A stretch of DNA of 64,000 nucleotides from positions 186,001 to 250,000 of the forward strand of contig NZ_BCNO01000002.1 in the NCBI RefSeq assembly GCF_001514535.1, read 5' to 3'. Source of the DNA: Thermodesulfovibrio aggregans. Its GTDB lineage: Bacteria > Nitrospirota > Thermodesulfovibrionia > Thermodesulfovibrionales > Thermodesulfovibrionaceae. The position numbers were made by a program, and so were the translations under genes. The notes below the pieces were generated by a model. It was not told the DNA's origin. It worked only from the letters and a program-made list of their open reading frames with translations, and searched no databases. Of this stretch, positions 1 to 64,000 are shown in pieces (position 1 is the first letter of the stretch; every line of letters begins with the position of its first letter).

Positions 1-1
1 T

Positions 2-76
2 GGAAAAGCTCTCAAAGATTTAAACATAAAAAGAATAGCCATGTATGGCTTTAAGGGAGGATGGTTAGAGCCTTGA
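2..76 (+). CDS. Possible 3' end of an upstream gene (partial)
   Basis: A reading frame is open from the window edge to a TGA at 74-76 and would overlap the RNase G start. A second frame is also open, to a TAA at 52-54, so I cannot tell which is real. No domain is recognisable in about 24 residues. A radical-SAM gene often precedes rng in related bacteria, but nothing here proves that. Confidence 0.3.
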   Translation, partial: GKALKDLNIKRIAMYGFKGGWLEP

Positions 77-1575
77 GCAATGAACTTTTAATAAACATAA
101 CAAAACAGGAATGCAGGGTTGCTCTTCTTGAGGGTGGTCAGGTTGTTGAGTTTTATATCGAAAGAAAAGGTGATTCAAGTTATGTTGGAAACATTTACAA
201 AGGCAAAGTTGTAAAGGTGCTTAAAGGCATGCAGGCTTGTTTTGTGGATATAGGACTTGATAAAGCTGCATTTCTCTATGTAGACGACATAAAAGGTGGA
301 ATTAAAGAGCTCTATCCTTTTCTTGAGGGAGAAGAAGAAACTGAGATTATTCCGAAGATTGACTATAAAGATGTATCAATAGAAGAACTTGTTCAGGAAG
401 GACAGGAAATCCTCGTTCAGGTTGCAAAAGACCCCATAGGAACAAAAGGAGCAAGGGTTACATCAAGAATTACCCTACCCGGCAGATATGTTGTACTTAT
501 GCCAGGGATGGAACACATTGGAGTGTCAAGAAAGATTGAAGATGAGACAAAAAGAAAACATCTAAAAGAGCTTGCTGCAAAAATTAAGCCCGCAGGATTT
601 GGATTAATTATGAGAACTGTAAGTGAGGATGCCACCGAAGAGGAGATTCAAAGGGATATAGATTTTCTACTTCTTCTCTGGGATAATATTCAGAAGAAGA
701 AAGAAAAAGCTCATGCACCCTTTCTTATTCATAGTGAGTTTGACCTGGTGCTAAGAAGCCTCAGAGATTTTATGAGTCAAAATGTAGACCGAATGATTAT
801 TGACAACTACATTGAATGGCAGAGATTGAAAGAGTTTGCTCAGGTTTATTTTCCAAGAATTGCCGATAAAATTGAACTATACGAAGGTGAAGAACCAATA
901 TTTGATGCCTTTGGAATAGAAGTTGACCTTGAGAGGGCACTTCACCGTAAAGTATGGCTTAAATCTGGAGGATACATTGTGATTGATCAGACAGAGGCAA
1001 TGACAGTAATAGATGTAAATACAGGTAAATTTGTCGGCAAAGAAAATCTTGAAGACACAATCTTGAGAACAAACCTTGAAGCAGTCAAAGAAATTGCCTA
1101 TCAGATAAGGCTTAGAAATCTTGGTGGTATCATTCTAATAGATTTTATTGATATGGAAAAGGATGAAAATAAACAGAAAGTAATCAACGCAATGACTGAA
1201 GCAATGAAAAAAGATCGAGCAAAAACAACAATATACAACATTACTGAACTCGGGATAGTTCAGATGACGAGAAAAAGAACAAGAGAAAGCCTTGAACATA
1301 CTCTATGTGACAGTTGCCCCTACTGTGAAGGCAAAGGAAGAGTAAAAAGTATAAGAACTGTAGCCTATGAAATCCTGAGAAAACTAAAATTTATGACAGT
1401 CCCTCAGGGAACAGAGCTAACAGTAGTTACAAATCCATCTGTAGCTGATCTACTAAGTGACGAAGAGAGAGACTCGATAGAGGAAATTGAAAACTCTAAA
1501 AAAATAAGAATTACGATAAAAAAAGACACAATGTTACATCAGGAAAACTACTCAATTCATAAAAATCTATCCTAA
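61..1575 (+). CDS. rng: Ribonuclease G (RNase E/G family endoribonuclease)
   Basis: Single-strand endoribonuclease for rRNA 5' end maturation and mRNA decay, acting in the cytoplasm. The 504-residue length fits RNase G, not the longer RNase E. An S1-like domain starts near residue 40 (GNIYKGKV, then FVDIGLDKAAFL). The catalytic core carries VIDVNTGKFVG and ILIDFIDM, whose aspartates bind Mg2+. A Zn-link-type cysteine motif, CDSCPYCEGKG, follows near residue 420. The ATG at 61 touches the GGGAGG at 55-60, which is too close for a normal ribosome site; a TTG at 73 gives 12-nt spacing and aligns better with known RNase G N-termini. The start is therefore uncertain. Confidence 0.95.
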   Translation: MVRALSNELLINITKQECRVALLEGGQVVEFYIERKGDSSYVGNIYKGKVVKVLKGMQACFVDIGLDKAAFLYVDDIKGGIKELYPFLEGEEETEIIPKIDYKDVSIEELVQEGQEILVQVAKDPIGTKGARVTSRITLPGRYVVLMPGMEHIGVSRKIEDETKRKHLKELAAKIKPAGFGLIMRTVSEDATEEEIQRDIDFLLLLWDNIQKKKEKAHAPFLIHSEFDLVLRSLRDFMSQNVDRMIIDNYIEWQRLKEFAQVYFPRIADKIELYEGEEPIFDAFGIEVDLERALHRKVWLKSGGYIVIDQTEAMTVIDVNTGKFVGKENLEDTILRTNLEAVKEIAYQIRLRNLGGIILIDFIDMEKDENKQKVINAMTEAMKKDRAKTTIYNITELGIVQMTRKRTRESLEHTLCDSCPYCEGKGRVKSIRTVAYEILRKLKFMTVPQGTELTVVTNPSVADLLSDEERDSIEEIENSKKIRITIKKDTMLHQENYSIHKNLS

Positions 1576-1576
1576 A

Positions 1577-2710
1577 ATGGAATTTCTTACAGAGTGCAAT
1601 AAATGTGGAAAATGTAAGGAAACCTGTCCAGGTTATCAGGCTTTTTTAAAAGAGTCCTTTAGTCCAAGAGGAAGACTGAGACTGGCGAAAGCTTTGCAGG
1701 AAAAAGAAATACTCTATGATGAATCTTTAAAAAAAAGATTTTTTAGCTGCCTTCTCTGTGGATCATGCGAAACCTCTTGTCCATTGAATATAAATATAAC
1801 CAGCATCTTATACAGAGCAAGGACAGAATCAAAAAAAACGTTATTACAATATCTTTTTAAATATTTTTCACTTTATCCCCATATTTTTTTCTCAATTTTG
1901 TCTATTTTAAATCGCTTTGATAAATTTATGAGTATCATAAATTTGCCATATTTCAATAGAATTTCCTCACTGGAAATTAAACCTCAATCTAATTCTCTTC
2001 AAGTCCATAGTAAAGTAAAACCTGCGGGAAGAATTGCCATTTTTTTAGGATGCACATCAAAATATCTAATTCCTTCAATTACTGAAGCTCTAATCTACAT
2101 ATTAAACTGGTTAAACTATGAAGTAATTGTACCGAAACAACACTGCTGTGGAGCTCCTCTTTTGAGTGCAGGTTTTGAAAAAGAGGCAAAAAATCTTGCC
2201 ATAAAAAATCTTGAAGTATATAAATCCTTTAATATAGACGGAATACTAACTCCCTGCCCCACCTGTGCTCACTTTATTGGGGATGTATATAAAGAGCTAA
2301 TAGGAGAAAAACTAAAAGTATTAAAACTTGCAGATTTATTTAGAGAAAAAGATAGAGAGATTAGCGGGCAATACAAAGGTAATGCTTTTTTTCACATCTC
2401 CTGCCACACCTCTAACTATGTTAAAGATTCGGACGATATATTAAGTTTACTTCAAAAATTTGGTTACAATGCTCAGAAAAAAACAGGTTGTTGCGGATTT
2501 GGTGGTCTTTTCTCTTTTTTATTTGAAAAACAATCTATGGATATTCTAAGAAAAAAAGTTTTAGAATATGAGAAAGCAGATATGATAATAAGCTCTTGTC
2601 CAAACTGTATAATTCAATTTAAGTTAGCTATGAAAAATAAAAAAATAGTTCACTATGCAGAAGCTATAGAAAAAATTTTAAAAGGAGCAAAGAATGGAAG
2701 AGCCTTTTGA
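1577..2710 (+). CDS. Fe-S oxidoreductase with CCG domains (GlcF/HdrD-like)
   Basis: Probable electron-transfer subunit related to GlcF (glycolate oxidase Fe-S subunit) and HdrD. Two ferredoxin-type 4Fe-4S motifs lie at the N-terminus (CNKCGKCKETCP near residues 8-19 and CLLCGSCETSCP near 58-69). Two cysteine-rich CCG domains follow (CCGAP with CPTC; CCGFGG with CPNC near the end). Its 377 residues match the GlcF/LutA-with-ferredoxin size. There is no FAD-linked oxidase (GlcD) partner next to it, so the substrate is unknown. It begins one base after the rng stop with no clear ribosome site and overlaps the next gene by 17 bp, so translational coupling is likely. Confidence 0.85.
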   Translation: MEFLTECNKCGKCKETCPGYQAFLKESFSPRGRLRLAKALQEKEILYDESLKKRFFSCLLCGSCETSCPLNINITSILYRARTESKKTLLQYLFKYFSLYPHIFFSILSILNRFDKFMSIINLPYFNRISSLEIKPQSNSLQVHSKVKPAGRIAIFLGCTSKYLIPSITEALIYILNWLNYEVIVPKQHCCGAPLLSAGFEKEAKNLAIKNLEVYKSFNIDGILTPCPTCAHFIGDVYKELIGEKLKVLKLADLFREKDREISGQYKGNAFFHISCHTSNYVKDSDDILSLLQKFGYNAQKKTGCCGFGGLFSFLFEKQSMDILRKKVLEYEKADMIISSCPNCIIQFKLAMKNKKIVHYAEAIEKILKGAKNGRAF

Positions 2711-3467
2711 AATAATCTTACCAGATGGAACAGTTTATAAACCCAAAAAAGAATCTGTAGTGCAGGGGTATGATTCTGATGGAAAACCCAAGAGAATGAA
2801 ATTCTCACCAAGAACAGAGTGTGAAAGGTGTGGAGAGTGTTGTAGACGAGACACACCTGTAATTCTTAAAGATGATATGGAACTTCTCAGAAGAGGTGTT
2901 ATCTCTGAAAAAGATATATATACAATAAGAGAAGATGAAAAAATTCGTTCTTTTATTGATGGTGATACATATTACTCATCAATGGAATTAATAAAAATTC
3001 GCCCTATCTTTGGAAGTTCTACCTGCCTTTTTTATGATCCTGAGGTTGGATGCACAATTTATGAGATGAGACCTACTGTATGCAGAGAATTTGAATGCTG
3101 GAGCCAAAACATAACAATTACAGGGCTTGAAGCAAGAAGACTGACAAGATATGATCTTTTTGGAAGCATTGATATTATTAAAGAAGCTATAGATAAACAT
3201 GAAGAAAAATGCTCTCTCAACAAATTTAATGACTTCGTAGAAGAATTTGCCTCTGGCAAAGAAGAAAACTTTGAAAAGATTGTTGAGATGATTGTATATG
3301 ATAATGCATTAAGGGAATGGATAAAAGAAAAACTGGAGATTGAGGATAGTGTTTTGCCTCTGCTTTTTGGCAGATCCCTCATGGAAATTGCTCCACTTTA
3401 TGGCATTTTAATAGAAAAAGAAGGAGAAAATTTTATAATTAAAGCTATGAAGGAGGCAGATAGATGA
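2694..3467 (+). CDS. YkgJ-type cysteine cluster protein
   Basis: Cytoplasmic protein of the YkgJ/CxxCxxCC family (PF03692), thought to bind a metal or Fe-S cluster; no reaction is established. Visible motifs are CERCGECC near residue 43 and a later cluster around a [17 protein letters not shown] stretch near residue 122; the spacing CxxCxxCC...C...RPxxCRxF is characteristic. At 257 residues it is longer than most members, with an acidic helical C-terminus of no known domain. The ATG has a good AAGGAGC ribosome site and overlaps the preceding Fe-S oxidoreductase, which suggests a joint redox or metal role (inference). Confidence 0.8.
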
Positions 3468-4108
3468 AATTTTTTATTGACACCGCAAATGTTGAAGAGA
3501 TCAAAAAAGCATGGGAAACTGGAGTTATCGATGGAGTTACAACAAATCCTTCACTTATTGCAAAAGAAAAGCGTGAGCCAATATCTCTTCTTAAAGAAAT
3601 ATGTGAGATTGTAGATGGACCTGTCAGTGCTGAGGCAGTTTCTCTTAAATTTGAAGACATGGTGAAAGAAGCATATGAACTAAGTAAAATTCATCCAAAC
3701 ATTGTAATTAAAATTCCAATGACAGAGGATGGACTTAAAGCAGTTAAAAAGCTTTCTCAGGAAGGGATAAAGACCAATGTAACCCTTGTTTTTTCACCAA
3801 TGCAGGCTCTTTTGGCAGCAAAGGCTGGTGCTACCTATGTAAGCCCATTTGTTGGGAGACTTGATGACATAAGTCATTTTGGTATGGAACTTATAAGAGA
3901 CATACAGATAATTTTTGAAAACTACGCCTTTGAAACCGAAGTTATAGTAGCAAGTATTCGCAATCCCATTCATGTTCTTGAAGCAGCAAGAATAGGTGCA
4001 GATATAGCAACAATTCCTTATTCTGTAATAAAACAGCTTATTAAGCATCCTTTAACAGATATTGGCATTGAAAAATTCCTTAGTGATTGGGAAAAAATAA
4101 AAAAATGA
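3464..4108 (+). CDS. Transaldolase / fructose-6-phosphate aldolase-like (FSA/TalC family)
   Basis: Small class I aldolase of the TalC/FSA family, an (alpha/beta)8 barrel of sugar-phosphate metabolism. The 214 residues match the short subfamily (classical transaldolases are about 320). The N-terminal FFIDTAN and GVTTNPSL motifs, the Schiff-base lysine in VIKIP (about residue 83) and [17 protein letters not shown] are diagnostic. Whether it acts as transaldolase or as fructose-6-phosphate aldolase cannot be decided by eye. A GGAGG ribosome site precedes the ATG, which overlaps the previous stop by 4 bp. Confidence 0.9.
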
Positions 4109-4124
4109 AAGGAGGAAGGGAAAA

Positions 4125-5582
4125 ATGATTAAAAATAAAAAAATTCTTGTTCCTGCCGTACTTTTTCTCCTGATAGGTATAACCATTGGACTTGTAATTG
4201 CCTCAAAGTTTGATCTGCAAAGCAAAGGCTTTACAGAGGATTATCAGATTTCTAAGGAATCTCAGGAACTTTTATCAAAAATTAGCAGTGCAATGGCAGA
4301 GGTTATTCAGGCTGTAAGACCCTCAGTAGTGAATATTTATACCACTAAGAAAATTAAAAGACCTGGAATGCCTTTTCCCTTTGATGATCCTTTTTTCAGA
4401 AGATTCTTTGGTGAAGAATTTGGCGATATATTTGAAAGACCAAGAGAATACACTCAAACCGCACTTGGTTCAGGAGTAATTGTTGATCCTTCAGGGTACA
4501 TTCTTACGAACTATCATGTTATTAAAGGAGCTGACGAAATTAAGGTAAAACTTTATGATAAGAGAGTTTTTGATGGAACAGTAATTGGCTATGACGCAAA
4601 AACTGATATTGCAGTAATAAAAATAAAAGCAGATGGATTGCGTGCTATAAAATGGGGAGACTCGGATAAGCTCAAAGTTGGCGAAACAGTAATCGCAATT
4701 GGAAATCCCTATGGACTAAATCTTACTGTAACAAGCGGAATTGTAAGTGCCACAGGTAGAGCAAATGTTGGAATATCAGATTATGAAGACTTTATTCAAA
4801 CAGATGCTGCAATCAATCCCGGAAACTCAGGTGGACCTCTTGTTAATGTTAGAGGCGAGCTCGTTGGTATAAATACTGCCATATTCAGTACAACAGGAGG
4901 ATATCAGGGAATCGGATTTGCCATTCCAAGCAATATGGCAAAAACAGTTATGGATAGCCTTATCAAGCACAAAAAAGTAATTCGTGGATGGCTTGGTGTA
5001 ACAGTTCAGGATCTGGATACTGAAATGGCAAAGATGGCTAAACTTAAAGAATTAAAAGGTGCTGTTGTTACAGATGTTGTGGAAGGCTCTCCGGCAGAAA
5101 AAGCAGGACTTATGAGAAAGGACATCATAATCAGTTTTGACGGTAAAGAAGTGGAGGATTCTGCCCATCTTAGAAATATGGTAGTAAACACTTCTCCAGG
5201 TAAAACCGTAACTCTTGAAATAATAAGAAACGGAAAATATTATACAGTTACTGTCACTATCGGTGAACTTCCAGCAACACAACAACTTTCTCAGGCAGAA
5301 TCTGTTCTGGCAGGTATTTATGTTGATGAACTGACAGATAAACTGAGAAATCAACTCAATATTCCTAAGAAAATCAAAGGTGTGGTCATAACATCTTTAG
5401 AGCCGGGTAGTCCTGCTGAAGGACTTCTACAAAAAGGAGATGTGATAATAGAGATTAACAATGAGAAAATAAACAATGTTAAGGATTTTCTAAAAATAGC
5501 AAAAAAAGCTCAAACTGAAGCTATTGTCTGGTTTTACAGAAATGGAAGAGTTTCATACATTACGCTCAGTATAGGGAAGTGA
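4125..5582 (+). CDS. Do/HtrA-family periplasmic serine protease (DegP/DegQ-like)
   Basis: Envelope quality-control protease. Residues 7-26 form a hydrophobic signal or anchor segment, followed by a trypsin-like domain with catalytic His131 (TNYHV), Asp161 (KTDIAV) and Ser235 (GNSGGPL). Two PDZ domains follow, at about 285-375 and 390-480. Its 485 residues are typical of DegP/DegQ. A strong GGAGGAAGGG site precedes the ATG. The last 30 bp overlap the 3' end of the convergent gene on the minus strand. The exact paralogue (DegP, DegQ or DegS) is not resolved. Confidence 0.94.
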   Translation: MIKNKKILVPAVLFLLIGITIGLVIASKFDLQSKGFTEDYQISKESQELLSKISSAMAEVIQAVRPSVVNIYTTKKIKRPGMPFPFDDPFFRRFFGEEFGDIFERPREYTQTALGSGVIVDPSGYILTNYHVIKGADEIKVKLYDKRVFDGTVIGYDAKTDIAVIKIKADGLRAIKWGDSDKLKVGETVIAIGNPYGLNLTVTSGIVSATGRANVGISDYEDFIQTDAAINPGNSGGPLVNVRGELVGINTAIFSTTGGYQGIGFAIPSNMAKTVMDSLIKHKKVIRGWLGVTVQDLDTEMAKMAKLKELKGAVVTDVVEGSPAEKAGLMRKDIIISFDGKEVEDSAHLRNMVVNTSPGKTVTLEIIRNGKYYTVTVTIGELPATQQLSQAESVLAGIYVDELTDKLRNQLNIPKKIKGVVITSLEPGSPAEGLLQKGDVIIEINNEKINNVKDFLKIAKKAQTEAIVWFYRNGRVSYITLSIGK

Positions 5583-6098
5583 ACTAAAGAAGGAGTTCAG
5601 CATCTGCTGTCTTAAATAGAGCATTTTATTAAAGGTGTTTGAAAATTCTCTGAAAGCACGGGCAGGAGAGTTTTCCATCTCCTGCAAGAGTTCTTTACAA
5701 AAATACCAGTTACATCTAAGAGGTCTAAGATAGCGAGGTATTTTACATCCTTTTTCTGTAAGAAGATAGCAAGGCTCTTTTTCCTTAAGATTTCTTTCAG
5801 GGATAGGGAATTTTTCTCTCAATGCCAAAATATAAATTAGATCATCATATTCATACCGGCTGTTTTTGTTCAAACAGCAAATATTAATACATTGAGAACA
5901 AACTTTCTTAGCATAAATATCAATAAAAGGATCAATTTTTAAAATAAGATTCTTGACCTCAGTAGCCAGAGACATTGTTTCTTTAAAAATTTCAGGAAAG
6001 TTTTTGAAATAATACTCAAGTTCTTCTACAAGTTTTCTTAACTCTTCGATATTATCCCACAAAAGCTCTATTTTATTACTGAAAGAAAATTTCTCCAT
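5553..6098 (-). CDS. Cysteine-rich protein, YkgJ-like
   Basis: Unrecognised 181-residue protein with a cysteine pattern resembling YkgJ-type clusters: CSQCINICC near residue 68, then a single C in EPCYLL, then GCKIPRYLRPLRC-N-WYFC near 116-133. The RPLRC element resembles the RPxxCR signature. The N-terminal 60 residues are predicted helical and acidic. It is the last gene of the pilus operon, 2 nt after the ExeA-type ATPase gene, and it overlaps the HtrA 3' end by 30 bp tail-to-tail. A metal or Fe-S role is likely; a link to pilus assembly is inferred from position only. Confidence 0.65.
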   Translation of the reverse strand: MEKFSFSNKIELLWDNIEELRKLVEELEYYFKNFPEIFKETMSLATEVKNLILKIDPFIDIYAKKVCSQCINICCLNKNSRYEYDDLIYILALREKFPIPERNLKEKEPCYLLTEKGCKIPRYLRPLRCNWYFCKELLQEMENSPARAFREFSNTFNKMLYLRQQMLNSFFSSLPYTERNV

Positions 6099-6100
6099 TT

Positions 6101-6925
6101 TTACAGCCGAAGATGTTTCAAGGCTATTTTAACATATGATTTTTTTATTTTATATGAATTCTTGAGATACCCAACCATCAAAGCCCTTGAACATATAAGA
6201 TTTATAATTCTTGGAATTCCTTTTGATGCTTTATATATACGCCTTATTGCTGATTTTTTGAAATAAACTGGAGTTTCTACTGCCCTATGAAGCCTGAAAT
6301 TTATATACTCACCAACCTCCTCCTTTGTCAAAGGATAGAGTCTAACTTTAATACTAATTCTCTGATTTATCTGAGAATACTTTGGTTGTGAGAGAATATT
6401 CTCAAAATAGGGCTGAGCAAAGAGAATAATCTGAAGAAGCTTTTCCTTTTCTGTTTCAATATTTGAAAGATGTTTTATCTCTGTGAGGGTTTCCTCAGGC
6501 ATATCCTGTGCTTCATCAATTATCAAAAGATTTTTATAGCCTGAAAGCTTTCTATTTTTAAGATAATCTGTAAGGAATTCTACTGTTGATAATTTGTTAT
6601 GAAATCTATTTATATCAATGCTGCTGTCCTGAGTGCTTAATTTATAAATTATTCCCCTAAGTAGTTCATCAGGAGTAAGAGAGGAGTTGTATATTACAAT
6701 AGGAATTATATTTTCATTTTTAAAGTTTGTTAAAACTTTTCTTATCAATGTTGTTTTCCCTGTCCCTGGATTTCCTGTAATTAGCATAAAACCTTCACCC
6801 TTTTGAATAAGATATCTTATAGATTCAAGGGCTTCCATATGACTTTTTGATGGATAAAAGAAATCGGGATCAGGTGTTATACCAAAAGGGTCTTCCTTAA
6901 ATTTATAAAACTCAAAATATTCCAT
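6101..6925 (-). CDS. ExeA/MshM-type AAA ATPase of pilus or type II secretion assembly
   Basis: Cytoplasmic AAA+ ATPase of the ExeA/GspA/MshM family. The N-terminal YKFKEDPFGITPDP signature is typical. Walker A is GNPGTGKT at residues 51-58 and Walker B is LLIIDEAQ near 133-140. At 274 residues it lacks the membrane segment and peptidoglycan-binding domain of full ExeA, so it is closer to MshM. It lies 2 nt after the GspF-like gene in the same operon. A role in secretin or pilus machine assembly is inferred from family and context. Confidence 0.88.
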   Translation of the reverse strand: MEYFEFYKFKEDPFGITPDPDFFYPSKSHMEALESIRYLIQKGEGFMLITGNPGTGKTTLIRKVLTNFKNENIIPIVIYNSSLTPDELLRGIIYKLSTQDSSIDINRFHNKLSTVEFLTDYLKNRKLSGYKNLLIIDEAQDMPEETLTEIKHLSNIETEKEKLLQIILFAQPYFENILSQPKYSQINQRISIKVRLYPLTKEEVGEYINFRLHRAVETPVYFKKSAIRRIYKASKGIPRIINLICSRALMVGYLKNSYKIKKSYVKIALKHLRL

Positions 6926-6927
6926 TA

Positions 6928-8139
6928 CTATCTCCCGAGCTTGGAAATTAAATCATAAAGTGGACTTAAAAGACTAATGAAAATTATTGCAAAAAACAAA
7001 CCAATAAATAAAATCATTACAGGTTCAATAATTTTACCAAGTCTTACAGAGTATTCATGAAGTTTTGATGTGTAGTAGTTGTTCAAAAATTCAAGTTGCT
7101 CATCAAGATTTCCTGAAGTTTCACCAATATCTATGAGTCTTATTACCATTGGAGGAAAAATATTCTGTTCTTTTAAAGAATGAGACATCCTTTCTCCTGT
7201 AATAATTTTTTCTTTGGCATTTTTTATTGCCTTTTTCATTATTTCATTATTAACAACCTCTGCTGTCATATCCAATGCACTGTCTATTGGAACACCAGCT
7301 ACTGTAAGAATGCGTAACTGTTCTGCAAACAATGCAACGGCTCTGTTATAGACTATTTGTTTTATAATCGGCAACTTAAAAGACAAAAAGTCAATCATCA
7401 ATTTGACCCTTAAATTTTTTTTTATCATAGGCATTGAAATAAAGATAACTAAAGGAAAAAGAGGTAAAAGATAAAAAAACCTGGACAGCAAATTTCCTGC
7501 CTGTACAAGAATCTGCGTAATAAATGGAATTTTAACTCCCATTCCCTCCATTGCATTTACAATCTTTGGTAAAACATATACAAGCCAGAAACATACAGCA
7601 CCAAAAGAGACAACTGTTGCAAATATTGGATATATAAGTGCTCTCTTTATAGCTGTTCTTAAATCTTCAATTCTTTGAAAGTAATCTGCTATCTCACTAA
7701 GGCTACCGTCAAGCCGACCTGTTTCTTCACCGATTTTTATGAGATACTGAACTACCGGAGGAAAAATATCTTTGTGCATTGATATTGCTTCATTGAAAGA
7801 CATTCCTTTTTCAATCAAATCTTTCAAATCTAATACTACTCTTTTAAATTTCTCTTTTGTTATATTTTCAGCAATATCAGCAAGAGCTACAGTAAGAGGT
7901 ACTCCAGCTTTAAGCATTAGAGAAAGATTTTTTGCAAACTCAATTAGCTGAACATTTTTTACCCTGCCAGATAGAAGAGTTATAAATGGTAAAAAAATCT
8001 TTGGAATTTCTGAAACAGAGAGCACATAAATATTTTTCATAGTAAGAATATTTATAGCATCTGTGTAACTGTTTGCTTTAATAAAACCTCTGAAAACTTT
8101 ACCTTCTTCAGTTACTGCTTTGTATAAAAAGATATTCAT
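6928..8139 (-). CDS. Type IV pilus/T2SS inner-membrane platform protein (PilC/GspF/MshG)
   Basis: Polytopic platform protein that couples the assembly ATPase to pilin polymerisation. The 403 residues match the PilC/GspF family. Two T2SSF domains are visible, each with the F-x-LMLKAG-P or LRILTVAGVPI type motif and a GET-G-L sequence. Membrane segments lie near residues 170-195, 215-240 and at the C-terminus (370-395). The start overlaps the ATPase stop by 4 bp. Gene order parallels mshG/gspF after mshE/gspE. Confidence 0.93.
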   Translation of the reverse strand: MNIFLYKAVTEEGKVFRGFIKANSYTDAINILTMKNIYVLSVSEIPKIFLPFITLLSGRVKNVQLIEFAKNLSLMLKAGVPLTVALADIAENITKEKFKRVVLDLKDLIEKGMSFNEAISMHKDIFPPVVQYLIKIGEETGRLDGSLSEIADYFQRIEDLRTAIKRALIYPIFATVVSFGAVCFWLVYVLPKIVNAMEGMGVKIPFITQILVQAGNLLSRFFYLLPLFPLVIFISMPMIKKNLRVKLMIDFLSFKLPIIKQIVYNRAVALFAEQLRILTVAGVPIDSALDMTAEVVNNEIMKKAIKNAKEKIITGERMSHSLKEQNIFPPMVIRLIDIGETSGNLDEQLEFLNNYYTSKLHEYSVRLGKIIEPVMILFIGLFFAIIFISLLSPLYDLISKLGR

Positions 8140-9776
8140 CCTGCGACTCTTTCAACTTCTTCAATAGTTGAAACTCCCTCTGCAACCTTTTTTAAACCAT
8201 CAATTTTGAGCGGGATCATGCCACTGTCTTTTGCTGCCCCTTTAAGAGCATTAAATGAAACTCCTTCATAAATCATATCCCTCATTTTATCACTTACTAT
8301 CATGAGTTCTCCTATTGCCACTCTACCTAAATATCCAGTTTTTTTACATACTTTACATCCAGCACCATAATAAACTGTTTCAACTTCCATATTGGCATTT
8401 TTAAAAATTTCCCTCTCCCTTTCTGTTAAATCTCTTGAAGTTTTACAGAATGGACATATCTTCCTTATAAGTCTCTGACTCAGCACAGCAAGCAAAGAAG
8501 AGCTGAGAAGAAATCTATCGGCACCAAGATCAAAAAGTCTCGGAACAGCACTTACTGCATCAGAAGTATGAAGTGTGCTTAGAACCAGATGTCCTGTGAC
8601 TGATGCTCTTATTGCAATCTTTGCAGTTTCTTCATCACGAATCTCACCAAGCAAAATTATATCAGGGTCATGTCTCATAAAGCTTCTTCCTGCAAGAGCA
8701 AAGTCATAGCCAATTTTTTCATTAACTTCACTCTGCTTTGCAAAACTTATTCTATACTCCACAGGGTCTTCAATTGTGATAACACTTCTTTGAAGTCTGT
8801 TCGTTTCTCTTAACAAAGCATAGAGTGTTGTGCTCTTACCACTTCCTGTTGGTCCAACAACAAGAATAATTCCATTTGGTTTTCTTATAATTTCCCTTAA
8901 CTTCATAGCAAGAGTCTCACTAAAGCCAAGTTTATTGAGACTGAAAAACTCATCTGAACCGCCAAATAGTAATCTAAGGACAACACTTTCTCCATCTATT
9001 GTTGGAATTGTTGAGACTCTCACTTCATATCTTTTACCTACAAAAGGAAAGATAAATGAGCCATCTTGCGGAAGTCTCTGCTCTGCTATGTCAAGCCTTG
9101 CTAAAATCTTTATTCTCGATACTATTCCAGTATGAAGTTGTCTTGGAAGAAAATATCCTTCAGTCAAAATTCCATCAACCCTGTATAAGATAGTTACAAC
9201 GCCAGCATTAATGTTTATATGGATATCTGTTGCTCCTCTTCTTATTCCTTCCGCTAAAATAGCATCAACAATCCGTGGAAAACTATCGGGAGGAGTTACT
9301 CCTGTTGTTAAAGTTACATTTATTGAATCTTCTATAATTTTTTCTGTTGGATTTTCTAAAAAGTAGTAAGCTTTCTCAAGGGTGTCCATAAAACCTTCTT
9401 CATCTGTAAGATAGGGCTTTGCTCTCTTTCCTGTTATTGCTTTTACTTTATCAAGAGCAACGATATTGCTTGGATCAGTAACTACTATCTTTAAAACTGC
9501 ATCGGTTTGTTCAATTGGAAGAAATTTTGCTGACTCTGTGACATTTTTGGGAAAGAGCTTAAGGAGTTCAGTGTCAATAGGATATTGCCTTATATCTATA
9601 TATTCAAGTCCATGCTGAATTGCAAGAATCTCTGCAAGCTCTGAAGATGTAATAAATCCAAGTGATATCAAACACTTTCCAAGAACCTGACCAGTGATTT
9701 TTTGCACACTAAGAGCTATACTAAGTTCCTGTTCAGTAAGCAATTTTTTTTCTAATAAAAGGTCTCCAAGTCTCAT
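8136..9776 (-). CDS. Type IV pilus/T2SS assembly ATPase (PilB/GspE/MshE)
   Basis: Hexameric assembly ATPase at the cytoplasmic face of the inner membrane. An N-terminal T2SSE_N domain (about residues 1-130) precedes the ATPase domain. Walker A is GPTGSGKST (308-316), the Asp box follows at TIEDPVEY, Walker B is IILLGEIRDEET, and the His box is GHLVLSTLHT. A zinc tetracysteine is present (C441, C444, C474, C477), as in extension ATPases and unlike PilT. The length of 546 is normal. It overlaps both neighbours by 4 bp. Confidence 0.95.
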   Translation of the reverse strand: MRLGDLLLEKKLLTEQELSIALSVQKITGQVLGKCLISLGFITSSELAEILAIQHGLEYIDIRQYPIDTELLKLFPKNVTESAKFLPIEQTDAVLKIVVTDPSNIVALDKVKAITGKRAKPYLTDEEGFMDTLEKAYYFLENPTEKIIEDSINVTLTTGVTPPDSFPRIVDAILAEGIRRGATDIHININAGVVTILYRVDGILTEGYFLPRQLHTGIVSRIKILARLDIAEQRLPQDGSFIFPFVGKRYEVRVSTIPTIDGESVVLRLLFGGSDEFFSLNKLGFSETLAMKLREIIRKPNGIILVVGPTGSGKSTTLYALLRETNRLQRSVITIEDPVEYRISFAKQSEVNEKIGYDFALAGRSFMRHDPDIILLGEIRDEETAKIAIRASVTGHLVLSTLHTSDAVSAVPRLFDLGADRFLLSSSLLAVLSQRLIRKICPFCKTSRDLTEREREIFKNANMEVETVYYGAGCKVCKKTGYLGRVAIGELMIVSDKMRDMIYEGVSFNALKGAAKDSGMIPLKIDGLKKVAEGVSTIEEVERVAG

Positions 9777-11371
9777 TGTGTTATAATCCTTGGCTGAAGA
9801 AGTATCACAAGCTCTGTATTTTTGTCTTCTTTATCTTTACTTTTAAAAAGCTCACCCAACAGAGGAATATCTCCTAAAAGTGGCATTTTATTTTCCGATA
9901 AACTCTCTTCCTTTTTAATCATTCCACCAATTACTACAACATCTCCATCCTTGACTTTGACTGTTGTGCTAAGTTCTCTCAAATCAACACTTGGAAGCTG
10001 AATTTTTGTTGTTGCCTCTTGAGAACCAAAACTTACCTCTCTCATCTCTATCAGATTTGAAACTATTGGGGTAATTGTGAGAGAAATTTCTCCCTTATCA
10101 TCAATATAAGGAACTATTCCAATTATTAACCCTGAAAGAAGATTGCCTGTATCTACTGTATAAGTTATTATGGGGGAACCTGTTCCAGAGGTGGTTACAT
10201 TGCTTTCAACTTTTGAAATAAAGGAGTAATTTCTTCCAACTGTAAAAAGAGAAGTCTGTCCATTCATTATACTTACACGGGGATTTGATAAAGTTCTTAC
10301 ATCTCCGAACTGTCCAAGAGCTTTTATTATGAATGAAAAATCTTTAATAGCTGTGGTTGTTAGAGAAAATTTCAATTCAGAATAGGGGGAATCAGATGGT
10401 ATAACTCTCGTAAAACCTGAAGTTGCACCACCTATGCTCCAGTTATGTGTTCCATGACTCCACTCTCTTAAAAAGGACCAGTCGATTCCGTATTTTAAAG
10501 ATTTTGAAAGTGCTACTTCTATAACTTTGGCCTCTATAAGAACCTGTCTTGACATAACCTTCTTTACTGTTTGAAGATATTCCTCTACTTTCTGCATATT
10601 TTTCTTTGTTGCCGTAACCATAATTGTTCCGGTCATTCTGTTGATCAAATAACTCTCACGAGAACTCTTTACAGCTGCCTGACCGGGTTGTCCTGCAGTT
10701 GTTACTGTTTGAGATGGAGAAATGCTAAGAAGTGTAGAAAGTGCTTTTTCTATTGAATCCCAGAATTTGTATGCCGCATCATCTGCTTTTTCAGATTTTG
10801 AGACATTTCCTTTAAGAATGGTCGTACCTGAAGTGGTAGATGTTGTTCCTGAAGTTGTCCCTCCTGTTAGCTGACCTGTTACTCCTCCAAGAATATCTCC
10901 ACCAACATCTGTTGCGTAATTCTGCTGAATTGGTATTGCACTAAGATGAAATATTTTTGTATCCGTATCTTTTACAATAAGCATGTTTCTTTCAATTTTA
11001 TAAAAGTAATCAGTTGAGGAAAAAACTGCGTCAAGAGCATCCTTCAGTGTTACATTACTCAAAACCAGTGTTACAGGAACATTTGGGTCAACATCTTTTT
11101 CAATAATGAGGTTTAATCCAGCATCTCTACATAAAACAAGTAAAATATCCCTGAGTGGTGTCTGTCTTGCATTTACAGAGACTCTTTTCAACTTAAGAGG
11201 AGTTATATCTTCTGTAGCTATTCTAAAATCTGCTGGAGATTCCTTTGTTACTACCTCCTCTTTTTTAGGAAAATCAATCTGGGGAATTTTTATATCTCCT
11301 TTCATCTCCATACTACTGCAAGCATAGAGAAATAAAAAAAGGAAAACTAATAATTTTCCAAGTTTAACCAT
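9773..11371 (-). CDS. Outer-membrane secretin (MshL/PilQ/GspD family), lipoprotein
   Basis: Forms the gated outer-membrane channel for the pilus or secreted substrate. It has a lipoprotein signal ending in LYAC (lipid Cys about residue 17). A short STN/secretin-N domain covers about residues 60-135 (VNARQTPLRDILLVL, then VTLVLSNVTLKDAL). A Gly/Thr/Ser-rich linker lies near 165-190. The C-terminal secretin domain contains VLIEAKVIEV, VVIGGMIKKEE and ends PRIITQ. At 532 residues with a single STN domain it is closer to MshL than to multi-N-domain GspD. It overlaps the PilP-like gene by 25 bp. Confidence 0.93.
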   Translation of the reverse strand: MVKLGKLLVFLFLFLYACSSMEMKGDIKIPQIDFPKKEEVVTKESPADFRIATEDITPLKLKRVSVNARQTPLRDILLVLCRDAGLNLIIEKDVDPNVPVTLVLSNVTLKDALDAVFSSTDYFYKIERNMLIVKDTDTKIFHLSAIPIQQNYATDVGGDILGGVTGQLTGGTTSGTTSTTSGTTILKGNVSKSEKADDAAYKFWDSIEKALSTLLSISPSQTVTTAGQPGQAAVKSSRESYLINRMTGTIMVTATKKNMQKVEEYLQTVKKVMSRQVLIEAKVIEVALSKSLKYGIDWSFLREWSHGTHNWSIGGATSGFTRVIPSDSPYSELKFSLTTTAIKDFSFIIKALGQFGDVRTLSNPRVSIMNGQTSLFTVGRNYSFISKVESNVTTSGTGSPIITYTVDTGNLLSGLIIGIVPYIDDKGEISLTITPIVSNLIEMREVSFGSQEATTKIQLPSVDLRELSTTVKVKDGDVVVIGGMIKKEESLSENKMPLLGDIPLLGELFKSKDKEDKNTELVILLQPRIITQ

Positions 11372-11775
11372 TTTGTCTCTCCCTTTTTGTCTTTAATTAA
11401 AACTTTATTTTTAAGTATAACCTTAATTTGGTATCCATTTATAAAATCACCTTCTCTCACAATTGAGTCTCCTATGACAGCATACTTATTTTTACCTTCA
11501 TATATGAATGACAGTACTGGGAGAGAAGTAAATGGAGGAGTTGATTCTTTAGACTTTTTTTCAGTCTCTAACACTATAGATGTCTCAAAAGGATCGTTTA
11601 ATCTATAAGAGGCAATTTGGAATCTCTCTTTGATGTTTATCTCTGGAACACTATAATTTGAAAGAGTTTTCTCAAATGGAGTAATAAAAGATGGTGGATT
11701 GATTTTCAGAGAAATAACCAAAAATAAAAGGGAAAATATAACTATGACAATAGATATTTTAAATTCCTTTGTCAT
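11347..11775 (-). CDS. PilP/MshK/GspC-like pilus alignment protein
   Basis: A 142-residue bitopic protein with a membrane segment at about residues 7-25 and a small beta-rich periplasmic domain (SFIYEGKNKYAVIGD, then EGDFINGYQI) resembling the PilP/GspC homology region that contacts the secretin. The recognition rests on fold-like pattern, size and position between the PilO-like gene and the secretin. It overlaps both neighbours (17 and 25 bp). Sequence identity to named families is low. Confidence 0.7.
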   Translation of the reverse strand: MTKEFKISIVIVIFSLLFLVISLKINPPSFITPFEKTLSNYSVPEINIKERFQIASYRLNDPFETSIVLETEKKSKESTPPFTSLPVLSFIYEGKNKYAVIGDSIVREGDFINGYQIKVILKNKVLIKDKKGETKWLNLENY

Positions 11776-12286
11776 TTTCTCGATAAATTAACCTTAATTC
11801 GCTCTTAAGCTCAATAGCTATTGCCTTATCCTTTTTAGAAAGCATTATTGATTTGAGAAAGATAAATGGGTAATTTGTCCCCTCAAGAAAGTTTATCAAC
11901 TCAGAAAATCTGCTCCAAGATGTTTCAGATTTAAGTGTCATATCAAGAGTAAGCTGCCTGTCCTCCTTTTTCATTTTTGATACTTCTACATTAACTTCAG
12001 GGAATTTTAATTTTAAATCGTCAATAAATTGTGCTAAAAAAATCTCAGAATTCTTACCTTCAGGTAAGGTTATACTCTCTATTGTTTTTTTCAATTTTAT
12101 GCTCTGATTTATCTTCTGCTCTAAATTATTTAATGTAACATAATCCTTTTTAATGGATTTTTCTGCTTTATTGAGATAGATCATAGCAGAAAGGAGAAAA
12201 ACTACAAAAGCAAAGACAATAGCAACAAAAAATACTTTCCTTCCAATTTCCCTATTATAAAATTCTTTAATGCTCATAAACTGCAT
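11759..12286 (-). CDS. PilO/MshJ/GspM-like inner-membrane protein
   Basis: A 175-residue bitopic protein with a short cytoplasmic N-terminus, a membrane segment at about 17-38, a coiled coil at about 40-75, and a ferredoxin-like periplasmic domain ending the protein. This is the usual PilO/GspM plan. It overlaps the PilM/N fusion by 20 bp and the PilP-like gene by 17 bp. It probably forms the PilN-PilO-PilP alignment subcomplex; the call is based mainly on architecture and gene order. Confidence 0.72.
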   Translation of the reverse strand: MQFMSIKEFYNREIGRKVFFVAIVFAFVVFLLSAMIYLNKAEKSIKKDYVTLNNLEQKINQSIKLKKTIESITLPEGKNSEIFLAQFIDDLKLKFPEVNVEVSKMKKEDRQLTLDMTLKSETSWSRFSELINFLEGTNYPFIFLKSIMLSKKDKAIAIELKSELRLIYRENDKGI

Positions 12287-13568
12287 CTATGCTTAGATCT
12301 CCCTTTGAAATATCCCAGTTTTCATTAGTAATCTTAAATCCTTTTTCTGTCAAAGATGATTTAAATTTTAAATAAGAAATCTGTCTTTCAGAAAAACTTT
12401 TTCCACTACTTTTTCCTTTTATTCTTATCTGTAACTTTTCAGAGTTAGATATCTCCAATGAATCAAGCTGAATTAAATCTGGTTTAGCTTGAGCAATATT
12501 TGTAATAATTTGTCTTGTATCAGTCATTGAATTTCTTCTATTTTGTAATTCAACAAAAGGTTTTAAATCTGTTTCAAATTTCTGGATAGTTCTCTGAAAA
12601 TTGACAAACTCCTGCTCATGTTTCAAGATATACTGTCTTTGAGCAGTCAATGTCTCATACTGAGATTTTAATTTATACAGGGAGTTTATATTGTAACCTA
12701 ATAACATTACACCAGCTATTATTAGAGTAAACCCTGCATAGTTTAAATATTTGGTTATTTGTTTAAATTTTTTGTATTCCCGAGGTAGCATATTTGAATT
12801 TTTTAATTTTTCATCAAAAGTCAACATGCTCAGTAAAACAGCATATTTTTCTTTTTGCGGCAATACTGACAAAAATCTGTATGGGACTATAAGTCCTGAT
12901 ATCTCTCTATCCTCTGCTCCTACAAAAACAATCTCCTGTAGATTTACTCTAAGATTTTGCACTGCGTAGTTGACAGTCATATTTATATTTAATACATCTT
13001 CCTCTGTTATATCATCACTTCCTTCAAACTCCCTTGCAAGAAGCATCTCAGATTTTTCAAAAATGAATAAAAATCTTGACTTTCCAGAAAGAAAACATAC
13101 TAATTTATTTTTTTCTTTGAGCTCTGAGTTAGCATCTACAAGAGAAATCAATGGAATATGCATTGGATAAAGAGCTTTTATATTAATCTTTTCTTTCAAA
13201 ATTTCCTCAATAAAACTATATGAAAAGTCAGGGACAACATAACATCTTATCCAGTTTCTCTTTTCTGCCATTTGAGTTTCATAGATAAATGAAAATTGTT
13301 GCAAAGAGGGATATCTTTTTTGAATCTCGTTAAATATCAACCTTTCAAGAATTTTTTTCTTATTTGGAATCTGAAAAGGTAGTGAAAATCTAAATGTATA
13401 TAAATCAGGGAAAAAAGCTGAAATATAAAGCTCTTTTATTGAATTTTCTTTAATAAAATCCATAAGTTCATCACGGGAAAATTCAAAAAATTTGGAATCT
13501 TCTATATTCTTTTTAGGTATAAAAGCCTTTACAATATCCCCTTCAATACTAAAATATGTTTTTTCCAT
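12267..13568 (-). CDS. PilM-PilN fusion / GspL-like assembly protein (MshI-type)
   Basis: First gene of the pilus operon, 433 residues. The N-terminal 250 residues look like the actin-like PilM or cytoplasmic GspL fold. A membrane segment lies at about residues 278-296, then a coiled coil, then a PilN-like periplasmic domain. This bitopic plan equals GspL or a PilM-PilN fusion. The protein would recruit the ATPase to the inner membrane. There is no Shine-Dalgarno sequence; a consensus extended -10 element lies 7 nt before the ATG, so the operon mRNA may be leaderless at this gene. Confidence 0.78.
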   Translation of the reverse strand: MEKTYFSIEGDIVKAFIPKKNIEDSKFFEFSRDELMDFIKENSIKELYISAFFPDLYTFRFSLPFQIPNKKKILERLIFNEIQKRYPSLQQFSFIYETQMAEKRNWIRCYVVPDFSYSFIEEILKEKINIKALYPMHIPLISLVDANSELKEKNKLVCFLSGKSRFLFIFEKSEMLLAREFEGSDDITEEDVLNINMTVNYAVQNLRVNLQEIVFVGAEDREISGLIVPYRFLSVLPQKEKYAVLLSMLTFDEKLKNSNMLPREYKKFKQITKYLNYAGFTLIIAGVMLLGYNINSLYKLKSQYETLTAQRQYILKHEQEFVNFQRTIQKFETDLKPFVELQNRRNSMTDTRQIITNIAQAKPDLIQLDSLEISNSEKLQIRIKGKSSGKSFSERQISYLKFKSSLTEKGFKITNENWDISKGDLSIDAVYEH

Positions 13569-13575
13569 GATAAAA

Positions 13576-13584
13576 ATTATAACA
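13576..13584 (-). promoter_or_regulatory. Extended -10 promoter of the pilus operon (leaderless candidate)
   Basis: The minus strand reads TGTTATAAT, a perfect -10 with the TG extension, ending 7 nt before the PilM/N ATG at 13568. The best -35-like sequence (TTGCCC, 15-bp spacer) is weak, as is usual for extended -10 promoters. Transcription would begin at or within 1-2 nt of the start codon. Confidence 0.6.
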
Positions 13585-13698
13585 TAATCTGATAAAGGGC
13601 AAAAGGTCTTCTACTGTTGAATTTTTGCTTAAAAGTCGCAAAAACTTTTCAAATTTTGATATATTAAAAATTAATCTTTAAAAGGAGGGATGAAACTC

Positions 13699-14916
13699 AT
13701 GACAAAAGAAACATTTAAGTTTAATACAATAGAGGAAGTTCTTGAAGATGTAGCTCAGGGAAAGATGATTATCCTTGTTGATGATGAGGATAGAGAAAAT
13801 GAGGGAGACCTTTTCATTGCTGCTGAGAAAGTTACACCTGAGGCAATAAACTTCATGGCAAAATATGCAAGAGGACTTATATGTTTGGCTTTAACACCTG
13901 AAAGAGTTGAAGAGCTCAAGCTTCCCATGATGGTTGATATTAATGAAACACCCCATCAAACAGCATTTACTGTGTCAATTGAAGCAAGAAAAGGCGTAAC
14001 TACAGGAATTTCAGCATATGACAGGGCTCATACAATTTTGACAGCTATTAATCCAAAAACAAAACCTGAAGATCTCGTAAAACCAGGGCATGTATTTCCA
14101 TTAAAAGCTCAAAAAGGTGGAGTTTTAAAAAGAGCAGGACACACTGAAGGAGCTGTTGATCTTGCCCGGCTTGCAGGATTATATCCAGCAGGTGTCATAT
14201 GTGAGATAATGAACGAAGATGGAACAATGGCAAGAGTACCACAGTTAATGGAATTTGCTAAAAAACATGGTTTAAAAATTACAACAATTAAAGACCTCAT
14301 TAGATATCGTATGAGAAATGAAACCCTGGTACGAAGAGCTGCTATAGTTCAACTTCCAACAGACTATGGTGAGTTTAAGGCAATAGCATATACTACATTA
14401 ATTGATGACAAAGTTCATCTTGCCCTTGTAAAAGGAGAGATCAAATCAAACGATGAAGTTCTTGTGAGGGTCCATTCAGAGTGTTTAACCGGCGATGTTT
14501 TTCTTTCAAAAAGATGTGACTGTGGCTCACAACTCCATAGAGCTCTTCAGATGATAGAAGAGGCAGGTAAAGGAGTTCTGCTTTATATGAGACAGGAAGG
14601 AAGAGGCATAGGACTTCTTAATAAACTAAAAGCCTATGAACTTCAGGAAAAGGGCTATGATACAGTGGAAGCTAATATAAAGTTAGGCTTTAAACCAGAC
14701 CTTAGAGATTATGGAATAGGAGCCCAGATTTTAGTTGACCTCGGTGTAAGAAAAATGAGACTTATGACGAACAACCCACGTAAAATCGTAGGATTGGAAG
14801 GTTATGGACTTAAAGTAATTGAGAGAGTTCCAATTGAAATCAAACCTAATGAAAATAATAGATGTTATTTAAAAACAAAAAAAGAAAAACTTGGACACAT
14901 ATTGACAAAAGTATAA
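13699..14916 (+). CDS. ribBA: Bifunctional DHBP synthase / GTP cyclohydrolase II
   Basis: Starts both branches of riboflavin synthesis: ribulose 5-phosphate to DHBP (N-terminal half) and GTP to the pyrimidine precursor (C-terminal half). The RibB half has [10 protein letters not shown] and the [13 protein letters not shown] motif; the RibA half has the zinc cysteines of [19 protein letters not shown] and RQEGRGIGL. An ATG at 13690 touches the GGAGGG site; the ATG at 13699 has the correct spacing and is preferred, giving 405 residues. The 129-bp upstream region shows no FMN riboswitch that I can recognise. The stop codon is directly adjacent to the 3' end of the convergent tRNA gene. Confidence 0.96.
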
Positions 14917-14989
14917 TGCGCCTGAGAGGATTTGAACCTCTGACCTTGGGGTCCGGAGCCCCACGCTCTTTCCCCTGAGCTACAGGCGC
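14917..14989 (-). tRNA. tRNA-Arg, anticodon CCG
   Basis: The minus strand folds into a complete 73-nt cloverleaf. The acceptor stem is GCGCCTG with CAGGCGC and discriminator A. The D stem is GCTC/GAGC, the anticodon stem TGGGG/CCCCA with loop CTCCGGA (anticodon CCG, reading CGG), and the T stem AGAGG/CCTCT with loop TTCAAAT. The 3' CCA is not encoded. The gene abuts the ribBA stop codon with no gap. Confidence 0.96.
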
Positions 14990-15003
14990 ATTTTTAATAA
15001 ATA

Positions 15004-16489
<1,486 letters not shown>

Positions 16490-16490
16490 T

Positions 16491-18029
16491 ATGCATAAAG
16501 AAGAGATTTTGATTATAGATTTTGGTTCTCAGTATACTCAGCTTATTGCAAGAAGAATAAGGGAGCTTAATGTTTACTCCGAAATAATTCCATGCAATGT
16601 GCCATTTTCTGAGATAAAAAAGAGAAAACCTTCTGGCATAGTTCTCTCAGGCGGACCTTCAAGTGTTTATGAAGAAGGTGCTCCCTCTATTGATAAAGAA
16701 ATATTTAATCTTGGCATACCAATTCTTGGAATCTGCTATGGCATGCAACTTATTACCCATCTGCTCGGTGGCAAGGTATCCCGTGCTGAAAAAAGAGAAT
16801 ATGGTAAAGCTATTTTAAAAATCGAAGATTTATCCGACATTTTCAATGGGGTTTCTCAGGAAACAGTTGTTTGGATGAGCCATGCTGACAAAATCACAGA
16901 GATGCCTCAAGGTTTTGTAAGGCTTGCCTACACTGAAAACTCTCCTTATGCAGCAATGGCTCATAAAGAAAAGAAAATTTACGCATTACAGTTTCATCCT
17001 GAGGTTGTACATACTGAGGAAGGGGAAAAAATACTCAGTAATTTTGTATTTAAAGTTTGTAAATGCAGTCCCTCATGGAATATGCATTCTTTTATTGAAA
17101 AACAGATAGAGGAAATAAGAAAAAAAGTTGGTTCCAAAAAAGTTGTCTGTGCTATCAGTGGAGGAGTTGACTCAACTGTTACAGCAGTTTTGATTCATAA
17201 AGCCATAGGAGATGCTTTAACCTGCATTTTTGTTGATAACGGACTTTTAAGAGCCGGAGAACGTGAAAAAGTAGAACAAATGTTACGGAATAATTTTCAT
17301 ATAAATCTTAAAGTGGTTGATGCATCGGAAAGGTTCCTTAGAAAACTCAGAAAAGTTCGTGATCCGGAACAGAAAAGAAAGATAATCGGTAGAGAGTTCA
17401 TAAAAATATTTGAAGAGGAAGCTAGAAAAATTGAAGGAGTGAAATTTTTAGCACAGGGTACTCTTTATCCTGATGTTATTGAAAGTGTCTCATTTAAAGG
17501 TCCTTCTGCAACTATAAAGAGCCATCATAATGTGGGTGGTCTTCTTAAGAGAATGAGACTCAAGTTGATTGAACCTTTAAGAGAACTCTTCAAGGATGAA
17601 GTAAGACAGCTTGGACGGGAACTTGGAATTCCCGATGAAATATTACAAAGGCATCCTTTCCCAGGACCTGGACTTGCAATAAGATGCATTGGAGAAGTTA
17701 CCCGTGAGAGACTTGAAATACTAAGAGAGGCAGATAAAATTGTACTTGAGGAGATAAAAAAATCTGGATGGTATAACAAAGTGTGGCAATCTTTCGCGGT
17801 GCTTCTTCCTATAAAAACAGTGGGAGTTATGGGAGATGAAAGAACTTATGAGCATGTAATTGCCATTAGGGTAGTCCACAGTATTGATGGAATGACAGCA
17901 GACTGGGTAAGGCTTCCATATGAACTGCTTGAGAGGCTTTCAAATAGAATCATTAACGAAGTAAAAGGAGTTAACAGAGTTGTTTATGACATAACATCAA
18001 AGCCTCCGGGGACAATTGAGTGGGAATGA
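16491..18029 (+). CDS. guaA: GMP synthase (glutamine-hydrolysing)
   Basis: Converts XMP to GMP using glutamine and ATP. An N-terminal class I glutamine amidotransferase carries the nucleophile in GICYGMQ and the His/Glu in FHPEV. An ATP pyrophosphatase domain follows with the P-loop SGGVDST, and a C-terminal dimerisation domain ends at [10 protein letters not shown]. An in-frame TTG exists at 16479, but ATG 16491, with a GAGG ribosome site 6 nt upstream and just after the guaB stop, is the better start (512 residues). Confidence 0.97.
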
Positions 18030-18030
18030 G

Positions 18031-18915
18031 ATGTTTGACCTAAAAGAATACATTTCTGAAAAAAAAGCAAAAGTTGACGAATTTATAAAATCATATTTTA
18101 ATCCATCAATAATACCTTCCATACTTCATGAATCTGTTCTTTATTCACTTACTGCTGGTGGGAAAAGACTGAGACCAATTCTCTGTATTGCCTCCTATGA
18201 AGCATGTGGAGGGCTTCAGGATATAACTCCCTATGCCTCTGCAATAGAATTTATTCACACCTACTCTCTTATCCATGATGACCTTCCAGCAATGGACAAT
18301 GATGACCTAAGACGTGGTAAACCAACAAATCATAAAGTATTTGGAGAGGGTATTGCCATACTTGCCGGTGACGGTTTATTAACAGAAGCTTTCAGAATTC
18401 TTTCCAATACTTCATATGCAAACGTTGATCCATCAAATCTTATAAAAGTGATCCAAGAATTAAGTAGTTCAACAGGTGTTTACGGAATGGTAGGAGGACA
18501 GGCACTGGATTTAATATCAGAAGGGAAAGAGCCTGACAGAGAAATAGTTGAATTCATTCATTTGAATAAAACGGCAAAATTAATCTCTGCATCGGTTAAA
18601 TCTGGAGCAATACTTGCCAATGCTGACAGTGAACAAATAAAAAAGATTGAAAAGTACGGGCTAAGCATAGGCCTTGCCTTTCAGATAGTTGATGACATCC
18701 TTGATATAGAAGGCACAACAGAAAAACTTGGTAAACCAAAGGGTTCAGATGAGAAAAAAGGCAAGATGACCTATCCAAAAGTATTTGGTATTGAAGCATC
18801 AAAGAAAAAGGCAAAGGAACTGATTGATATTGCTCTGAGAGCCATTGAAAACTTTGATCAAAAAGCAGAGCCTTTAAGAGAAATTGCAAAATACATAATA
18901 AAACGCTCATCGTGA
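18031..18915 (+). CDS. ispA: Polyprenyl (geranyl/farnesyl/geranylgeranyl) diphosphate synthase
   Basis: Short-chain trans-prenyltransferase that condenses IPP with allylic diphosphates. The first Asp-rich motif is DDLPAMD (about residues 83-89), followed by DDLRRGKPT; the second is DDILD near residue 220. GGKRLRP binds IPP. The starting frame is open from a TTG at 18016, but ATG 18031 just after the guaA stop gives the usual N-terminus (294 residues). Product chain length cannot be told by eye; the bulky residues before the first motif (HTYSLIHDD) fit C15-C20 products. dxr and uppS of the same isoprenoid route lie elsewhere in the window. Confidence 0.92.
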   Translation: MFDLKEYISEKKAKVDEFIKSYFNPSIIPSILHESVLYSLTAGGKRLRPILCIASYEACGGLQDITPYASAIEFIHTYSLIHDDLPAMDNDDLRRGKPTNHKVFGEGIAILAGDGLLTEAFRILSNTSYANVDPSNLIKVIQELSSSTGVYGMVGGQALDLISEGKEPDREIVEFIHLNKTAKLISASVKSGAILANADSEQIKKIEKYGLSIGLAFQIVDDILDIEGTTEKLGKPKGSDEKKGKMTYPKVFGIEASKKKAKELIDIALRAIENFDQKAEPLREIAKYIIKRSS

Positions 18916-19649
18916 AGTTTCGTTTAGACCAGCTACTTTTTAAAAAAGGAATCACAGAAAGCAGAGAGAAAGCCCGTGCTCTTATAATTGAAGGAAAGGT
19001 TCTTGTAAATGGCAAAAAAATTGAAAAACCCGGAACACAGGTTGATGAAAATGTAAAAATAGAACTCTGCGGTGAGACTCTTCCCTATGTAAGCAGAGGT
19101 GGATTAAAGCTTGAAGCAGCGCTGAAAGCTTTCTCTATTGATGTCAAAGACAAAGTAGCAATGGATGTTGGTGCAAGCACAGGAGGTTTTAGTGACTGTC
19201 TTTTGCAGCATGGTGCAAAGCGTGTTTATGCAATAGATGTTGGATATGGACAGCTTGCATGGAAACTGAGAACAGACCCGAGAGTAATTCCAATTGAGAG
19301 AACAAATATAAGATACATGTCAGAAGAAAAAATTCCTGAAAAAGTTGATATAGCAACAGTTGATGTATCTTTTATTTCTCTCAAACTTGTAATTCCAAAA
19401 GTAATTGAGTTTCTTAGACCTCAAGGAGAAATAGTTGCATTAATAAAGCCTCAATTTGAAGCAGGAAAAGGTGAAGTGCCAAAAGGAGGAGTAATAAGAG
19501 ATCCGCAAAAGAGATTGAAAATAGTAGAGGAGATTCAGGAATTTTTTAAATCAGTGAATTTAGAAGTAGCCGGACTAATAGAGTCTCCAATTCCTGGACA
19601 GAAGGGGAATATAGAATATTTAATCTATGCTAAACTCAATCAACAATAG
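18912..19649 (+). CDS. tlyA: TlyA-family rRNA 2'-O-methyltransferase / putative hemolysin
   Basis: S4 RNA-binding domain (residues 1-60, with RLDQLLFKKGITESREKAR) followed by an FtsJ-type methyltransferase domain with the SAM-binding motif MDVGASTGGFSD (about 84-95) and a KPQFE motif. Mycobacterial TlyA methylates 16S and 23S rRNA; the exact target here is unknown. The start is GTG, in a GTGA overlap with the ispA stop. The end overlaps the convergent permease gene by 14 bp. It commonly neighbours ispA in bacteria. Confidence 0.92.
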   Translation: MKFRLDQLLFKKGITESREKARALIIEGKVLVNGKKIEKPGTQVDENVKIELCGETLPYVSRGGLKLEAALKAFSIDVKDKVAMDVGASTGGFSDCLLQHGAKRVYAIDVGYGQLAWKLRTDPRVIPIERTNIRYMSEEKIPEKVDIATVDVSFISLKLVIPKVIEFLRPQGEIVALIKPQFEAGKGEVPKGGVIRDPQKRLKIVEEIQEFFKSVNLEVAGLIESPIPGQKGNIEYLIYAKLNQQ

Positions 19650-20805
19650 AACCGAAAATCATACCTGATAGAGTTGCCATTATTATAACAAGGCTTACAT
19701 AAACGGCTGTTTTCTTAAAACCAATTGTTCTCATAATTATAAGCATACTCGGAAGGCTCAAGGCTGGTCCAGCAAGCAAAAGTGCAAGTGCAGGTCCTTT
19801 CCCCATTCCTGCACCAAGTAATCCCTGAATTATTGGAACCTCGGTAAGAGTTGCGAAATACATAAAGGCACCTACAACACTTGCAATAAAATTAGCCTGA
19901 AAAGAATTTCCACCTACCAAAGAATAAACCCACTTTGAAGGAACAATACCTTCATGCCCAACTCTTCCGAAAAAGAATCCAGCTACAAGAACACCAACAA
20001 AAAGAAGAGGAATAATTAAATAAGCATAATACCATGTCTGATAAACCCATTGAGTAAGTTCATCCTTACTGAACCATTTAAGACTGGATAAAATTACTAA
20101 TGTAAAAAATATTATTGCAAGTATCCACTTGATGTTATATACTGTCCACCAGAAAGCAACTGAACCTTCCTGAGGCTTTCCCCAATTTGCAAAAATTAAA
20201 AACCCTATCATAAAAAATAGATGCAGTGCTGTCTGATATAGAGGTTTAGACTGAATTCCTGCAACTTCAAACTCCTCATCTGCCTGCCTATTTTTTTCTT
20301 CCTTAATAAAAATTAGATGCATGAGTAAACCAATAATTATACTGAAAAGAACTGCACCAACTGCTCTTGCAACTCCTATGTCCCAGCCAAGAATTCTTGC
20401 AGTCAGAATTATAGCAAGCACATTTATGGCAGGACCTGAATAAAGAAAAGCAATCGCAGGACCAAGACCTGCGCCTCTTTGATAGATGCTCATAAATAGG
20501 GGTAAAATTGTGCATGAGCATACAGCGAGAATTGAACCGGATACTGAAGCTACTCCGTAGGAAATTAACTTATTTGTCTTTGCACCGAAGTATTTCATCA
20601 CAGCAGCTTTGTTTACGAAAACCGCAATTGCTCCTGCAATGAAAAAGGCTGGAATGAGACATAAAAGAACATGTTCCTGAGCATACCACTTTGCAAGGGC
20701 AAGGGATTCGAAAATCGCATTTATAAATCTTTGATTTTCAATAGGTAGAAAATAAAAGATGAGAAACATGAGCAAAATTAATCCAAATTTAGTTCTTTCC
20801 TTCAA
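19636..20805 (-). CDS. DUF318/ArsP-family permease (probable metalloid or metal efflux)
   Basis: Polytopic membrane protein (389 residues, about 8-10 segments) of family PF03773. The two internally repeated halves each carry a GPA motif: CSCTILPLFMS with SGPAINVLA, and LLGAGMGKGPA with AGPALSLPS. The family includes ArsP organoarsenical exporters and SO_0444-type Cu/Zn exporters. Co-transcription with an ArsR-type regulator bearing the CVC arsenite motif, 22 bp upstream, favours arsenic or antimony. The substrate is inferred. Confidence 0.85.
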   Translation of the reverse strand: MKERTKFGLILLMFLIFYFLPIENQRFINAIFESLALAKWYAQEHVLLCLIPAFFIAGAIAVFVNKAAVMKYFGAKTNKLISYGVASVSGSILAVCSCTILPLFMSIYQRGAGLGPAIAFLYSGPAINVLAIILTARILGWDIGVARAVGAVLFSIIIGLLMHLIFIKEEKNRQADEEFEVAGIQSKPLYQTALHLFFMIGFLIFANWGKPQEGSVAFWWTVYNIKWILAIIFFTLVILSSLKWFSKDELTQWVYQTWYYAYLIIPLLFVGVLVAGFFFGRVGHEGIVPSKWVYSLVGGNSFQANFIASVVGAFMYFATLTEVPIIQGLLGAGMGKGPALALLLAGPALSLPSMLIIMRTIGFKKTAVYVSLVIIMATLSGMIFGSIVD

Positions 20806-20827
20806 CTTTATCCTCCCTAATTTTTAG

Positions 20828-21187
20828 TTAAGTTTTACAATAGCGGGGGTCCTGATTAGTTTTAAAATTTTCTAAATTCTCTAACTCTTTTTTGATTTCA
20901 TCATCTGAAATTTTTTCAAGCACAGAAAAGATTAAAAATCTTTTAAATAAATCTGAATCATCAAGGCTGTAAAGAATCCATTTGCCTTTTCTTTTTATTT
21001 TTACTAATCCAGATTCCTTCAATACTCCAAGATGAAAAGAAACCTTAGGTTGAATCATATCAAGTGCAGCAACTATCTCGCATACACAAAGCTCTCCTTT
21101 TTCAAGGATTTTGATAATCTTCAACCTTGTTTCATCAGATAGGGCATGAAAAACTTTTGCCATCTCAGAAAGTTTCAAATTCTTCAT
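20828..21187 (-). CDS. ArsR/SmtB-family metalloregulator
   Basis: Winged-helix repressor of 119 residues. ELCVCEI near residue 31 is the classic alpha-3 arsenite site (CxC), and a third cysteine is present near the C-terminus (RYCKT). The recognition helix region reads IQPKVSFHLGVLKESGLV. It should derepress the permease downstream when As(III)/Sb(III) binds. The ATG has no ribosome site but lies 5 nt after a strong -10 element, so the mRNA may be leaderless; Met9 is an alternative start. A near-perfect palindrome lies 31 nt upstream. Confidence 0.92.
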   Translation of the reverse strand: MKNLKLSEMAKVFHALSDETRLKIIKILEKGELCVCEIVAALDMIQPKVSFHLGVLKESGLVKIKRKGKWILYSLDDSDLFKRFLIFSVLEKISDDEIKKELENLENFKTNQDPRYCKT

Positions 21188-21192
21188 GCAAA

Positions 21193-21222
21193 AGTATAAA
21201 AAATTTTTTATATGTATGTCAA
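21193..21222 (-). promoter_or_regulatory. arsR promoter
   Basis: The minus strand shows TTGACA (21222-21217), an 18-bp spacer and TATACT (21198-21193). The -10 ends 5 nt before the arsR ATG, so transcription should start at about the ATG. The -35 lies inside the 22-bp palindrome. Confidence 0.75.
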
Positions 21223-21239
21223 TTTTTTAAAAAGTTGAC
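21218..21239. promoter_or_regulatory. Palindromic operator between arsR and hisG
   Basis: A 22-bp inverted repeat with arms GTCAA and TTGAC and a T6A5-type centre; one mismatched pair only. It covers the -35 of the arsR promoter and the start of the -35 of the presumed hisG promoter, so binding of the ArsR protein could block both. The role is inferred. Confidence 0.6.
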
Positions 21240-21264
21240 TGAATATTCTTAAAAATTTTAAACT
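21235..21264 (+). promoter_or_regulatory. Presumed hisG operon promoter
   Basis: TTGACT (21235-21240), an 18-bp spacer and TAAACT (21259-21264) precede hisG, leaving a leader of about 30 nt with a CGGAGG ribosome site. Confidence 0.5.
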
Positions 21265-21300
21265 AAAATTTCTAAGTTTAATTCGGAGGTCTTAAGAAAT

Positions 21301-22179
21301 ATGGAAGATAAAATCTTAAAAATCGGATTGCCTAAGGGAAGTCTTCAGGAGACAACTTTAAAACTTTTCAAGAAAGCAGGATATAACATACATGTATCCC
21401 ATAGATCCTACTATCCAGTAATTGATGATGAAGAGATCTCTGCCATGCTTTTAAGGGCTCAGGAAATACCTGTTTATGTTGAAAAGGGATATCTTGACTG
21501 TGGACTTACTGGATATGACTGGATTCTTGAGCAAGATGTAGATGTAGTAGAGGTGGCTGAACTCAGGTATGCAAAAGAGGGATTCAGACCGGTTCGCTGG
21601 GTTATAGCAGTTCCCGAAGATTCTCCAATTAAAACAATAGAAGATCTGCAAAACAAAAGAATTGCTACAGAGCTTGTTGGATATACAAAGAGATATTTAA
21701 AATCAAAAGGAATCAAAGCTGAAGTTTATTTTTCTTGGGGTGCAACAGAAGTTAAACCTCCTTATCTTGCCGATGCAATAGTTGATTTAACTGAAACAGG
21801 AACTTCATTAAAAGCAAATAAATTACGCGTTATTGAAACAATTCTTGAGTCAACAACTCGCTTTATTGCCAATAAAAATGCATGGAAAAATGCATGGAAA
21901 AAGAGAAAAATGCAGGATATAGCAATGCTTCTTCAAGGAGCTCTGTTAGCTGAAGAAAAAGTTGGACTTAAGATGAATGTGCCAAAAGAATCTCTCAAAA
22001 AAGTGCTAAGTCTTCTTAACTCTTTACACTCTCCTACAATATCTCAACTTTATGATGAAAACTGGTATGCAGTAGAAGTTATAATAAATGAAAAGAGAGT
22101 TAGAGAACTTTTACCAAAGCTCAAAGAAGCAGGTGCTTCTGGATTTGTTGAATATCCATTGAATAAAGTAATTCCATAA
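21301..22179 (+). CDS. hisG: ATP phosphoribosyltransferase, long form
   Basis: First step of histidine synthesis, joining ATP and PRPP. At 292 residues it is the long form with a C-terminal ACT-like regulatory domain (about 215-290), which allows feedback inhibition by histidine and does not need His[11 protein letters not shown] at the N-terminus, [10 protein letters not shown] and the PRPP-binding DLTETGTSL near residue 161 are diagnostic. No other his genes are in the window; it is instead followed after 13 bp by rplU. Confidence 0.96.
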
Positions 22180-22192
22180 GGAGGTGTTTTTC

Positions 22193-22507
22193 ATGTATGC
22201 TGTTATAGAAACAGGTGGAAAACAGTTTAAGGTTAAAGTGGGAGATGTATTAAAAATTGCAAAGCTTAATGTTGAGCAAGGAAATGAAGTAGTGTTTGAC
22301 AAAGTGTTACTTTTTCAAGGTAATGAGGGTCTTAAGATAGGTTCACCTTATGTGGAAGGATTAAAGATTAAAGGTGAAGTAGTTGAAACTGGGAAGGATA
22401 AAAAGGTACTTGTTTATAGACCACCTTCAAAAAAGGCTATTCATAGACTAAAAGGTCATAGACAGTGGTATACTAAAGTAAAGATAAAAGAAATCATAGG
22501 AGGATAA
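22193..22507 (+). CDS. rplU: 50S ribosomal protein L21
   Basis: Ribosomal large-subunit protein, 104 residues, starting [14 protein letters not shown], with the conserved HRLKGHRQ-type C-terminal basic motif. The start at ATG 22193 is set by an AGGAGG site 8 nt upstream; an in-frame GTG at 22184 overlaps that site and is rejected. It pairs with rpmA in the usual rplU-rpmA-obgE order. Confidence 0.97.
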
Positions 22508-22508
22508 A

Positions 22509-24906
<2,398 letters not shown>

Positions 24907-24909
24907 AAT

Positions 24910-25338
24910 TTATTTACACTCTCCAACCCACTTTCCAATCATTTTTTGAGTAAACTCTGTTGAAGAGTGTTTTACCTTGGAAAATCCCTCAAAATTGTCT
25001 CCTTTATAGGTAATTGTTCCTTCATTAATTACTGAACCATCAGGAGTTTTACATTCCATTGTCCAGGAGACAGTATCACCTGTTATGGTATTTCTTATAA
25101 ATTTACAGTTCTGGTTAGTCTCATTCTCAGCACTCACAGGAATAACTTTTTCTTTTGTTATACATTGAGTAAAAGTTTGTGGTGGCATTTTAAAAGGCAT
25201 CTGACCTTTTGCTTCCATGGTAATAGTTATCTCCCATTTTCCCTCTTTTAAATTCGGTCCTGAAGTTTTAGAGGTATTTGAACTGCATGAAATTAAAAAT
25301 AAAGAAACCCAAAGCGCAATTAAACTCTTCTTAAACAT
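24910..25338 (-). CDS. DUF3617-family lipoprotein
   Basis: A 142-residue secreted lipoprotein with a signal ending LFLISC (lipid Cys about 18), then a beta-rich domain with KEGKWEITITMEAKG and the QCITKEKVIP and TMECKTPDG cysteine segments typical of PF12276. The function of the family is unknown. It has its own GGAAG ribosome site and lies 78 bp downstream of the DUF763 gene. Confidence 0.85.
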   Translation of the reverse strand: MFKKSLIALWVSLFLISCSSNTSKTSGPNLKEGKWEITITMEAKGQMPFKMPPQTFTQCITKEKVIPVSAENETNQNCKFIRNTITGDTVSWTMECKTPDGSVINEGTITYKGDNFEGFSKVKHSSTEFTQKMIGKWVGECK

Positions 25339-25416
25339 TTTTTTGTCTTCCTTTCTTTTATATTTTGCCTTTTTAAAAAAGCATGTATGCAGTATATCAA
25401 CTTGAATATAAAATTA

Positions 25417-26499
25417 TCAATATGGAGATTCAATAATTTTTGAAATCCTTCTCAATGCCGAGATTTTTTCCATTCTTCCAATTTTTGCATATGAAATAGC
25501 TTTTTTCATAACCTCAATAGTTTTGTCATAAATTCTTCTATCAACAGGATAAGGAGTTCTGTCTTTACCACCATGGGCAAAACTAAACTTCGCTGGATCT
25601 TTAAAAACAATTGGAGTTCCATATATAATTTCTGAAGTTAATGCAATTGCTCTCAATGCCTTTGGTCCCAGTCCTTTAATCTCAAGAAGAGATTCAAAAT
25701 TTTCAGGTTGTTTTTCATAGGTTTTTAGAAAAATTTTATAGAGATGTTGTGGATTTATATCATTTAGGGTTATTAAATGTCTTTTTGGCAGTTTTAGTTC
25801 ACTTATTTTTTGTATTTCTTTTATTATTTTTTCAGGTTTTTCCTTTGAGACAATTACCGAAGCTCTTCTTAAATCTGAAGATTCTTTTGCTGTAAAATTC
25901 AAAGTTTCAGTTTTTACATCACAGCATACTGCCTCGTGAGGTTCTTCTACAAAACTTTTTAGTGTAAAACTAAGCCAGTGATATCTTCTTGCAATTGAAA
26001 GACTTTCATTCATTCCTTGCTGAATAACACACCAATGTCCATCAGAAGTAAAAAATATTGTATGATGATAAAGATTAAAACCGTCCTGAACTGCCACATT
26101 ATCAACTTTTGCGGTAAGTCTACTTGCATAGACAAGTGGTTCTGAATCAAATCCTCCACTTTCAGCATAATTGATTATCTCCTGCGGAGTTTGTATAGCT
26201 CTTTGTGCCTTACCTCCTGCAATAAATAATCCGAACTCATTTTCCATTCCCTTTAAGGCCTCTTTTAGAGCTCCTGTAACAGTTGTAGTAACTCCACTGC
26301 TATGCCAATCAAAACCGAGCACACAGCCAAGAGATTGGAACCAGTAAGGATCAGAAAGCCTTCTTAAAAACTCTTCTCTTCCAAACTCTATTATCATTAG
26401 CTCGATTATTGCTCTTGATAGAGCAACCATTCTCTTAAATAACCAATAGGGAGCTCTTCCACTATGAAGAGGTAGATTTGCAATCCCGGTTTTGTTCAT
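25417..26499 (-). CDS. DUF763-family protein with a helix-hairpin-helix motif
   Basis: A 360-residue member of DUF763 (PF05559), found mainly in archaea and thermophilic bacteria. It starts NKTGIANLPLHSGRAPYWLF and includes GFDWHSSGVTTTV. A helix-hairpin-helix-like segment, LLEIKGLGPKALRAIAL, lies at 271-287, and a KFSFAHGGKDRTPYPVDR motif near 304-321. DNA binding or repair is a reasonable inference; no reaction is established. A perfect TATAAT lies 6 nt before the ATG. Confidence 0.85.
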   Translation of the reverse strand: MNKTGIANLPLHSGRAPYWLFKRMVALSRAIIELMIIEFGREEFLRRLSDPYWFQSLGCVLGFDWHSSGVTTTVTGALKEALKGMENEFGLFIAGGKAQRAIQTPQEIINYAESGGFDSEPLVYASRLTAKVDNVAVQDGFNLYHHTIFFTSDGHWCVIQQGMNESLSIARRYHWLSFTLKSFVEEPHEAVCCDVKTETLNFTAKESSDLRRASVIVSKEKPEKIIKEIQKISELKLPKRHLITLNDINPQHLYKIFLKTYEKQPENFESLLEIKGLGPKALRAIALTSEIIYGTPIVFKDPAKFSFAHGGKDRTPYPVDRRIYDKTIEVMKKAISYAKIGRMEKISALRRISKIIESPY

Positions 26500-26505
26500 A
26501 AACCT

Positions 26506-26511
26506 ATTATA
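26506..26511 (-). promoter_or_regulatory. -10 element of the DUF763 gene (leaderless candidate)
   Basis: TATAAT on the minus strand, 6 nt before the ATG at 26499, which would place +1 exactly on the start codon. No good -35 is seen. Confidence 0.5.
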
Positions 26512-26543
26512 AATTAAAACTCAATTTTTTTCTCTACAAATTA

Positions 26544-26559
26544 GTTACCATAAAGTAAC
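26544..26559. promoter_or_regulatory. Upstream palindrome 1 of the sigma-54 promoter
   Basis: GTTAC-N6-GTAAC. Its centre is 33 bp (about three helical turns) from the centre of the second copy. It lies about 109 bp upstream of the predicted transcription start and is a candidate enhancer-binding-protein site. Confidence 0.6.
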
Positions 26560-26575
26560 AAAAATTATACTAAAA

Positions 26576-26593
26576 TGTTACCAAAAGGTAACA
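26576..26593. promoter_or_regulatory. Upstream palindrome 2 of the sigma-54 promoter
   Basis: A perfect inverted repeat, TGTTACC-AAAA-GGTAACA, about 76 bp upstream of the predicted start. It shares the GTTACC half-site with palindrome 1. Confidence 0.65.
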
Positions 26594-26632
26594 ATATTTT
26601 AAAAAAACTTCAGATTTTTCTTGTTTTTTTAT

Positions 26633-26649
26633 TTGGCACGCATATTGCA
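26633..26649 (+). promoter_or_regulatory. Sigma-54 (-24/-12) promoter
   Basis: TTGGCACG followed by CATA and TTGCA. GG (26635-26636) and GC (26647-26648) are separated by exactly 10 bp, and only one position departs from the YTGGCACGRNNNTTGCW consensus. Transcription should begin near 26660. Confidence 0.88.
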
Positions 26650-26674
26650 ATTTAATTAGTAAATCCTTTCAAAA

Positions 26675-26685
26675 AAGGAGGTGAT
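26675..26685 (+). promoter_or_regulatory. Orphan full-length Shine-Dalgarno sequence in the leader
   Basis: AAGGAGGTGAT is complementary to 11 bases of the bacterial 16S 3' tail, yet no ATG, GTG or TTG with a meaningful frame follows. A second, normal AAGGAGG precedes the true ATG at 26738. It may be a ribosome standby site or the remnant of a leader ORF. Confidence 0.4.
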
Positions 26686-26737
26686 AAAATAATTTCTTCT
26701 ATTAACTCTAAAAAATTTCAAGAAAGGAGGTTGAAGT

Positions 26738-28480
26738 ATGGTAGAACAAAAAAAGGGTGTTAGTGAGGACTGGCTGGCGTTCTGGCTGGCAATTGTTATC
26801 TTCTTAATTTCACTACTTGCTTACACAGGTACGGACCCGCTTGGCTGGGTTGTCTCAACAAAGGAATGGACAGATTCAAGCAAAGCAATAGCGCCAACAG
26901 GAAAGATGTATCAATCTGTTAAAGGTGAGATTACAAAGATTGATGGAAACAAGCTCACTATCAAGAAAGCCGATGGCAAAGAGGAAACTGTAACTGTATC
27001 TGATCCAACGAAATATAAAGTTGGTGATACTTACGAAAAGAAAGGTCTTTCAGGTTTTACTTCACTGGTGCTTACCTATATCTTTATGGCTGTTGTATTC
27101 TCAATAGGTGCAGCACTCATGCGGGCAAACGTAGTCAAATTTAACATAGGATTCTTCTTCATCTTCTGGTTAAGTTATCTCTGCTGGTTTATTGGTCACT
27201 ATGCCTACTTTGCTGCAACAGATCCCAAAAAATTCAATATTCCATGGTCATTGAAACTCACAGGTGAAGGTGGTTTTATTTTTGCCCTATTACTTGGCTT
27301 GATAGTTGGTAACTTCTTCAGAGGGTTCGCAAAATTTATAGGTGAGGCATTAAAACCTGAGTTTTATATTAAAACAGCCATTGGTTTGATGGGTGCATTA
27401 CTTGGTCTGAAATCAGCTCAAGCGTTTGGACTTGCTTCAGCAGTTCTTTTCAGAGGACTCTGCGCTATAATTGAAGCATATCTTATTTACTGGGCACTTG
27501 TTTACTTTATCGCAAGAAAGTGGTTTAAATTCAGCAAAGAATGGGCAGCTCCTCTGGCATCTGGAATCTCCATATGCGGTGTTTCTGCTGCCATTGCAAC
27601 TGGTGGAGCAATAAAGGCAAGACCTGTTGTCCCAATAATGGTTAGCTCCCTTGTAGTTATATTTGCTGTTGTTGAGCTGATTATTCTTCCATTCTTTGCT
27701 CAAGCTTTCCTGTGGAAAGAGCCAATGGTTGCTGGTGCATGGATGGGTTTGGCAGTTAAAACAGACGGTGCAGCCTTTGCATCCGGTGCAGTTGTTGATG
27801 CACTTATAAGAGCTAAGGCTGAAACTGCTGCTGGTATTAAGTATGAACCCGGATGGATGCTAATGGCAGCATCTACAACAAAGCTATTTATTGACATATT
27901 CATCAGTATCTGGGCATTCATTCTTGCCTATATCTGGTGTGCAAAGATTGAATGTAAACCTGGTGAAAGAGTTTCAGCTGTAGAGATATGGAGAAGATTT
28001 CCAAAGTTCGTAATGGCATATGCTATTACATTCATAGTAATTCTTCTTATTTCTGCTCCACATGCTCCTAAAATTGAGCCCGTAGATGCACAAATTAAGA
28101 AGATTAATAAGGAAATAACATCAATCGAAAAACAGCTTGCAACAGTTACAGATGAAACTCAGAAAACTCAGCTTGTAGCAAAGATTGATGAGAAAAAGAA
28201 ACAGATCAAAGACCTTGAGGCAAGCATAAAAGATTCAAAGAAAATAATATCTCAGACAAGCACTGCTACAGCTGGAACAAATGCTTTAAGAGTGCTATTC
28301 TTCTTAATCACATTCTTTACGATCGGAGTAATGTCTGATTTCAGAAAGCTCTGGGAAGAGGGAATTGGAAGACTTGCTGTGGTTTATCTCATCTGTCTAT
28401 TTGGATTCATTCTCTGGATCGGATTGTTAATATCCTATATATTCTTCCACGGAGTAAAACCTCCGGTAATAACTGGTTAA
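26738..28480 (+). CDS. Enlarged YeiH-type putative sulfate exporter (PF03601 family)
   Basis: Polytopic inner-membrane protein. The core has the family signature GISICGVSAAIATGG (276-290) and surrounding helices. Ordinary members have about 330-350 residues; this has 580. Two insertions explain the excess. A small beta-rich, DUF5666-like segment (about 60-100, with VKGEITKIDGNKLTI) sits between membrane segments 1 and 2. A charged coiled coil (about 448-503) sits between two late segments. 'Sulfate exporter' is a family label with little biochemical support; sulfite, thiosulfate or another anion are possible. It is expressed from the sigma-54 promoter together with the small membrane protein 13 bp downstream. 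Confidence 0.8.
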   Translation: MVEQKKGVSEDWLAFWLAIVIFLISLLAYTGTDPLGWVVSTKEWTDSSKAIAPTGKMYQSVKGEITKIDGNKLTIKKADGKEETVTVSDPTKYKVGDTYEKKGLSGFTSLVLTYIFMAVVFSIGAALMRANVVKFNIGFFFIFWLSYLCWFIGHYAYFAATDPKKFNIPWSLKLTGEGGFIFALLLGLIVGNFFRGFAKFIGEALKPEFYIKTAIGLMGALLGLKSAQAFGLASAVLFRGLCAIIEAYLIYWALVYFIARKWFKFSKEWAAPLASGISICGVSAAIATGGAIKARPVVPIMVSSLVVIFAVVELIILPFFAQAFLWKEPMVAGAWMGLAVKTDGAAFASGAVVDALIRAKAETAAGIKYEPGWMLMAASTTKLFIDIFISIWAFILAYIWCAKIECKPGERVSAVEIWRRFPKFVMAYAITFIVILLISAPHAPKIEPVDAQIKKINKEITSIEKQLATVTDETQKTQLVAKIDEKKKQIKDLEASIKDSKKIISQTSTATAGTNALRVLFFLITFFTIGVMSDFRKLWEEGIGRLAVVYLICLFGFILWIGLLISYIFFHGVKPPVITG

Positions 28481-28493
28481 GGGAGGTGTTAAA

Positions 28494-28664
28494 ATGGCAG
28501 AAGAGCCAAAACTTACTGAAGAGCTTAAAAAAATGGAAGCTGAATATGAACCTTTACTTCCTATTGAAAAAAAGCTCATTGTATGGAGCATAGGGCTTGG
28601 TATAGCTTTACTGTTCATTCTCGTTTGGGTCAGCTATACTTTCTTCCCGGCATCTCACGGATAA
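28494..28664 (+). CDS. Small single-pass membrane protein (56 aa)
   Basis: A 56-residue ORF with a GGGAGG site 8 nt before its ATG. An acidic/lysine-rich N-terminus (residues 1-25) is followed by one membrane segment (about 29-49, IVWSIGLGIALLFILVW) and the end FPASHG. It begins 13 bp after the transporter and is followed at once by a terminator, so the two genes form a closed operon. I do not recognise a family. It may be an accessory subunit of the transporter. Confidence 0.75.
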   Translation: MAEEPKLTEELKKMEAEYEPLLPIEKKLIVWSIGLGIALLFILVWVSYTFFPASHG

Positions 28665-28672
28665 ACAATAAT

Positions 28673-28697
28673 AGCGGGAGGGTTTCCTCCCGCTTCT
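28673..28697 (+). terminator. Intrinsic terminator of the YeiH-type operon
   Basis: A perfect 9-bp stem, AGCGGGAGG and CCTCCCGCT, with a GTTT loop, starts 9 nt after the small-protein stop. The following tail is T-rich but short (TCT). Confidence 0.85.
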
Positions 28698-28950
28698 AAA
28701 TACTTTCTCTTAAAGCCTCAAAGTGTTAATGAGATTATAAAAATTATCTTATCGTATTTTTATACACTATTATTTGTAAATGTTAATCGTTTGATTTTAT
28801 GTAAAAATCTATTTTTTTCTCAATCATTATAAAAATTAAGCAATATCATCTCTTTTTATCAAAAAAATTGGAAATTTTTAAATAGAATTCCACTCCACAA
28901 ATTAATAATTAGGAACAGTTAAAACGTAAATTTTGAAAATTTTATAAATT
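28698..28950. other. A+T-rich non-coding spacer
   Basis: About 250 bp between convergent operons. I see no ORF, repeat, tRNA or clear promoter in it. It is more A+T-rich than its surroundings. Confidence 0.6.
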
Positions 28951-28985
28951 TAGGTAAAAGGGATTGAGAAAATCCCTTTTACCTA
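28951..28985 (-). terminator. Terminator hairpin at the end of the ATP synthase operon
   Basis: A perfect 15-bp stem (arms 28951-28965 and 28971-28985) with a 5-nt loop, ending 7 nt beyond the atpC stop. Its A/T-rich outer arms would form A and U tracts on either strand, so it may work in both directions. Confidence 0.75.
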
Positions 28986-28991
28986 AAGATT

Positions 28992-29414
28992 TTATCTTGG
29001 TATGAGTTTTGTGGCGAGCTGAATTCTTATAGTTGCTCTCTCAAGAGCTGCTTGAGCTCTTGCCAGATCAATGTCTGTTTCACCAGCCTGAGCTCTGCGA
29101 ATTCTCTCCTCAGCACGAGCCATAGCTGCTTTTGCTCTTTCTACATCAATCTCTTCAATTCTTTCGGCACTTCCAACCAGTACAAGAACCCTATCATTGA
29201 GAACTTCACAGTATCCCTTGTTCACAAAGAGATAATGCATCTGTCCATCTTTTTTGTATGAGAGAGAACCAATTCTTATTGCTGTCATAAACGCACAATG
29301 TCCTGGAAATACTCCAAAATCTCCTTCTGCACCGGTTGTGTAGACCTCATCAACTTCTTCGTTTATTACTTCCCCATAGGGAGTTATAACTTCTAACTTC
29401 AGCTTATCTGCCAT
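28992..29414 (-). CDS. atpC: ATP synthase epsilon subunit
   Basis: F1 central-stalk subunit of 140 residues. An N-terminal beta sandwich (LEVITPYGEVINEEVDEV, then GDFGVFPGHCAFMTAI) and a C-terminal two-helix domain with alternating Ala/Arg (ERAKAAMARAEERIRRA) are visible. It is last in the operon, followed by a terminator. Confidence 0.96.
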   Translation of the reverse strand: MADKLKLEVITPYGEVINEEVDEVYTTGAEGDFGVFPGHCAFMTAIRIGSLSYKKDGQMHYLFVNKGYCEVLNDRVLVLVGSAERIEEIDVERAKAAMARAEERIRRAQAGETDIDLARAQAALERATIRIQLATKLIPR

Positions 29415-29432
29415 CCTTCACTCCTCTTTATT

Positions 29433-30881
<1,449 letters not shown>

Positions 30882-30889
30882 TTAAAATT

Positions 30890-31777
30890 TTATCCTTCAC
30901 TTTGTTTTAAAGCTTCAACGCCACCAACAATATCCATAAGTTCTTTTGTGATTGATGCTTGTCTTACCTTGTTTGCTATGAGAGTAGTTTTCTTGATGAG
31001 TTCATCACAGTTCTTTGTTGCATTATCCATAGCTGTCATTCTTGCTGCTTCCTCAGCTGCCTGAGATTCTAATAGAGCTCTATAAATCTGAATTTCTATG
31101 TAAATAGGAAGAAGCATGGCAAACAACTCAGGAGCTCTTGGCTCATAGGTAAATGGGATAAATGTTGGCTGTTCTGAAGATTCAGATGATATTCTACCGA
31201 TTGGTAGAATTCTATTAATCACAACTCGTTGAGATATCACTGATTTAAACTCATTATATATAACTAAAACTTCATCAACCGCTTCGCTAACATAGGAGTT
31301 AATCAGCTCCTGAGCAATCATTTGAGCATGAGTGTACTGAAGTTTTCCAGAGATACCTGTCCACACATTTTTAACTGGAATATCTCTACGTTTAAAGTAG
31401 TCTCTTGCTTTTCTGCCAACTACTGATATTGAAACATTTAATCCTTCTTTTTTTATCCTGTCTATCTCTTTTGCAGCAACCCTTAAAATATTTGTATTAA
31501 AAGCTCCACAAAGTCCTTTATCAGAAGTAATAACCAGCACTTCTACTGTTTTTATTGGTCTTCTTATGAGTAATGGAGGAAGATCACCTCTTGTTTCAAC
31601 TGCACCAGCCAAATCTGCCAGAACCTGTTGCATTTTTGAAGCATAGGGTCTGTATCTGAGCATACTATCCTGAACTTTGCGGAGTTTGGCTGCTGCCACC
31701 ATCTTCATGGCAGAGGTAATCTTTTTTGTTCCTTGTATTGCTTTTATTTTTTTCCTAATATCCCTTAGTGATGGCAT
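30890..31777 (-). CDS. atpG: ATP synthase gamma subunit
   Basis: Rotor shaft of F1, 295 residues. Both coiled-coil termini are recognisable: MPSLRDIRKKIKAIQGTKKI with TSAMKMVAAAKLRK at the N-terminus, and AARMTAMDNATKNCDELI with NKVRQASITKEL at the C-terminus. No cyanobacterial-type redox insertion is seen. Confidence 0.97.
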   Translation of the reverse strand: MPSLRDIRKKIKAIQGTKKITSAMKMVAAAKLRKVQDSMLRYRPYASKMQQVLADLAGAVETRGDLPPLLIRRPIKTVEVLVITSDKGLCGAFNTNILRVAAKEIDRIKKEGLNVSISVVGRKARDYFKRRDIPVKNVWTGISGKLQYTHAQMIAQELINSYVSEAVDEVLVIYNEFKSVISQRVVINRILPIGRISSESSEQPTFIPFTYEPRAPELFAMLLPIYIEIQIYRALLESQAAEEAARMTAMDNATKNCDELIKKTTLIANKVRQASITKELMDIVGGVEALKQSEG

Positions 31778-31807
31778 TTACCTGCTCCTACCGTTAGTTT
31801 TTACTCA

Positions 31808-33316
31808 TTAAGGCTGAAAAGTCTTTTTAAATTCTAAAATCGCATCTGTAATCTTCTGTTTCAATGTATCATCAAGCTCTTTCTTTTCTCTAATTTCTTT
31901 TCTCAGATCTTCTTTCTGACTTCTGATAAAGCTTAAAAAGCCCTGCTCAAAAGCTTTAATAGCAGAAACAGGTAAATCATCAAGATGGCCCTGAGTTCCA
32001 GCAAATATAAGCATTATCTGATCTTCAACAGGCATTGGAACATACTGATCCTGCTTCAGTAGCTCAACCATTCTCTGACCTCTTTCCAGTAATGCTCTTG
32101 TTGCCTTATCAAGATCTGAAGCAAACTGAGCAAATGCTGCAAGCTCTCTGTACTGAGCAAGGTCAAGTCTTAACATACCTGCAACCTGTTTCATTGCCTT
32201 GATCTGAGCTGCACCACCGACACGGCTAACTGATAGACCAACGTTAATAGCAGGACGCACACCTGCATAGAAAAGCTCTGGTTCAAGATATATCTGACCA
32301 TCTGTAATGGAAATAACGTTTGTTGGAATATATCCTGAAACGTCACCTGCCTGTGTTTCAATAACAGGAAGCGCTGTAAGTGAACCTCCACCTTCTGCAT
32401 CTGAAAGTTTAGCTGCTCTCTCAAGAAGTCTTGAATGGAGATAAAATACGTCACCTGGATAAGCCTCTCTTCCAGGTGGTCTTCTGAGAATCAATGAAAT
32501 CTGTCTGTATGCATATGCCTGTTTTGTAAGGTCATCATAACATACAAGTGCATGCATTCCTTTATCTCTAAAGTATTCACCCATTGCACATCCAACATAT
32601 GGAGCTATGTACTGCATAGCAGCAGGTTCTGAAGCAGTAGCCGCAACAACAATTGTGTGCTCCATCGCACCGTATTTTTTCAAGGTTTCAACAACCTGAA
32701 CAACGCTTTGACGTCTCTGTCCACATGCTACATATATACATATACAATTTTGTCCCTTTTGATTAATTATTGTATCAAGCAATATTGCTGTTTTACCTGT
32801 CTGACGGTCACCAATAACAAGCTCTCTCTGTCCTCTTCCAATTGGAATCATTGCATCTATTGCTTTAATACCTGTCTGAAGAGGTTCCTTAACAGGTTGT
32901 CTTTTAATAATTCCAGGGGCTATGACATCAACTTTTCTAAAGTTTTTTGCATTAATTGGCCCTTTACCATCAATTGGCATTCCAACTGCATTAACAACTC
33001 TTCCAATTAGCTCTTCTCCAACTGGAGTTTCCATAACTCTTCCGGTTCTCTTAACAATGTCACCTTCTTTTATTAGCCTGTCATCGCCAAACAGAATTGC
33101 ACCTACGTTGTCCTCTTCAAGATTGAGAGCCATTCCAACAACACCATTTGGAAACTCGAGCATCTCAGCAGCCATGCAGTTGTCCAATCCATAAATTCTT
33201 GCAACACCGTCACCAACATAAGTAACAATTCCAACTTCACTTACATCAGCTTTCTTCTCAAAGTCAGAAATCTGCTTTTTAAGGTACTCGCTAATTTCTT
33301 CCATCTTAAGTTCCAT
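31808..33316 (-). CDS. atpA: ATP synthase alpha subunit
   Basis: Regulatory F1 subunit, 502 residues. Walker A is GDRQTGKT (169-176); [12 protein letters not shown] and the conserved [10 protein letters not shown] motif follow. GGGGTGA lies 8 nt before the ATG at 33316 and supports that start over Met5. Confidence 0.98.
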
Positions 33317-33322
33317 AGTTTT

Positions 33323-33868
33323 TCACCCCTTTATAAGCTTATCTCTTAAAAGACCTAACTGGCCTTTTATGCTCAAATCATACATTGTGCTACCTATCTT
33401 AACACTAATTCCACCTATTAAAGAAGGATCAACCTCATACTGCAATTCAACATCTTTTCCAGTGATTGACTTTAAAACCTCAACGATCTTTTCTTTAATA
33501 CTGTCAGGAAGTTCTACTGCAGATGTTACAACTCCTTTAACCTTTTTCTTTGCTTCTAAATAAAGTAAATTAATGTACCTGACAATTTCTCCTAATCCTA
33601 CAAGAACTCCTTCAAAGCTGAGGAAGGTAAGAAACTTTTTCGCTTCTTCTGGCAGTGAGAGCTTTTCACAGAGATAGCTAATTACTCCTGCTCTTTCCTC
33701 ATCACTAAAAGAAGGAGAAGTAAGCATGTTTCTAAACTGCTTTTCTTTCTGCATAACCGTTGCCATTGTTTCTAATTTGGCTACAATTTCTGGAACCTGG
33801 TCAAGACTTACCAGGCTTAAAAATTGTTTTGCATATTTTTTTGCTTTAGCTCCTCTTACCTTTCTCAA
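33323..33868 (-). CDS. atpH: ATP synthase delta subunit
   Basis: Peripheral-stalk subunit linking b to alpha, 181 residues. The N-terminal helical domain begins [11 protein letters not shown]; the C-terminal part has [11 protein letters not shown] and the conserved [13 protein letters not shown]. The start is TTG at 33868 in a TTGA overlap with the atpF stop, with GAGGGG 8 nt upstream. Confidence 0.95.
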
Positions 33869-34431
33869 TTTTTCCGCCCCTCAATTATTTTTATTGATTC
33901 CTGAAGAAGCTTTTCCTGCTCTTCAGGTGTTATCTTCTCTTTTAGTTTTTGCTCGCTCAGTTGAATTGCAAGCTCTGCAGCTTCAAGCCTTAAAGCATCC
34001 TTAGCCATTTTTACCTCAAACTCTATATTTGTCTTTGCTTGCTCCAGAATTTTCTCCTTCATCTTTTCACTTTCCTGAATAATCTGCATTTTTTCTTGCT
34101 CACCAATTTTCTTAGCTGTATTCAAAATCTCCTGAACTTCCTGATCTTTTAACTTAAGCTTTTCCTCTACTTCTTGAAGTGCTTTCTGAGCAAGTTCTTT
34201 TGCTTCCTGGGACTCACGAATGCTTTTTTCAATTAACTCTTTTCTCTGAGCAAAATAGTTTTTTATAGGTTTACCTAAAAATTTTACAATTATAAAAACC
34301 AAGATGGCAAAATTTATTATCTTAAATGCCCAATCTTTAAAATCACCACCTACATGTTCTGCTTCTGCAGCAAAAACTGAGGATGCAATACTCATTATCA
34401 TTATGCATACTAAAAGTGTTATGGCTTTCAT
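33865..34431 (-). CDS. atpF: ATP synthase b subunit
   Basis: Peripheral-stalk b subunit. From ATG 34431, set by the adjacent GGAGGG, it has 188 residues: a signal-like hydrophobic stretch ([18 protein letters not shown]), then a membrane helix (about 36-54, [17 protein letters not shown]) and a long charged coiled coil. The frame also opens at 34446. The extra N-terminal segment suggests a processed, two-segment form of b. It follows a second b-type gene by 15 bp. Confidence 0.9.
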
Positions 34432-34446
34432 ATTCCCTCCATCCAT

Positions 34447-34866
34447 TTAAACTTTGACCAGTTTACTAACAATCTCTTCTGAGATTCTCTCAACTTCCTG
34501 TCTCAGAGCTGCTCTTATTTTTTCTGTTTCTGCTTTAATCTCTGCCCGTGCTTTTTCAATCATCTGAACAGCCTCTTTCTCGGCACTGGAAACAACCTCT
34601 CTCTGATAGGCAAGCCCTTCCTCTCTTAGTGAATTAATAATCTGCTTTGCCTGAGCCTTTGCTTGTGCTAACTCTGCATTCATCTGAGCAATTGCCTTTT
34701 CCTTTTTCTCATTCATTATCTGGGCTTCTTCCAGAGCTCCCTTGATTGTCTGCTCTCTCTGCCTGAACAGCTCCATCATAGGTTTAAACAGAATAGCGTT
34801 AAGAATAAACATTAAGATAAAAAATTGAATCATTAGAACAAAAAACCAATTGTTGAACTCTAACAT
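34447..34866 (-). CDS. ATP synthase b' (second b-type) subunit
   Basis: A 139-residue b-type stalk subunit with one N-terminal membrane helix (about 7-27, WFFVLMIQFFILMFILNAILFKP) and a coiled coil of 100 residues. Two unequal b genes in tandem suggest a b-b' heterodimer, as in phototrophs and other bacteria. It is the first gene of the operon; a and c subunit genes are absent. Confidence 0.88.
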   Translation of the reverse strand: MLEFNNWFFVLMIQFFILMFILNAILFKPMMELFRQREQTIKGALEEAQIMNEKKEKAIAQMNAELAQAKAQAKQIINSLREEGLAYQREVVSSAEKEAVQMIEKARAEIKAETEKIRAALRQEVERISEEIVSKLVKV

Positions 34867-34919
34867 ACCCCACCTTCTTTTATTAGATTTTTTTGGCTAT
34901 TAAAAAACAACTGCAAAAA

Positions 34920-34948
34920 AGAATACCATAGAAACTTTATTTTGTCAA
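34920..34948 (-). promoter_or_regulatory. Promoter of the ATP synthase operon
   Basis: The minus strand reads TTGACA (34948-34943), a 17-bp spacer and TATTCT (34925-34920), giving a leader of about 45 nt before the b' gene. Confidence 0.75.
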
Positions 34949-34991
34949 GAAATTGTTAATTTTAAATTTTTATGGTTTTATTAAAATTTAC

Positions 34992-35861
34992 TTATAAATC
35001 CCTGTGAATCACCACAGGATTAAAAGAAAGGCTTTTTAGATGCTGTGCTATTTCTTCTGCTAAAACCACTGACCTGTGTTTGCCTCCTGTACATCCAATT
35101 GCTATTGTTATATAAGCTCTGCCTTCCTTTTTATAACCGGAAACTGCAAAAGTTAAAAAATTTTTAACATGACTCAAAAATTCAACGGTTTCTTTCTGTG
35201 ATAATACAAAATTTTTTACTGATTGATCTGTTCCATTAAGATCCATCAATGAAGGTATAAAATAAGGATTTGGTAGAAATCTTGCATCAAAGACAAGATC
35301 AGCATTGGTTGGAATACCTTTTTTATAACCAAAGGAAATGATAGTTACTGAAGGTAATATTTCTTCAGATGCATAAATTGAGCGAACTAAAGCTCTTAAC
35401 TGATGAGGATTGAAACTTGATGTATCTATGATTCTATCAGAAAGACTTCTTAAACAATAAAGCAGAGTTCTTTCTCTCTTGATTGCCTCAATTAAATTAC
35501 TGGAATAAGTTGAAAGCGGATGAGGTCGTCTTGTTTCTTTGTATCGTAAAAGAATTGTATCCTCATCAGCTTCAAGGAACAAAATTTCCGCTTTGTATGT
35601 ATTTTTTATTTTTTCAATTACTTTTGTTGCTTCTTCAAGAAATTGCTGAACTCTGATATCAATTCCAATTGCAATATTTTTTACATTTGTGTATTCCTCT
35701 AACAGTTTCAAAAATTCAAGTATAACTGGAGGTGGAAGATTATCTACACAAAAAAAGCCTATATCCTCAAGAGTTCTTAGAGTTACAGTTTTACCTGCAC
35801 CAGAAAGTCCAGTAACTATTACTATAAATTTATCAGAGCTCAACTTATCTTGCAGGTTCAA
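34992..35861 (-). CDS. rapZ: RapZ/YvcJ-family nucleotide-binding RNase adapter
   Basis: P-loop protein, 289 residues. Walker A is GLSGAGKT (18-25); DIGFFCVDNLPP, ETRRPHPL and the C-terminal IGCTGGKHRSV are family signatures. In E. coli RapZ directs RNase E to the GlmZ sRNA; in Bacillus YvcJ affects competence. No Glm sRNAs are known here, so the role is open. The annotated start is a TTG overlapping the hpf stop; a second in-frame TTG lies six codons later, so the start is uncertain. Confidence 0.94.
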   Translation of the reverse strand: MNLQDKLSSDKFIVIVTGLSGAGKTVTLRTLEDIGFFCVDNLPPPVILEFLKLLEEYTNVKNIAIGIDIRVQQFLEEATKVIEKIKNTYKAEILFLEADEDTILLRYKETRRPHPLSTYSSNLIEAIKRERTLLYCLRSLSDRIIDTSSFNPHQLRALVRSIYASEEILPSVTIISFGYKKGIPTNADLVFDARFLPNPYFIPSLMDLNGTDQSVKNFVLSQKETVEFLSHVKNFLTFAVSGYKKEGRAYITIAIGCTGGKHRSVVLAEEIAQHLKSLSFNPVVIHRDL

Positions 35862-36366
35862 TCAAGCCAAAATTACCATCTTTTCTTCTGTATACCACAT
35901 TAACATCTCCGGTCATTGAATTTAGGAAAATAAAAAAATCTTTATCTAACAGTTCCATCTGATCAACCGCTTCTTCTGGAGACATGGGCCTTAAATCAAA
36001 TTTTTTATATTTTACTATTCTCTTCGGACTTTCTATCTCTTCAGGAGATGCTGATGGATACTTAATAGTGTCTCTTTTATTTTTGTTTTGAATTTTTTCT
36101 TTATATTTCAAAACCTGTTTTTCAAGCTTTTCTACAACCTGATCAACTGCTGAATAGAGATCCTGTGTTTTGCCTTCAGCCTGAATCAGATGTCCATTGA
36201 CCTTTAGCAAAACATCTATTTTGTGAGTAAATTTTTCAGTGCTTATTGTCACTATTGCCTCTGCAGGATCATTTAAAAATCTTTCAAATTTACTTACTCT
36301 CTTTTCAATATACTGTCTCAATGCTTCTGTAACATCGATGTTTTTTCCTCTGATTGTTATCTTCAT
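35845..36366 (-). CDS. hpf: Ribosome hibernation promoting factor, long form
   Basis: A 173-residue long HPF. The N-terminal RaiA/HPF domain (about 1-100) binds the 30S decoding region; the C-terminal domain (about 115-170, KFDLRPMSPEEAVDQMELLDKDFF) dimerises ribosomes into 100S particles. It overlaps the rpoN stop by 4 bp. Linkage to rpoN is conserved in proteobacteria, where the short form is usual. Confidence 0.95.
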   Translation of the reverse strand: MKITIRGKNIDVTEALRQYIEKRVSKFERFLNDPAEAIVTISTEKFTHKIDVLLKVNGHLIQAEGKTQDLYSAVDQVVEKLEKQVLKYKEKIQNKNKRDTIKYPSASPEEIESPKRIVKYKKFDLRPMSPEEAVDQMELLDKDFFIFLNSMTGDVNVVYRRKDGNFGLIEPAR

Positions 36367-37796
36367 CCCTCGTCCTCCTTGATAATTTTTAATTTTCTTA
36401 AAGATTTTGGTGGTATTTTAAGTTCCTCTCTATATTTTGCAACAGTTCTTCGTGCAATATCTATACCCTGTCTTTTCAGCATTTCTGAAATTTCCTTGTC
36501 AGATAAGGGACTTTCTGGATTTTCCTCGCTTATAATTTTTTGAATTAAATCCTTAACAAAGGTGGTAGAGACATTTCCCTCATTTGATGGCAAAGCATTG
36601 CTGAAGAAAAATCTGAAACTAAAAACACCATGATCGCAGGCAAGATACTTATTTGAGGTTACTCGGCTTATTGTGCTTTCATGAAGTCCAAGATCAACTG
36701 CCACATCTCTCAGATTGAGAGGTTTTAAATAACTTATACCTTTATCAAAAAAATCTCTCTGAAACTTAATTAAACTCTCAGTTACCCTGTAAATCGTCTT
36801 ATTTCTTTGCTCTATACTTTTTAAAAGTTCTACAGCATTTTTAAACTTTTCTTTCAAATATTTTCTCTCATCGGCAGATAAATCCTTTTCTGTAAAAAGT
36901 TCTTTATAAAGTTTACTTAATCTGAGTTTTGGAATTCCTTCGTCATTCAATACAATCTGATACTCACCTTCAATTTTGTTTACATAAACATCAGGGACAG
37001 GAATAGTTACCTGTGTTTTAGAAAAGTTTCTACCTGGTCTTGGTTCAAGTTTTTCTATTATTTTTACAGCTTTGATAACCTCGTCAACAGAAACATTGAA
37101 TTTCTTTGCTATATTTTCATATTTTTTCTTTCTTATATCTTCAAGGTGTTCTTCAATAATAGACTGAACCAAGGTATTTTCCAGATCAAGCTCTCTAATT
37201 TGTAAAAAAAGGCATTCTTTAATATCTCTTGCTCCAACTCCTGCAGGATCAAAACTTTGAACAAGTTCAATTGCTTTTTTTACAGTTTCCATATCTACAT
37301 CTGAAATTTTTGCAATTTCTTCCTCTGTTGCTCTTAGGTATCCGTCTTCATCAATGTTACCAATAATTACCTCTGCCACTGCTCTTATTTTATCTGAAGC
37401 TCTGCTTAATCTTAATTGCCATAAAAGATGGTCACACAGATCAGAAGATGTTGAATAAAAAAGTTCAAAGGAAGGTTTCTCTTCCACTCCGGGGTTAAAA
37501 TAGCCGAGATCTCTACCATCATCAGCTCTTTCAGCAAAATAATCATCTACTATTATTTTTTCTAATTTATCAACTACTACGGGTTCTTCTACCATATCTT
37601 CTGATGAAAGCTCTGTCTCACGGTCAGATTCACTTTCATCATCAAGTTCAAGCATAGGATTTTCCATCAACTGAAGCTCAATAAATTCAGCAAGTTCAAG
37701 CTGTGGCAACTGTAAAAGTTTAAGTTGAAGTTGCAGCTGTGGTGTAAGTGCCAGTTTTTGAGTAAGTCTAAGTTCAGCTCTTTGTTCCAGTGCCAT
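36363..37796 (-). CDS. rpoN: RNA polymerase sigma-54 factor
   Basis: Directs RNA polymerase to -24/-12 promoters with enhancer-binding ATPases. The Gln/Leu-rich region I (TQKLALTPQLQLQLKLLQLP) opens the protein; a core-binding domain follows, then an HTH (LHESTISRVTSNKYLA) and a C-terminal RpoN box, seen here as ARRTVAKYRE. The 477 residues are normal. TAATG overlap with the lptB stop. A strong sigma-54 promoter occurs at 26633 in the same window. Confidence 0.97.
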   Translation of the reverse strand: MALEQRAELRLTQKLALTPQLQLQLKLLQLPQLELAEFIELQLMENPMLELDDESESDRETELSSEDMVEEPVVVDKLEKIIVDDYFAERADDGRDLGYFNPGVEEKPSFELFYSTSSDLCDHLLWQLRLSRASDKIRAVAEVIIGNIDEDGYLRATEEEIAKISDVDMETVKKAIELVQSFDPAGVGARDIKECLFLQIRELDLENTLVQSIIEEHLEDIRKKKYENIAKKFNVSVDEVIKAVKIIEKLEPRPGRNFSKTQVTIPVPDVYVNKIEGEYQIVLNDEGIPKLRLSKLYKELFTEKDLSADERKYLKEKFKNAVELLKSIEQRNKTIYRVTESLIKFQRDFFDKGISYLKPLNLRDVAVDLGLHESTISRVTSNKYLACDHGVFSFRFFFSNALPSNEGNVSTTFVKDLIQKIISEENPESPLSDKEISEMLKRQGIDIARRTVAKYREELKIPPKSLRKLKIIKEDEG

Positions 37797-38530
37797 TATA
37801 GTCTAAACTCCTCTCCTAAATAGGCTTCTCTTACTAACGGATCATTAATGAGAGTCTCTGGTGAGCCCTCGGCAAGCAACTTTCCACTATGTATTATAAA
37901 TGCCCTATCAGTTATTGAGAGAGTCTCTCTAACATTATGATCTGTTATTATTACCCCTATCCCTTTGTCCTTCAGATTTTTTATGGTCTTTTTCAATTCA
38001 ACCACAGCCAAAGGGTCAATCCCTGCAAAAGGCTCGTCAAAAAGCATAAAAATCGGCTTTAGAGCAATTGCTCTTGCAATTTCAGCTCTTCTTCTCTCTC
38101 CACCAGAAAGCTTATATCCTTCTCTATCGGCAAACTCTGTTAAATTAAACTCTTTAAGAATTGAATCAACCTCTTCATCAATTTTCTCTAATGCATCTCT
38201 ATCATTTTCATACTTAATTTCAAGAACAGCTTTAAGATTATCCCTGACTGTTAACTTTCTAAAGATAGAAGGTTCCTGAGGCAGGTATCCCAATCCAAGT
38301 CTTGCCCTTTCATAAACTGCCATTGATGAAATATCTTGTTCGTCAAGAAAAATACTACCACTATCTGGTCTTATGATGCCTATTATCATATAAAAAGTTG
38401 TTGTTTTACCTGCTCCATTGGGTCCCAATAAACCCACAACTTCTCCACTTTCTACTCTAAAATTAATACCTTTAACAGCTTCTTTTTTACCAAAACTCTT
38501 TTTAAGATTATCTATCCTCAGTATACTCAT
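37796..38530 (-). CDS. lptB: LPS export ABC transporter ATP-binding protein
   Basis: Cytoplasmic ATPase of the LptB2FG complex, 244 residues. Walker A is GPNGAGKTT, the Q-loop is YLPQEPSIFRKLTV, the signature LSGGERRRAEIARAIA, Walker B IFMLFDEPFAGIDP and the His switch ITDHNV. The first two and LSGGERRR are characteristic of LptB. It overlaps lptA by 4 bp. Confidence 0.96.
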   Translation of the reverse strand: MSILRIDNLKKSFGKKEAVKGINFRVESGEVVGLLGPNGAGKTTTFYMIIGIIRPDSGSIFLDEQDISSMAVYERARLGLGYLPQEPSIFRKLTVRDNLKAVLEIKYENDRDALEKIDEEVDSILKEFNLTEFADREGYKLSGGERRRAEIARAIALKPIFMLFDEPFAGIDPLAVVELKKTIKNLKDKGIGVIITDHNVRETLSITDRAFIIHSGKLLAEGSPETLINDPLVREAYLGEEFRL

Positions 38531-39009
38531 TTCCCTGCTTTTTTCTCTTTTAAATAAACTTTGCTTTTTTCGACCAGTGATCTATCATCTTTCACAAAAT
38601 ATGTTATTTTTTCTCCTGTTACAAGATTTTTACCTTCTGTTGCCCTTGGCTCCCCTGTGAAAATCACCCTTTCTTCTGGCTCAGGAAGATATGTTGCCTT
38701 ATGTGAGGTAATTACTCTGTCTGCCTTTACAAGCCTTACATCTCCGATTGCCTCTATCATTTTAATATTCCCACCCTTTTGTTCATCTTCATAATAAACG
38801 ATCATTTTGTTGGCATAAAGAGTAACCTCTCCTCTTTTAGCAACCACATTTCCCTCAAAAGTAGCTGTTTTTGTTTTACTATCATTTATGAGGGTTTTTG
38901 AAGTTATCACTATAGGTTCGGCCATCTCCTTTTTTTCTTCCGCAAAAACTGAATTGATAAGAAGCAGGAAAAATGTTAGAAATATAATACTACTTCTTAG
39001 AATATACAA
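38527..39009 (-). CDS. lptA: LptA-like periplasmic LPS transport protein (OstA domain)
   Basis: A 160-residue secreted protein with a signal peptide ending VFA-EE (about residue 23) and a single OstA/LptA beta-jellyroll domain (ITSKTLINDSKTKTATFEGN, then GDVRLVKADRVITSHKATY). It forms the periplasmic bridge for LPS. The start is TTG at 39009, overlapping lptC by 20 bp. Family, size and position between lptC and lptB agree. Confidence 0.88.
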   Translation of the reverse strand: MYILRSSIIFLTFFLLLINSVFAEEKKEMAEPIVITSKTLINDSKTKTATFEGNVVAKRGEVTLYANKMIVYYEDEQKGGNIKMIEAIGDVRLVKADRVITSHKATYLPEPEERVIFTGEPRATEGKNLVTGEKITYFVKDDRSLVEKSKVYLKEKKAGK

Positions 39010-39568
39010 TTGCCTTCACCCCTTTCTTTAATTCTATCAAATTCTCACTAGCTTTACCAGAGTTACCTTCTATGATAAATCTACTTCCCTCTATTTTGAG
39101 TGGATTATCAGAATATAGAGTCTTATCTTTCGCAATCCAATATGCCTCAGAGCCATAGATTTTATAATCCTTTGAAATTCCTTCAATACCTTCACTTAAA
39201 ATAAGATCACCGGATTCAGTCCAGTAAAATCCTTTTCTGGCTTTCACAGTAAAATTTTTTTCAGGGAAAAACATTGTAAGCCCCTGTAACTCCATTAATT
39301 TACCATCTTCACTCATGAATGCCTGTTGTGAAAATAGTTGTAACTTCAGCTGTCCATCTTTTTTCTGAATAAACTGAGCATCCTTGAAAAAAGAACCTTC
39401 CATTGAAACCTTTACTTTAACAGGAGACTCTCTGTCCAAATAATCAAGAACTGAAACTAAAGTTATCACAGCAATCAAACTCGCAACGACTAATAAAAGT
39501 TTTTTCATCCTTGTCTTAAATATACCATAAAAAACCCTCAGGTTGCGATTTTTAAAAAATTTTGACAT
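38990..39568 (-). CDS. lptC: LptC-family LPS export protein
   Basis: Bitopic protein with a membrane segment (LLLVVASLIAVITLVSVLDYL) and a periplasmic jellyroll domain (YWTESGDLILSEGIEG, then YGSEAYWIAKDKTL). The ATG at 39568 lies about 7 nt downstream of the predicted transcription start; Met21 (39508) is an alternative that starts directly before the membrane segment but lacks a spaced ribosome site. It leads the lptC-lptA-lptB-rpoN-hpf-rapZ operon. Confidence 0.85.
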   Translation of the reverse strand: MSKFFKNRNLRVFYGIFKTRMKKLLLVVASLIAVITLVSVLDYLDRESPVKVKVSMEGSFFKDAQFIQKKDGQLKLQLFSQQAFMSEDGKLMELQGLTMFFPEKNFTVKARKGFYWTESGDLILSEGIEGISKDYKIYGSEAYWIAKDKTLYSDNPLKIEGSRFIIEGNSGKASENLIELKKGVKAIVYSKK

Positions 39569-39589
39569 GTAAAAACAATTTAGTATAAA
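39562..39589 (+). promoter_or_regulatory. Promoter of the beta-propeller protein gene (leaderless candidate)
   Basis: TTGACA (39562-39567), a 16-bp spacer, then TATAAA (39584-39589), 7 nt before the ATG at 39597. No ribosome site is present. Confidence 0.7.
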
Positions 39590-39610
39590 CTTTAGAATGC
39601 ATTTTGTAAA
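39582..39610 (-). promoter_or_regulatory. lptC operon promoter
   Basis: On the minus strand TTTACA (39610-39605), a 17-bp spacer and TATACT (39587-39582). Its -10 overlaps the -10 of the plus-strand promoter, so the two cannot be occupied together. Confidence 0.7.
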
Positions 39611-41255
39611 AAATGGGTTAATACTTTTTTTTAGTCTGTTTTTGTTTTACTTACAACCATGTTATGGAGAAGTTAGCTATTTCCAAAATTTAAAAGAAAC
39701 TCTTTTATCATACTTTCCTACTGTCTCAGGCAAGGTTTTAAAGCTTGAAAACAATAAACTTATTCTTGACAAAGGTTCCAGAGAGGGAATAAAAAAGGGG
39801 CAAAGATTGATAATATTTGAAGAAACTGTTCCCTTAATTCATCCTGTAACAAGACAGATTATAGGTAAGTCAGAAAAAATAGTTGGTACTGCTGAAGTTG
39901 TAAGCGTTGAAGAAAATTCCTCTATAGCTACACTTTTAGAAGGTGATGTTTTATTTAAAGACTCTCTTCTGTTTAAGATACCAAAATCAAAAATTAAAAT
40001 TTTATATGCTCAGGGAAACACTGAATGGGCAGTCGGTGAAGGATATTACCGAGAGTTGAAAAATACAGATAGATTTGAACTTATCGATGCTCCTGTAAAT
40101 ATAACTGAAGTAGAAAAGCTCTTAAAACAGCCAACTAATGCTGATGTGTTACTATTACTCAAACAATCAAAGCAAAATGGAAATCTTAAGATTTCTCAAG
40201 AACTTTACTGGTTCAAGGATAAAAAACTTTTTTCTCAATCAGAAATTGAGTTACAAGCCTTAGCTTTAAATGAGCTAAGAAGGAAATATGCTTCACTAAT
40301 AGTACCCGAAGGACATACTCTTCTTTCCTTTAGACTTTCAAGAAGTATTAACAGGGTTGCTGTTGGTAATTTTGATGGCATGAGTCCAAATCAAATTTTA
40401 ATTGCCTCAGATAGTGAAATAAGCCTTTACAATATAGATGTTGATTTAAAACTTAAGAGCAGTTATTCAATTCCAGTCGGTGGTGATGTAATCTGGTTTG
40501 ACACAGGTGATATTGACAGAGATGGCAAGGATGAAATAGTGATAACTTTGAAAAAAGATGAGAGAGTAATTTCCTCAATAATCAAGTGGGTTGGTGACGG
40601 ATTTAATGAAGCGGCAAGACTTAATAGTGTATTCTTAAGAATTTATGATGGAAAATTAATAGGTCAGAGCTATTCTCTTTCTGCTGGTTTTGATGGAGAA
40701 ATCTTTTACGTAAAACCTGAAAAAACAGATTACAAAACTCTGGATATCTTCAAACTTCCAGTTAAAGCAAATATTTATGATTTTTATCTTTTTGGCGATG
40801 TCATGTTTAAATGGGAAGATGACGGTTCCATTTCAGTATATAACTCTAAAGGTGTCTCTCTTTGGCGATCACAGGAACCGCTTGGATACGGAGTACAGTA
40901 TGAAAAACAAACTGGAATTGCCATGTTAAGTCTCGGCAAATGGACAGTTCAAAGTAGAATAAAACCACTAAGTAATGGAATAATAATCATAGAAAAGAAA
41001 CCTCTTTTGGGACTTGTAAATCTGTCAACATTGGGATATAGAAGTTCAAGATTGCATCTTCTTCAGTGGACAGGAATCGGGATTGAGGATATTGCTATTA
41101 CAGAGGAGATGTCTGGAGAAATTCTTGACTATGCTGTTTCGTCAGATAAATTAATTGTTCTTGTAAAACCTCCTTTTGGCTTTAATCCAAAGAGAATCCT
41201 TCAAGGAGAAAGTCCTTTTGAGACAATTTTGCACATACTGTCATTAAAATATTAA
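39597..41255 (+). CDS. Secreted protein with FlgT-like N-terminal and FG-GAP/propeller-like domain
   Basis: A 552-residue exported protein with a signal peptide (about 1-24, ending PCYG). Residues about 43-125 contain LDKGSREGIKKGQRLIIFEE, resembling the FlgT C-terminal domain. The rest looks like a beta-propeller with an FG-GAP calcium-binding-type repeat, GDIDRDGKDEIVI, near residue 305. The family has no assigned function. Its place between the lpt operon and uppS-cdsA-dxr-rseP suggests an envelope role. It has no ribosome site and appears leaderless. Confidence 0.65.
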   Translation: MHFVKNGLILFFSLFLFYLQPCYGEVSYFQNLKETLLSYFPTVSGKVLKLENNKLILDKGSREGIKKGQRLIIFEETVPLIHPVTRQIIGKSEKIVGTAEVVSVEENSSIATLLEGDVLFKDSLLFKIPKSKIKILYAQGNTEWAVGEGYYRELKNTDRFELIDAPVNITEVEKLLKQPTNADVLLLLKQSKQNGNLKISQELYWFKDKKLFSQSEIELQALALNELRRKYASLIVPEGHTLLSFRLSRSINRVAVGNFDGMSPNQILIASDSEISLYNIDVDLKLKSSYSIPVGGDVIWFDTGDIDRDGKDEIVITLKKDERVISSIIKWVGDGFNEAARLNSVFLRIYDGKLIGQSYSLSAGFDGEIFYVKPEKTDYKTLDIFKLPVKANIYDFYLFGDVMFKWEDDGSISVYNSKGVSLWRSQEPLGYGVQYEKQTGIAMLSLGKWTVQSRIKPLSNGIIIIEKKPLLGLVNLSTLGYRSSRLHLLQWTGIGIEDIAITEEMSGEILDYAVSSDKLIVLVKPPFGFNPKRILQGESPFETILHILSLKY

Positions 41256-41258
41256 AAA

Positions 41259-41966
41259 ATGGGCAGATTCTTAAAACACGTTGGAATAATAATGGATGGA
41301 AATGGACGGTGGGCTCAGATAAGAGGACTACCCCGTTATGAAGGACATAAAAGAGGAGTGGATAAGGTAAGAGAAATTATCAATGCTGCACTTAAATTAG
41401 ACATTGATGTTCTTACATTTTATGCCTTTTCAATAGAAAACTGGCAGAGACCAAAGAAAGAAGTTGATATAATTATGGAGTTATTACAAAATCATCTAAA
41501 AAAAGAAACTTCTTTGTTTGTCTCTCAGGGAGTCAGATTTAAAATGATAGGAAATCGTCAGATGATTCCATCCCATATACTTAAAATAATTGAAGAAACA
41601 GAACAAAAAACAAAAGACTGCAACAACCTTATTGCACAGTTTGCTATCAGTTATGGCGGAAGAGATGAAATCTTGAGAGCAGTAAAAAAAATAATTGAAA
41701 ACAAAATAAAACCCGATGAAGTTAATGAAAGTTTATTTGCATCAATGCTTGATACCGCTGAAACTCCAGAGCCTGACCTTATAATAAGAACCTCTGGAGA
41801 ACAAAGACTCAGTAACTTTCTAATCTGGCAGTCTGCCTACTCTGAGTTTTATTTTACCCAGACCCTGTGGCCAGATTTCACAGAAGATGAGTTTACAGAA
41901 GCAATTCTCGACTTTCAAAAAAGACAGAGGAGATTCGGAAAAGTCAGTGAGTTTACAAGGTCATAA
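41259..41966 (+). CDS. uppS: Isoprenyl transferase (undecaprenyl diphosphate synthase)
   Basis: Cis-prenyltransferase that makes the lipid carrier for peptidoglycan and O-antigen. HVGIIMDGNGRWA at the N-terminus holds the catalytic Asp; FSIENWQRP and the C-terminal DLIIRTSGEQRLSNFLIWQ are diagnostic. The 235 residues are normal. It starts 3 bp after the preceding stop with no ribosome site; a TAAAAT lies 8 nt upstream. Confidence 0.97.
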   Translation: MGRFLKHVGIIMDGNGRWAQIRGLPRYEGHKRGVDKVREIINAALKLDIDVLTFYAFSIENWQRPKKEVDIIMELLQNHLKKETSLFVSQGVRFKMIGNRQMIPSHILKIIEETEQKTKDCNNLIAQFAISYGGRDEILRAVKKIIENKIKPDEVNESLFASMLDTAETPEPDLIIRTSGEQRLSNFLIWQSAYSEFYFTQTLWPDFTEDEFTEAILDFQKRQRRFGKVSEFTRS

Positions 41967-42735
41967 AAAAAGAGTTCTTGTTGCACTTATTGCTTTGCCT
42001 CTTTTAATCCTTATTATTGTAAAACTACCGCCTTATTTCTTTTTAGGACTGCTTACATTAGTGTGTGCTGTTTCAATGTGGGAGTTTTTAAGGATGTATA
42101 AAACAAATAATTTCTGGATATTTTCTGGAATTTTATGCTCTGTTATTCTCTTTTTACTCAACTGTTTTTACCACCAATTTGCATTGTACTACTATGCTTT
42201 AACTTTTATGGCATTGACCACTATACGTTTATTCATAAAAAAGAATCCTCAGTATGCACTAAATGAAATTTCCCCTATTGTTGTCGGACTTCTTTATATT
42301 CCTGCTTTACTTGCCTTTCATTGGTTTTTAAGAATCCAGGGCTGGCAGTGGGTCATATATCTTTATGCTATTGTATGGGTAGCAGACTCTTTTGCATATT
42401 ATATTGGAAAGGGATTTGGTAAAAGAAAACTTTACCCAGAAGTAAGCCCTAAAAAAACATGGGCTGGTGCTTATGGTTCTTTAATAGGTGGAGTGGTTGC
42501 TTCTTTTTTTGTTGGGTATCTGTTATTATCAAAGAGTCCTGTTACACTCTTATTAAATGGCTTTTTAATTGGCTTTATCAGTATATTTGGTGACTTAGTT
42601 GAATCAATGTTTAAAAGAGATGCTCAAGTAAAAGATTCAAGCTTTCTATTTCCAGAGCACGGCGGAGTTCTTGATAAAATAGATAGTATGCTTTTTGCAG
42701 GAGTTTTACTTTATTTTCTTATGAATTTTTTGTAG
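41947..42735 (+). CDS. cdsA: Phosphatidate cytidylyltransferase
   Basis: Makes CDP-diacylglycerol for phospholipid synthesis, in the inner membrane (about 8 segments). The family signature appears as SMFKRDAQVKDSS with FPEHGGVLDKIDS near the C-terminus, and SPKKTWAG. The frame is open from 41887 inside uppS; GTG 41947 gives a typical 262-residue protein, with AGAGGAGA about 13 nt upstream. The end shares bases with the dxr ribosome site. Its product feeds pgsA, located downstream in the same run. Confidence 0.94.
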   Translation: MSLQGHKKRVLVALIALPLLILIIVKLPPYFFLGLLTLVCAVSMWEFLRMYKTNNFWIFSGILCSVILFLLNCFYHQFALYYYALTFMALTTIRLFIKKNPQYALNEISPIVVGLLYIPALLAFHWFLRIQGWQWVIYLYAIVWVADSFAYYIGKGFGKRKLYPEVSPKKTWAGAYGSLIGGVVASFFVGYLLLSKSPVTLLLNGFLIGFISIFGDLVESMFKRDAQVKDSSFLFPEHGGVLDKIDSMLFAGVLLYFLMNFL

Positions 42736-42744
42736 GAGGATTCA

Positions 42745-43890
42745 TTGAAAAAAGTTGTAATACTTGGTAGTACCGGTTCCATAGGAAAGAATGCTCTTCA
42801 GGTAATAAAGCAATTCCCTGAAAAATTTAAAGTTCTGGGACTGGCTGTCAAAAGTAGCATCAATCTTCTTAAAGAGCAGATTGAAGAGTTTAAACCAGAG
42901 TATGTTGCAGTTTATGATAAAAAAGCCTATGAAAAGTTAAAGAGAGAAACAAACTCACTAAACATACTCTGCGGAGTTGAAGGAGTATGCGAAATTGCAA
43001 GGCTTGAAGAAGCAGATATCGTTCTTTCAGCCATCGTTGGTGCTGAAGGACTTTTGCCTACTTTTGAAGCAGTAAAGGCTGGTAAAGTTATTGCACTTGC
43101 AAATAAAGAAAGCCTTGTAATGGCTGGAGATTTAATAAAAAAACAGGCAAACCTCAGCAAAGCTCAGATAATTCCTGTTGATAGTGAACACAGTGCTGTT
43201 TTTCAGTGTATCAACGGATGCAATAGGGCTTACATAAAAAAAATTTGGCTTACTGCCTCTGGTGGACCTTTCAGGGGGAAGAAAGCCTCAGAAATAGAGA
43301 ATGTGACTCCTCAGGAAGCACTAAATCATCCAAAATGGAAAATGGGAAAAAGAATTACAATAGATTCAGCAACTCTCATGAATAAAGGATTTGAGGTCAT
43401 TGAAGCTCACCATCTTTTCGATATTCCAATTGAAAATATTGGAGTTTTGATTCATCCTCAAAGTATTGTTCACTGTCTTGTTGAATTTATTGATGGAACC
43501 TATCTTGCCCAGATAAGCAATCCTGATATGAAAGCACCCATTGCACTGGCTCTATCACTTCCAGAAAGACTTCCAGATATCATTTCCCCAATAGACTGGA
43601 GCAGTTTGAGAGAGCTTAATTTTGAATTACCAGATACAGAGATTTTCCCATGTCTCAAACTTGCTTACGAGGCAGTTAAGCTTGGAGGCAGTATGCCTGT
43701 AGTTTTAAATGCAGTTGATGAGATAGCGGTTGAAGCTTTTCTCTCAGGAAAGTTAAAATTTAATGAGATACCAAAGTTAATTAAAAAAGTAATGGATGCC
43801 CACAAGATTTTTTATCCTGAAAGGATAGAAGAAATTCTTGAAATTGATAGCTGGGCAAGGAAAAAAGCACTGGAGGAAATTAAAAGATGA
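42745..43890 (+). CDS. dxr: 1-deoxy-D-xylulose 5-phosphate reductoisomerase
   Basis: Second step of the MEP isoprenoid route. The N-terminal NADPH-binding motif is ILGSTGSIGKNAL; the active-site region has DSEHSAVFQC, TASGGPF and NHPKWKMGKRITIDSATLMNK in pieces. The start is TTG at 42745 with AGGAGG 5 nt upstream. The gene order cdsA-dxr-rseP after uppS is widely conserved. Confidence 0.97.
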   Translation: MKKVVILGSTGSIGKNALQVIKQFPEKFKVLGLAVKSSINLLKEQIEEFKPEYVAVYDKKAYEKLKRETNSLNILCGVEGVCEIARLEEADIVLSAIVGAEGLLPTFEAVKAGKVIALANKESLVMAGDLIKKQANLSKAQIIPVDSEHSAVFQCINGCNRAYIKKIWLTASGGPFRGKKASEIENVTPQEALNHPKWKMGKRITIDSATLMNKGFEVIEAHHLFDIPIENIGVLIHPQSIVHCLVEFIDGTYLAQISNPDMKAPIALALSLPERLPDIISPIDWSSLRELNFELPDTEIFPCLKLAYEAVKLGGSMPVVLNAVDEIAVEAFLSGKLKFNEIPKLIKKVMDAHKIFYPERIEEILEIDSWARKKALEEIKR

Positions 43891-44954
43891 ATTTTATTTA
43901 TGCAATAATTCTATTCGGCTTTTTAATATTTGTCCATGAACTTGGTCACTTCTTAGCTGCAAAAATAAGTGGAGTAAGAGTTCTTAAATTTTCAATTGGT
44001 TTTGGTCCCAAAATAATTGGCAGAAAAATTGGTGAAACAGAATATCTTATAAGTGCTGTACCTCTTGGTGGATATGTAAAGATGTATGGCGAAGAAGTTG
44101 GTGAAGAAGTAGTTGATGCAAGACGGTCTTTTAAAAATCAACCAATATACAAGAAAATCTTTATTGTTTTTGCAGGTCCTCTTTTTAACATAGCTGGTGC
44201 TGTTTTTCTCTTCTGGGTCGTATTTGTTCATGGAGTTCCCGTAATCAAACCTGTTATAGGAGATGTGATGGAGAATTCTTCAGCTTTTCAGGCAGGATTA
44301 AAACCCGGAGATACTATAGTGGAGATCAATGGACAAAAAATTTCAAATTGGTTTGATATGGCTCATTTTATCCAGCAGAATCCTAATAAAGCTCTCAATA
44401 TCAAAGTTGATAGAAATGGAGAAATTATTCAAATTCAGATAACTCCTCAACCAAAGGAGGCAAAAAATATCTTTGGAGAAAAAATTATTGTAGGACAAAT
44501 TGGAATAAAACCAGATGAAAAAGCAGTTTTTATAAAAAGGGAGGAACCTTTTACTGCTCTCAATAAATCTATTCAAAAATGTTATGAAATCATAGAGCTT
44601 ACTTATCTTACAATAGTAAAAATCTTCCAAAGAGTTGTTTCAACAGACGTCATAGGAGGTCCTATTCTTATATTTCAAGCTGCAGGCAAAACAGCTGAAC
44701 AGGGACTGATAAGTTTCTTAAGCTTTGCAGCAATAATAAGTATAAATCTCGGGATCCTTAATCTCCTTCCAATTCCTGTTTTAGATGGTGGGCATATTTT
44801 ATTTTTCTTAATAGAAGCAATAAGAAGAAAACCTCTTAGTGAGAAATTTATTGCACTCTCACAAAAAATTGGTATAGCCTTTTTAATTGCTTTAATGATG
44901 CTTGCTTTTTATAATGATATTGCACGACTTTTAAATCCAGGAAAAATGCCATAA
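43887..44954 (+). CDS. rseP: RIP-type zinc metalloprotease RseP
   Basis: Site-2-type intramembrane protease that clips anti-sigma factors and signal-peptide remnants. HELGH (17-21) in the first membrane segment and NLLPIPVLDGG near the C-terminus supply the zinc ligands. One PDZ domain lies at about 115-190 (GLKPGDTIVEINGQKI); the E. coli protein has two. The 355 residues fit the single-PDZ form. It overlaps dxr by 4 bp. Confidence 0.96.
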   Translation: MNFIYAIILFGFLIFVHELGHFLAAKISGVRVLKFSIGFGPKIIGRKIGETEYLISAVPLGGYVKMYGEEVGEEVVDARRSFKNQPIYKKIFIVFAGPLFNIAGAVFLFWVVFVHGVPVIKPVIGDVMENSSAFQAGLKPGDTIVEINGQKISNWFDMAHFIQQNPNKALNIKVDRNGEIIQIQITPQPKEAKNIFGEKIIVGQIGIKPDEKAVFIKREEPFTALNKSIQKCYEIIELTYLTIVKIFQRVVSTDVIGGPILIFQAAGKTAEQGLISFLSFAAIISINLGILNLLPIPVLDGGHILFFLIEAIRRKPLSEKFIALSQKIGIAFLIALMMLAFYNDIARLLNPGKMP

Positions 44955-45379
44955 TGAAAAGAGTTTTCTCTGCAGGTGGAGTTGTTTATAAATTTGAAAA
45001 TGGAAAGTTAAAAATTTTATTGATCTCAACAAAAGAAGGTAAAATATGGGCTTTACCAAAGGGATTAATAGAAAAAGGAGAAAGGCCTGAACAAACTGCT
45101 TTAAGAGAGATAAAAGAAGAGACAGGCATAAGTGGTAAAATAGTTGATGAAATTGGAGAAACTTCTTACTGGTTTGTTATGGAAGGAGAAAAATACTTTA
45201 AAACTGTAAAATACTTTCTTGTTCAATACACTGAAGGAGAGATAACTCCTCAGTGGGAAATTAACTCAGCAGAGTGGTTTGATCCTGAAGAGGCAATGGA
45301 TAAGATTACATTCAAAACTGATAGAGAAATTCTTAAAAAAGCCCTACAGAAGATTTATGAGCAAAATACTAACACCTGA
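44954..45379 (+). CDS. NUDIX hydrolase
   Basis: A 141-residue pyrophosphohydrolase. The Nudix box is complete (GLIEKGERPEQTALREIKEETGI split around the catalytic REIKEE, about residues 37-59). The start VFSAGGVVYKFENGKLKILL resembles diadenosine polyphosphate hydrolases of the MutT type. The substrate is unknown. It starts with a 1-bp overlap on the rseP stop and overlaps the next gene by 23 bp. Confidence 0.9.
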   Translation: MKRVFSAGGVVYKFENGKLKILLISTKEGKIWALPKGLIEKGERPEQTALREIKEETGISGKIVDEIGETSYWFVMEGEKYFKTVKYFLVQYTEGEITPQWEINSAEWFDPEEAMDKITFKTDREILKKALQKIYEQNTNT

Positions 45380-46361
45380 AGAACTCAAAAAAAAGATAGA
45401 TAAGTTCAAAAAAGAAGGTAAAAGAACAGTTTTTACAAATGGATGCTTTGATATACTTCATGTAGGACACATAAGATATTTAAAAGAAGCAAAAAAACTC
45501 GGCAGTATACTAATAGTAGCAATAAACTCTGACAAATCTGTTAGAAAAATAAAACCTCTGAGACCCATTAATCCGGAAAATGAAAGAGCTGAAGTACTTT
45601 CTGCTTTGGAGTTTGTTGATTTCGTAACATTCTTTGATGAAGACACACCCTATGAACTAATCAAATATCTAAAGCCAGATGTTCTTGTTAAAGGAGGAGA
45701 CTGGAAAATTGAAGAAATTGTCGGTGCAGATATTGTCAAAGAAGTTTACAGTCTCCCATATGTTGAAGGAGTTTCAACAACTGAAATTATTAATAAAATT
45801 TTGAGTAAATATAAAACTTTCAAAAGTCAACCTTCAGCTGAAATCATTAAAAAAGCAGAAAAAGTAAAATTTCTTATTCTTGATGTAGATGGAGTTTTAA
45901 CTCGTGGAGACATAATTCTTGATGAAGAGAACAATGAATTTAAAATTTTCAATGTTAAAGATGGACATGGTCTTGTAATGCTTAATAAATCAGGTATTGG
46001 TGTTGCGATAATCACAGGGAGAAATTCAAAGGCACTTCAAAGAAGAATGAAAGAACTCGGAATTACAGAGGTTCATCAGGGCAGTCGTGAAAAACTTAAA
46101 ATTTTTCAGCAAATAGTTGAAAAATATAACCTTAAAAAAGAAGAAATTAGTGCCATGGGAGACGATATAATTGATCTGTCTATTTTAAGCAGAGCAGGAC
46201 TATCAGTGGCGCCACAGGATGCCCATGAAGAGGTTAAAAAAATAGTAGATTTAGTTACTCACTGTAAAGCCGGACAGGGTGCTGTAAGAGAACTCTGTGA
46301 TATAATTCTGAAAGCAAAGGGACTGTGGGATAAATTTATAGATGAATATACGAATCTTTAA
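45357..46361 (+). CDS. Fusion: heptose-1-P adenylyltransferase (HldE C-domain) + KdsC phosphatase
   Basis: A 334-residue fusion. Residues 1-150 form a cytidylyltransferase-like domain (FTNGCFDILHVGH, 27-38; VKGGDWKIE) like RfaE2/HldE C-terminal, which makes ADP-heptose. Residues 165-334 form a HAD phosphatase of the KdsC type (DVDGVLT 176-182, IITGRNS, GDDIIDL), which makes Kdo from Kdo-8-phosphate. Both act in LPS inner-core precursor synthesis. The HldE kinase domain is absent. The frame extends upstream to 45279, but ATG 45357 begins the domain. Which ribosome site is used is unclear. Confidence 0.9.
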   Translation: MSKILTPEELKKKIDKFKKEGKRTVFTNGCFDILHVGHIRYLKEAKKLGSILIVAINSDKSVRKIKPLRPINPENERAEVLSALEFVDFVTFFDEDTPYELIKYLKPDVLVKGGDWKIEEIVGADIVKEVYSLPYVEGVSTTEIINKILSKYKTFKSQPSAEIIKKAEKVKFLILDVDGVLTRGDIILDEENNEFKIFNVKDGHGLVMLNKSGIGVAIITGRNSKALQRRMKELGITEVHQGSREKLKIFQQIVEKYNLKKEEISAMGDDIIDLSILSRAGLSVAPQDAHEEVKKIVDLVTHCKAGQGAVRELCDIILKAKGLWDKFIDEYTNL

Positions 46362-46878
46362 TATACCAACAATATTAACAATAGTTCGCATATTCATTAT
46401 TCCAATTTTTATAATAGAAGCACCTGCAAATCCGCAATTTGGAGCATTTCTATTTATTATAGCCTCTATAACAGATTTTCTTGATGGATACCTGGCAAGA
46501 AAATTTGGACAGATTACAAAATTAGGAATCATTTTAGATCCCATTGCTGATAAACTTCTTGTAATATCTGCTTTAATTATTCTTGTAGACATAGCAAGAG
46601 TTCCTGCATGGATAGCCACTGTTATTGTTTTAAGGGAGTTTATAATAACCACAATGCGTTTTTATGCCTTATCGCGTGGTATTGTCATCCCTGCTGAAAC
46701 TGCAGGGAAGGTAAAGACCGTGTTACAGATGTTATCAATAATACTTTTACTTATTGCTGAAGAAATATATGGAGTTGATCTTTATGACTTAGGACTCATT
46801 TTAATATATATTGCAACCTTTATGGCTGTACTGTCTGGAATTCAGTATCTATTTCATTTCTGGAGGAATATAAAATGA
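46342..46878 (+). CDS. pgsA: CDP-diacylglycerol-glycerol-3-phosphate 3-phosphatidyltransferase
   Basis: Commits CDP-diacylglycerol to phosphatidylglycerol. The CDP-alcohol phosphotransferase motif DG-x2-AR-x8-G-x3-D-x3-D is present as DGYLARKFGQ then LGIILDPIAD. It has 178 residues and four or more membrane segments. It starts inside the end of the HldE-KdsC gene (20-bp overlap) and overlaps plsY by 4 bp. Confidence 0.95.
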   Translation: MNIRIFNIPTILTIVRIFIIPIFIIEAPANPQFGAFLFIIASITDFLDGYLARKFGQITKLGIILDPIADKLLVISALIILVDIARVPAWIATVIVLREFIITTMRFYALSRGIVIPAETAGKVKTVLQMLSIILLLIAEEIYGVDLYDLGLILIYIATFMAVLSGIQYLFHFWRNIK

Positions 46879-47465
46879 GTCTTCTTTTTTGCATACTATC
46901 TTTTTTCTTAGGCTCCATACCATGGGGATATCTTATCGGTAAAACAAAAGGAATTGATTTAAGAAAAACAGGAAGTGGAAACATTGGAGCAACAAATGTA
47001 ATGAGAGTCATTGGGAAAAAAGAGGCATTGATTACCCTCTTGCTTGATATATTAAAAGGTGCTATCCCTGTTTTAGTTATAAAACTTACCTCCTACGGAA
47101 ACAATCATATCTTGGTTGGAACTGTAGGAATATGTGCTATACTCGGGCATTGTTTTACGCCTTTTCTTAAGTTTAAAGGAGGCAAAGGCGTTGCTACTTC
47201 CATAGGTGTTCTTTTATCCTATATGCCTCTGGCTGGAGCCCTTACAGTTCTAATCTGGATAATAACTGTTAAAATCTCAAGAATTTCTTCATTGGGAGCT
47301 CTTGTCAGTTTTGCTTTACTACCTTTGAATGTGATTTTGATAAATTATCCAAAAGATTTTTTAGTTTTTGCATGGCTCTTTACAATTTTAATTTATACAA
47401 GGCATATTTCAAATATAAAAAGACTGATTAAGGGAGAAGAACCCAAAATTGGAGAAAAAAGATGA
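46875..47465 (+). CDS. plsY: Acyl-phosphate glycerol-3-phosphate acyltransferase
   Basis: Membrane enzyme that acylates glycerol-3-phosphate, the first step of phospholipid synthesis in most bacteria. The three conserved loops are [23 protein letters not shown] and [21 protein letters not shown]. The length, 196, is normal. Its partner plsX is not in the window; plsC for the second acylation is two genes downstream. Confidence 0.96.
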
Positions 47466-48127
47466 AAGCTATTGTGCTTTTAAGTGGCGGAATTGACTCC
47501 TCAACAACACTTGCAATAGCAAAACACGAAGGATTTGACTGTTTTGCTCTTTCTTTTGCCTATGGACAGAGACATAAAATAGAGCTTGAAGCAGCCAGAA
47601 AGGTGGCAAATCATATAGGAGTAAAAGAACATTTGATTATTTCCTTTGATCTAAGAAAGATTGGAGGTTCAGCCTTAACATCAGAGATCGATGTACCATC
47701 AGGAACACCAGAGGGAATTCCTGTTACCTATGTACCAGCCCGTAATACAATATTTTTGAGTTTTGCCCTTGCCTGGGCTGAGGTGATAGAGGCACCATAT
47801 ATCTTTATCGGTGCCAATATAGTTGATTACTCAGGATATCCAGACTGTAGGCCTGAATATCTTCAAGCTTTTGAAAGAATGGCAAATCTTGCCACAAAAG
47901 TCGCAGTAGAAGGAAAATTGCAATTCAAAATTCAAGCTCCACTTCTTTATCTTACAAAAGGAGAAATAATTAAAAAAGGATTTGAACTTGGAGTTGATTA
48001 CTCTCTTACATGGAGTTGCTATAACCCTCAGGGTGAACCTCCGAAACCATGTCTTAAATGTCCAAGCTGTCTATACAGATTAAAAGGCTTTGAAGAGGCA
48101 GGTATAAAAGACCCTTTACTAAGATGA
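47462..48127 (+). CDS. queC: 7-cyano-7-deazaguanine synthase
   Basis: ATP-dependent nitrile synthesis in the queuosine/preQ0 route. The P-loop SGGIDSST opens the protein; [17 protein letters not shown], the PARNTIFLS motif and the C-terminal zinc cysteines ([12 protein letters not shown]) are diagnostic. The 221 residues are normal. No other que genes lie nearby. It overlaps plsY and plsC by 4 bp each. Confidence 0.97.
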
Positions 48128-48831
48128 TCACACTTAGAGTTCATACAAGTGTAGTAAAAAAAATAATTCTCAGCGCAATTAAAACAAAAAAAGGCAAATA
48201 TACCTATGAAGAATTAGTCATTGATGGCTTAAAAATTCTTGATATTATGAGAAATGTAGGGTGCAAAATTTCAATTAAAGGAACTGAAAACCTGAAAAAA
48301 CTAAAACCACCCTGCGTTTTTATAGCAAACCACATGAGCACCCTTGAAACACTTGTTCTGCCAGCAGTAATTGGTAAAGATTTTAGAGTCACCTTTGTAG
48401 TGAAAAACTCTCTTCTTAAGTATCCCTTTTTCGGTAAAATTCTGTCTGCCTTAAATCCCATTCCTGTTACAAGAAAAAATCCAAAGGAAGACTACAGAGT
48501 AGTCATGACTGAAGGATTAAAAAGGCTTCAGGAAGGTATATCTGTTATAGTTTTTCCTCAGGCAACCCGAGAAGTTGTTTTTGATTCGACCAAGTTCAAT
48601 ACTCTTGGGATAAAACTTGCAAAAAGAGCTAATGTTGCTGCTGTACCTATAGCTTTAAGGACAGATGCGTGGGGAGTAGGTAAAATCTTTAAAGATTTTG
48701 GTAAAATTGATCCTTCAAAGCCAATATGTTTTTTTATAGGGAAACCTCTATACATTGAAGACAAAGGAGTCCGAGAGCATCTTGAAATCATACAATTCAT
48801 AGAAAACTCCCTTAAAAAATGTTATAATTAG
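48124..48831 (+). CDS. Lysophospholipid acyltransferase (PlsC-like), variant motif
   Basis: A 235-residue glycerolipid acyltransferase, probably 1-acyl-glycerol-3-phosphate acyltransferase. The catalytic motif reads NHMSTLE, so the usual HX4D is HX4E here, and the FPEGTR motif reads [20 protein letters not shown] and the later PVALR-type segment still fit the fold. Position after plsY supports a lipid role, but the substituted residues leave the exact substrate open. Its stop codon overlaps the -10 region of the next gene. Confidence 0.82.
48820..48828 (+). promoter_or_regulatory. Extended -10 promoter of the coiled-coil gene (leaderless candidate)
   Basis: TGTTATAAT ends 5 nt before the ATG at 48834. 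It lies within the last codons of plsC. No ribosome site and no good -35 are seen. Confidence 0.6.
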
Positions 48832-48833
48832 AC

Positions 48834-49595
48834 ATGCAAGTCAAAGCCAATGATAGAATAGAAACTTTTCAAGACCTTGTTAAGGTTCTTAAAACTCATC
48901 CTGAATGGCTTGAAGAATTAAGACAGCTCATTTTAACTACAGAACTTTTAGAACTACCAAAAAAATTTGAGGAATTTTTAATAAAAGATTTTCACCCTCT
49001 AAAAGAAAAGGTGGAAAACCTTGAGCAGGACGTGGCTGTACTTAAACAGGACGTGGCTGTACTTAAACAGGACGTGGCGGTGCTTAAGCAGGATGTGGCG
49101 GTGCTTAAGCAGGATGTTGCTATACTTAAGCAGGATGTGGCGGTGCTTAAGCAGGATGTAAAAATATTAAAGGATGATGTTGGGATGCTTAAAGGTGATA
49201 TGTTTGAAATAAAATTAAAGGACAAAGCACCATCTATTTTTGGCAATATTATAAGAAGGTGTAAGGTTTTAAATGGTGAAAAATATGTAGAAATTTTAGA
49301 TGATGCCCTTGACGAAAACAAAATTACCTTTGAAGAAAGACAGGATGCCCTTGATGTTGATCTTGTAGCAACAGGTGTGCTAACAGAGGACCCTACAAAA
49401 AAAGTATTCCTCATTGCCGAAGCTTCTGTAAAAGCTGACAGAAAAGATGTAGAAAGAGCTTACAGAAGAGCCCAGATTTTTAAAAAAGCTACAGACACTG
49501 AAACATTACCTGTTGTAGTATGTAAAGAAAAAACACAAGGTGCGATAAAAAAAGCTACAGAACTGGATGTTATTATAGTAAATGTTTTACGCTGA
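48834..49595 (+). CDS. Coiled-coil protein with PD-(D/E)XK-like C-terminal domain (DUF3782-like)
   Basis: A 253-residue protein in three parts: a helical N-terminus (1-60), a heptad-repeat coiled coil (about 62-120) whose unit is VAVLKQD, and a C-terminal domain (about 125-253) resembling DUF3782/PD-(D/E)XK folds (ALDVDLVATG, then FLIAEASVKADRKDVERA). The usual ExK appears as EAS, so nuclease activity is doubtful. The coiled coil is encoded by a 21-bp tandem repeat. It overlaps the EndoQ-like gene by 14 bp. The role is unknown; a DNA-related one is inferred. Confidence 0.7.
   Translation: MQVKANDRIETFQDLVKVLKTHPEWLEELRQLILTTELLELPKKFEEFLIKDFHPLKEKVENLEQDVAVLKQDVAVLKQDVAVLKQDVAVLKQDVAILKQDVAVLKQDVKILKDDVGMLKGDMFEIKLKDKAPSIFGNIIRRCKVLNGEKYVEILDDALDENKITFEERQDALDVDLVATGVLTEDPTKKVFLIAEASVKADRKDVERAYRRAQIFKKATDTETLPVVVCKEKTQGAIKKATELDVIIVNVLR
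49026..49193 (+). repeat. 21-bp in-frame tandem repeat (about 6 near-exact + 2 degenerate units)
   Basis: The unit is CAGGAYGTGGCKGTRCTTAAR, starting at 49026, 49047, 49068, 49089, 49110 and 49131; units from 49152 and 49173 are diverged. Units 1-2 are identical, and 3-4 nearly so, which suggests recent expansion. Each unit encodes one heptad. Confidence 0.93.
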
Positions 49596-50847
49596 CCTTC
49601 ATATTCACTCAAAGTTTTCCCGGGCAACAAGTAAAGATATGACTCTTGAGACAATACACCAGTGGGCTCAGCTTAAAGGCATAAAACTGATTGGCACAGG
49701 TGATTTCACCCATCCAGAATGGTTGAAGGAAATAGAAAAAAAACTTAATGAAGAAGGAAACGGTCTGCTCACTCTCAAAAAACAATACTGTCTTGATGTG
49801 CCAGACTCATGCAAACAGGAAATATTCTTCATTCTTTCATCTGAGATAAGCTGCATATATCAAAAAAATGGCAAATTAAGAAAAATCCATCTCCTGATTT
49901 TGTCCCCTTCAACAAAGGATGTGACCAAGATAAACTATACTTTGTCTCAAATTGGAAGTCTTGGCTCTGATGGCAGGCCCATTATTGGAATGGATGCAAA
50001 GGAAGTTATGAAGATAATTCTTGAGATTTCACCATCTTCAATGATAATACCAGCTCATGCATGGACACCTCATTTTTCAGTGTTTGGTTCTCAATCCGGT
50101 TTTGACAGTCTCAGTGAATGCTTTGAAGAACTCACTCCTTACATCTATGCAATTGAGACTGGTTTAAGTTCTGATCCACCAATGAACTGGCGACTAAGTG
50201 AACTTGACAGAGTAGTTCTTGTCTCTAACTCTGATGCCCATTCACCTGCAAAAATTGGCAGAGAAGCCAATATCTTTGATATTGAAATTAACTACAATGC
50301 CATTTCTGAGGCAATAAAAACACGCAAAGGGTTTCTTGGTACCGTAGAGTTTTTCCCTGAAGAAGGGAAATATCACTATGATGGACATAGAAGTTGTGGA
50401 GTAAGACTTTCGCCAAAAGAAACAATAAAGAGAAACTATCTATGTCCTGTATGTGGCAAAAAAGTTACTGTAGGAGTTATGCATAGAGTTGAACTCCTTT
50501 CAGACAGACCTGAAGAATTCAAACCTGACGGAGCACTTCCTTTTAAATCAATAATTCCCTTACCTGAAATAATTTCTGAAATAAAAAAATGCTCAGTCCA
50601 ATCTAAATCAGTTTTTGATACATACATGAAAGCGCTTTATAAAATTGGTAGTGAATATGATATACTTTTGAAAAAAAATCTATTGGATATTGAAAAATTT
50701 GATTCCAAACTGGCAGAGGCAATTAAAAGAATGAGAGAAGGAAAAGTTTATGTAGAACCAGGGTATGATGGAGAATATGGGAAAGTGAAAGTTTTTGGTG
50801 AACAATCAGAGACATCTATTAAAGGGCAAACACTTCTTTTTAGATGA
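49582..50847 (+). CDS. EndoQ-like PHP-domain endonuclease
   Basis: A 421-residue PHP-fold protein matching the EndoQ/YqxK group. Metal ligands are seen in DLHIHSKFS, GTGDFTHPEW, SSEISCIY, PAHAWTP and SNSDAHSP. A zinc motif lies near residues 283-310 (SCGVRLSPKE, then CPVCGKKVTVGVMHRVELL). Archaeal EndoQ nicks DNA 5' of deaminated bases and abasic sites. The helicase gene directly downstream (4-bp overlap) suggests a coupled repair pathway (inference). The start at 49582 gives MFYADLHIHS, as in the family. Confidence 0.88.
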   Translation: MFYADLHIHSKFSRATSKDMTLETIHQWAQLKGIKLIGTGDFTHPEWLKEIEKKLNEEGNGLLTLKKQYCLDVPDSCKQEIFFILSSEISCIYQKNGKLRKIHLLILSPSTKDVTKINYTLSQIGSLGSDGRPIIGMDAKEVMKIILEISPSSMIIPAHAWTPHFSVFGSQSGFDSLSECFEELTPYIYAIETGLSSDPPMNWRLSELDRVVLVSNSDAHSPAKIGREANIFDIEINYNAISEAIKTRKGFLGTVEFFPEEGKYHYDGHRSCGVRLSPKETIKRNYLCPVCGKKVTVGVMHRVELLSDRPEEFKPDGALPFKSIIPLPEIISEIKKCSVQSKSVFDTYMKALYKIGSEYDILLKKNLLDIEKFDSKLAEAIKRMREGKVYVEPGYDGEYGKVKVFGEQSETSIKGQTLLFR

Positions 50848-52499
50848 ATCTCAATAAAAATCAAAAAATAGCTGCTGAAACTTCAGATAGAATATGCTGT
50901 GTTCTGGCAGGTCCTGGCACTGGTAAAACTCTCACGATAACAGCAAAAATAATTCATTTATTAGAGAAAGGAGTCTCACCCAAAGAGATTGCTGCTCTTA
51001 CCTTTACACAGAAAGCAGCTATTGAAATGAAACAGAGAGTTATAACTAACCTGAGACAGGAAAAAAATCTTCCCTTTATAGGGACTTTTCATCTTCTTTG
51101 CTTAAAACTATTGAGAGAATTTCTTTCCGATAGAGAAAAACACTTTCAAATCTGCACAAGAACAAAACAGAAAGAGATAATCTCTGCCATACACAAAAAG
51201 AATGTGGACAGAATCATTGAAAAAATAACCAATTTTAAAAATACAAACACACCCCTCGATGAAAAAATCTTACCGATTTATGAAAAATACGAAGAAAAAA
51301 AGAAAGAACTTAATCTTCTTGATTTTGATGATTTATTGTTAAAAACCCTCGAATTAGTCAATAAAAAACAGATACCAGCTCTTTTTTCACATATAATTAT
51401 TGATGAATTTCAGGATATAAATAAAATTCAATATGCACTTATAAAAGGACTTCTTAAAGAAAATGGCTACCTTACAGTATTTGGTGATCCTGATCAGGCT
51501 ATTTACTCTTTTAGAGGCTCAGAAATTGAACTTTTTCTTGAACTACCAAAGGATTTTCCAGATTTAACTTTAATAAATCTCTCTCTTAATTATCGTTCCC
51601 AGAAAAACATTATAGAAGCTTCAAACAAGTTTATAACAGCAAATACAAAGAGATTTTCCAAAAAAATTGAATCTACGAGAGAACAAAAATCTCCTATAAT
51701 TCTTTTTGAGGTCGAAGATGAATACGAAGAGGCAAAAACAATTCTCAGAGAGATAAAACAAAGGCTTGGTGCAACAGATTTTACAGAACTTTACAAAAAT
51801 AAAGAAGAAACGTCCTGCAGCTTTTCAAGTTTTGCGGTTCTTACAAGAACAAACAATCAACTAAAAATAATCAAAGATTGCTTAGATAAAGAAGGAATTC
51901 CTGTAAAGACTATAAAGAAAGATACAGAACACTGGACATCTAAGATCACAAAAAAAATTACTGATGCAATAGTTAATTATTCAGACAAACTTTTCACAAA
52001 TATGCCGTTACAGAGTTTTATTGAATCTTCCAACCTCTATGAAGAGCTCTCAAATACAGAAATCTTTATATTAAGTAACATTGCAAAAACATACAAAGAT
52101 GGTAAACTTATAGAGCAAATTCAAGCTTTAATTGATGAACTTACATCCCTTACACCTGTTGATCTATTCCCAGAAAATATTAATGCAGTAAGTCTTCTTA
52201 CTCTTCACAGTTCAAAGGGGCTCGAATTTCCTGTTGTTTTTATTGCAGGCTTTGATGAAGGTCTAATACCATATACGCTAACATCTGATACAGACATTGA
52301 AGAAGAAAGAAGACTCTTTTATGTTGGAATGACCCGTGCAATGGATGAATTAATACTTATTCACTCAAGACAAAGACTCATAAATGGTAAAAAAATAACC
52401 CTGCCTGTTTCTTCCTTTCTTAAAGATATACCCGAGGAATATGTAATAAAAAAGGTCCGGCAGAATAGAGCCGGACCAAAACAAAAAGCTCTTTTTTAA
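50844..52499 (+). CDS. UvrD/Rep/PcrA-family DNA helicase
   Basis: Superfamily 1A 3'-5' helicase, 551 residues, shorter than UvrD (about 720). Motif I is AGPGTGKT (22-29), Ia is [11 protein letters not shown] is [13 protein letters not shown] is [16 protein letters not shown] is LSLNYRS, V is [16 protein letters not shown], and VI is [10 protein letters not shown]. The 1B/2B subdomains look reduced. It is coupled to the EndoQ-like gene, as in Bacillus-type EndoQ loci. Its stop shares bases with that of the convergent pfpI gene. Confidence 0.92.
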
Positions 52500-53080
52500 G
52501 CTTTTATCTCTGTTCCAAGAAGTTCCAAAAATTTTCTTATCCATTCAGGATGAGCGGGCCAGGCAGGCGCAGTCACAATATTTCCATCTACACAGGCATT
52601 TGAAAATGTCGAATTGACCTCACACCATTTTCCGCCGGCAAGTAAGATTTCTGCTTTTACTGCAGGATATGCTGTGAGAGTTCTACCTTTTATAACATTG
52701 GCAGCAGTGAGAAGCTGAATTCCATGACATATGGCAGCAACAGGTTTACCTGATTCAACAAAGTGTTTTACTATTTCCAGCACCTTATCATTAAGTCTCA
52801 GATATTCAGGAGCTCTTCCACCTGGAATTACGAGGGCGTCATAATCTTCTGGTTTAACTTTTTCAAAATCTGCATTTAGCATAAAGTTGTGACCTCTTTT
52901 TTCCGTATAGGTTTGATCTCCTTCAAAATCGTGCACAGCGGTCTTTACAGTTTCACCCGCTTTTTTACCGGGACATACAGCATGAACAGTGTGTCCAACC
53001 ATTTTAAGCATCTGAAATGGGACCATTGCCTCATAGTCTTCCACAAAATCTCCAACAAGCATTAAAATTTTTTTAGGCAT
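52496..53080 (-). CDS. DJ-1/PfpI-family protein
   Basis: A 194-residue class I glutamine-amidotransferase-like protein. The nucleophile elbow is AICHG (Cys118, His119), [11 protein letters not shown] precedes it, and an acidic residue near 14 completes the site. Family members include thermophilic intracellular proteases and glyoxalase/deglycase-type enzymes; which applies is not clear. The ATG at 53080 is set by AGGAGGTGG just upstream; the frame also opens at 53095. Tail-to-tail overlap with the helicase gene is 4 bp (TTAA). Confidence 0.9.
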
Positions 53081-53144
53081 ATTCCACCTCCTCATGAAGT
53101 TTTATTTTATTATAAATCTTTTATGTTAATATATTGTTACACTT

Positions 53145-53921
53145 ATGAAAATTAATGAAAAAATAAAGAAAACAATGGCAGATTTACAGGATTTCTACCT
53201 GCTCTGCATAAACTCTACTTTAAGAGTTTTTAAAAGACCTCTTTACATTGATGACATAGTTGAGCAGATGGAGTATGCTGGCTCTTCCTCTGTTTTTATC
53301 GTGTCTCTGGTCTGTCTTTTTGTTGGGATGGCACTTACTCTACAGCTTAGCGCAGAACTTAGCAGAGTTGGATTAAAAATGTACACAGGTAAAATTGTTG
53401 GAATTGCAGTAATAAGGGAGATTGGTCCTCTTGTAACAGCACTGGTTTTCATAGGCAGGGTTGGTGCTGGACAGACCGCTGAAATTGGCTCAATGATTCT
53501 CGGTCATCAAATAGATACATTAAGAGTTTATGGAATTGATCCCGTTAAAAAAGTAGTAATCCCGAGAGTAATTGCTTCAGTTATAATGCTTCCCTGCCTT
53601 ACGATAATAGGAGATCTTGTATGTCTTTTAGGTGGATACTACATAGCTGTTTTTGTAAGTAACCAGAGTGGTTCCTTCTATTGGTCAAGTATTATTAGAG
53701 AACTAAACTTTCAAAATGTCTTTTCTGGTTCAATAAAACCTTTTATTTTTGGATATCTCATATCTTGCATAAGTTGCTTTTACGGACTTACAACTCGGGG
53801 TGGTGCAAAAGGTTTAAGAACCTCAACTACCAAAGCAGTTGTTACATCAATTGTTATAGTAATAGCAACAGATTTTATACTTACAAGAATCTTACTTTAT
53901 GCTCTGGGATTCACAGTATGA
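53145..53921 (+). CDS. mlaE: MlaE-family ABC transporter permease
   Basis: Inner-membrane permease for phospholipid transport between membranes, 258 residues with 5-6 segments. GMALTLQLSAELSRVG, REIGPLVTALVFIGRVGAGQTAEIGSM in pieces, and the conserved GSIKPFIFGYLISCISCFYG-type region are family marks. No ribosome site precedes the ATG. The ATPase gene overlaps the end; the MlaD substrate-binding gene is not adjacent. Confidence 0.92.
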   Translation: MKINEKIKKTMADLQDFYLLCINSTLRVFKRPLYIDDIVEQMEYAGSSSVFIVSLVCLFVGMALTLQLSAELSRVGLKMYTGKIVGIAVIREIGPLVTALVFIGRVGAGQTAEIGSMILGHQIDTLRVYGIDPVKKVVIPRVIASVIMLPCLTIIGDLVCLLGGYYIAVFVSNQSGSFYWSSIIRELNFQNVFSGSIKPFIFGYLISCISCFYGLTTRGGAKGLRTSTTKAVVTSIVIVIATDFILTRILLYALGFTV

Positions 53922-54658
53922 TAGTTTTTGATGATGTATGGTTTTCTTACGGGAATAGAGAAGTTCTTAAAGGTGTAAGTTTTACTGCAAAATTCAATGA
54001 ACGCATAGCAGTTCTTGGCGAAAGTGGTGGTGGAAAAACAACCATTTTAAAATTAATACTGGGGTTAATAACTCCTGACAGAGGAAGAATTATAATTGAC
54101 GGAATTGATATAACTGAACTAAATGAAGAAGAACTAATACCAATAAGAAGAAAGTTTAGCATCGTTTTTCAGGAAGGAGCTTTATTTGATTCTTTACCTG
54201 TAAAAGAAAATGTTGCCTTTTTCATGAGAGAACTTTTAAATCTTCCCGATGAAGAGATTTATTCAAGAGTAAAAGATCTGCTTAAACGTGTAGGAGTAGA
54301 AGATGCAGAAGAACTTATGCCAGAGGAACTCAGTGGAGGTATGCACCGCAGAGTAGCAATAGCACGAGCTCTGGCAGTTGGAAAAACAAAAATGTTTCTA
54401 TATGATGAACCAACAGCAGGACTTGACCCTGTAAACTCTGAACGAATTGTGTCTCTGATTAAAGATTTAGCAGATAAAGAAAATATAGGTTTTATGATAA
54501 TAACGCATGTTGTCTATGTTGCATGGCAACTTTGCAGCAGATTTATCTTCCTCAAAGATGGAGAGATCAAATTTGATGGAAGCAAAGATGAACTTATCAA
54601 AACAAATATTCCTGTCGTAAAAGATTTTATAAAAGAACTATTCTTCAAAATTGAGTAG
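53918..54658 (+). CDS. mlaF: MlaF-family ABC transporter ATPase
   Basis: Cytoplasmic ATPase partner of MlaE, 246 residues. Walker A is GESGGGKTT, the Q-loop is VFQEGALFDSLPV (the GALFDSL sequence is typical of MlaF), the signature ELSGGMHRRVAIARALA and Walker B LYDEPTAGLDP. ATG 53918 forms an ATGA overlap with the mlaE stop. The long open frame upstream is a shadow of mlaE. Confidence 0.94.
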   Translation: MIVFDDVWFSYGNREVLKGVSFTAKFNERIAVLGESGGGKTTILKLILGLITPDRGRIIIDGIDITELNEEELIPIRRKFSIVFQEGALFDSLPVKENVAFFMRELLNLPDEEIYSRVKDLLKRVGVEDAEELMPEELSGGMHRRVAIARALAVGKTKMFLYDEPTAGLDPVNSERIVSLIKDLADKENIGFMIITHVVYVAWQLCSRFIFLKDGEIKFDGSKDELIKTNIPVVKDFIKELFFKIE

Positions 54659-54690
54659 AATGACCAAAAAAGATTACCAATGGACAAGAA

Positions 54691-55353
54691 TTAGAAAAGT
54701 GACTCCATTGCTCTTATATCCTTTATTAAAATTTTTTTATTAAGCTCACCAATATAGCCCATTTTTTTTAATTTGCTAATAGTCCTTATAGCGGTTTCAG
54801 TTGTGGTTCCTGTCATTTCAGCAAGTTCCTGTTTTGTGATTTTAATATCAATAAGAACTCCTTCTGGGGTAATTTTGCCATATTTATTTGCTAACTTGAG
54901 AAGTTGATAGACTACTCTTGATGTTACATCTTCAAGAGCGATATTTTTAAGACTTTCTATGCCTGATTTAAGTCTTACTGTAACATGATGTAATATATGA
55001 GCTTCAAGATGGGGATTTTTTTTGATAATCTTAAGAAAAACTTTTGAAGGTATTTTTCCTAATTCACAGTCTTCAATAGCTATGGCATTTGCAGGATAGG
55101 GAAAATTTTTAATAACTGCCAGAGCTCCAAAAAAATCTGGTGCATCAACTATTTCAAGAACAATCTCTCTTCCATCTGATGAAAGTTTTGAGATTTTTAC
55201 TTTACCCTTAAGGAGGATGTAAAACCACTCAGGCTCCTGTCCTTCAGAGAAAATGGTTTCTCTTTTTTTGAATTTAACTATTTTAATGTTTTTCTCAAGA
55301 GTTTCAATGTCTTCTTCGTTAAGATTTTTTAAAATTGATAAATCTCTGAGCAT
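54691..55353 (-). CDS. Crp/Fnr-family transcription regulator (HcpR- or NnrR-like role)
   Basis: A 220-residue regulator with an N-terminal cyclic-nucleotide-binding-type beta barrel (about 10-120, with FKKRETIFSEGQEPEWFYIL) and a C-terminal HTH (about 150-215; recognition region KQELAEMTGTTTETAIRTISKLK). There are no Fnr-type N-terminal cysteines, so it is not an oxygen-sensing Fnr. Position next to nrfHA and hcp suggests it responds to nitrite, NO or nitrosative stress, like HcpR. It has no ribosome site; an extended -10 lies 5 nt before the ATG. Confidence 0.88.
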   Translation of the reverse strand: MLRDLSILKNLNEEDIETLEKNIKIVKFKKRETIFSEGQEPEWFYILLKGKVKISKLSSDGREIVLEIVDAPDFFGALAVIKNFPYPANAIAIEDCELGKIPSKVFLKIIKKNPHLEAHILHHVTVRLKSGIESLKNIALEDVTSRVVYQLLKLANKYGKITPEGVLIDIKITKQELAEMTGTTTETAIRTISKLKKMGYIGELNKKILIKDIRAMESLF

Positions 55354-55358
55354 AGATA

Positions 55359-55367
55359 ATTTTAACA
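55359..55367 (-). promoter_or_regulatory. Extended -10 promoter of the Crp/Fnr gene (leaderless candidate)
   Basis: TGTTAAAAT on the minus strand, 5 nt before the ATG at 55353. The -35 (TATTCT at 17-bp spacing) is poor. Confidence 0.5.
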
Positions 55368-55394
55368 GATTTTGAATCAGGAGAATAATAAAGA

Positions 55395-55427
55395 GCGACA
55401 GTGCTCAGATTTTCTGAACACTGTCGC
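55395..55427 (-). terminator. Terminator of the nrfHA operon
   Basis: A 15-bp stem with one mismatch (arms GCGACAGTGCTCAGA and its near complement) and a 3-nt loop, 7 bp beyond the nrfA stop. It is followed on the minus strand by a U-rich TCTTTATTATT. Confidence 0.85.
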
Positions 55428-55434
55428 CCAAAGA

Positions 55435-56898
55435 TTACTTAAGCAAAGCCTCTATATTCTGTTGAGTTCCATATGGATCCTTGAATTCCTGCTCTGGCTT
55501 AAAGTTAAGCTTCTTTTCTCCACGATTATTAAGGTATTTCTTAAGCTCAAGGTCTATGTTTACAGGAACACTGACACCGGCTTGAGCAAGCATTGTTCTT
55601 AGCACAGCCTCTGACTTTGATGCATAGGCAGTGGCATCACCAAGAATTCTACCAGCTTCAGTAGGATTATGGAATCCAATTGAATTTTCAGCTCCGATAA
55701 ATATAACTCTATAAAGTGCCTCAAGATATAAATCTTTTGCTCTATTATAGAGATTCTGGTCAAGCTGTTTTCCACTTTCCTGAGCTTTATTTGCTATTTC
55801 AAACAACTTTGCAGCAACTGCTGTTTGATAACCTGCCCTAATAAGCAGGCTCATTGTCCTGTCTTGTATAGTTAGCACTCTCTGTTTCAGCCATTCAGGG
55901 GTTTCCTCATGGCATTGCAGACATGCCTTCATGTCAGACTTAAGAGGACTCATAATTCTGTGTTCTGATACTTTAAAACCACCCACCTTTTTATAGGGCA
56001 TGTGACAGTCTGCACAGGATACACCAGCATTCCAGTGAGTTGAATTGTTTGAGAAAAACTCAAATTCAGGATGTCTTATGTAGGCAAGCTTAAACCCTGT
56101 AACTGCCTGCTTCCACTCACCATAGGAAGGATCACTTTTCAGAACTTTTATAATGTTTTCAATGGAAATTCCACCAAGCTTGCTTCCCTGCCATGGGAAG
56201 AAAAGTCCTGTGGGTTTCATATCTTTGTCTCTTGGAACTACATAGGTCACATGACACTGGGCACAGATTATGCTTCTCATCTGCTGATGAGGAATACTGT
56301 TTGTATCAACTCCCATAGTCTGCAAAGCCTTAACAAGGGTAAATCCTCTTCTTATCTGTAAAGAAGCATCCTTTGGATTATGACAGTCAATACATGAGTC
56401 TCCAAGCTTTCTATGTTTTTCTGGAATCCAGCTCCAGACTTCTTTATAGGGTCTGTTATAGTAGGCAATACCGTATTTCGCTTCAAGTTCAGGTGCATAG
56501 GATGTTTTACAAGTAAGACATACTCCTCCTGGTTTAAGTCTTGATGGGTCTATTTCCAGCTGATCAATTACTCTGTAAAAATGAGACCTCGGTTCATTGT
56601 ATTCAATTCCAAAGCCCCATCCATTGTAAAGCAATGCCATAAAGGGATACTCAGAAAGCTTATCATAAATAACTTTATCTGTATCCCATCCTCTTTTGTA
56701 TTTACTTTTACCTGCAGGTGTAGGCTCCTGTGATTGCTTATACATTTCATAATGGATTGGATAAACTTTTCCCCATACTTCGGGATCAACTTCATTTTCA
56801 GGGATAGAGGCGGTTTTGTACTCCTTCGGTTTTTCTGGTGCACAGGCAAAAAGAATAAGCAAACAAATAAAGCATAAAATAAAGCTAAATCTTTTCAT
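55435..56898 (-). CDS. nrfA: Cytochrome c nitrite reductase, catalytic subunit
   Basis: Reduces nitrite to ammonium with six electrons in the periplasm. The active-site haem motif is CLTCK (127-131), whose lysine ligand is the NrfA hallmark. Four CxxCH motifs follow (CIDCH, CAQCH, CADCH, CLQCH), giving five haems. The 487 residues are normal. The signal sequence ends in LFAC, so it is probably a lipoprotein. The start has a strong AAGGAGGAGG site and overlaps nrfH by 14 bp. Confidence 0.97.
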   Translation of the reverse strand: MKRFSFILCFICLLILFACAPEKPKEYKTASIPENEVDPEVWGKVYPIHYEMYKQSQEPTPAGKSKYKRGWDTDKVIYDKLSEYPFMALLYNGWGFGIEYNEPRSHFYRVIDQLEIDPSRLKPGGVCLTCKTSYAPELEAKYGIAYYNRPYKEVWSWIPEKHRKLGDSCIDCHNPKDASLQIRRGFTLVKALQTMGVDTNSIPHQQMRSIICAQCHVTYVVPRDKDMKPTGLFFPWQGSKLGGISIENIIKVLKSDPSYGEWKQAVTGFKLAYIRHPEFEFFSNNSTHWNAGVSCADCHMPYKKVGGFKVSEHRIMSPLKSDMKACLQCHEETPEWLKQRVLTIQDRTMSLLIRAGYQTAVAAKLFEIANKAQESGKQLDQNLYNRAKDLYLEALYRVIFIGAENSIGFHNPTEAGRILGDATAYASKSEAVLRTMLAQAGVSVPVNIDLELKKYLNNRGEKKLNFKPEQEFKDPYGTQQNIEALLK

Positions 56899-57349
56899 TA
56901 AAAACCTCCTCCTTAAAGGTTTCTCTTAAACCTGCCTGTTTATGTGATATTCTTTTATGACAATCCCAACATTTTCTGTCTGAGATGGTAATTCGTGAAA
57001 CCATACCTTCATGGCATCTTATACAGTTTTGCTGGATTGTTTTTTTACCATGGGCTGAAGTTTTGATTTGATCTGGGACACTTCCTGTATGAAAGGCTAT
57101 AAAATCCTTGCTACCATCAACTGCTTTCCAGAAATAAAAACTTACCTTTGAATTATTGGGAAGATGGCAGTCAACACATTTAAGAGAGTTGTGTAATCCT
57201 CCTTTCATTAAAGTTAGGTATTGTTCTTCCATAACATGACAGCTGGCACAAAACTCTGGAGTGTTTGTTTTAGCAAGAAGCTTAGGAGATAGGATAGCCA
57301 GAATAAAAATAAAAATTACTACTGCAACAACTATCCAACCCCTCTTCAT
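56885..57349 (-). CDS. nrfH: NrfH tetrahaem quinol dehydrogenase
   Basis: Membrane-anchored NapC/NirT-family cytochrome that passes electrons from the quinol pool to NrfA. An N-terminal anchor (about 6-24) is followed by four haem motifs: CASCH, CVDCH, CIRCH and CWDCH. The 154 residues fit NrfH. It is first in the nrfHA operon, with GGGGGTGA before the ATG, and divergent from hcp. Confidence 0.96.
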   Translation of the reverse strand: MKRGWIVVAVVIFIFILAILSPKLLAKTNTPEFCASCHVMEEQYLTLMKGGLHNSLKCVDCHLPNNSKVSFYFWKAVDGSKDFIAFHTGSVPDQIKTSAHGKKTIQQNCIRCHEGMVSRITISDRKCWDCHKRISHKQAGLRETFKEEVFNEKI

Positions 57350-57376
57350 AATTCACCCCCTTTCTTGTTTGCTTTC

Positions 57377-57405
57377 ATTTTATCAAAAAATTTTTCATAT
57401 TTCAA
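57377..57405 (-). promoter_or_regulatory. nrfHA promoter
   Basis: On the minus strand TTGAAA (57405-57400), a 17-bp spacer and TAAAAT (57382-57377). The expected start is near 57370. Confidence 0.65.
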
Positions 57406-57429
57406 TGATAAATTTTTTTAATTTACCTC

Positions 57430-57449
57430 AATATGATTTAAATCATATT
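57430..57449. promoter_or_regulatory. Perfect 20-bp palindrome, Crp/Fnr-type operator
   Basis: AATATGATTTAAATCATATT reads the same on both strands, with half-site ATGAT spaced like Crp/Fnr boxes. Its centre is about 41.5 bp upstream of the likely hcp start and about 70 bp upstream of the likely nrfH start. Confidence 0.8.
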
Positions 57450-57468
57450 TTTCTCCTGATTAATCTGG

Positions 57469-57474
57469 TAAAAT
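57469..57474 (+). promoter_or_regulatory. -10 element of hcp
   Basis: TAAAAT, placed 20 bp after the palindrome, with no good -35; this is the geometry of a class II activator-dependent promoter. The leader would be about 28 nt, with an AAGGAGG site. Confidence 0.6.
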
Positions 57475-57508
57475 TAGATTATAAAAAACTTTTTAAGGAG
57501 GTTTATCT

Positions 57509-59116
57509 ATGTTTTGCAGACAATGTGAGCAAACAGCAAATCCATGTACAAAACTGGGTGTATGCGGAAAACAGCCAGATACAGCCTATCTTCAGGATCT
57601 TCTGACCTATGCACTTCAGGGGCTTGCAACTTATGCAAAGGAAGAATTGAAAGAAGGCAAGCTTGACAGCAAAGTTAACAGATTTACTGTGGAAGCACTC
57701 TTTTCAACATTGACGAATGTTAACTTTGATTCGGAGGCAATTAAAAACTTTATCTACGAAGCAGTGAATCTGAGAGAGGAACTTAAAGGAAAAGGGATTA
57801 AAGTTCAGGAAACAGAGGCATGCAATTTTAAGCCAGCAGACAGTTTAGAGGAACTTGTAAAACAAGGAGAAGATGCGAACAGAAAACTTTTTCACAGCTA
57901 TCAAAATGAGGATATTCAGTCACTTAAAGAAATTACCCTTTACTCTTTGAGAGGCATTGCTGCTTATGCTGACCATGCTGCAATTCTTGGAAAAGAGGAT
58001 AACTCTGTATATGCCTTCATATATGATGCCCTTGATTCAATGCAAAGGAATGGAGACCTTAATTTCTGGCTTAACATGGTTTTAAAAGCAGGTGAAACAA
58101 ACCTCAGAGCAATGGAACTTCTTGATGCAGCAAACACAGGCAGATACGGGCATCCTGTACCAACAGCAGTTCCACTTGGTTATAAAAAAGGTAAAGCAAT
58201 AGTTGTCTCAGGACATGACCTTAGAGACCTTGAAATTCTTCTTAAACAGACAGAAGGAAAAGGTATATATGTTTATACCCATGGAGAGATGCTTCCATGT
58301 CATGCTTATCCCGAGTTGAAAAAATATAAGCATTTTTATGGACACTATGGCACAGCATGGCAGAATCAACAAAAAGAGTTCGCTCAATTTCCAGGGGCAA
58401 TATTGATGACCACCAATTGCATTATAAGACCACTTGATTCCTATAAAGATAGAATCTTCACCACAGGTGTTGTTGGTTGGCCCGGAGTAAAACATATCAA
58501 AGATAAGGACTTTACCCCGGTCATTGAAAAAGCTCTTGAATTGCCTGGTTTTCCAGAGGACAAAGAAAGCAAAACAGTGATGGTAGGCTTTGCGAGGAAC
58601 GCTGTTTTAGGTGTTGCCGATAAAGTTATAGAGCTTGTTAAAGCTGGTAAAATCAGGCATTTCTTCCTTGTAGGAGGATGTGATGGTGCAAAGCCTGGAA
58701 GATCCTATTATACAGAGTTTGTTGAAAAAGCACCACAAGATACTGTAATACTTACCCTTGCCTGTGGTAAATTCAGATTTTTTGATAAAGAACTTGGTTC
58801 AATTGATGGGATTCCAAGACTTCTTGATGTTGGTCAGTGCAATGATGCCTACTCGGCAATTCAGATCGCTCTGGCACTTTCAAAGGCATTTAATGTAGGA
58901 GTAAATGAGCTTCCTCTTTCACTAATTCTTTCATGGTTTGAGCAGAAAGCTGTTGCTATTCTTACAACACTTCTTTATCTCGGCATTAAAAACATCCGTC
59001 TTGGACCAAGCCTTCCTGCCTTTGTAAGCCCGAATGTTCTGAAGGTTCTTGTTGATAACTTTAACATAAAGCCTATAAAAACAGTAGACGAAGACTTGAA
59101 AGAGATTTTGGGATAA
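57509..59116 (+). CDS. hcp: Hydroxylamine reductase / hybrid cluster protein
   Basis: Fe-S enzyme with a cubane and a hybrid 4Fe-2O-2S cluster; it reduces hydroxylamine in vitro and acts as NO reductase in E. coli. The N-terminal cysteines are C3, C6, C13 and C19 (FCRQCEQTA, GVCGK), the spacing of the anaerobe class. VVSGHDL, THGEMLPCHAY and GGCDGAKPGRSYYTEF carry other cluster ligands. The 535 residues are normal. It has a strong ribosome site and its own terminator. Confidence 0.97.
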   Translation: MFCRQCEQTANPCTKLGVCGKQPDTAYLQDLLTYALQGLATYAKEELKEGKLDSKVNRFTVEALFSTLTNVNFDSEAIKNFIYEAVNLREELKGKGIKVQETEACNFKPADSLEELVKQGEDANRKLFHSYQNEDIQSLKEITLYSLRGIAAYADHAAILGKEDNSVYAFIYDALDSMQRNGDLNFWLNMVLKAGETNLRAMELLDAANTGRYGHPVPTAVPLGYKKGKAIVVSGHDLRDLEILLKQTEGKGIYVYTHGEMLPCHAYPELKKYKHFYGHYGTAWQNQQKEFAQFPGAILMTTNCIIRPLDSYKDRIFTTGVVGWPGVKHIKDKDFTPVIEKALELPGFPEDKESKTVMVGFARNAVLGVADKVIELVKAGKIRHFFLVGGCDGAKPGRSYYTEFVEKAPQDTVILTLACGKFRFFDKELGSIDGIPRLLDVGQCNDAYSAIQIALALSKAFNVGVNELPLSLILSWFEQKAVAILTTLLYLGIKNIRLGPSLPAFVSPNVLKVLVDNFNIKPIKTVDEDLKEILG

Positions 59117-59122
59117 ACATTT

Positions 59123-59165
59123 AAGCCTGCATTCAGGGATACTAAAGCTGAATGCAGGCTTTTTC
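59123..59165 (+). terminator. Terminator of hcp
   Basis: A perfect 14-bp stem, AAGCCTGCATTCAG and its complement, with an 11-nt loop and a T-run, 6 bp after the hcp stop. Confidence 0.9.
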
Positions 59166-59202
59166 CTGAGAATCAATCTCAAATTATTGATGTTTTATTC
59201 TA

Positions 59203-61092
59203 TCATGCCCTTCTATTTTGCTGACAGTCTCTTTTCAGATTATCAAGCAAATTCATGAGATTATGTGATAGTTTTTCTATTTGCATATATAATTCTTCAG
59301 CTCTCTTTGTATCTCCACGATTGCATGCAGAAATAGCTTCTTTTGCAAGAGCGTGAATCTTTGCATGAGGCTCATCTATTGCTTTAAAGCTTGCAAGATG
59401 TCCACACAGTCTCTGTCCTTCATCTTGATACCACTTTCCAAATCTACAATTCCTGTGATCTGGTAACTGTTCTGCAGTCAATGAACCTGAACCGGTAAGA
59501 CAGGCTCCAATTTTCCCTACGAAAACTCTATGGTCTGTTTTTGCAAGATCAATTATCATAAATTGACTTGTCTCTGTCTTAAAACCTGATGTAACATTTC
59601 TTAACTCTTCAAGAATTTTTACAAGATCATTTACGCTAATCATAACATCTGATGCAATTTTTTCCATTTCCTTTGCAATTTCTGATGTTTTCTCTATATT
59701 TTTGGCAACTTCTTCACTTGCTGCAGACTGTTCGTCAACCGCTGTTGCTATCTGTGTAATCTGATCCTTAACCCTGTTCACCGAATCAACTATATGTAAA
59801 AGTGAGTTACCAAGTTCCTTTATAAAATCATTTGCCCTTGTAACATTTTTAAGAGAAACTTCCATTGATTTGCTCGTCTGCTGAGACTCATTCTGAATGT
59901 TTCTAATTTTTTCCGATATTTCATCAGTTGCCTTAATTGTTCTTTCTGCAAGTTTTCTTACCTCATCTGCCACAACTGCAAATCCACGACCCTGCTCACC
60001 AGCTCTTGCTGCTTCTATTGCAGCATTGAGGGCAAGAAGATTTGTCTGATCTGCTATGTCTTTTATTACTGTTACAATCTCACCTATCTCTTCAGCTCTC
60101 TGATTGAGTCTCTTAACAACCTCTGACAGTTGGGATGTTGATTGATAAACATCTTCAACCACTTTTATAGCATCGCTTGATAGTGCTTTACCCTGATTGG
60201 CAGTTTTCATGGCTTCTTCTGCACTTTCTGCTGCCTGAGTGGCATTTCTTGCAATGTCTGTTATCGTCTGACTCATCTGTTCTGCAGCTGTTGCAATCTG
60301 TGATGCCTGTGAGGACTGATTTTTTGCTCCCTCAGAAGCTCTTTGAGCCTTTTCTCTAAGATGGTCAGTTTCATTCACCACAGTCAGAACTGTATCAAGG
60401 ATTTTATCTATAATCACTGAGAAAGATTTAATCATTCCATTAAGAAATCCACCAAGCTGTGAGATTTCGTCTTTTCCTTTAACATCAGCTTTTTGAGTCA
60501 AATCACCTCTGGAAATACGCTCAATCAAATTGTAAAAGTAGTATATCGGCTTTACGATTTTTCTCTGAGTCATGAGAAAGACCAATGCAAGGAGTGCTGT
60601 ATTCAATACAAAAATTGATATCTGAACTATTTTTAAGGTAACAACTTTACTCCTTGAATACTCCTCTGCAGCCGAGACAAGTTCATTGGTTGTTTTAAAA
60701 TAACTTTCTGAGTCTTCAATAAGTTTTCCTGATAGTGTTCTGTCCTGTCTAAAGTTTTTGATTAGATCTTTTAATGCTGTCCATTTAGTTTTGGTTTCAT
60801 TTAATTTTGATAGAAACTTTGAATCTGTAACCTTTGGAAGATTTAATTCCTTGCTTCCTTCCGAGAGTCCTGCAATGATTTTATCGAGATTTAAAATCAG
60901 CTCATCAGAAGGTTTTCCTGAAAGTTCAAGCTTTATCAGTCTCTGAGTTGCTCCTCTTACAATTCCAGCATAATTGACAACTTTTCCATCATCTAACATA
61001 TTTGAAATATAGAAAAACATCAAAACTGTGCCAGTAAGTGAGAAAATAAAAAGAAGTAATAAAATTACTTTCATTAACAAACTTATTTTCAT
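59203..61092 (-). CDS. Methyl-accepting chemotaxis protein with NarX/PilJ-like sensor and CZB domain
   Basis: Chemoreceptor of 629 residues. Membrane segments lie at 8-30 and 152-174 and flank a periplasmic helical sensor whose start ([13 protein letters not shown], 40-52) resembles the P-box of NarX/PilJ-type domains. A HAMP domain (about 175-228) and the MCP signalling hairpin ([20 protein letters not shown]) follow. The C-terminal 100 residues are a CZB zinc-binding domain (CRFGKWY, then a conserved His). ATG 61092 follows GGGGAGGGG; the frame also opens at 61107. Nitrate/nitrite sensing is inferred from the P-box and neighbours. Confidence 0.9.
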
Positions 61093-61107
61093 TTTTCCCC
61101 TCCCCAT

Positions 61108-61125
61108 CTGTTAAAAATTTAACAG
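61108..61125. promoter_or_regulatory. Palindrome before the chemoreceptor start
   Basis: CTGTTAAA-AA-TTTAACAG, 8-bp arms, 16 bp upstream of the preferred ATG. It may be an operator or a leader hairpin next to the ribosome site. Confidence 0.4.
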
Positions 61126-61204
61126 TCTTTAATACCTCCTGTTAGATTCTTGATTTTTTAAAAAATATAGGCTAATTCTAAACCAATCCAGGAAGATTTG
61201 GATT

Positions 61205-61224
61205 GAGAGAGAGAGAGAGAGAGA
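61205..61224 (-). repeat. (GA)10 dinucleotide repeat in the chemoreceptor leader
   Basis: Ten uninterrupted GA units (CT on the transcribed minus strand). It lies about 115-130 nt upstream of the chemoreceptor start codon, downstream of its predicted promoter. Confidence 0.9.
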
Positions 61225-61276
61225 AGTATTAAATGTAATTTCCTATTATTACATGTCCTGCTATACATGGGTAAAA

Positions 61277-61306
61277 ATTAAATCACAACAATGGCAGTTT
61301 TGTCAA
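61277..61306 (-). promoter_or_regulatory. Possible chemoreceptor promoter
   Basis: On the minus strand TTGACA (61306-61301), an 18-bp spacer and TTTAAT (61282-61277). It would give a structured leader of about 180 nt. Confidence 0.5.
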
Positions 61307-61315
61307 GGGCAGCAG

Positions 61316-62500
61316 TCAAAAATTTTTCGTCATTTCAATGATTGGTATATTAAGTTCCCCGAAAATCTGATCCAAGAGAATTTTAATATTTACATAGGTT
61401 TCATGAATTAAACTTTCTTGACTTTTTACTTCTATGAAAAAGAGTTGATTTTTTCTATTATCTTTCATTATTGCATCTACAAAAAACAGAAAGGTACCTG
61501 TTCTCCTTCCTATCATATCAGATATCTGAATCTCTTTAATTTCAGATATAGGGAAAGTATAAGAATAGATAATTTTCTTTACCTTGACTGTGCCTCTCAT
61601 CTTATCAATCAGAATATTCATTGGAGCTATCATTCGTCGAGTTAAATATAAAATAATGACATAGGCAAATAGCGATATGGATAGGGCAGTGAGTTTTTGT
61701 GTTTTCTCGTAGATTAATATGAATAAAAAGAGTAGTGGAAAAATCAAATACAAAATTAAAAATCTGACTATATCAAAGAGATTGGGTTTTCTATATAGAA
61801 TAACCTTTAATGGATTTAGTTCCTCAATTACAAGATTCGTTATTCTCAATTTATCCTTTTCAATATCTCTTTTTCCTTCTTCAAAGACTAGTTTAGATGA
61901 GTAATTAAGTCTTGTTTTTTCCTCAAAGCCTTTGCTGAAGTTTATACTAAAACAATTTCCCTCTCTGAAGGCAGTATAACTTTGAAAACCTGCTATCAAT
62001 GCCATGTTGAGAAAAACATTTGCGATTTCTTCCTTATCTGTTTCTAATAAGGTAAAGACTGCATTAACTCTATTACCATCAATTTTTTCTATTTTAATTA
62101 TTACTCTATTTTTGCCACGTGTATTTACTATAGATACATAAATTTTTGATAATTTTTCAAAGGGGATGGTTTCAATTTTTTCGAGAAAGAGATTTCTTAT
62201 CCACCTCAACTCAACTGAGTTTTTGTGTCTATTTACACTGATTGAATATAGTTTTGAAGGAGCAGATAAAACGACAATTGAAAAAACTCCTAATATCATA
62301 AAAATCATTGCAAAAATAAAAAGGTAAAAATCTTTCTCGTCATGAAAAGCTGGTTTCAGTAAAAGAAATATTATTGGTAATTCTAAAACCACCACAATGA
62401 AGAGCAAAATTAAAATTTTCAATTCTTTTGTGAATTTACTCTCACTGCTCAGATAAACCGATTCATTCCAGATATTCTCTTTTTTAAGCATCCTAAACAT
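61316..62500 (-). CDS. Membrane protein of unknown function
   Basis: A 394-residue protein with four membrane segments in two pairs (about residues 28-50, 60-82, 243-264 and 272-290). Between them lies a soluble region of about 150 residues, and after them one of about 100 residues, each with PH-like beta-strand character (VKVKKIIYSYTFPISEIKEI). I do not recognise a family. Met4 is an alternative start with a weak AGG site. It is flanked by a TPR protein and a chemoreceptor but shares no clear operon with either. Confidence 0.6.
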   Translation of the reverse strand: MFRMLKKENIWNESVYLSSESKFTKELKILILLFIVVVLELPIIFLLLKPAFHDEKDFYLFIFAMIFMILGVFSIVVLSAPSKLYSISVNRHKNSVELRWIRNLFLEKIETIPFEKLSKIYVSIVNTRGKNRVIIKIEKIDGNRVNAVFTLLETDKEEIANVFLNMALIAGFQSYTAFREGNCFSINFSKGFEEKTRLNYSSKLVFEEGKRDIEKDKLRITNLVIEELNPLKVILYRKPNLFDIVRFLILYLIFPLLFLFILIYEKTQKLTALSISLFAYVIILYLTRRMIAPMNILIDKMRGTVKVKKIIYSYTFPISEIKEIQISDMIGRRTGTFLFFVDAIMKDNRKNQLFFIEVKSQESLIHETYVNIKILLDQIFGELNIPIIEMTKNF

Positions 62501-62564
62501 CTTTTTTCTATTTTAGTATCATCGTTTTATTGAAAAAACAGAGAAAAAATATCTGATGTTTTAA

Positions 62565-64000
62565 TTATAGTTCTTTTTCAAGTATAAACCTCCATTTGTA
62601 TATCTGATCTTTTATTGTCTGTCCATTCGGAGCATTGGGATTTAACTGGAGATAAATCTCCATGTTTTCAATAGCCCCTGCGTAGTCTGATATTTTTTCA
62701 TGTAAAAGAGCCTTGTTAAAGTAAATTTGAGGATTAAAGGGCTGAATTTGTATTGCTCTGTCAAGCTCTTCTATGGCTTCTTCAAATTTATCCTTTGTAA
62801 AAAGAACCTCTGCATGGAGAAAATATTTTCTCGCCTCATCCTTTAATTCTACTAATGAGGGGTTCTGAGCAATGATTCTTGCAACTCTGCTTCTTACCCA
62901 TTTAGCTTTATCAGCGTCTGATATTTCAATCAATCTGGCATATTCTTTTAGAGCCTGTCCATACTGCCCGGCTTTTTCATATTCAATGGCTTTGTTTTCA
63001 ACTTTTTCTAAATAGGGATAAAGGGCTGTGAAAAACTCATTTATTGCTCTTTTTGTAATCAGCAAACTATTTGAGTTTGAAAATTTTTTATACAGACTCA
63101 GGCTTTGTTCATAGTTTCCCATTTTTGCATGGGCTATTGCCTGAATAAGTAAAGCATAGTCACTGTCTTTTACTGCTGTTGCCTCATTTAAAGCTTTTTC
63201 ATACTGCATCTCTTTGAGATAAAGAGATGCTTTTGCAATTTTAACAAAATCATTCTGAAAAGAGATTTTCTGAGCCTGCTCTATATAGGACTGAGCCTTG
63301 GTTTTTTCATTTGTTTCAAGATTGATAAGCGCAATTAAACTCATATATGATGCTGCCACAGGCTCTGTGTAAAATTTTTCTCTGATAAGGGATTTGGTAA
63401 AGGTTTCACCGGTTTCAGGTTTTCTTAATGTAAGTTTTACCTCTGTTCCTTCCTCTCCTCTAAGCTTTGCAACTATCTCATTCAGTTTCATATCAACTGT
63501 TGATTTTCCATCAATCTCAACTATCTCACAATTAGGCTCAAGACCTGCTTTCTGGGCAGGGCTATTTGGCTCAATAGATTTTATCTTCGCATATTCATCT
63601 TCATTTTTTATAATACTTGCACCAATTCCAGAGAAAGAAAGGCTGTTTATTGCCTTTTCAGAGATTTTGACTTCTTCTTCATATCTACCCATTTTAAAAT
63701 AAAGCAAAGCAAGTCTTAATGGTGCATAATTGTCATCAGGTCTCTGCTCAATATATTTTTTCACTGCTTCAACTGCCTTTTCATATCTGCCTTTTTTTGT
63801 GTAGAAATCATAAAGTTTCATGATTAAATTAGCATTTTTAGGCGCTAAGGCAACTGCCTGCTCAAGCTGTGAAGCGGCATCCTTATATTTTTTCTGTGCT
63901 AAATAACACTTATAAAGCAAAAGATAACCATCAGGGTCTTTAGGAGCAAGCTGAACATGCATCTGTGCTGCTGCCACAGCCTCTGCAATATCGTTGTTTT
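62565..64000 (-). CDS. TPR-PDZ-TPR protein (5' end beyond the window)
   Basis: The frame is open to the window edge (upstream of a GTG at 63977 it continues as AEAV), so the true N-terminus is outside. TPR repeats occupy the visible N-terminal part (to about residue 95 from that GTG). A PDZ domain follows at about 108-200 (IGASIIKNEDEYAKI, then KAGLEPNCEIVEIDGKS). Further TPR units run to the end (FDRAIQIQPFNPQIYFNKALLH type). Probably a periplasmic or membrane-associated scaffold; the function is unknown. Confidence 0.8.
   Translation of the reverse strand, partial: NNDIAEAVAAAQMHVQLAPKDPDGYLLLYKCYLAQKKYKDAASQLEQAVALAPKNANLIMKLYDFYTKKGRYEKAVEAVKKYIEQRPDDNYAPLRLALLYFKMGRYEEEVKISEKAINSLSFSGIGASIIKNEDEYAKIKSIEPNSPAQKAGLEPNCEIVEIDGKSTVDMKLNEIVAKLRGEEGTEVKLTLRKPETGETFTKSLIREKFYTEPVAASYMSLIALINLETNEKTKAQSYIEQAQKISFQNDFVKIAKASLYLKEMQYEKALNEATAVKDSDYALLIQAIAHAKMGNYEQSLSLYKKFSNSNSLLITKRAINEFFTALYPYLEKVENKAIEYEKAGQYGQALKEYARLIEISDADKAKWVRSRVARIIAQNPSLVELKDEARKYFLHAEVLFTKDKFEEAIEELDRAIQIQPFNPQIYFNKALLHEKISDYAGAIENMEIYLQLNPNAPNGQTIKDQIYKWRFILEKEL

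Follow-up and report, generated by a model that had tools for sequence, protein, structure and literature searches.

Proteins of the PSE/YeiH family (PF03601, TIGR00698, TC 2.A.98) occur in Escherichia coli and Salmonella, and sulfite resistance of the latter depends chiefly on yeiH (PMC12880088). The accessible text of an earlier classification places PSE in the CPA/AT superfamily and describes a PSE_2 topology class of 11 helices, with two additional N-terminal helices on the PSE core (PMC8396727). In the sulfate reducer Desulfovibrio vulgaris, the PSE operon DVU0542–0545 encodes a 133-aa membrane protein besides the transporter and is controlled by the sigma-54 regulators DVU0539 and DVU0946 (PMC3333781, PMC4641369); disruption of DVU0543/0544 is beneficial under molybdate (PMC10102598). 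A study that surveyed the sulfate transporters of sulfate-reducing bacteria left PF03601 out of its search (PMC5840216).

The locus described here lies in a stretch of 64,000 nt from Thermodesulfovibrio aggregans (hereafter the window). An open reading frame on the forward strand (26738–28480) encodes a 580-aa transporter, which had been assigned to the YeiH type in an initial annotation made from the sequence alone. The assignment holds: the protein matches PF03601 with an E-value of 1.2e-20 (74.1 bits, for a cut-off of 24.5), although it reaches only 37.5 bits with TIGR00698, whose cut-off is 232.6 bits. It aligns with E. coli YeiH with 28% identity over 158 columns (profile alignment E 3e-5) and is the sole PF03601 protein of the complete 2.0-Mb genome. 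Within the YeiH/PSE family it is a divergent member. The core helices and the first reentrant motif are retained (SICG...LAT in YeiH, SICGVSAAIAT in the window transporter), and a periplasmic C-terminus is expected, as in YeiH. In contrast, the second motif has changed from GSTVHEVAQ in E. coli YeiH to GLAVKTDGA, followed by a further alanine, in the window transporter (VHEVAQ versus VKTDGA), which suggests an altered binding site. As a side observation, the transporter genes of two relatives are each interrupted near the N-terminal part by one in-frame stop, in L034:799-1129 (also in L123) and in L136:14226-14573, which could be assembly errors or genuine losses.

An excess of about 230 residues over the usual family member had been noted, and indeed E. 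coli YeiH, with 349 aa, is shorter by 231 residues. In the alignment of the two proteins, only about 100 of these residues belong to the two insertions, the remainder consisting of additional N-terminal helices and longer loops. We built an AlphaFold2 model on 32 homologues (pLDDT 76.6, pTM 0.72). When it was submitted to Foldseek, the citrate symporter CitS and Na+/H+ antiporters ranked first, with weak matches (best E 2e-3, low TM-scores); this ranking agrees with the CPA/AT assignment of PSE in the accessible text of PMC8396727. Searching solved structures with the transporter sequence returned coiled-coil matches only. The additional N-terminal helices recall the PSE_2 class, whose description, in that same accessible text, includes neither the insertions nor the microprotein presented below.

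The model bears out the beta-rich domain and the coiled coil that had been read between membrane segments. The first insertion (residues 51–101, nucleotides 26888–27040 on the forward strand) lies between membrane helices 1 and 2 and is predicted as strands with a pLDDT of about 75–80, the beta domain itself accounting for approximately 45 residues. The second, a coiled-coil hairpin of approximately 58 residues (residues 441–499, nucleotides 28058–28234, forward strand), is placed between two C-terminal membrane helices, and its helical hairpin at 443–496 is continuous with the flanking helices. Both would be periplasmic, judging from the positive-inside rule and from YeiH, whose C-terminus is predicted to be periplasmic (PMC12880088). 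Their distribution among relatives is uneven. Both are present in the 53 rows of group A, with a nearly constant length, and neither in the eight rows of group B, which are 55–66% identical on the shared columns. The beta domain is also absent from group Bp and from locus L139, which has the coiled coil, while loci L079 and L080 combine the absence of the beta domain with a longer coiled coil. A constant co-occurrence of the two insertions is thereby ruled out by L139 and by the relatives with the coiled coil alone. The insertions are modular and would make up a periplasmic appendage that the transporter can have or lack. In a tree of the transporter core, groups C and D split off with full support, and group A may have a single origin, which is compatible with this tree.

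The transporter gene is followed, after a gap of 13 nt, by a gene for a 56-aa single-pass membrane microprotein (28494–28664, forward strand) with the motif EYEPLLPxExxLIxWS...FFPxxH and a probable N-in/C-out orientation. The claim that such a protein is encoded here was correct. Substitutions at the three codon positions among nine congeners number 50/16/181, which indicates purifying selection, and codons with a single difference are synonymous in 151 cases versus 30 non-synonymous ones; the microprotein is a genuine coding sequence. It is present in a single copy in the genome and matches no Pfam or NCBIfam model, despite its recurrence in dozens of genomes. Across two phyla, almost every group A or B locus that is intact has a homologue adjoining the transporter, usually 4–50 nt downstream; in group C, a distant clade, a recognizable homologue (EPWxPIExKLVxWS) is found upstream of the transporter, not downstream. 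The conserved gene pairing suggests that the two proteins bind each other in a physical complex. The initial annotation had put its emphasis on the insertions, but relatives 55–66% identical that lack one or both of them still have the microprotein, so that it is the microprotein that constitutes the common hallmark of the system; the insertions are excluded from this role by these relatives and by L139 with its missing beta domain.

Upstream of the operon, a sigma-54 −24/−12 promoter, TGGCACGCATATTGCA (26634–26649, forward strand), is the only exact consensus match within the window, in support of the sigma-54-driven operon proposed earlier. The site is aligned in eight of nine congeners with GG-N10-GC kept. 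Of 91 upstream regions, 32 contain such a site, as against 2 of the 91 when the reverse strand is read. Two inverted repeats of the form GTTAC-N6-GTAAC, with no strand assigned and conserved in congeners, precede it: GTTACCATAAAGTAAC (26544–26559) and GTTACCAAAAGGTAAC (26577–26592), both putative response-regulator sites. This pattern occurs at only two places in the 2.0-Mb genome, 33 bp apart and both ahead of the transporter operon. About two occurrences are expected by chance in 2 Mb, and a reversed control gave three, so it is their pairing that is telling. A related pattern, GTTNCC-N4-GGNAAC, is present in 15 of 65 group A/B upstream regions (0–1 for control patterns), and in seven cases its sites are paired about 30–34 bp apart. 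Two Shine–Dalgarno-like sequences (26675–26686 and 26725–26730) lie about 50 nt apart ahead of the transporter start, the upstream one being kept in congeners; no consistent leader peptide was found. At the other end of the operon, which had been described as closed, a hairpin on the forward strand (28673–28694; −18.2 kcal/mol, z −4.7) is a probable terminator, but its T-run is weak on this strand and a terminator-like call was obtained on the reverse strand only.

What might act on these repeats is indicated by relatives in which the transporter gene has a two-component system nearby, composed of a histidine kinase with a Tll0287-like/sCache_heme domain (CxxCH) and an NtrC-type sigma-54 response regulator. 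Both genes lie within 6.5 kb of the transporter in 19 of the 58 group A/B loci and 8 of the 13 group C loci. The window repeats resemble the sites ahead of relatives that adjoin this two-component system, and L139 combines an exact GTTACCTTTAGGTAAC site ahead of the transporter with an adjacent heme kinase/regulator pair. The genome of the window has an orthologous pair (G000:C1:743850-747151, corresponding to L118:5851-9152), which is unlinked to the transporter operon. Its kinase (L118:5851-7785) contains CLICHG, a CxxCH motif, in its periplasmic domain and is 63% identical to a kinase matching PF11845 with an E-value of 5e-37, and its regulator (G000:C1:745781-747151) shares the recognition-helix sequence LGISRKxLWxK with the transporter-linked regulators. 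Control of the transporter operon by this unlinked pair is thus well supported, as far as sequence comparison can tell, by the paired repeats, the linked pairs in relatives, the shared recognition helix and the L139 site.

The window itself offers no conserved coding neighbour, the operon being surrounded by DUF763 and DUF3617 genes and by the ATP synthase operon. The transporter was counted at E-values below 1e-80 in genomes with and without dsrA, among which are draft genomes with gaps. In Nitrospirota, 53 of 173 dsrA-positive genomes carry the transporter versus 6 of 223 dsrA-negative ones, and in the sample of a second phylum the counts are 52 of 190 versus 3 of 205 (Fisher p of about 2e-15 and 3e-15, respectively, with phylogeny ignored). 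The link to sulfate reducers suggested earlier is therefore borne out as a strong overlap with dsrA carriers in two phyla, the majority of dsrA-positive genomes being nevertheless devoid of the transporter. At L135 (996-7913), the transporter–microprotein pair precedes dsrAB at a distance of about 390 nt and in the same orientation; on the opposite side of the pair, a gene matches the TsoB/DsbD family below the cut-off. In about a dozen loci, a rhodanese with an N-terminal signal-like stretch is encoded directly upstream of the transporter; no relative of the L038 rhodanese was found in the genome of the window. Other neighbours also recur: the gene of a conserved 87–93-aa protein with no Pfam match follows that of the transporter at a distance of 190–340 nt and is in most cases read from the other strand (L038:7870-8133 and 16 other loci), and group C loci have a DUF5395 gene directly upstream (L083:6357-6683 and others) and a 58–65-aa protein with ITESTATQFV downstream.

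Compared with YeiH, the window transporter thus stands out by its 580 residues, its extra N-terminal helices, its two insertions and its microprotein partner, and its operon by sigma-54 control in place of the LysR-type YeiE. DVU0542–0545 and its paralogous operons are comparable: a sulfate reducer encodes a PSE transporter in one operon with a small membrane protein of a single helix, under a sigma-54 response regulator and with a sigma-54 promoter and upstream activator sites, here read from sequence signals. As far as a comparison by description goes, the D. vulgaris partner is larger (133 aa versus about 56), the operon also encodes universal stress proteins and its regulator has multiple targets. 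Group D PSE loci of the same phyla (L095, L097, L098, L099 and L088) also have a PSE core with a small membrane protein encoded downstream; they differ in sharing about 30% identity and in having a partner of 91–123 aa, in which we detected no similarity to the microprotein. This group D partner (for instance L095:7997-8272) has a motif around ESGIDAxAxYYTExEE. Calling the locus an undescribed system was therefore too strong, since sigma-54 PSE operons of D. vulgaris have been published and sulfite resistance in Salmonella has been connected with a YeiH homologue. Given the Desulfovibrio operons with their small membrane proteins, the transporter–microprotein pair is a variant within a known kind, and it has the look of a sulfite-handling form of an established transporter family rather than a wholly new machine.

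We tentatively propose, at a little short of an even chance, that the locus encodes an elevator-type transporter of two subunits, which would handle sulfite or a similar sulfur oxyanion, probably as an exporter, under heme-sensor/sigma-54 control. The PSE/YeiH-type elevator protein and the single-pass microsubunit would together form a secondary transporter that carries the oxyanion through the inner membrane, probably to the outside, in bacteria whose respiration yields sulfite as an intermediate, with the beta domain and the coiled coil as an optional periplasmic attachment. The heme-c sensor kinase would phosphorylate the NtrC-type regulator, which would bind the two inverted repeats and activate the sigma-54 promoter. 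The physical complex, the substrate, the direction, the energy coupling, the binding of the regulator and the signal of the sensor are all deduced here. Sulfite is the most likely reading of the substrate, with chances somewhat below even if the direction and the complex are counted in; it leans on the analogy with YeiH, a distant homologue, at 28% identity across 158 columns, whose second motif reads HEVAQ where the window transporter has KTDGA. The benefit of disrupting DVU0543/0544 under molybdate (PMC10102598), the control of lactate genes by the D. vulgaris regulators (PMC3333781) and the many dsrA-positive genomes devoid of the transporter weigh against the proposal, and NO sensing by a signalling-type sCache_heme domain (PMC12889525) does not point directly to sulfite.

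Instead of exporting cytoplasmic sulfite, the transporter might take up or exchange a different sulfur oxyanion, be it thiosulfate, sulfate or periplasmic sulfite released by rhodanese; this appears unlikely. The rhodanese genes directly upstream in several loci would suit it, as would the scoring of T. yellowstonii as devoid of SulP and DASS sulfate transporters (PMC5840216), but the family is known for putative exporters and the Salmonella phenotype is sulfite resistance. Moreover, most dsrA-positive genomes lack the gene, so that the transporter cannot be a general sulfate importer. We regard as quite improbable a carrier of carboxylates or other non-sulfur anions, such as lactate or pyruvate, for which the dsr link would reflect only the lifestyle of the hosts. 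The closest solved folds do include citrate symporters, as weak matches, and in D. vulgaris the regulators of the PSE operons bind and control lactate-utilization operons as well (PMC3333781); yet the rhodanese and dsrAB neighbours, the sulfite phenotype of YeiH and the near absence of the transporter from dsrA-negative genomes in two phyla all argue against it. Finally, a nitrosative or redox-stress module, in which the heme sensor would detect NO and the transporter would relieve the consequence of a blocked sulfite reductase or move nitrite, draws on the adjacent kinase with its Tll0287-like/sCache_heme domain and CxxCH, a signalling-type sCache_heme domain being an NO sensor that binds NO tightly (PMC12889525), but it has little probability, as this binding is known from one signalling-type protein only and NO-detoxification genes are not prominent among the recurrent neighbours of relatives.

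Returning to the proposed sulfite transporter, it is possible, though on balance to be doubted, that the locus represents an unrecognized two-subunit PSE class with an essential subunit of approximately 55 residues, dedicated to keeping sulfite in balance in dissimilatory sulfate and sulfite reducers, under heme-c/sigma-54 control and with an optional beta/coiled-coil module. Sulfite is a toxic central intermediate in sulfate respiration, and to our knowledge the mechanism by which it is moved in sulfate-respiring bacteria has not been described. A conserved and probably sensor-controlled transporter with its own microsubunit would be a concrete candidate for this movement, and it is the microsubunit and the dedicated heme-sensor circuit that are most worth following.
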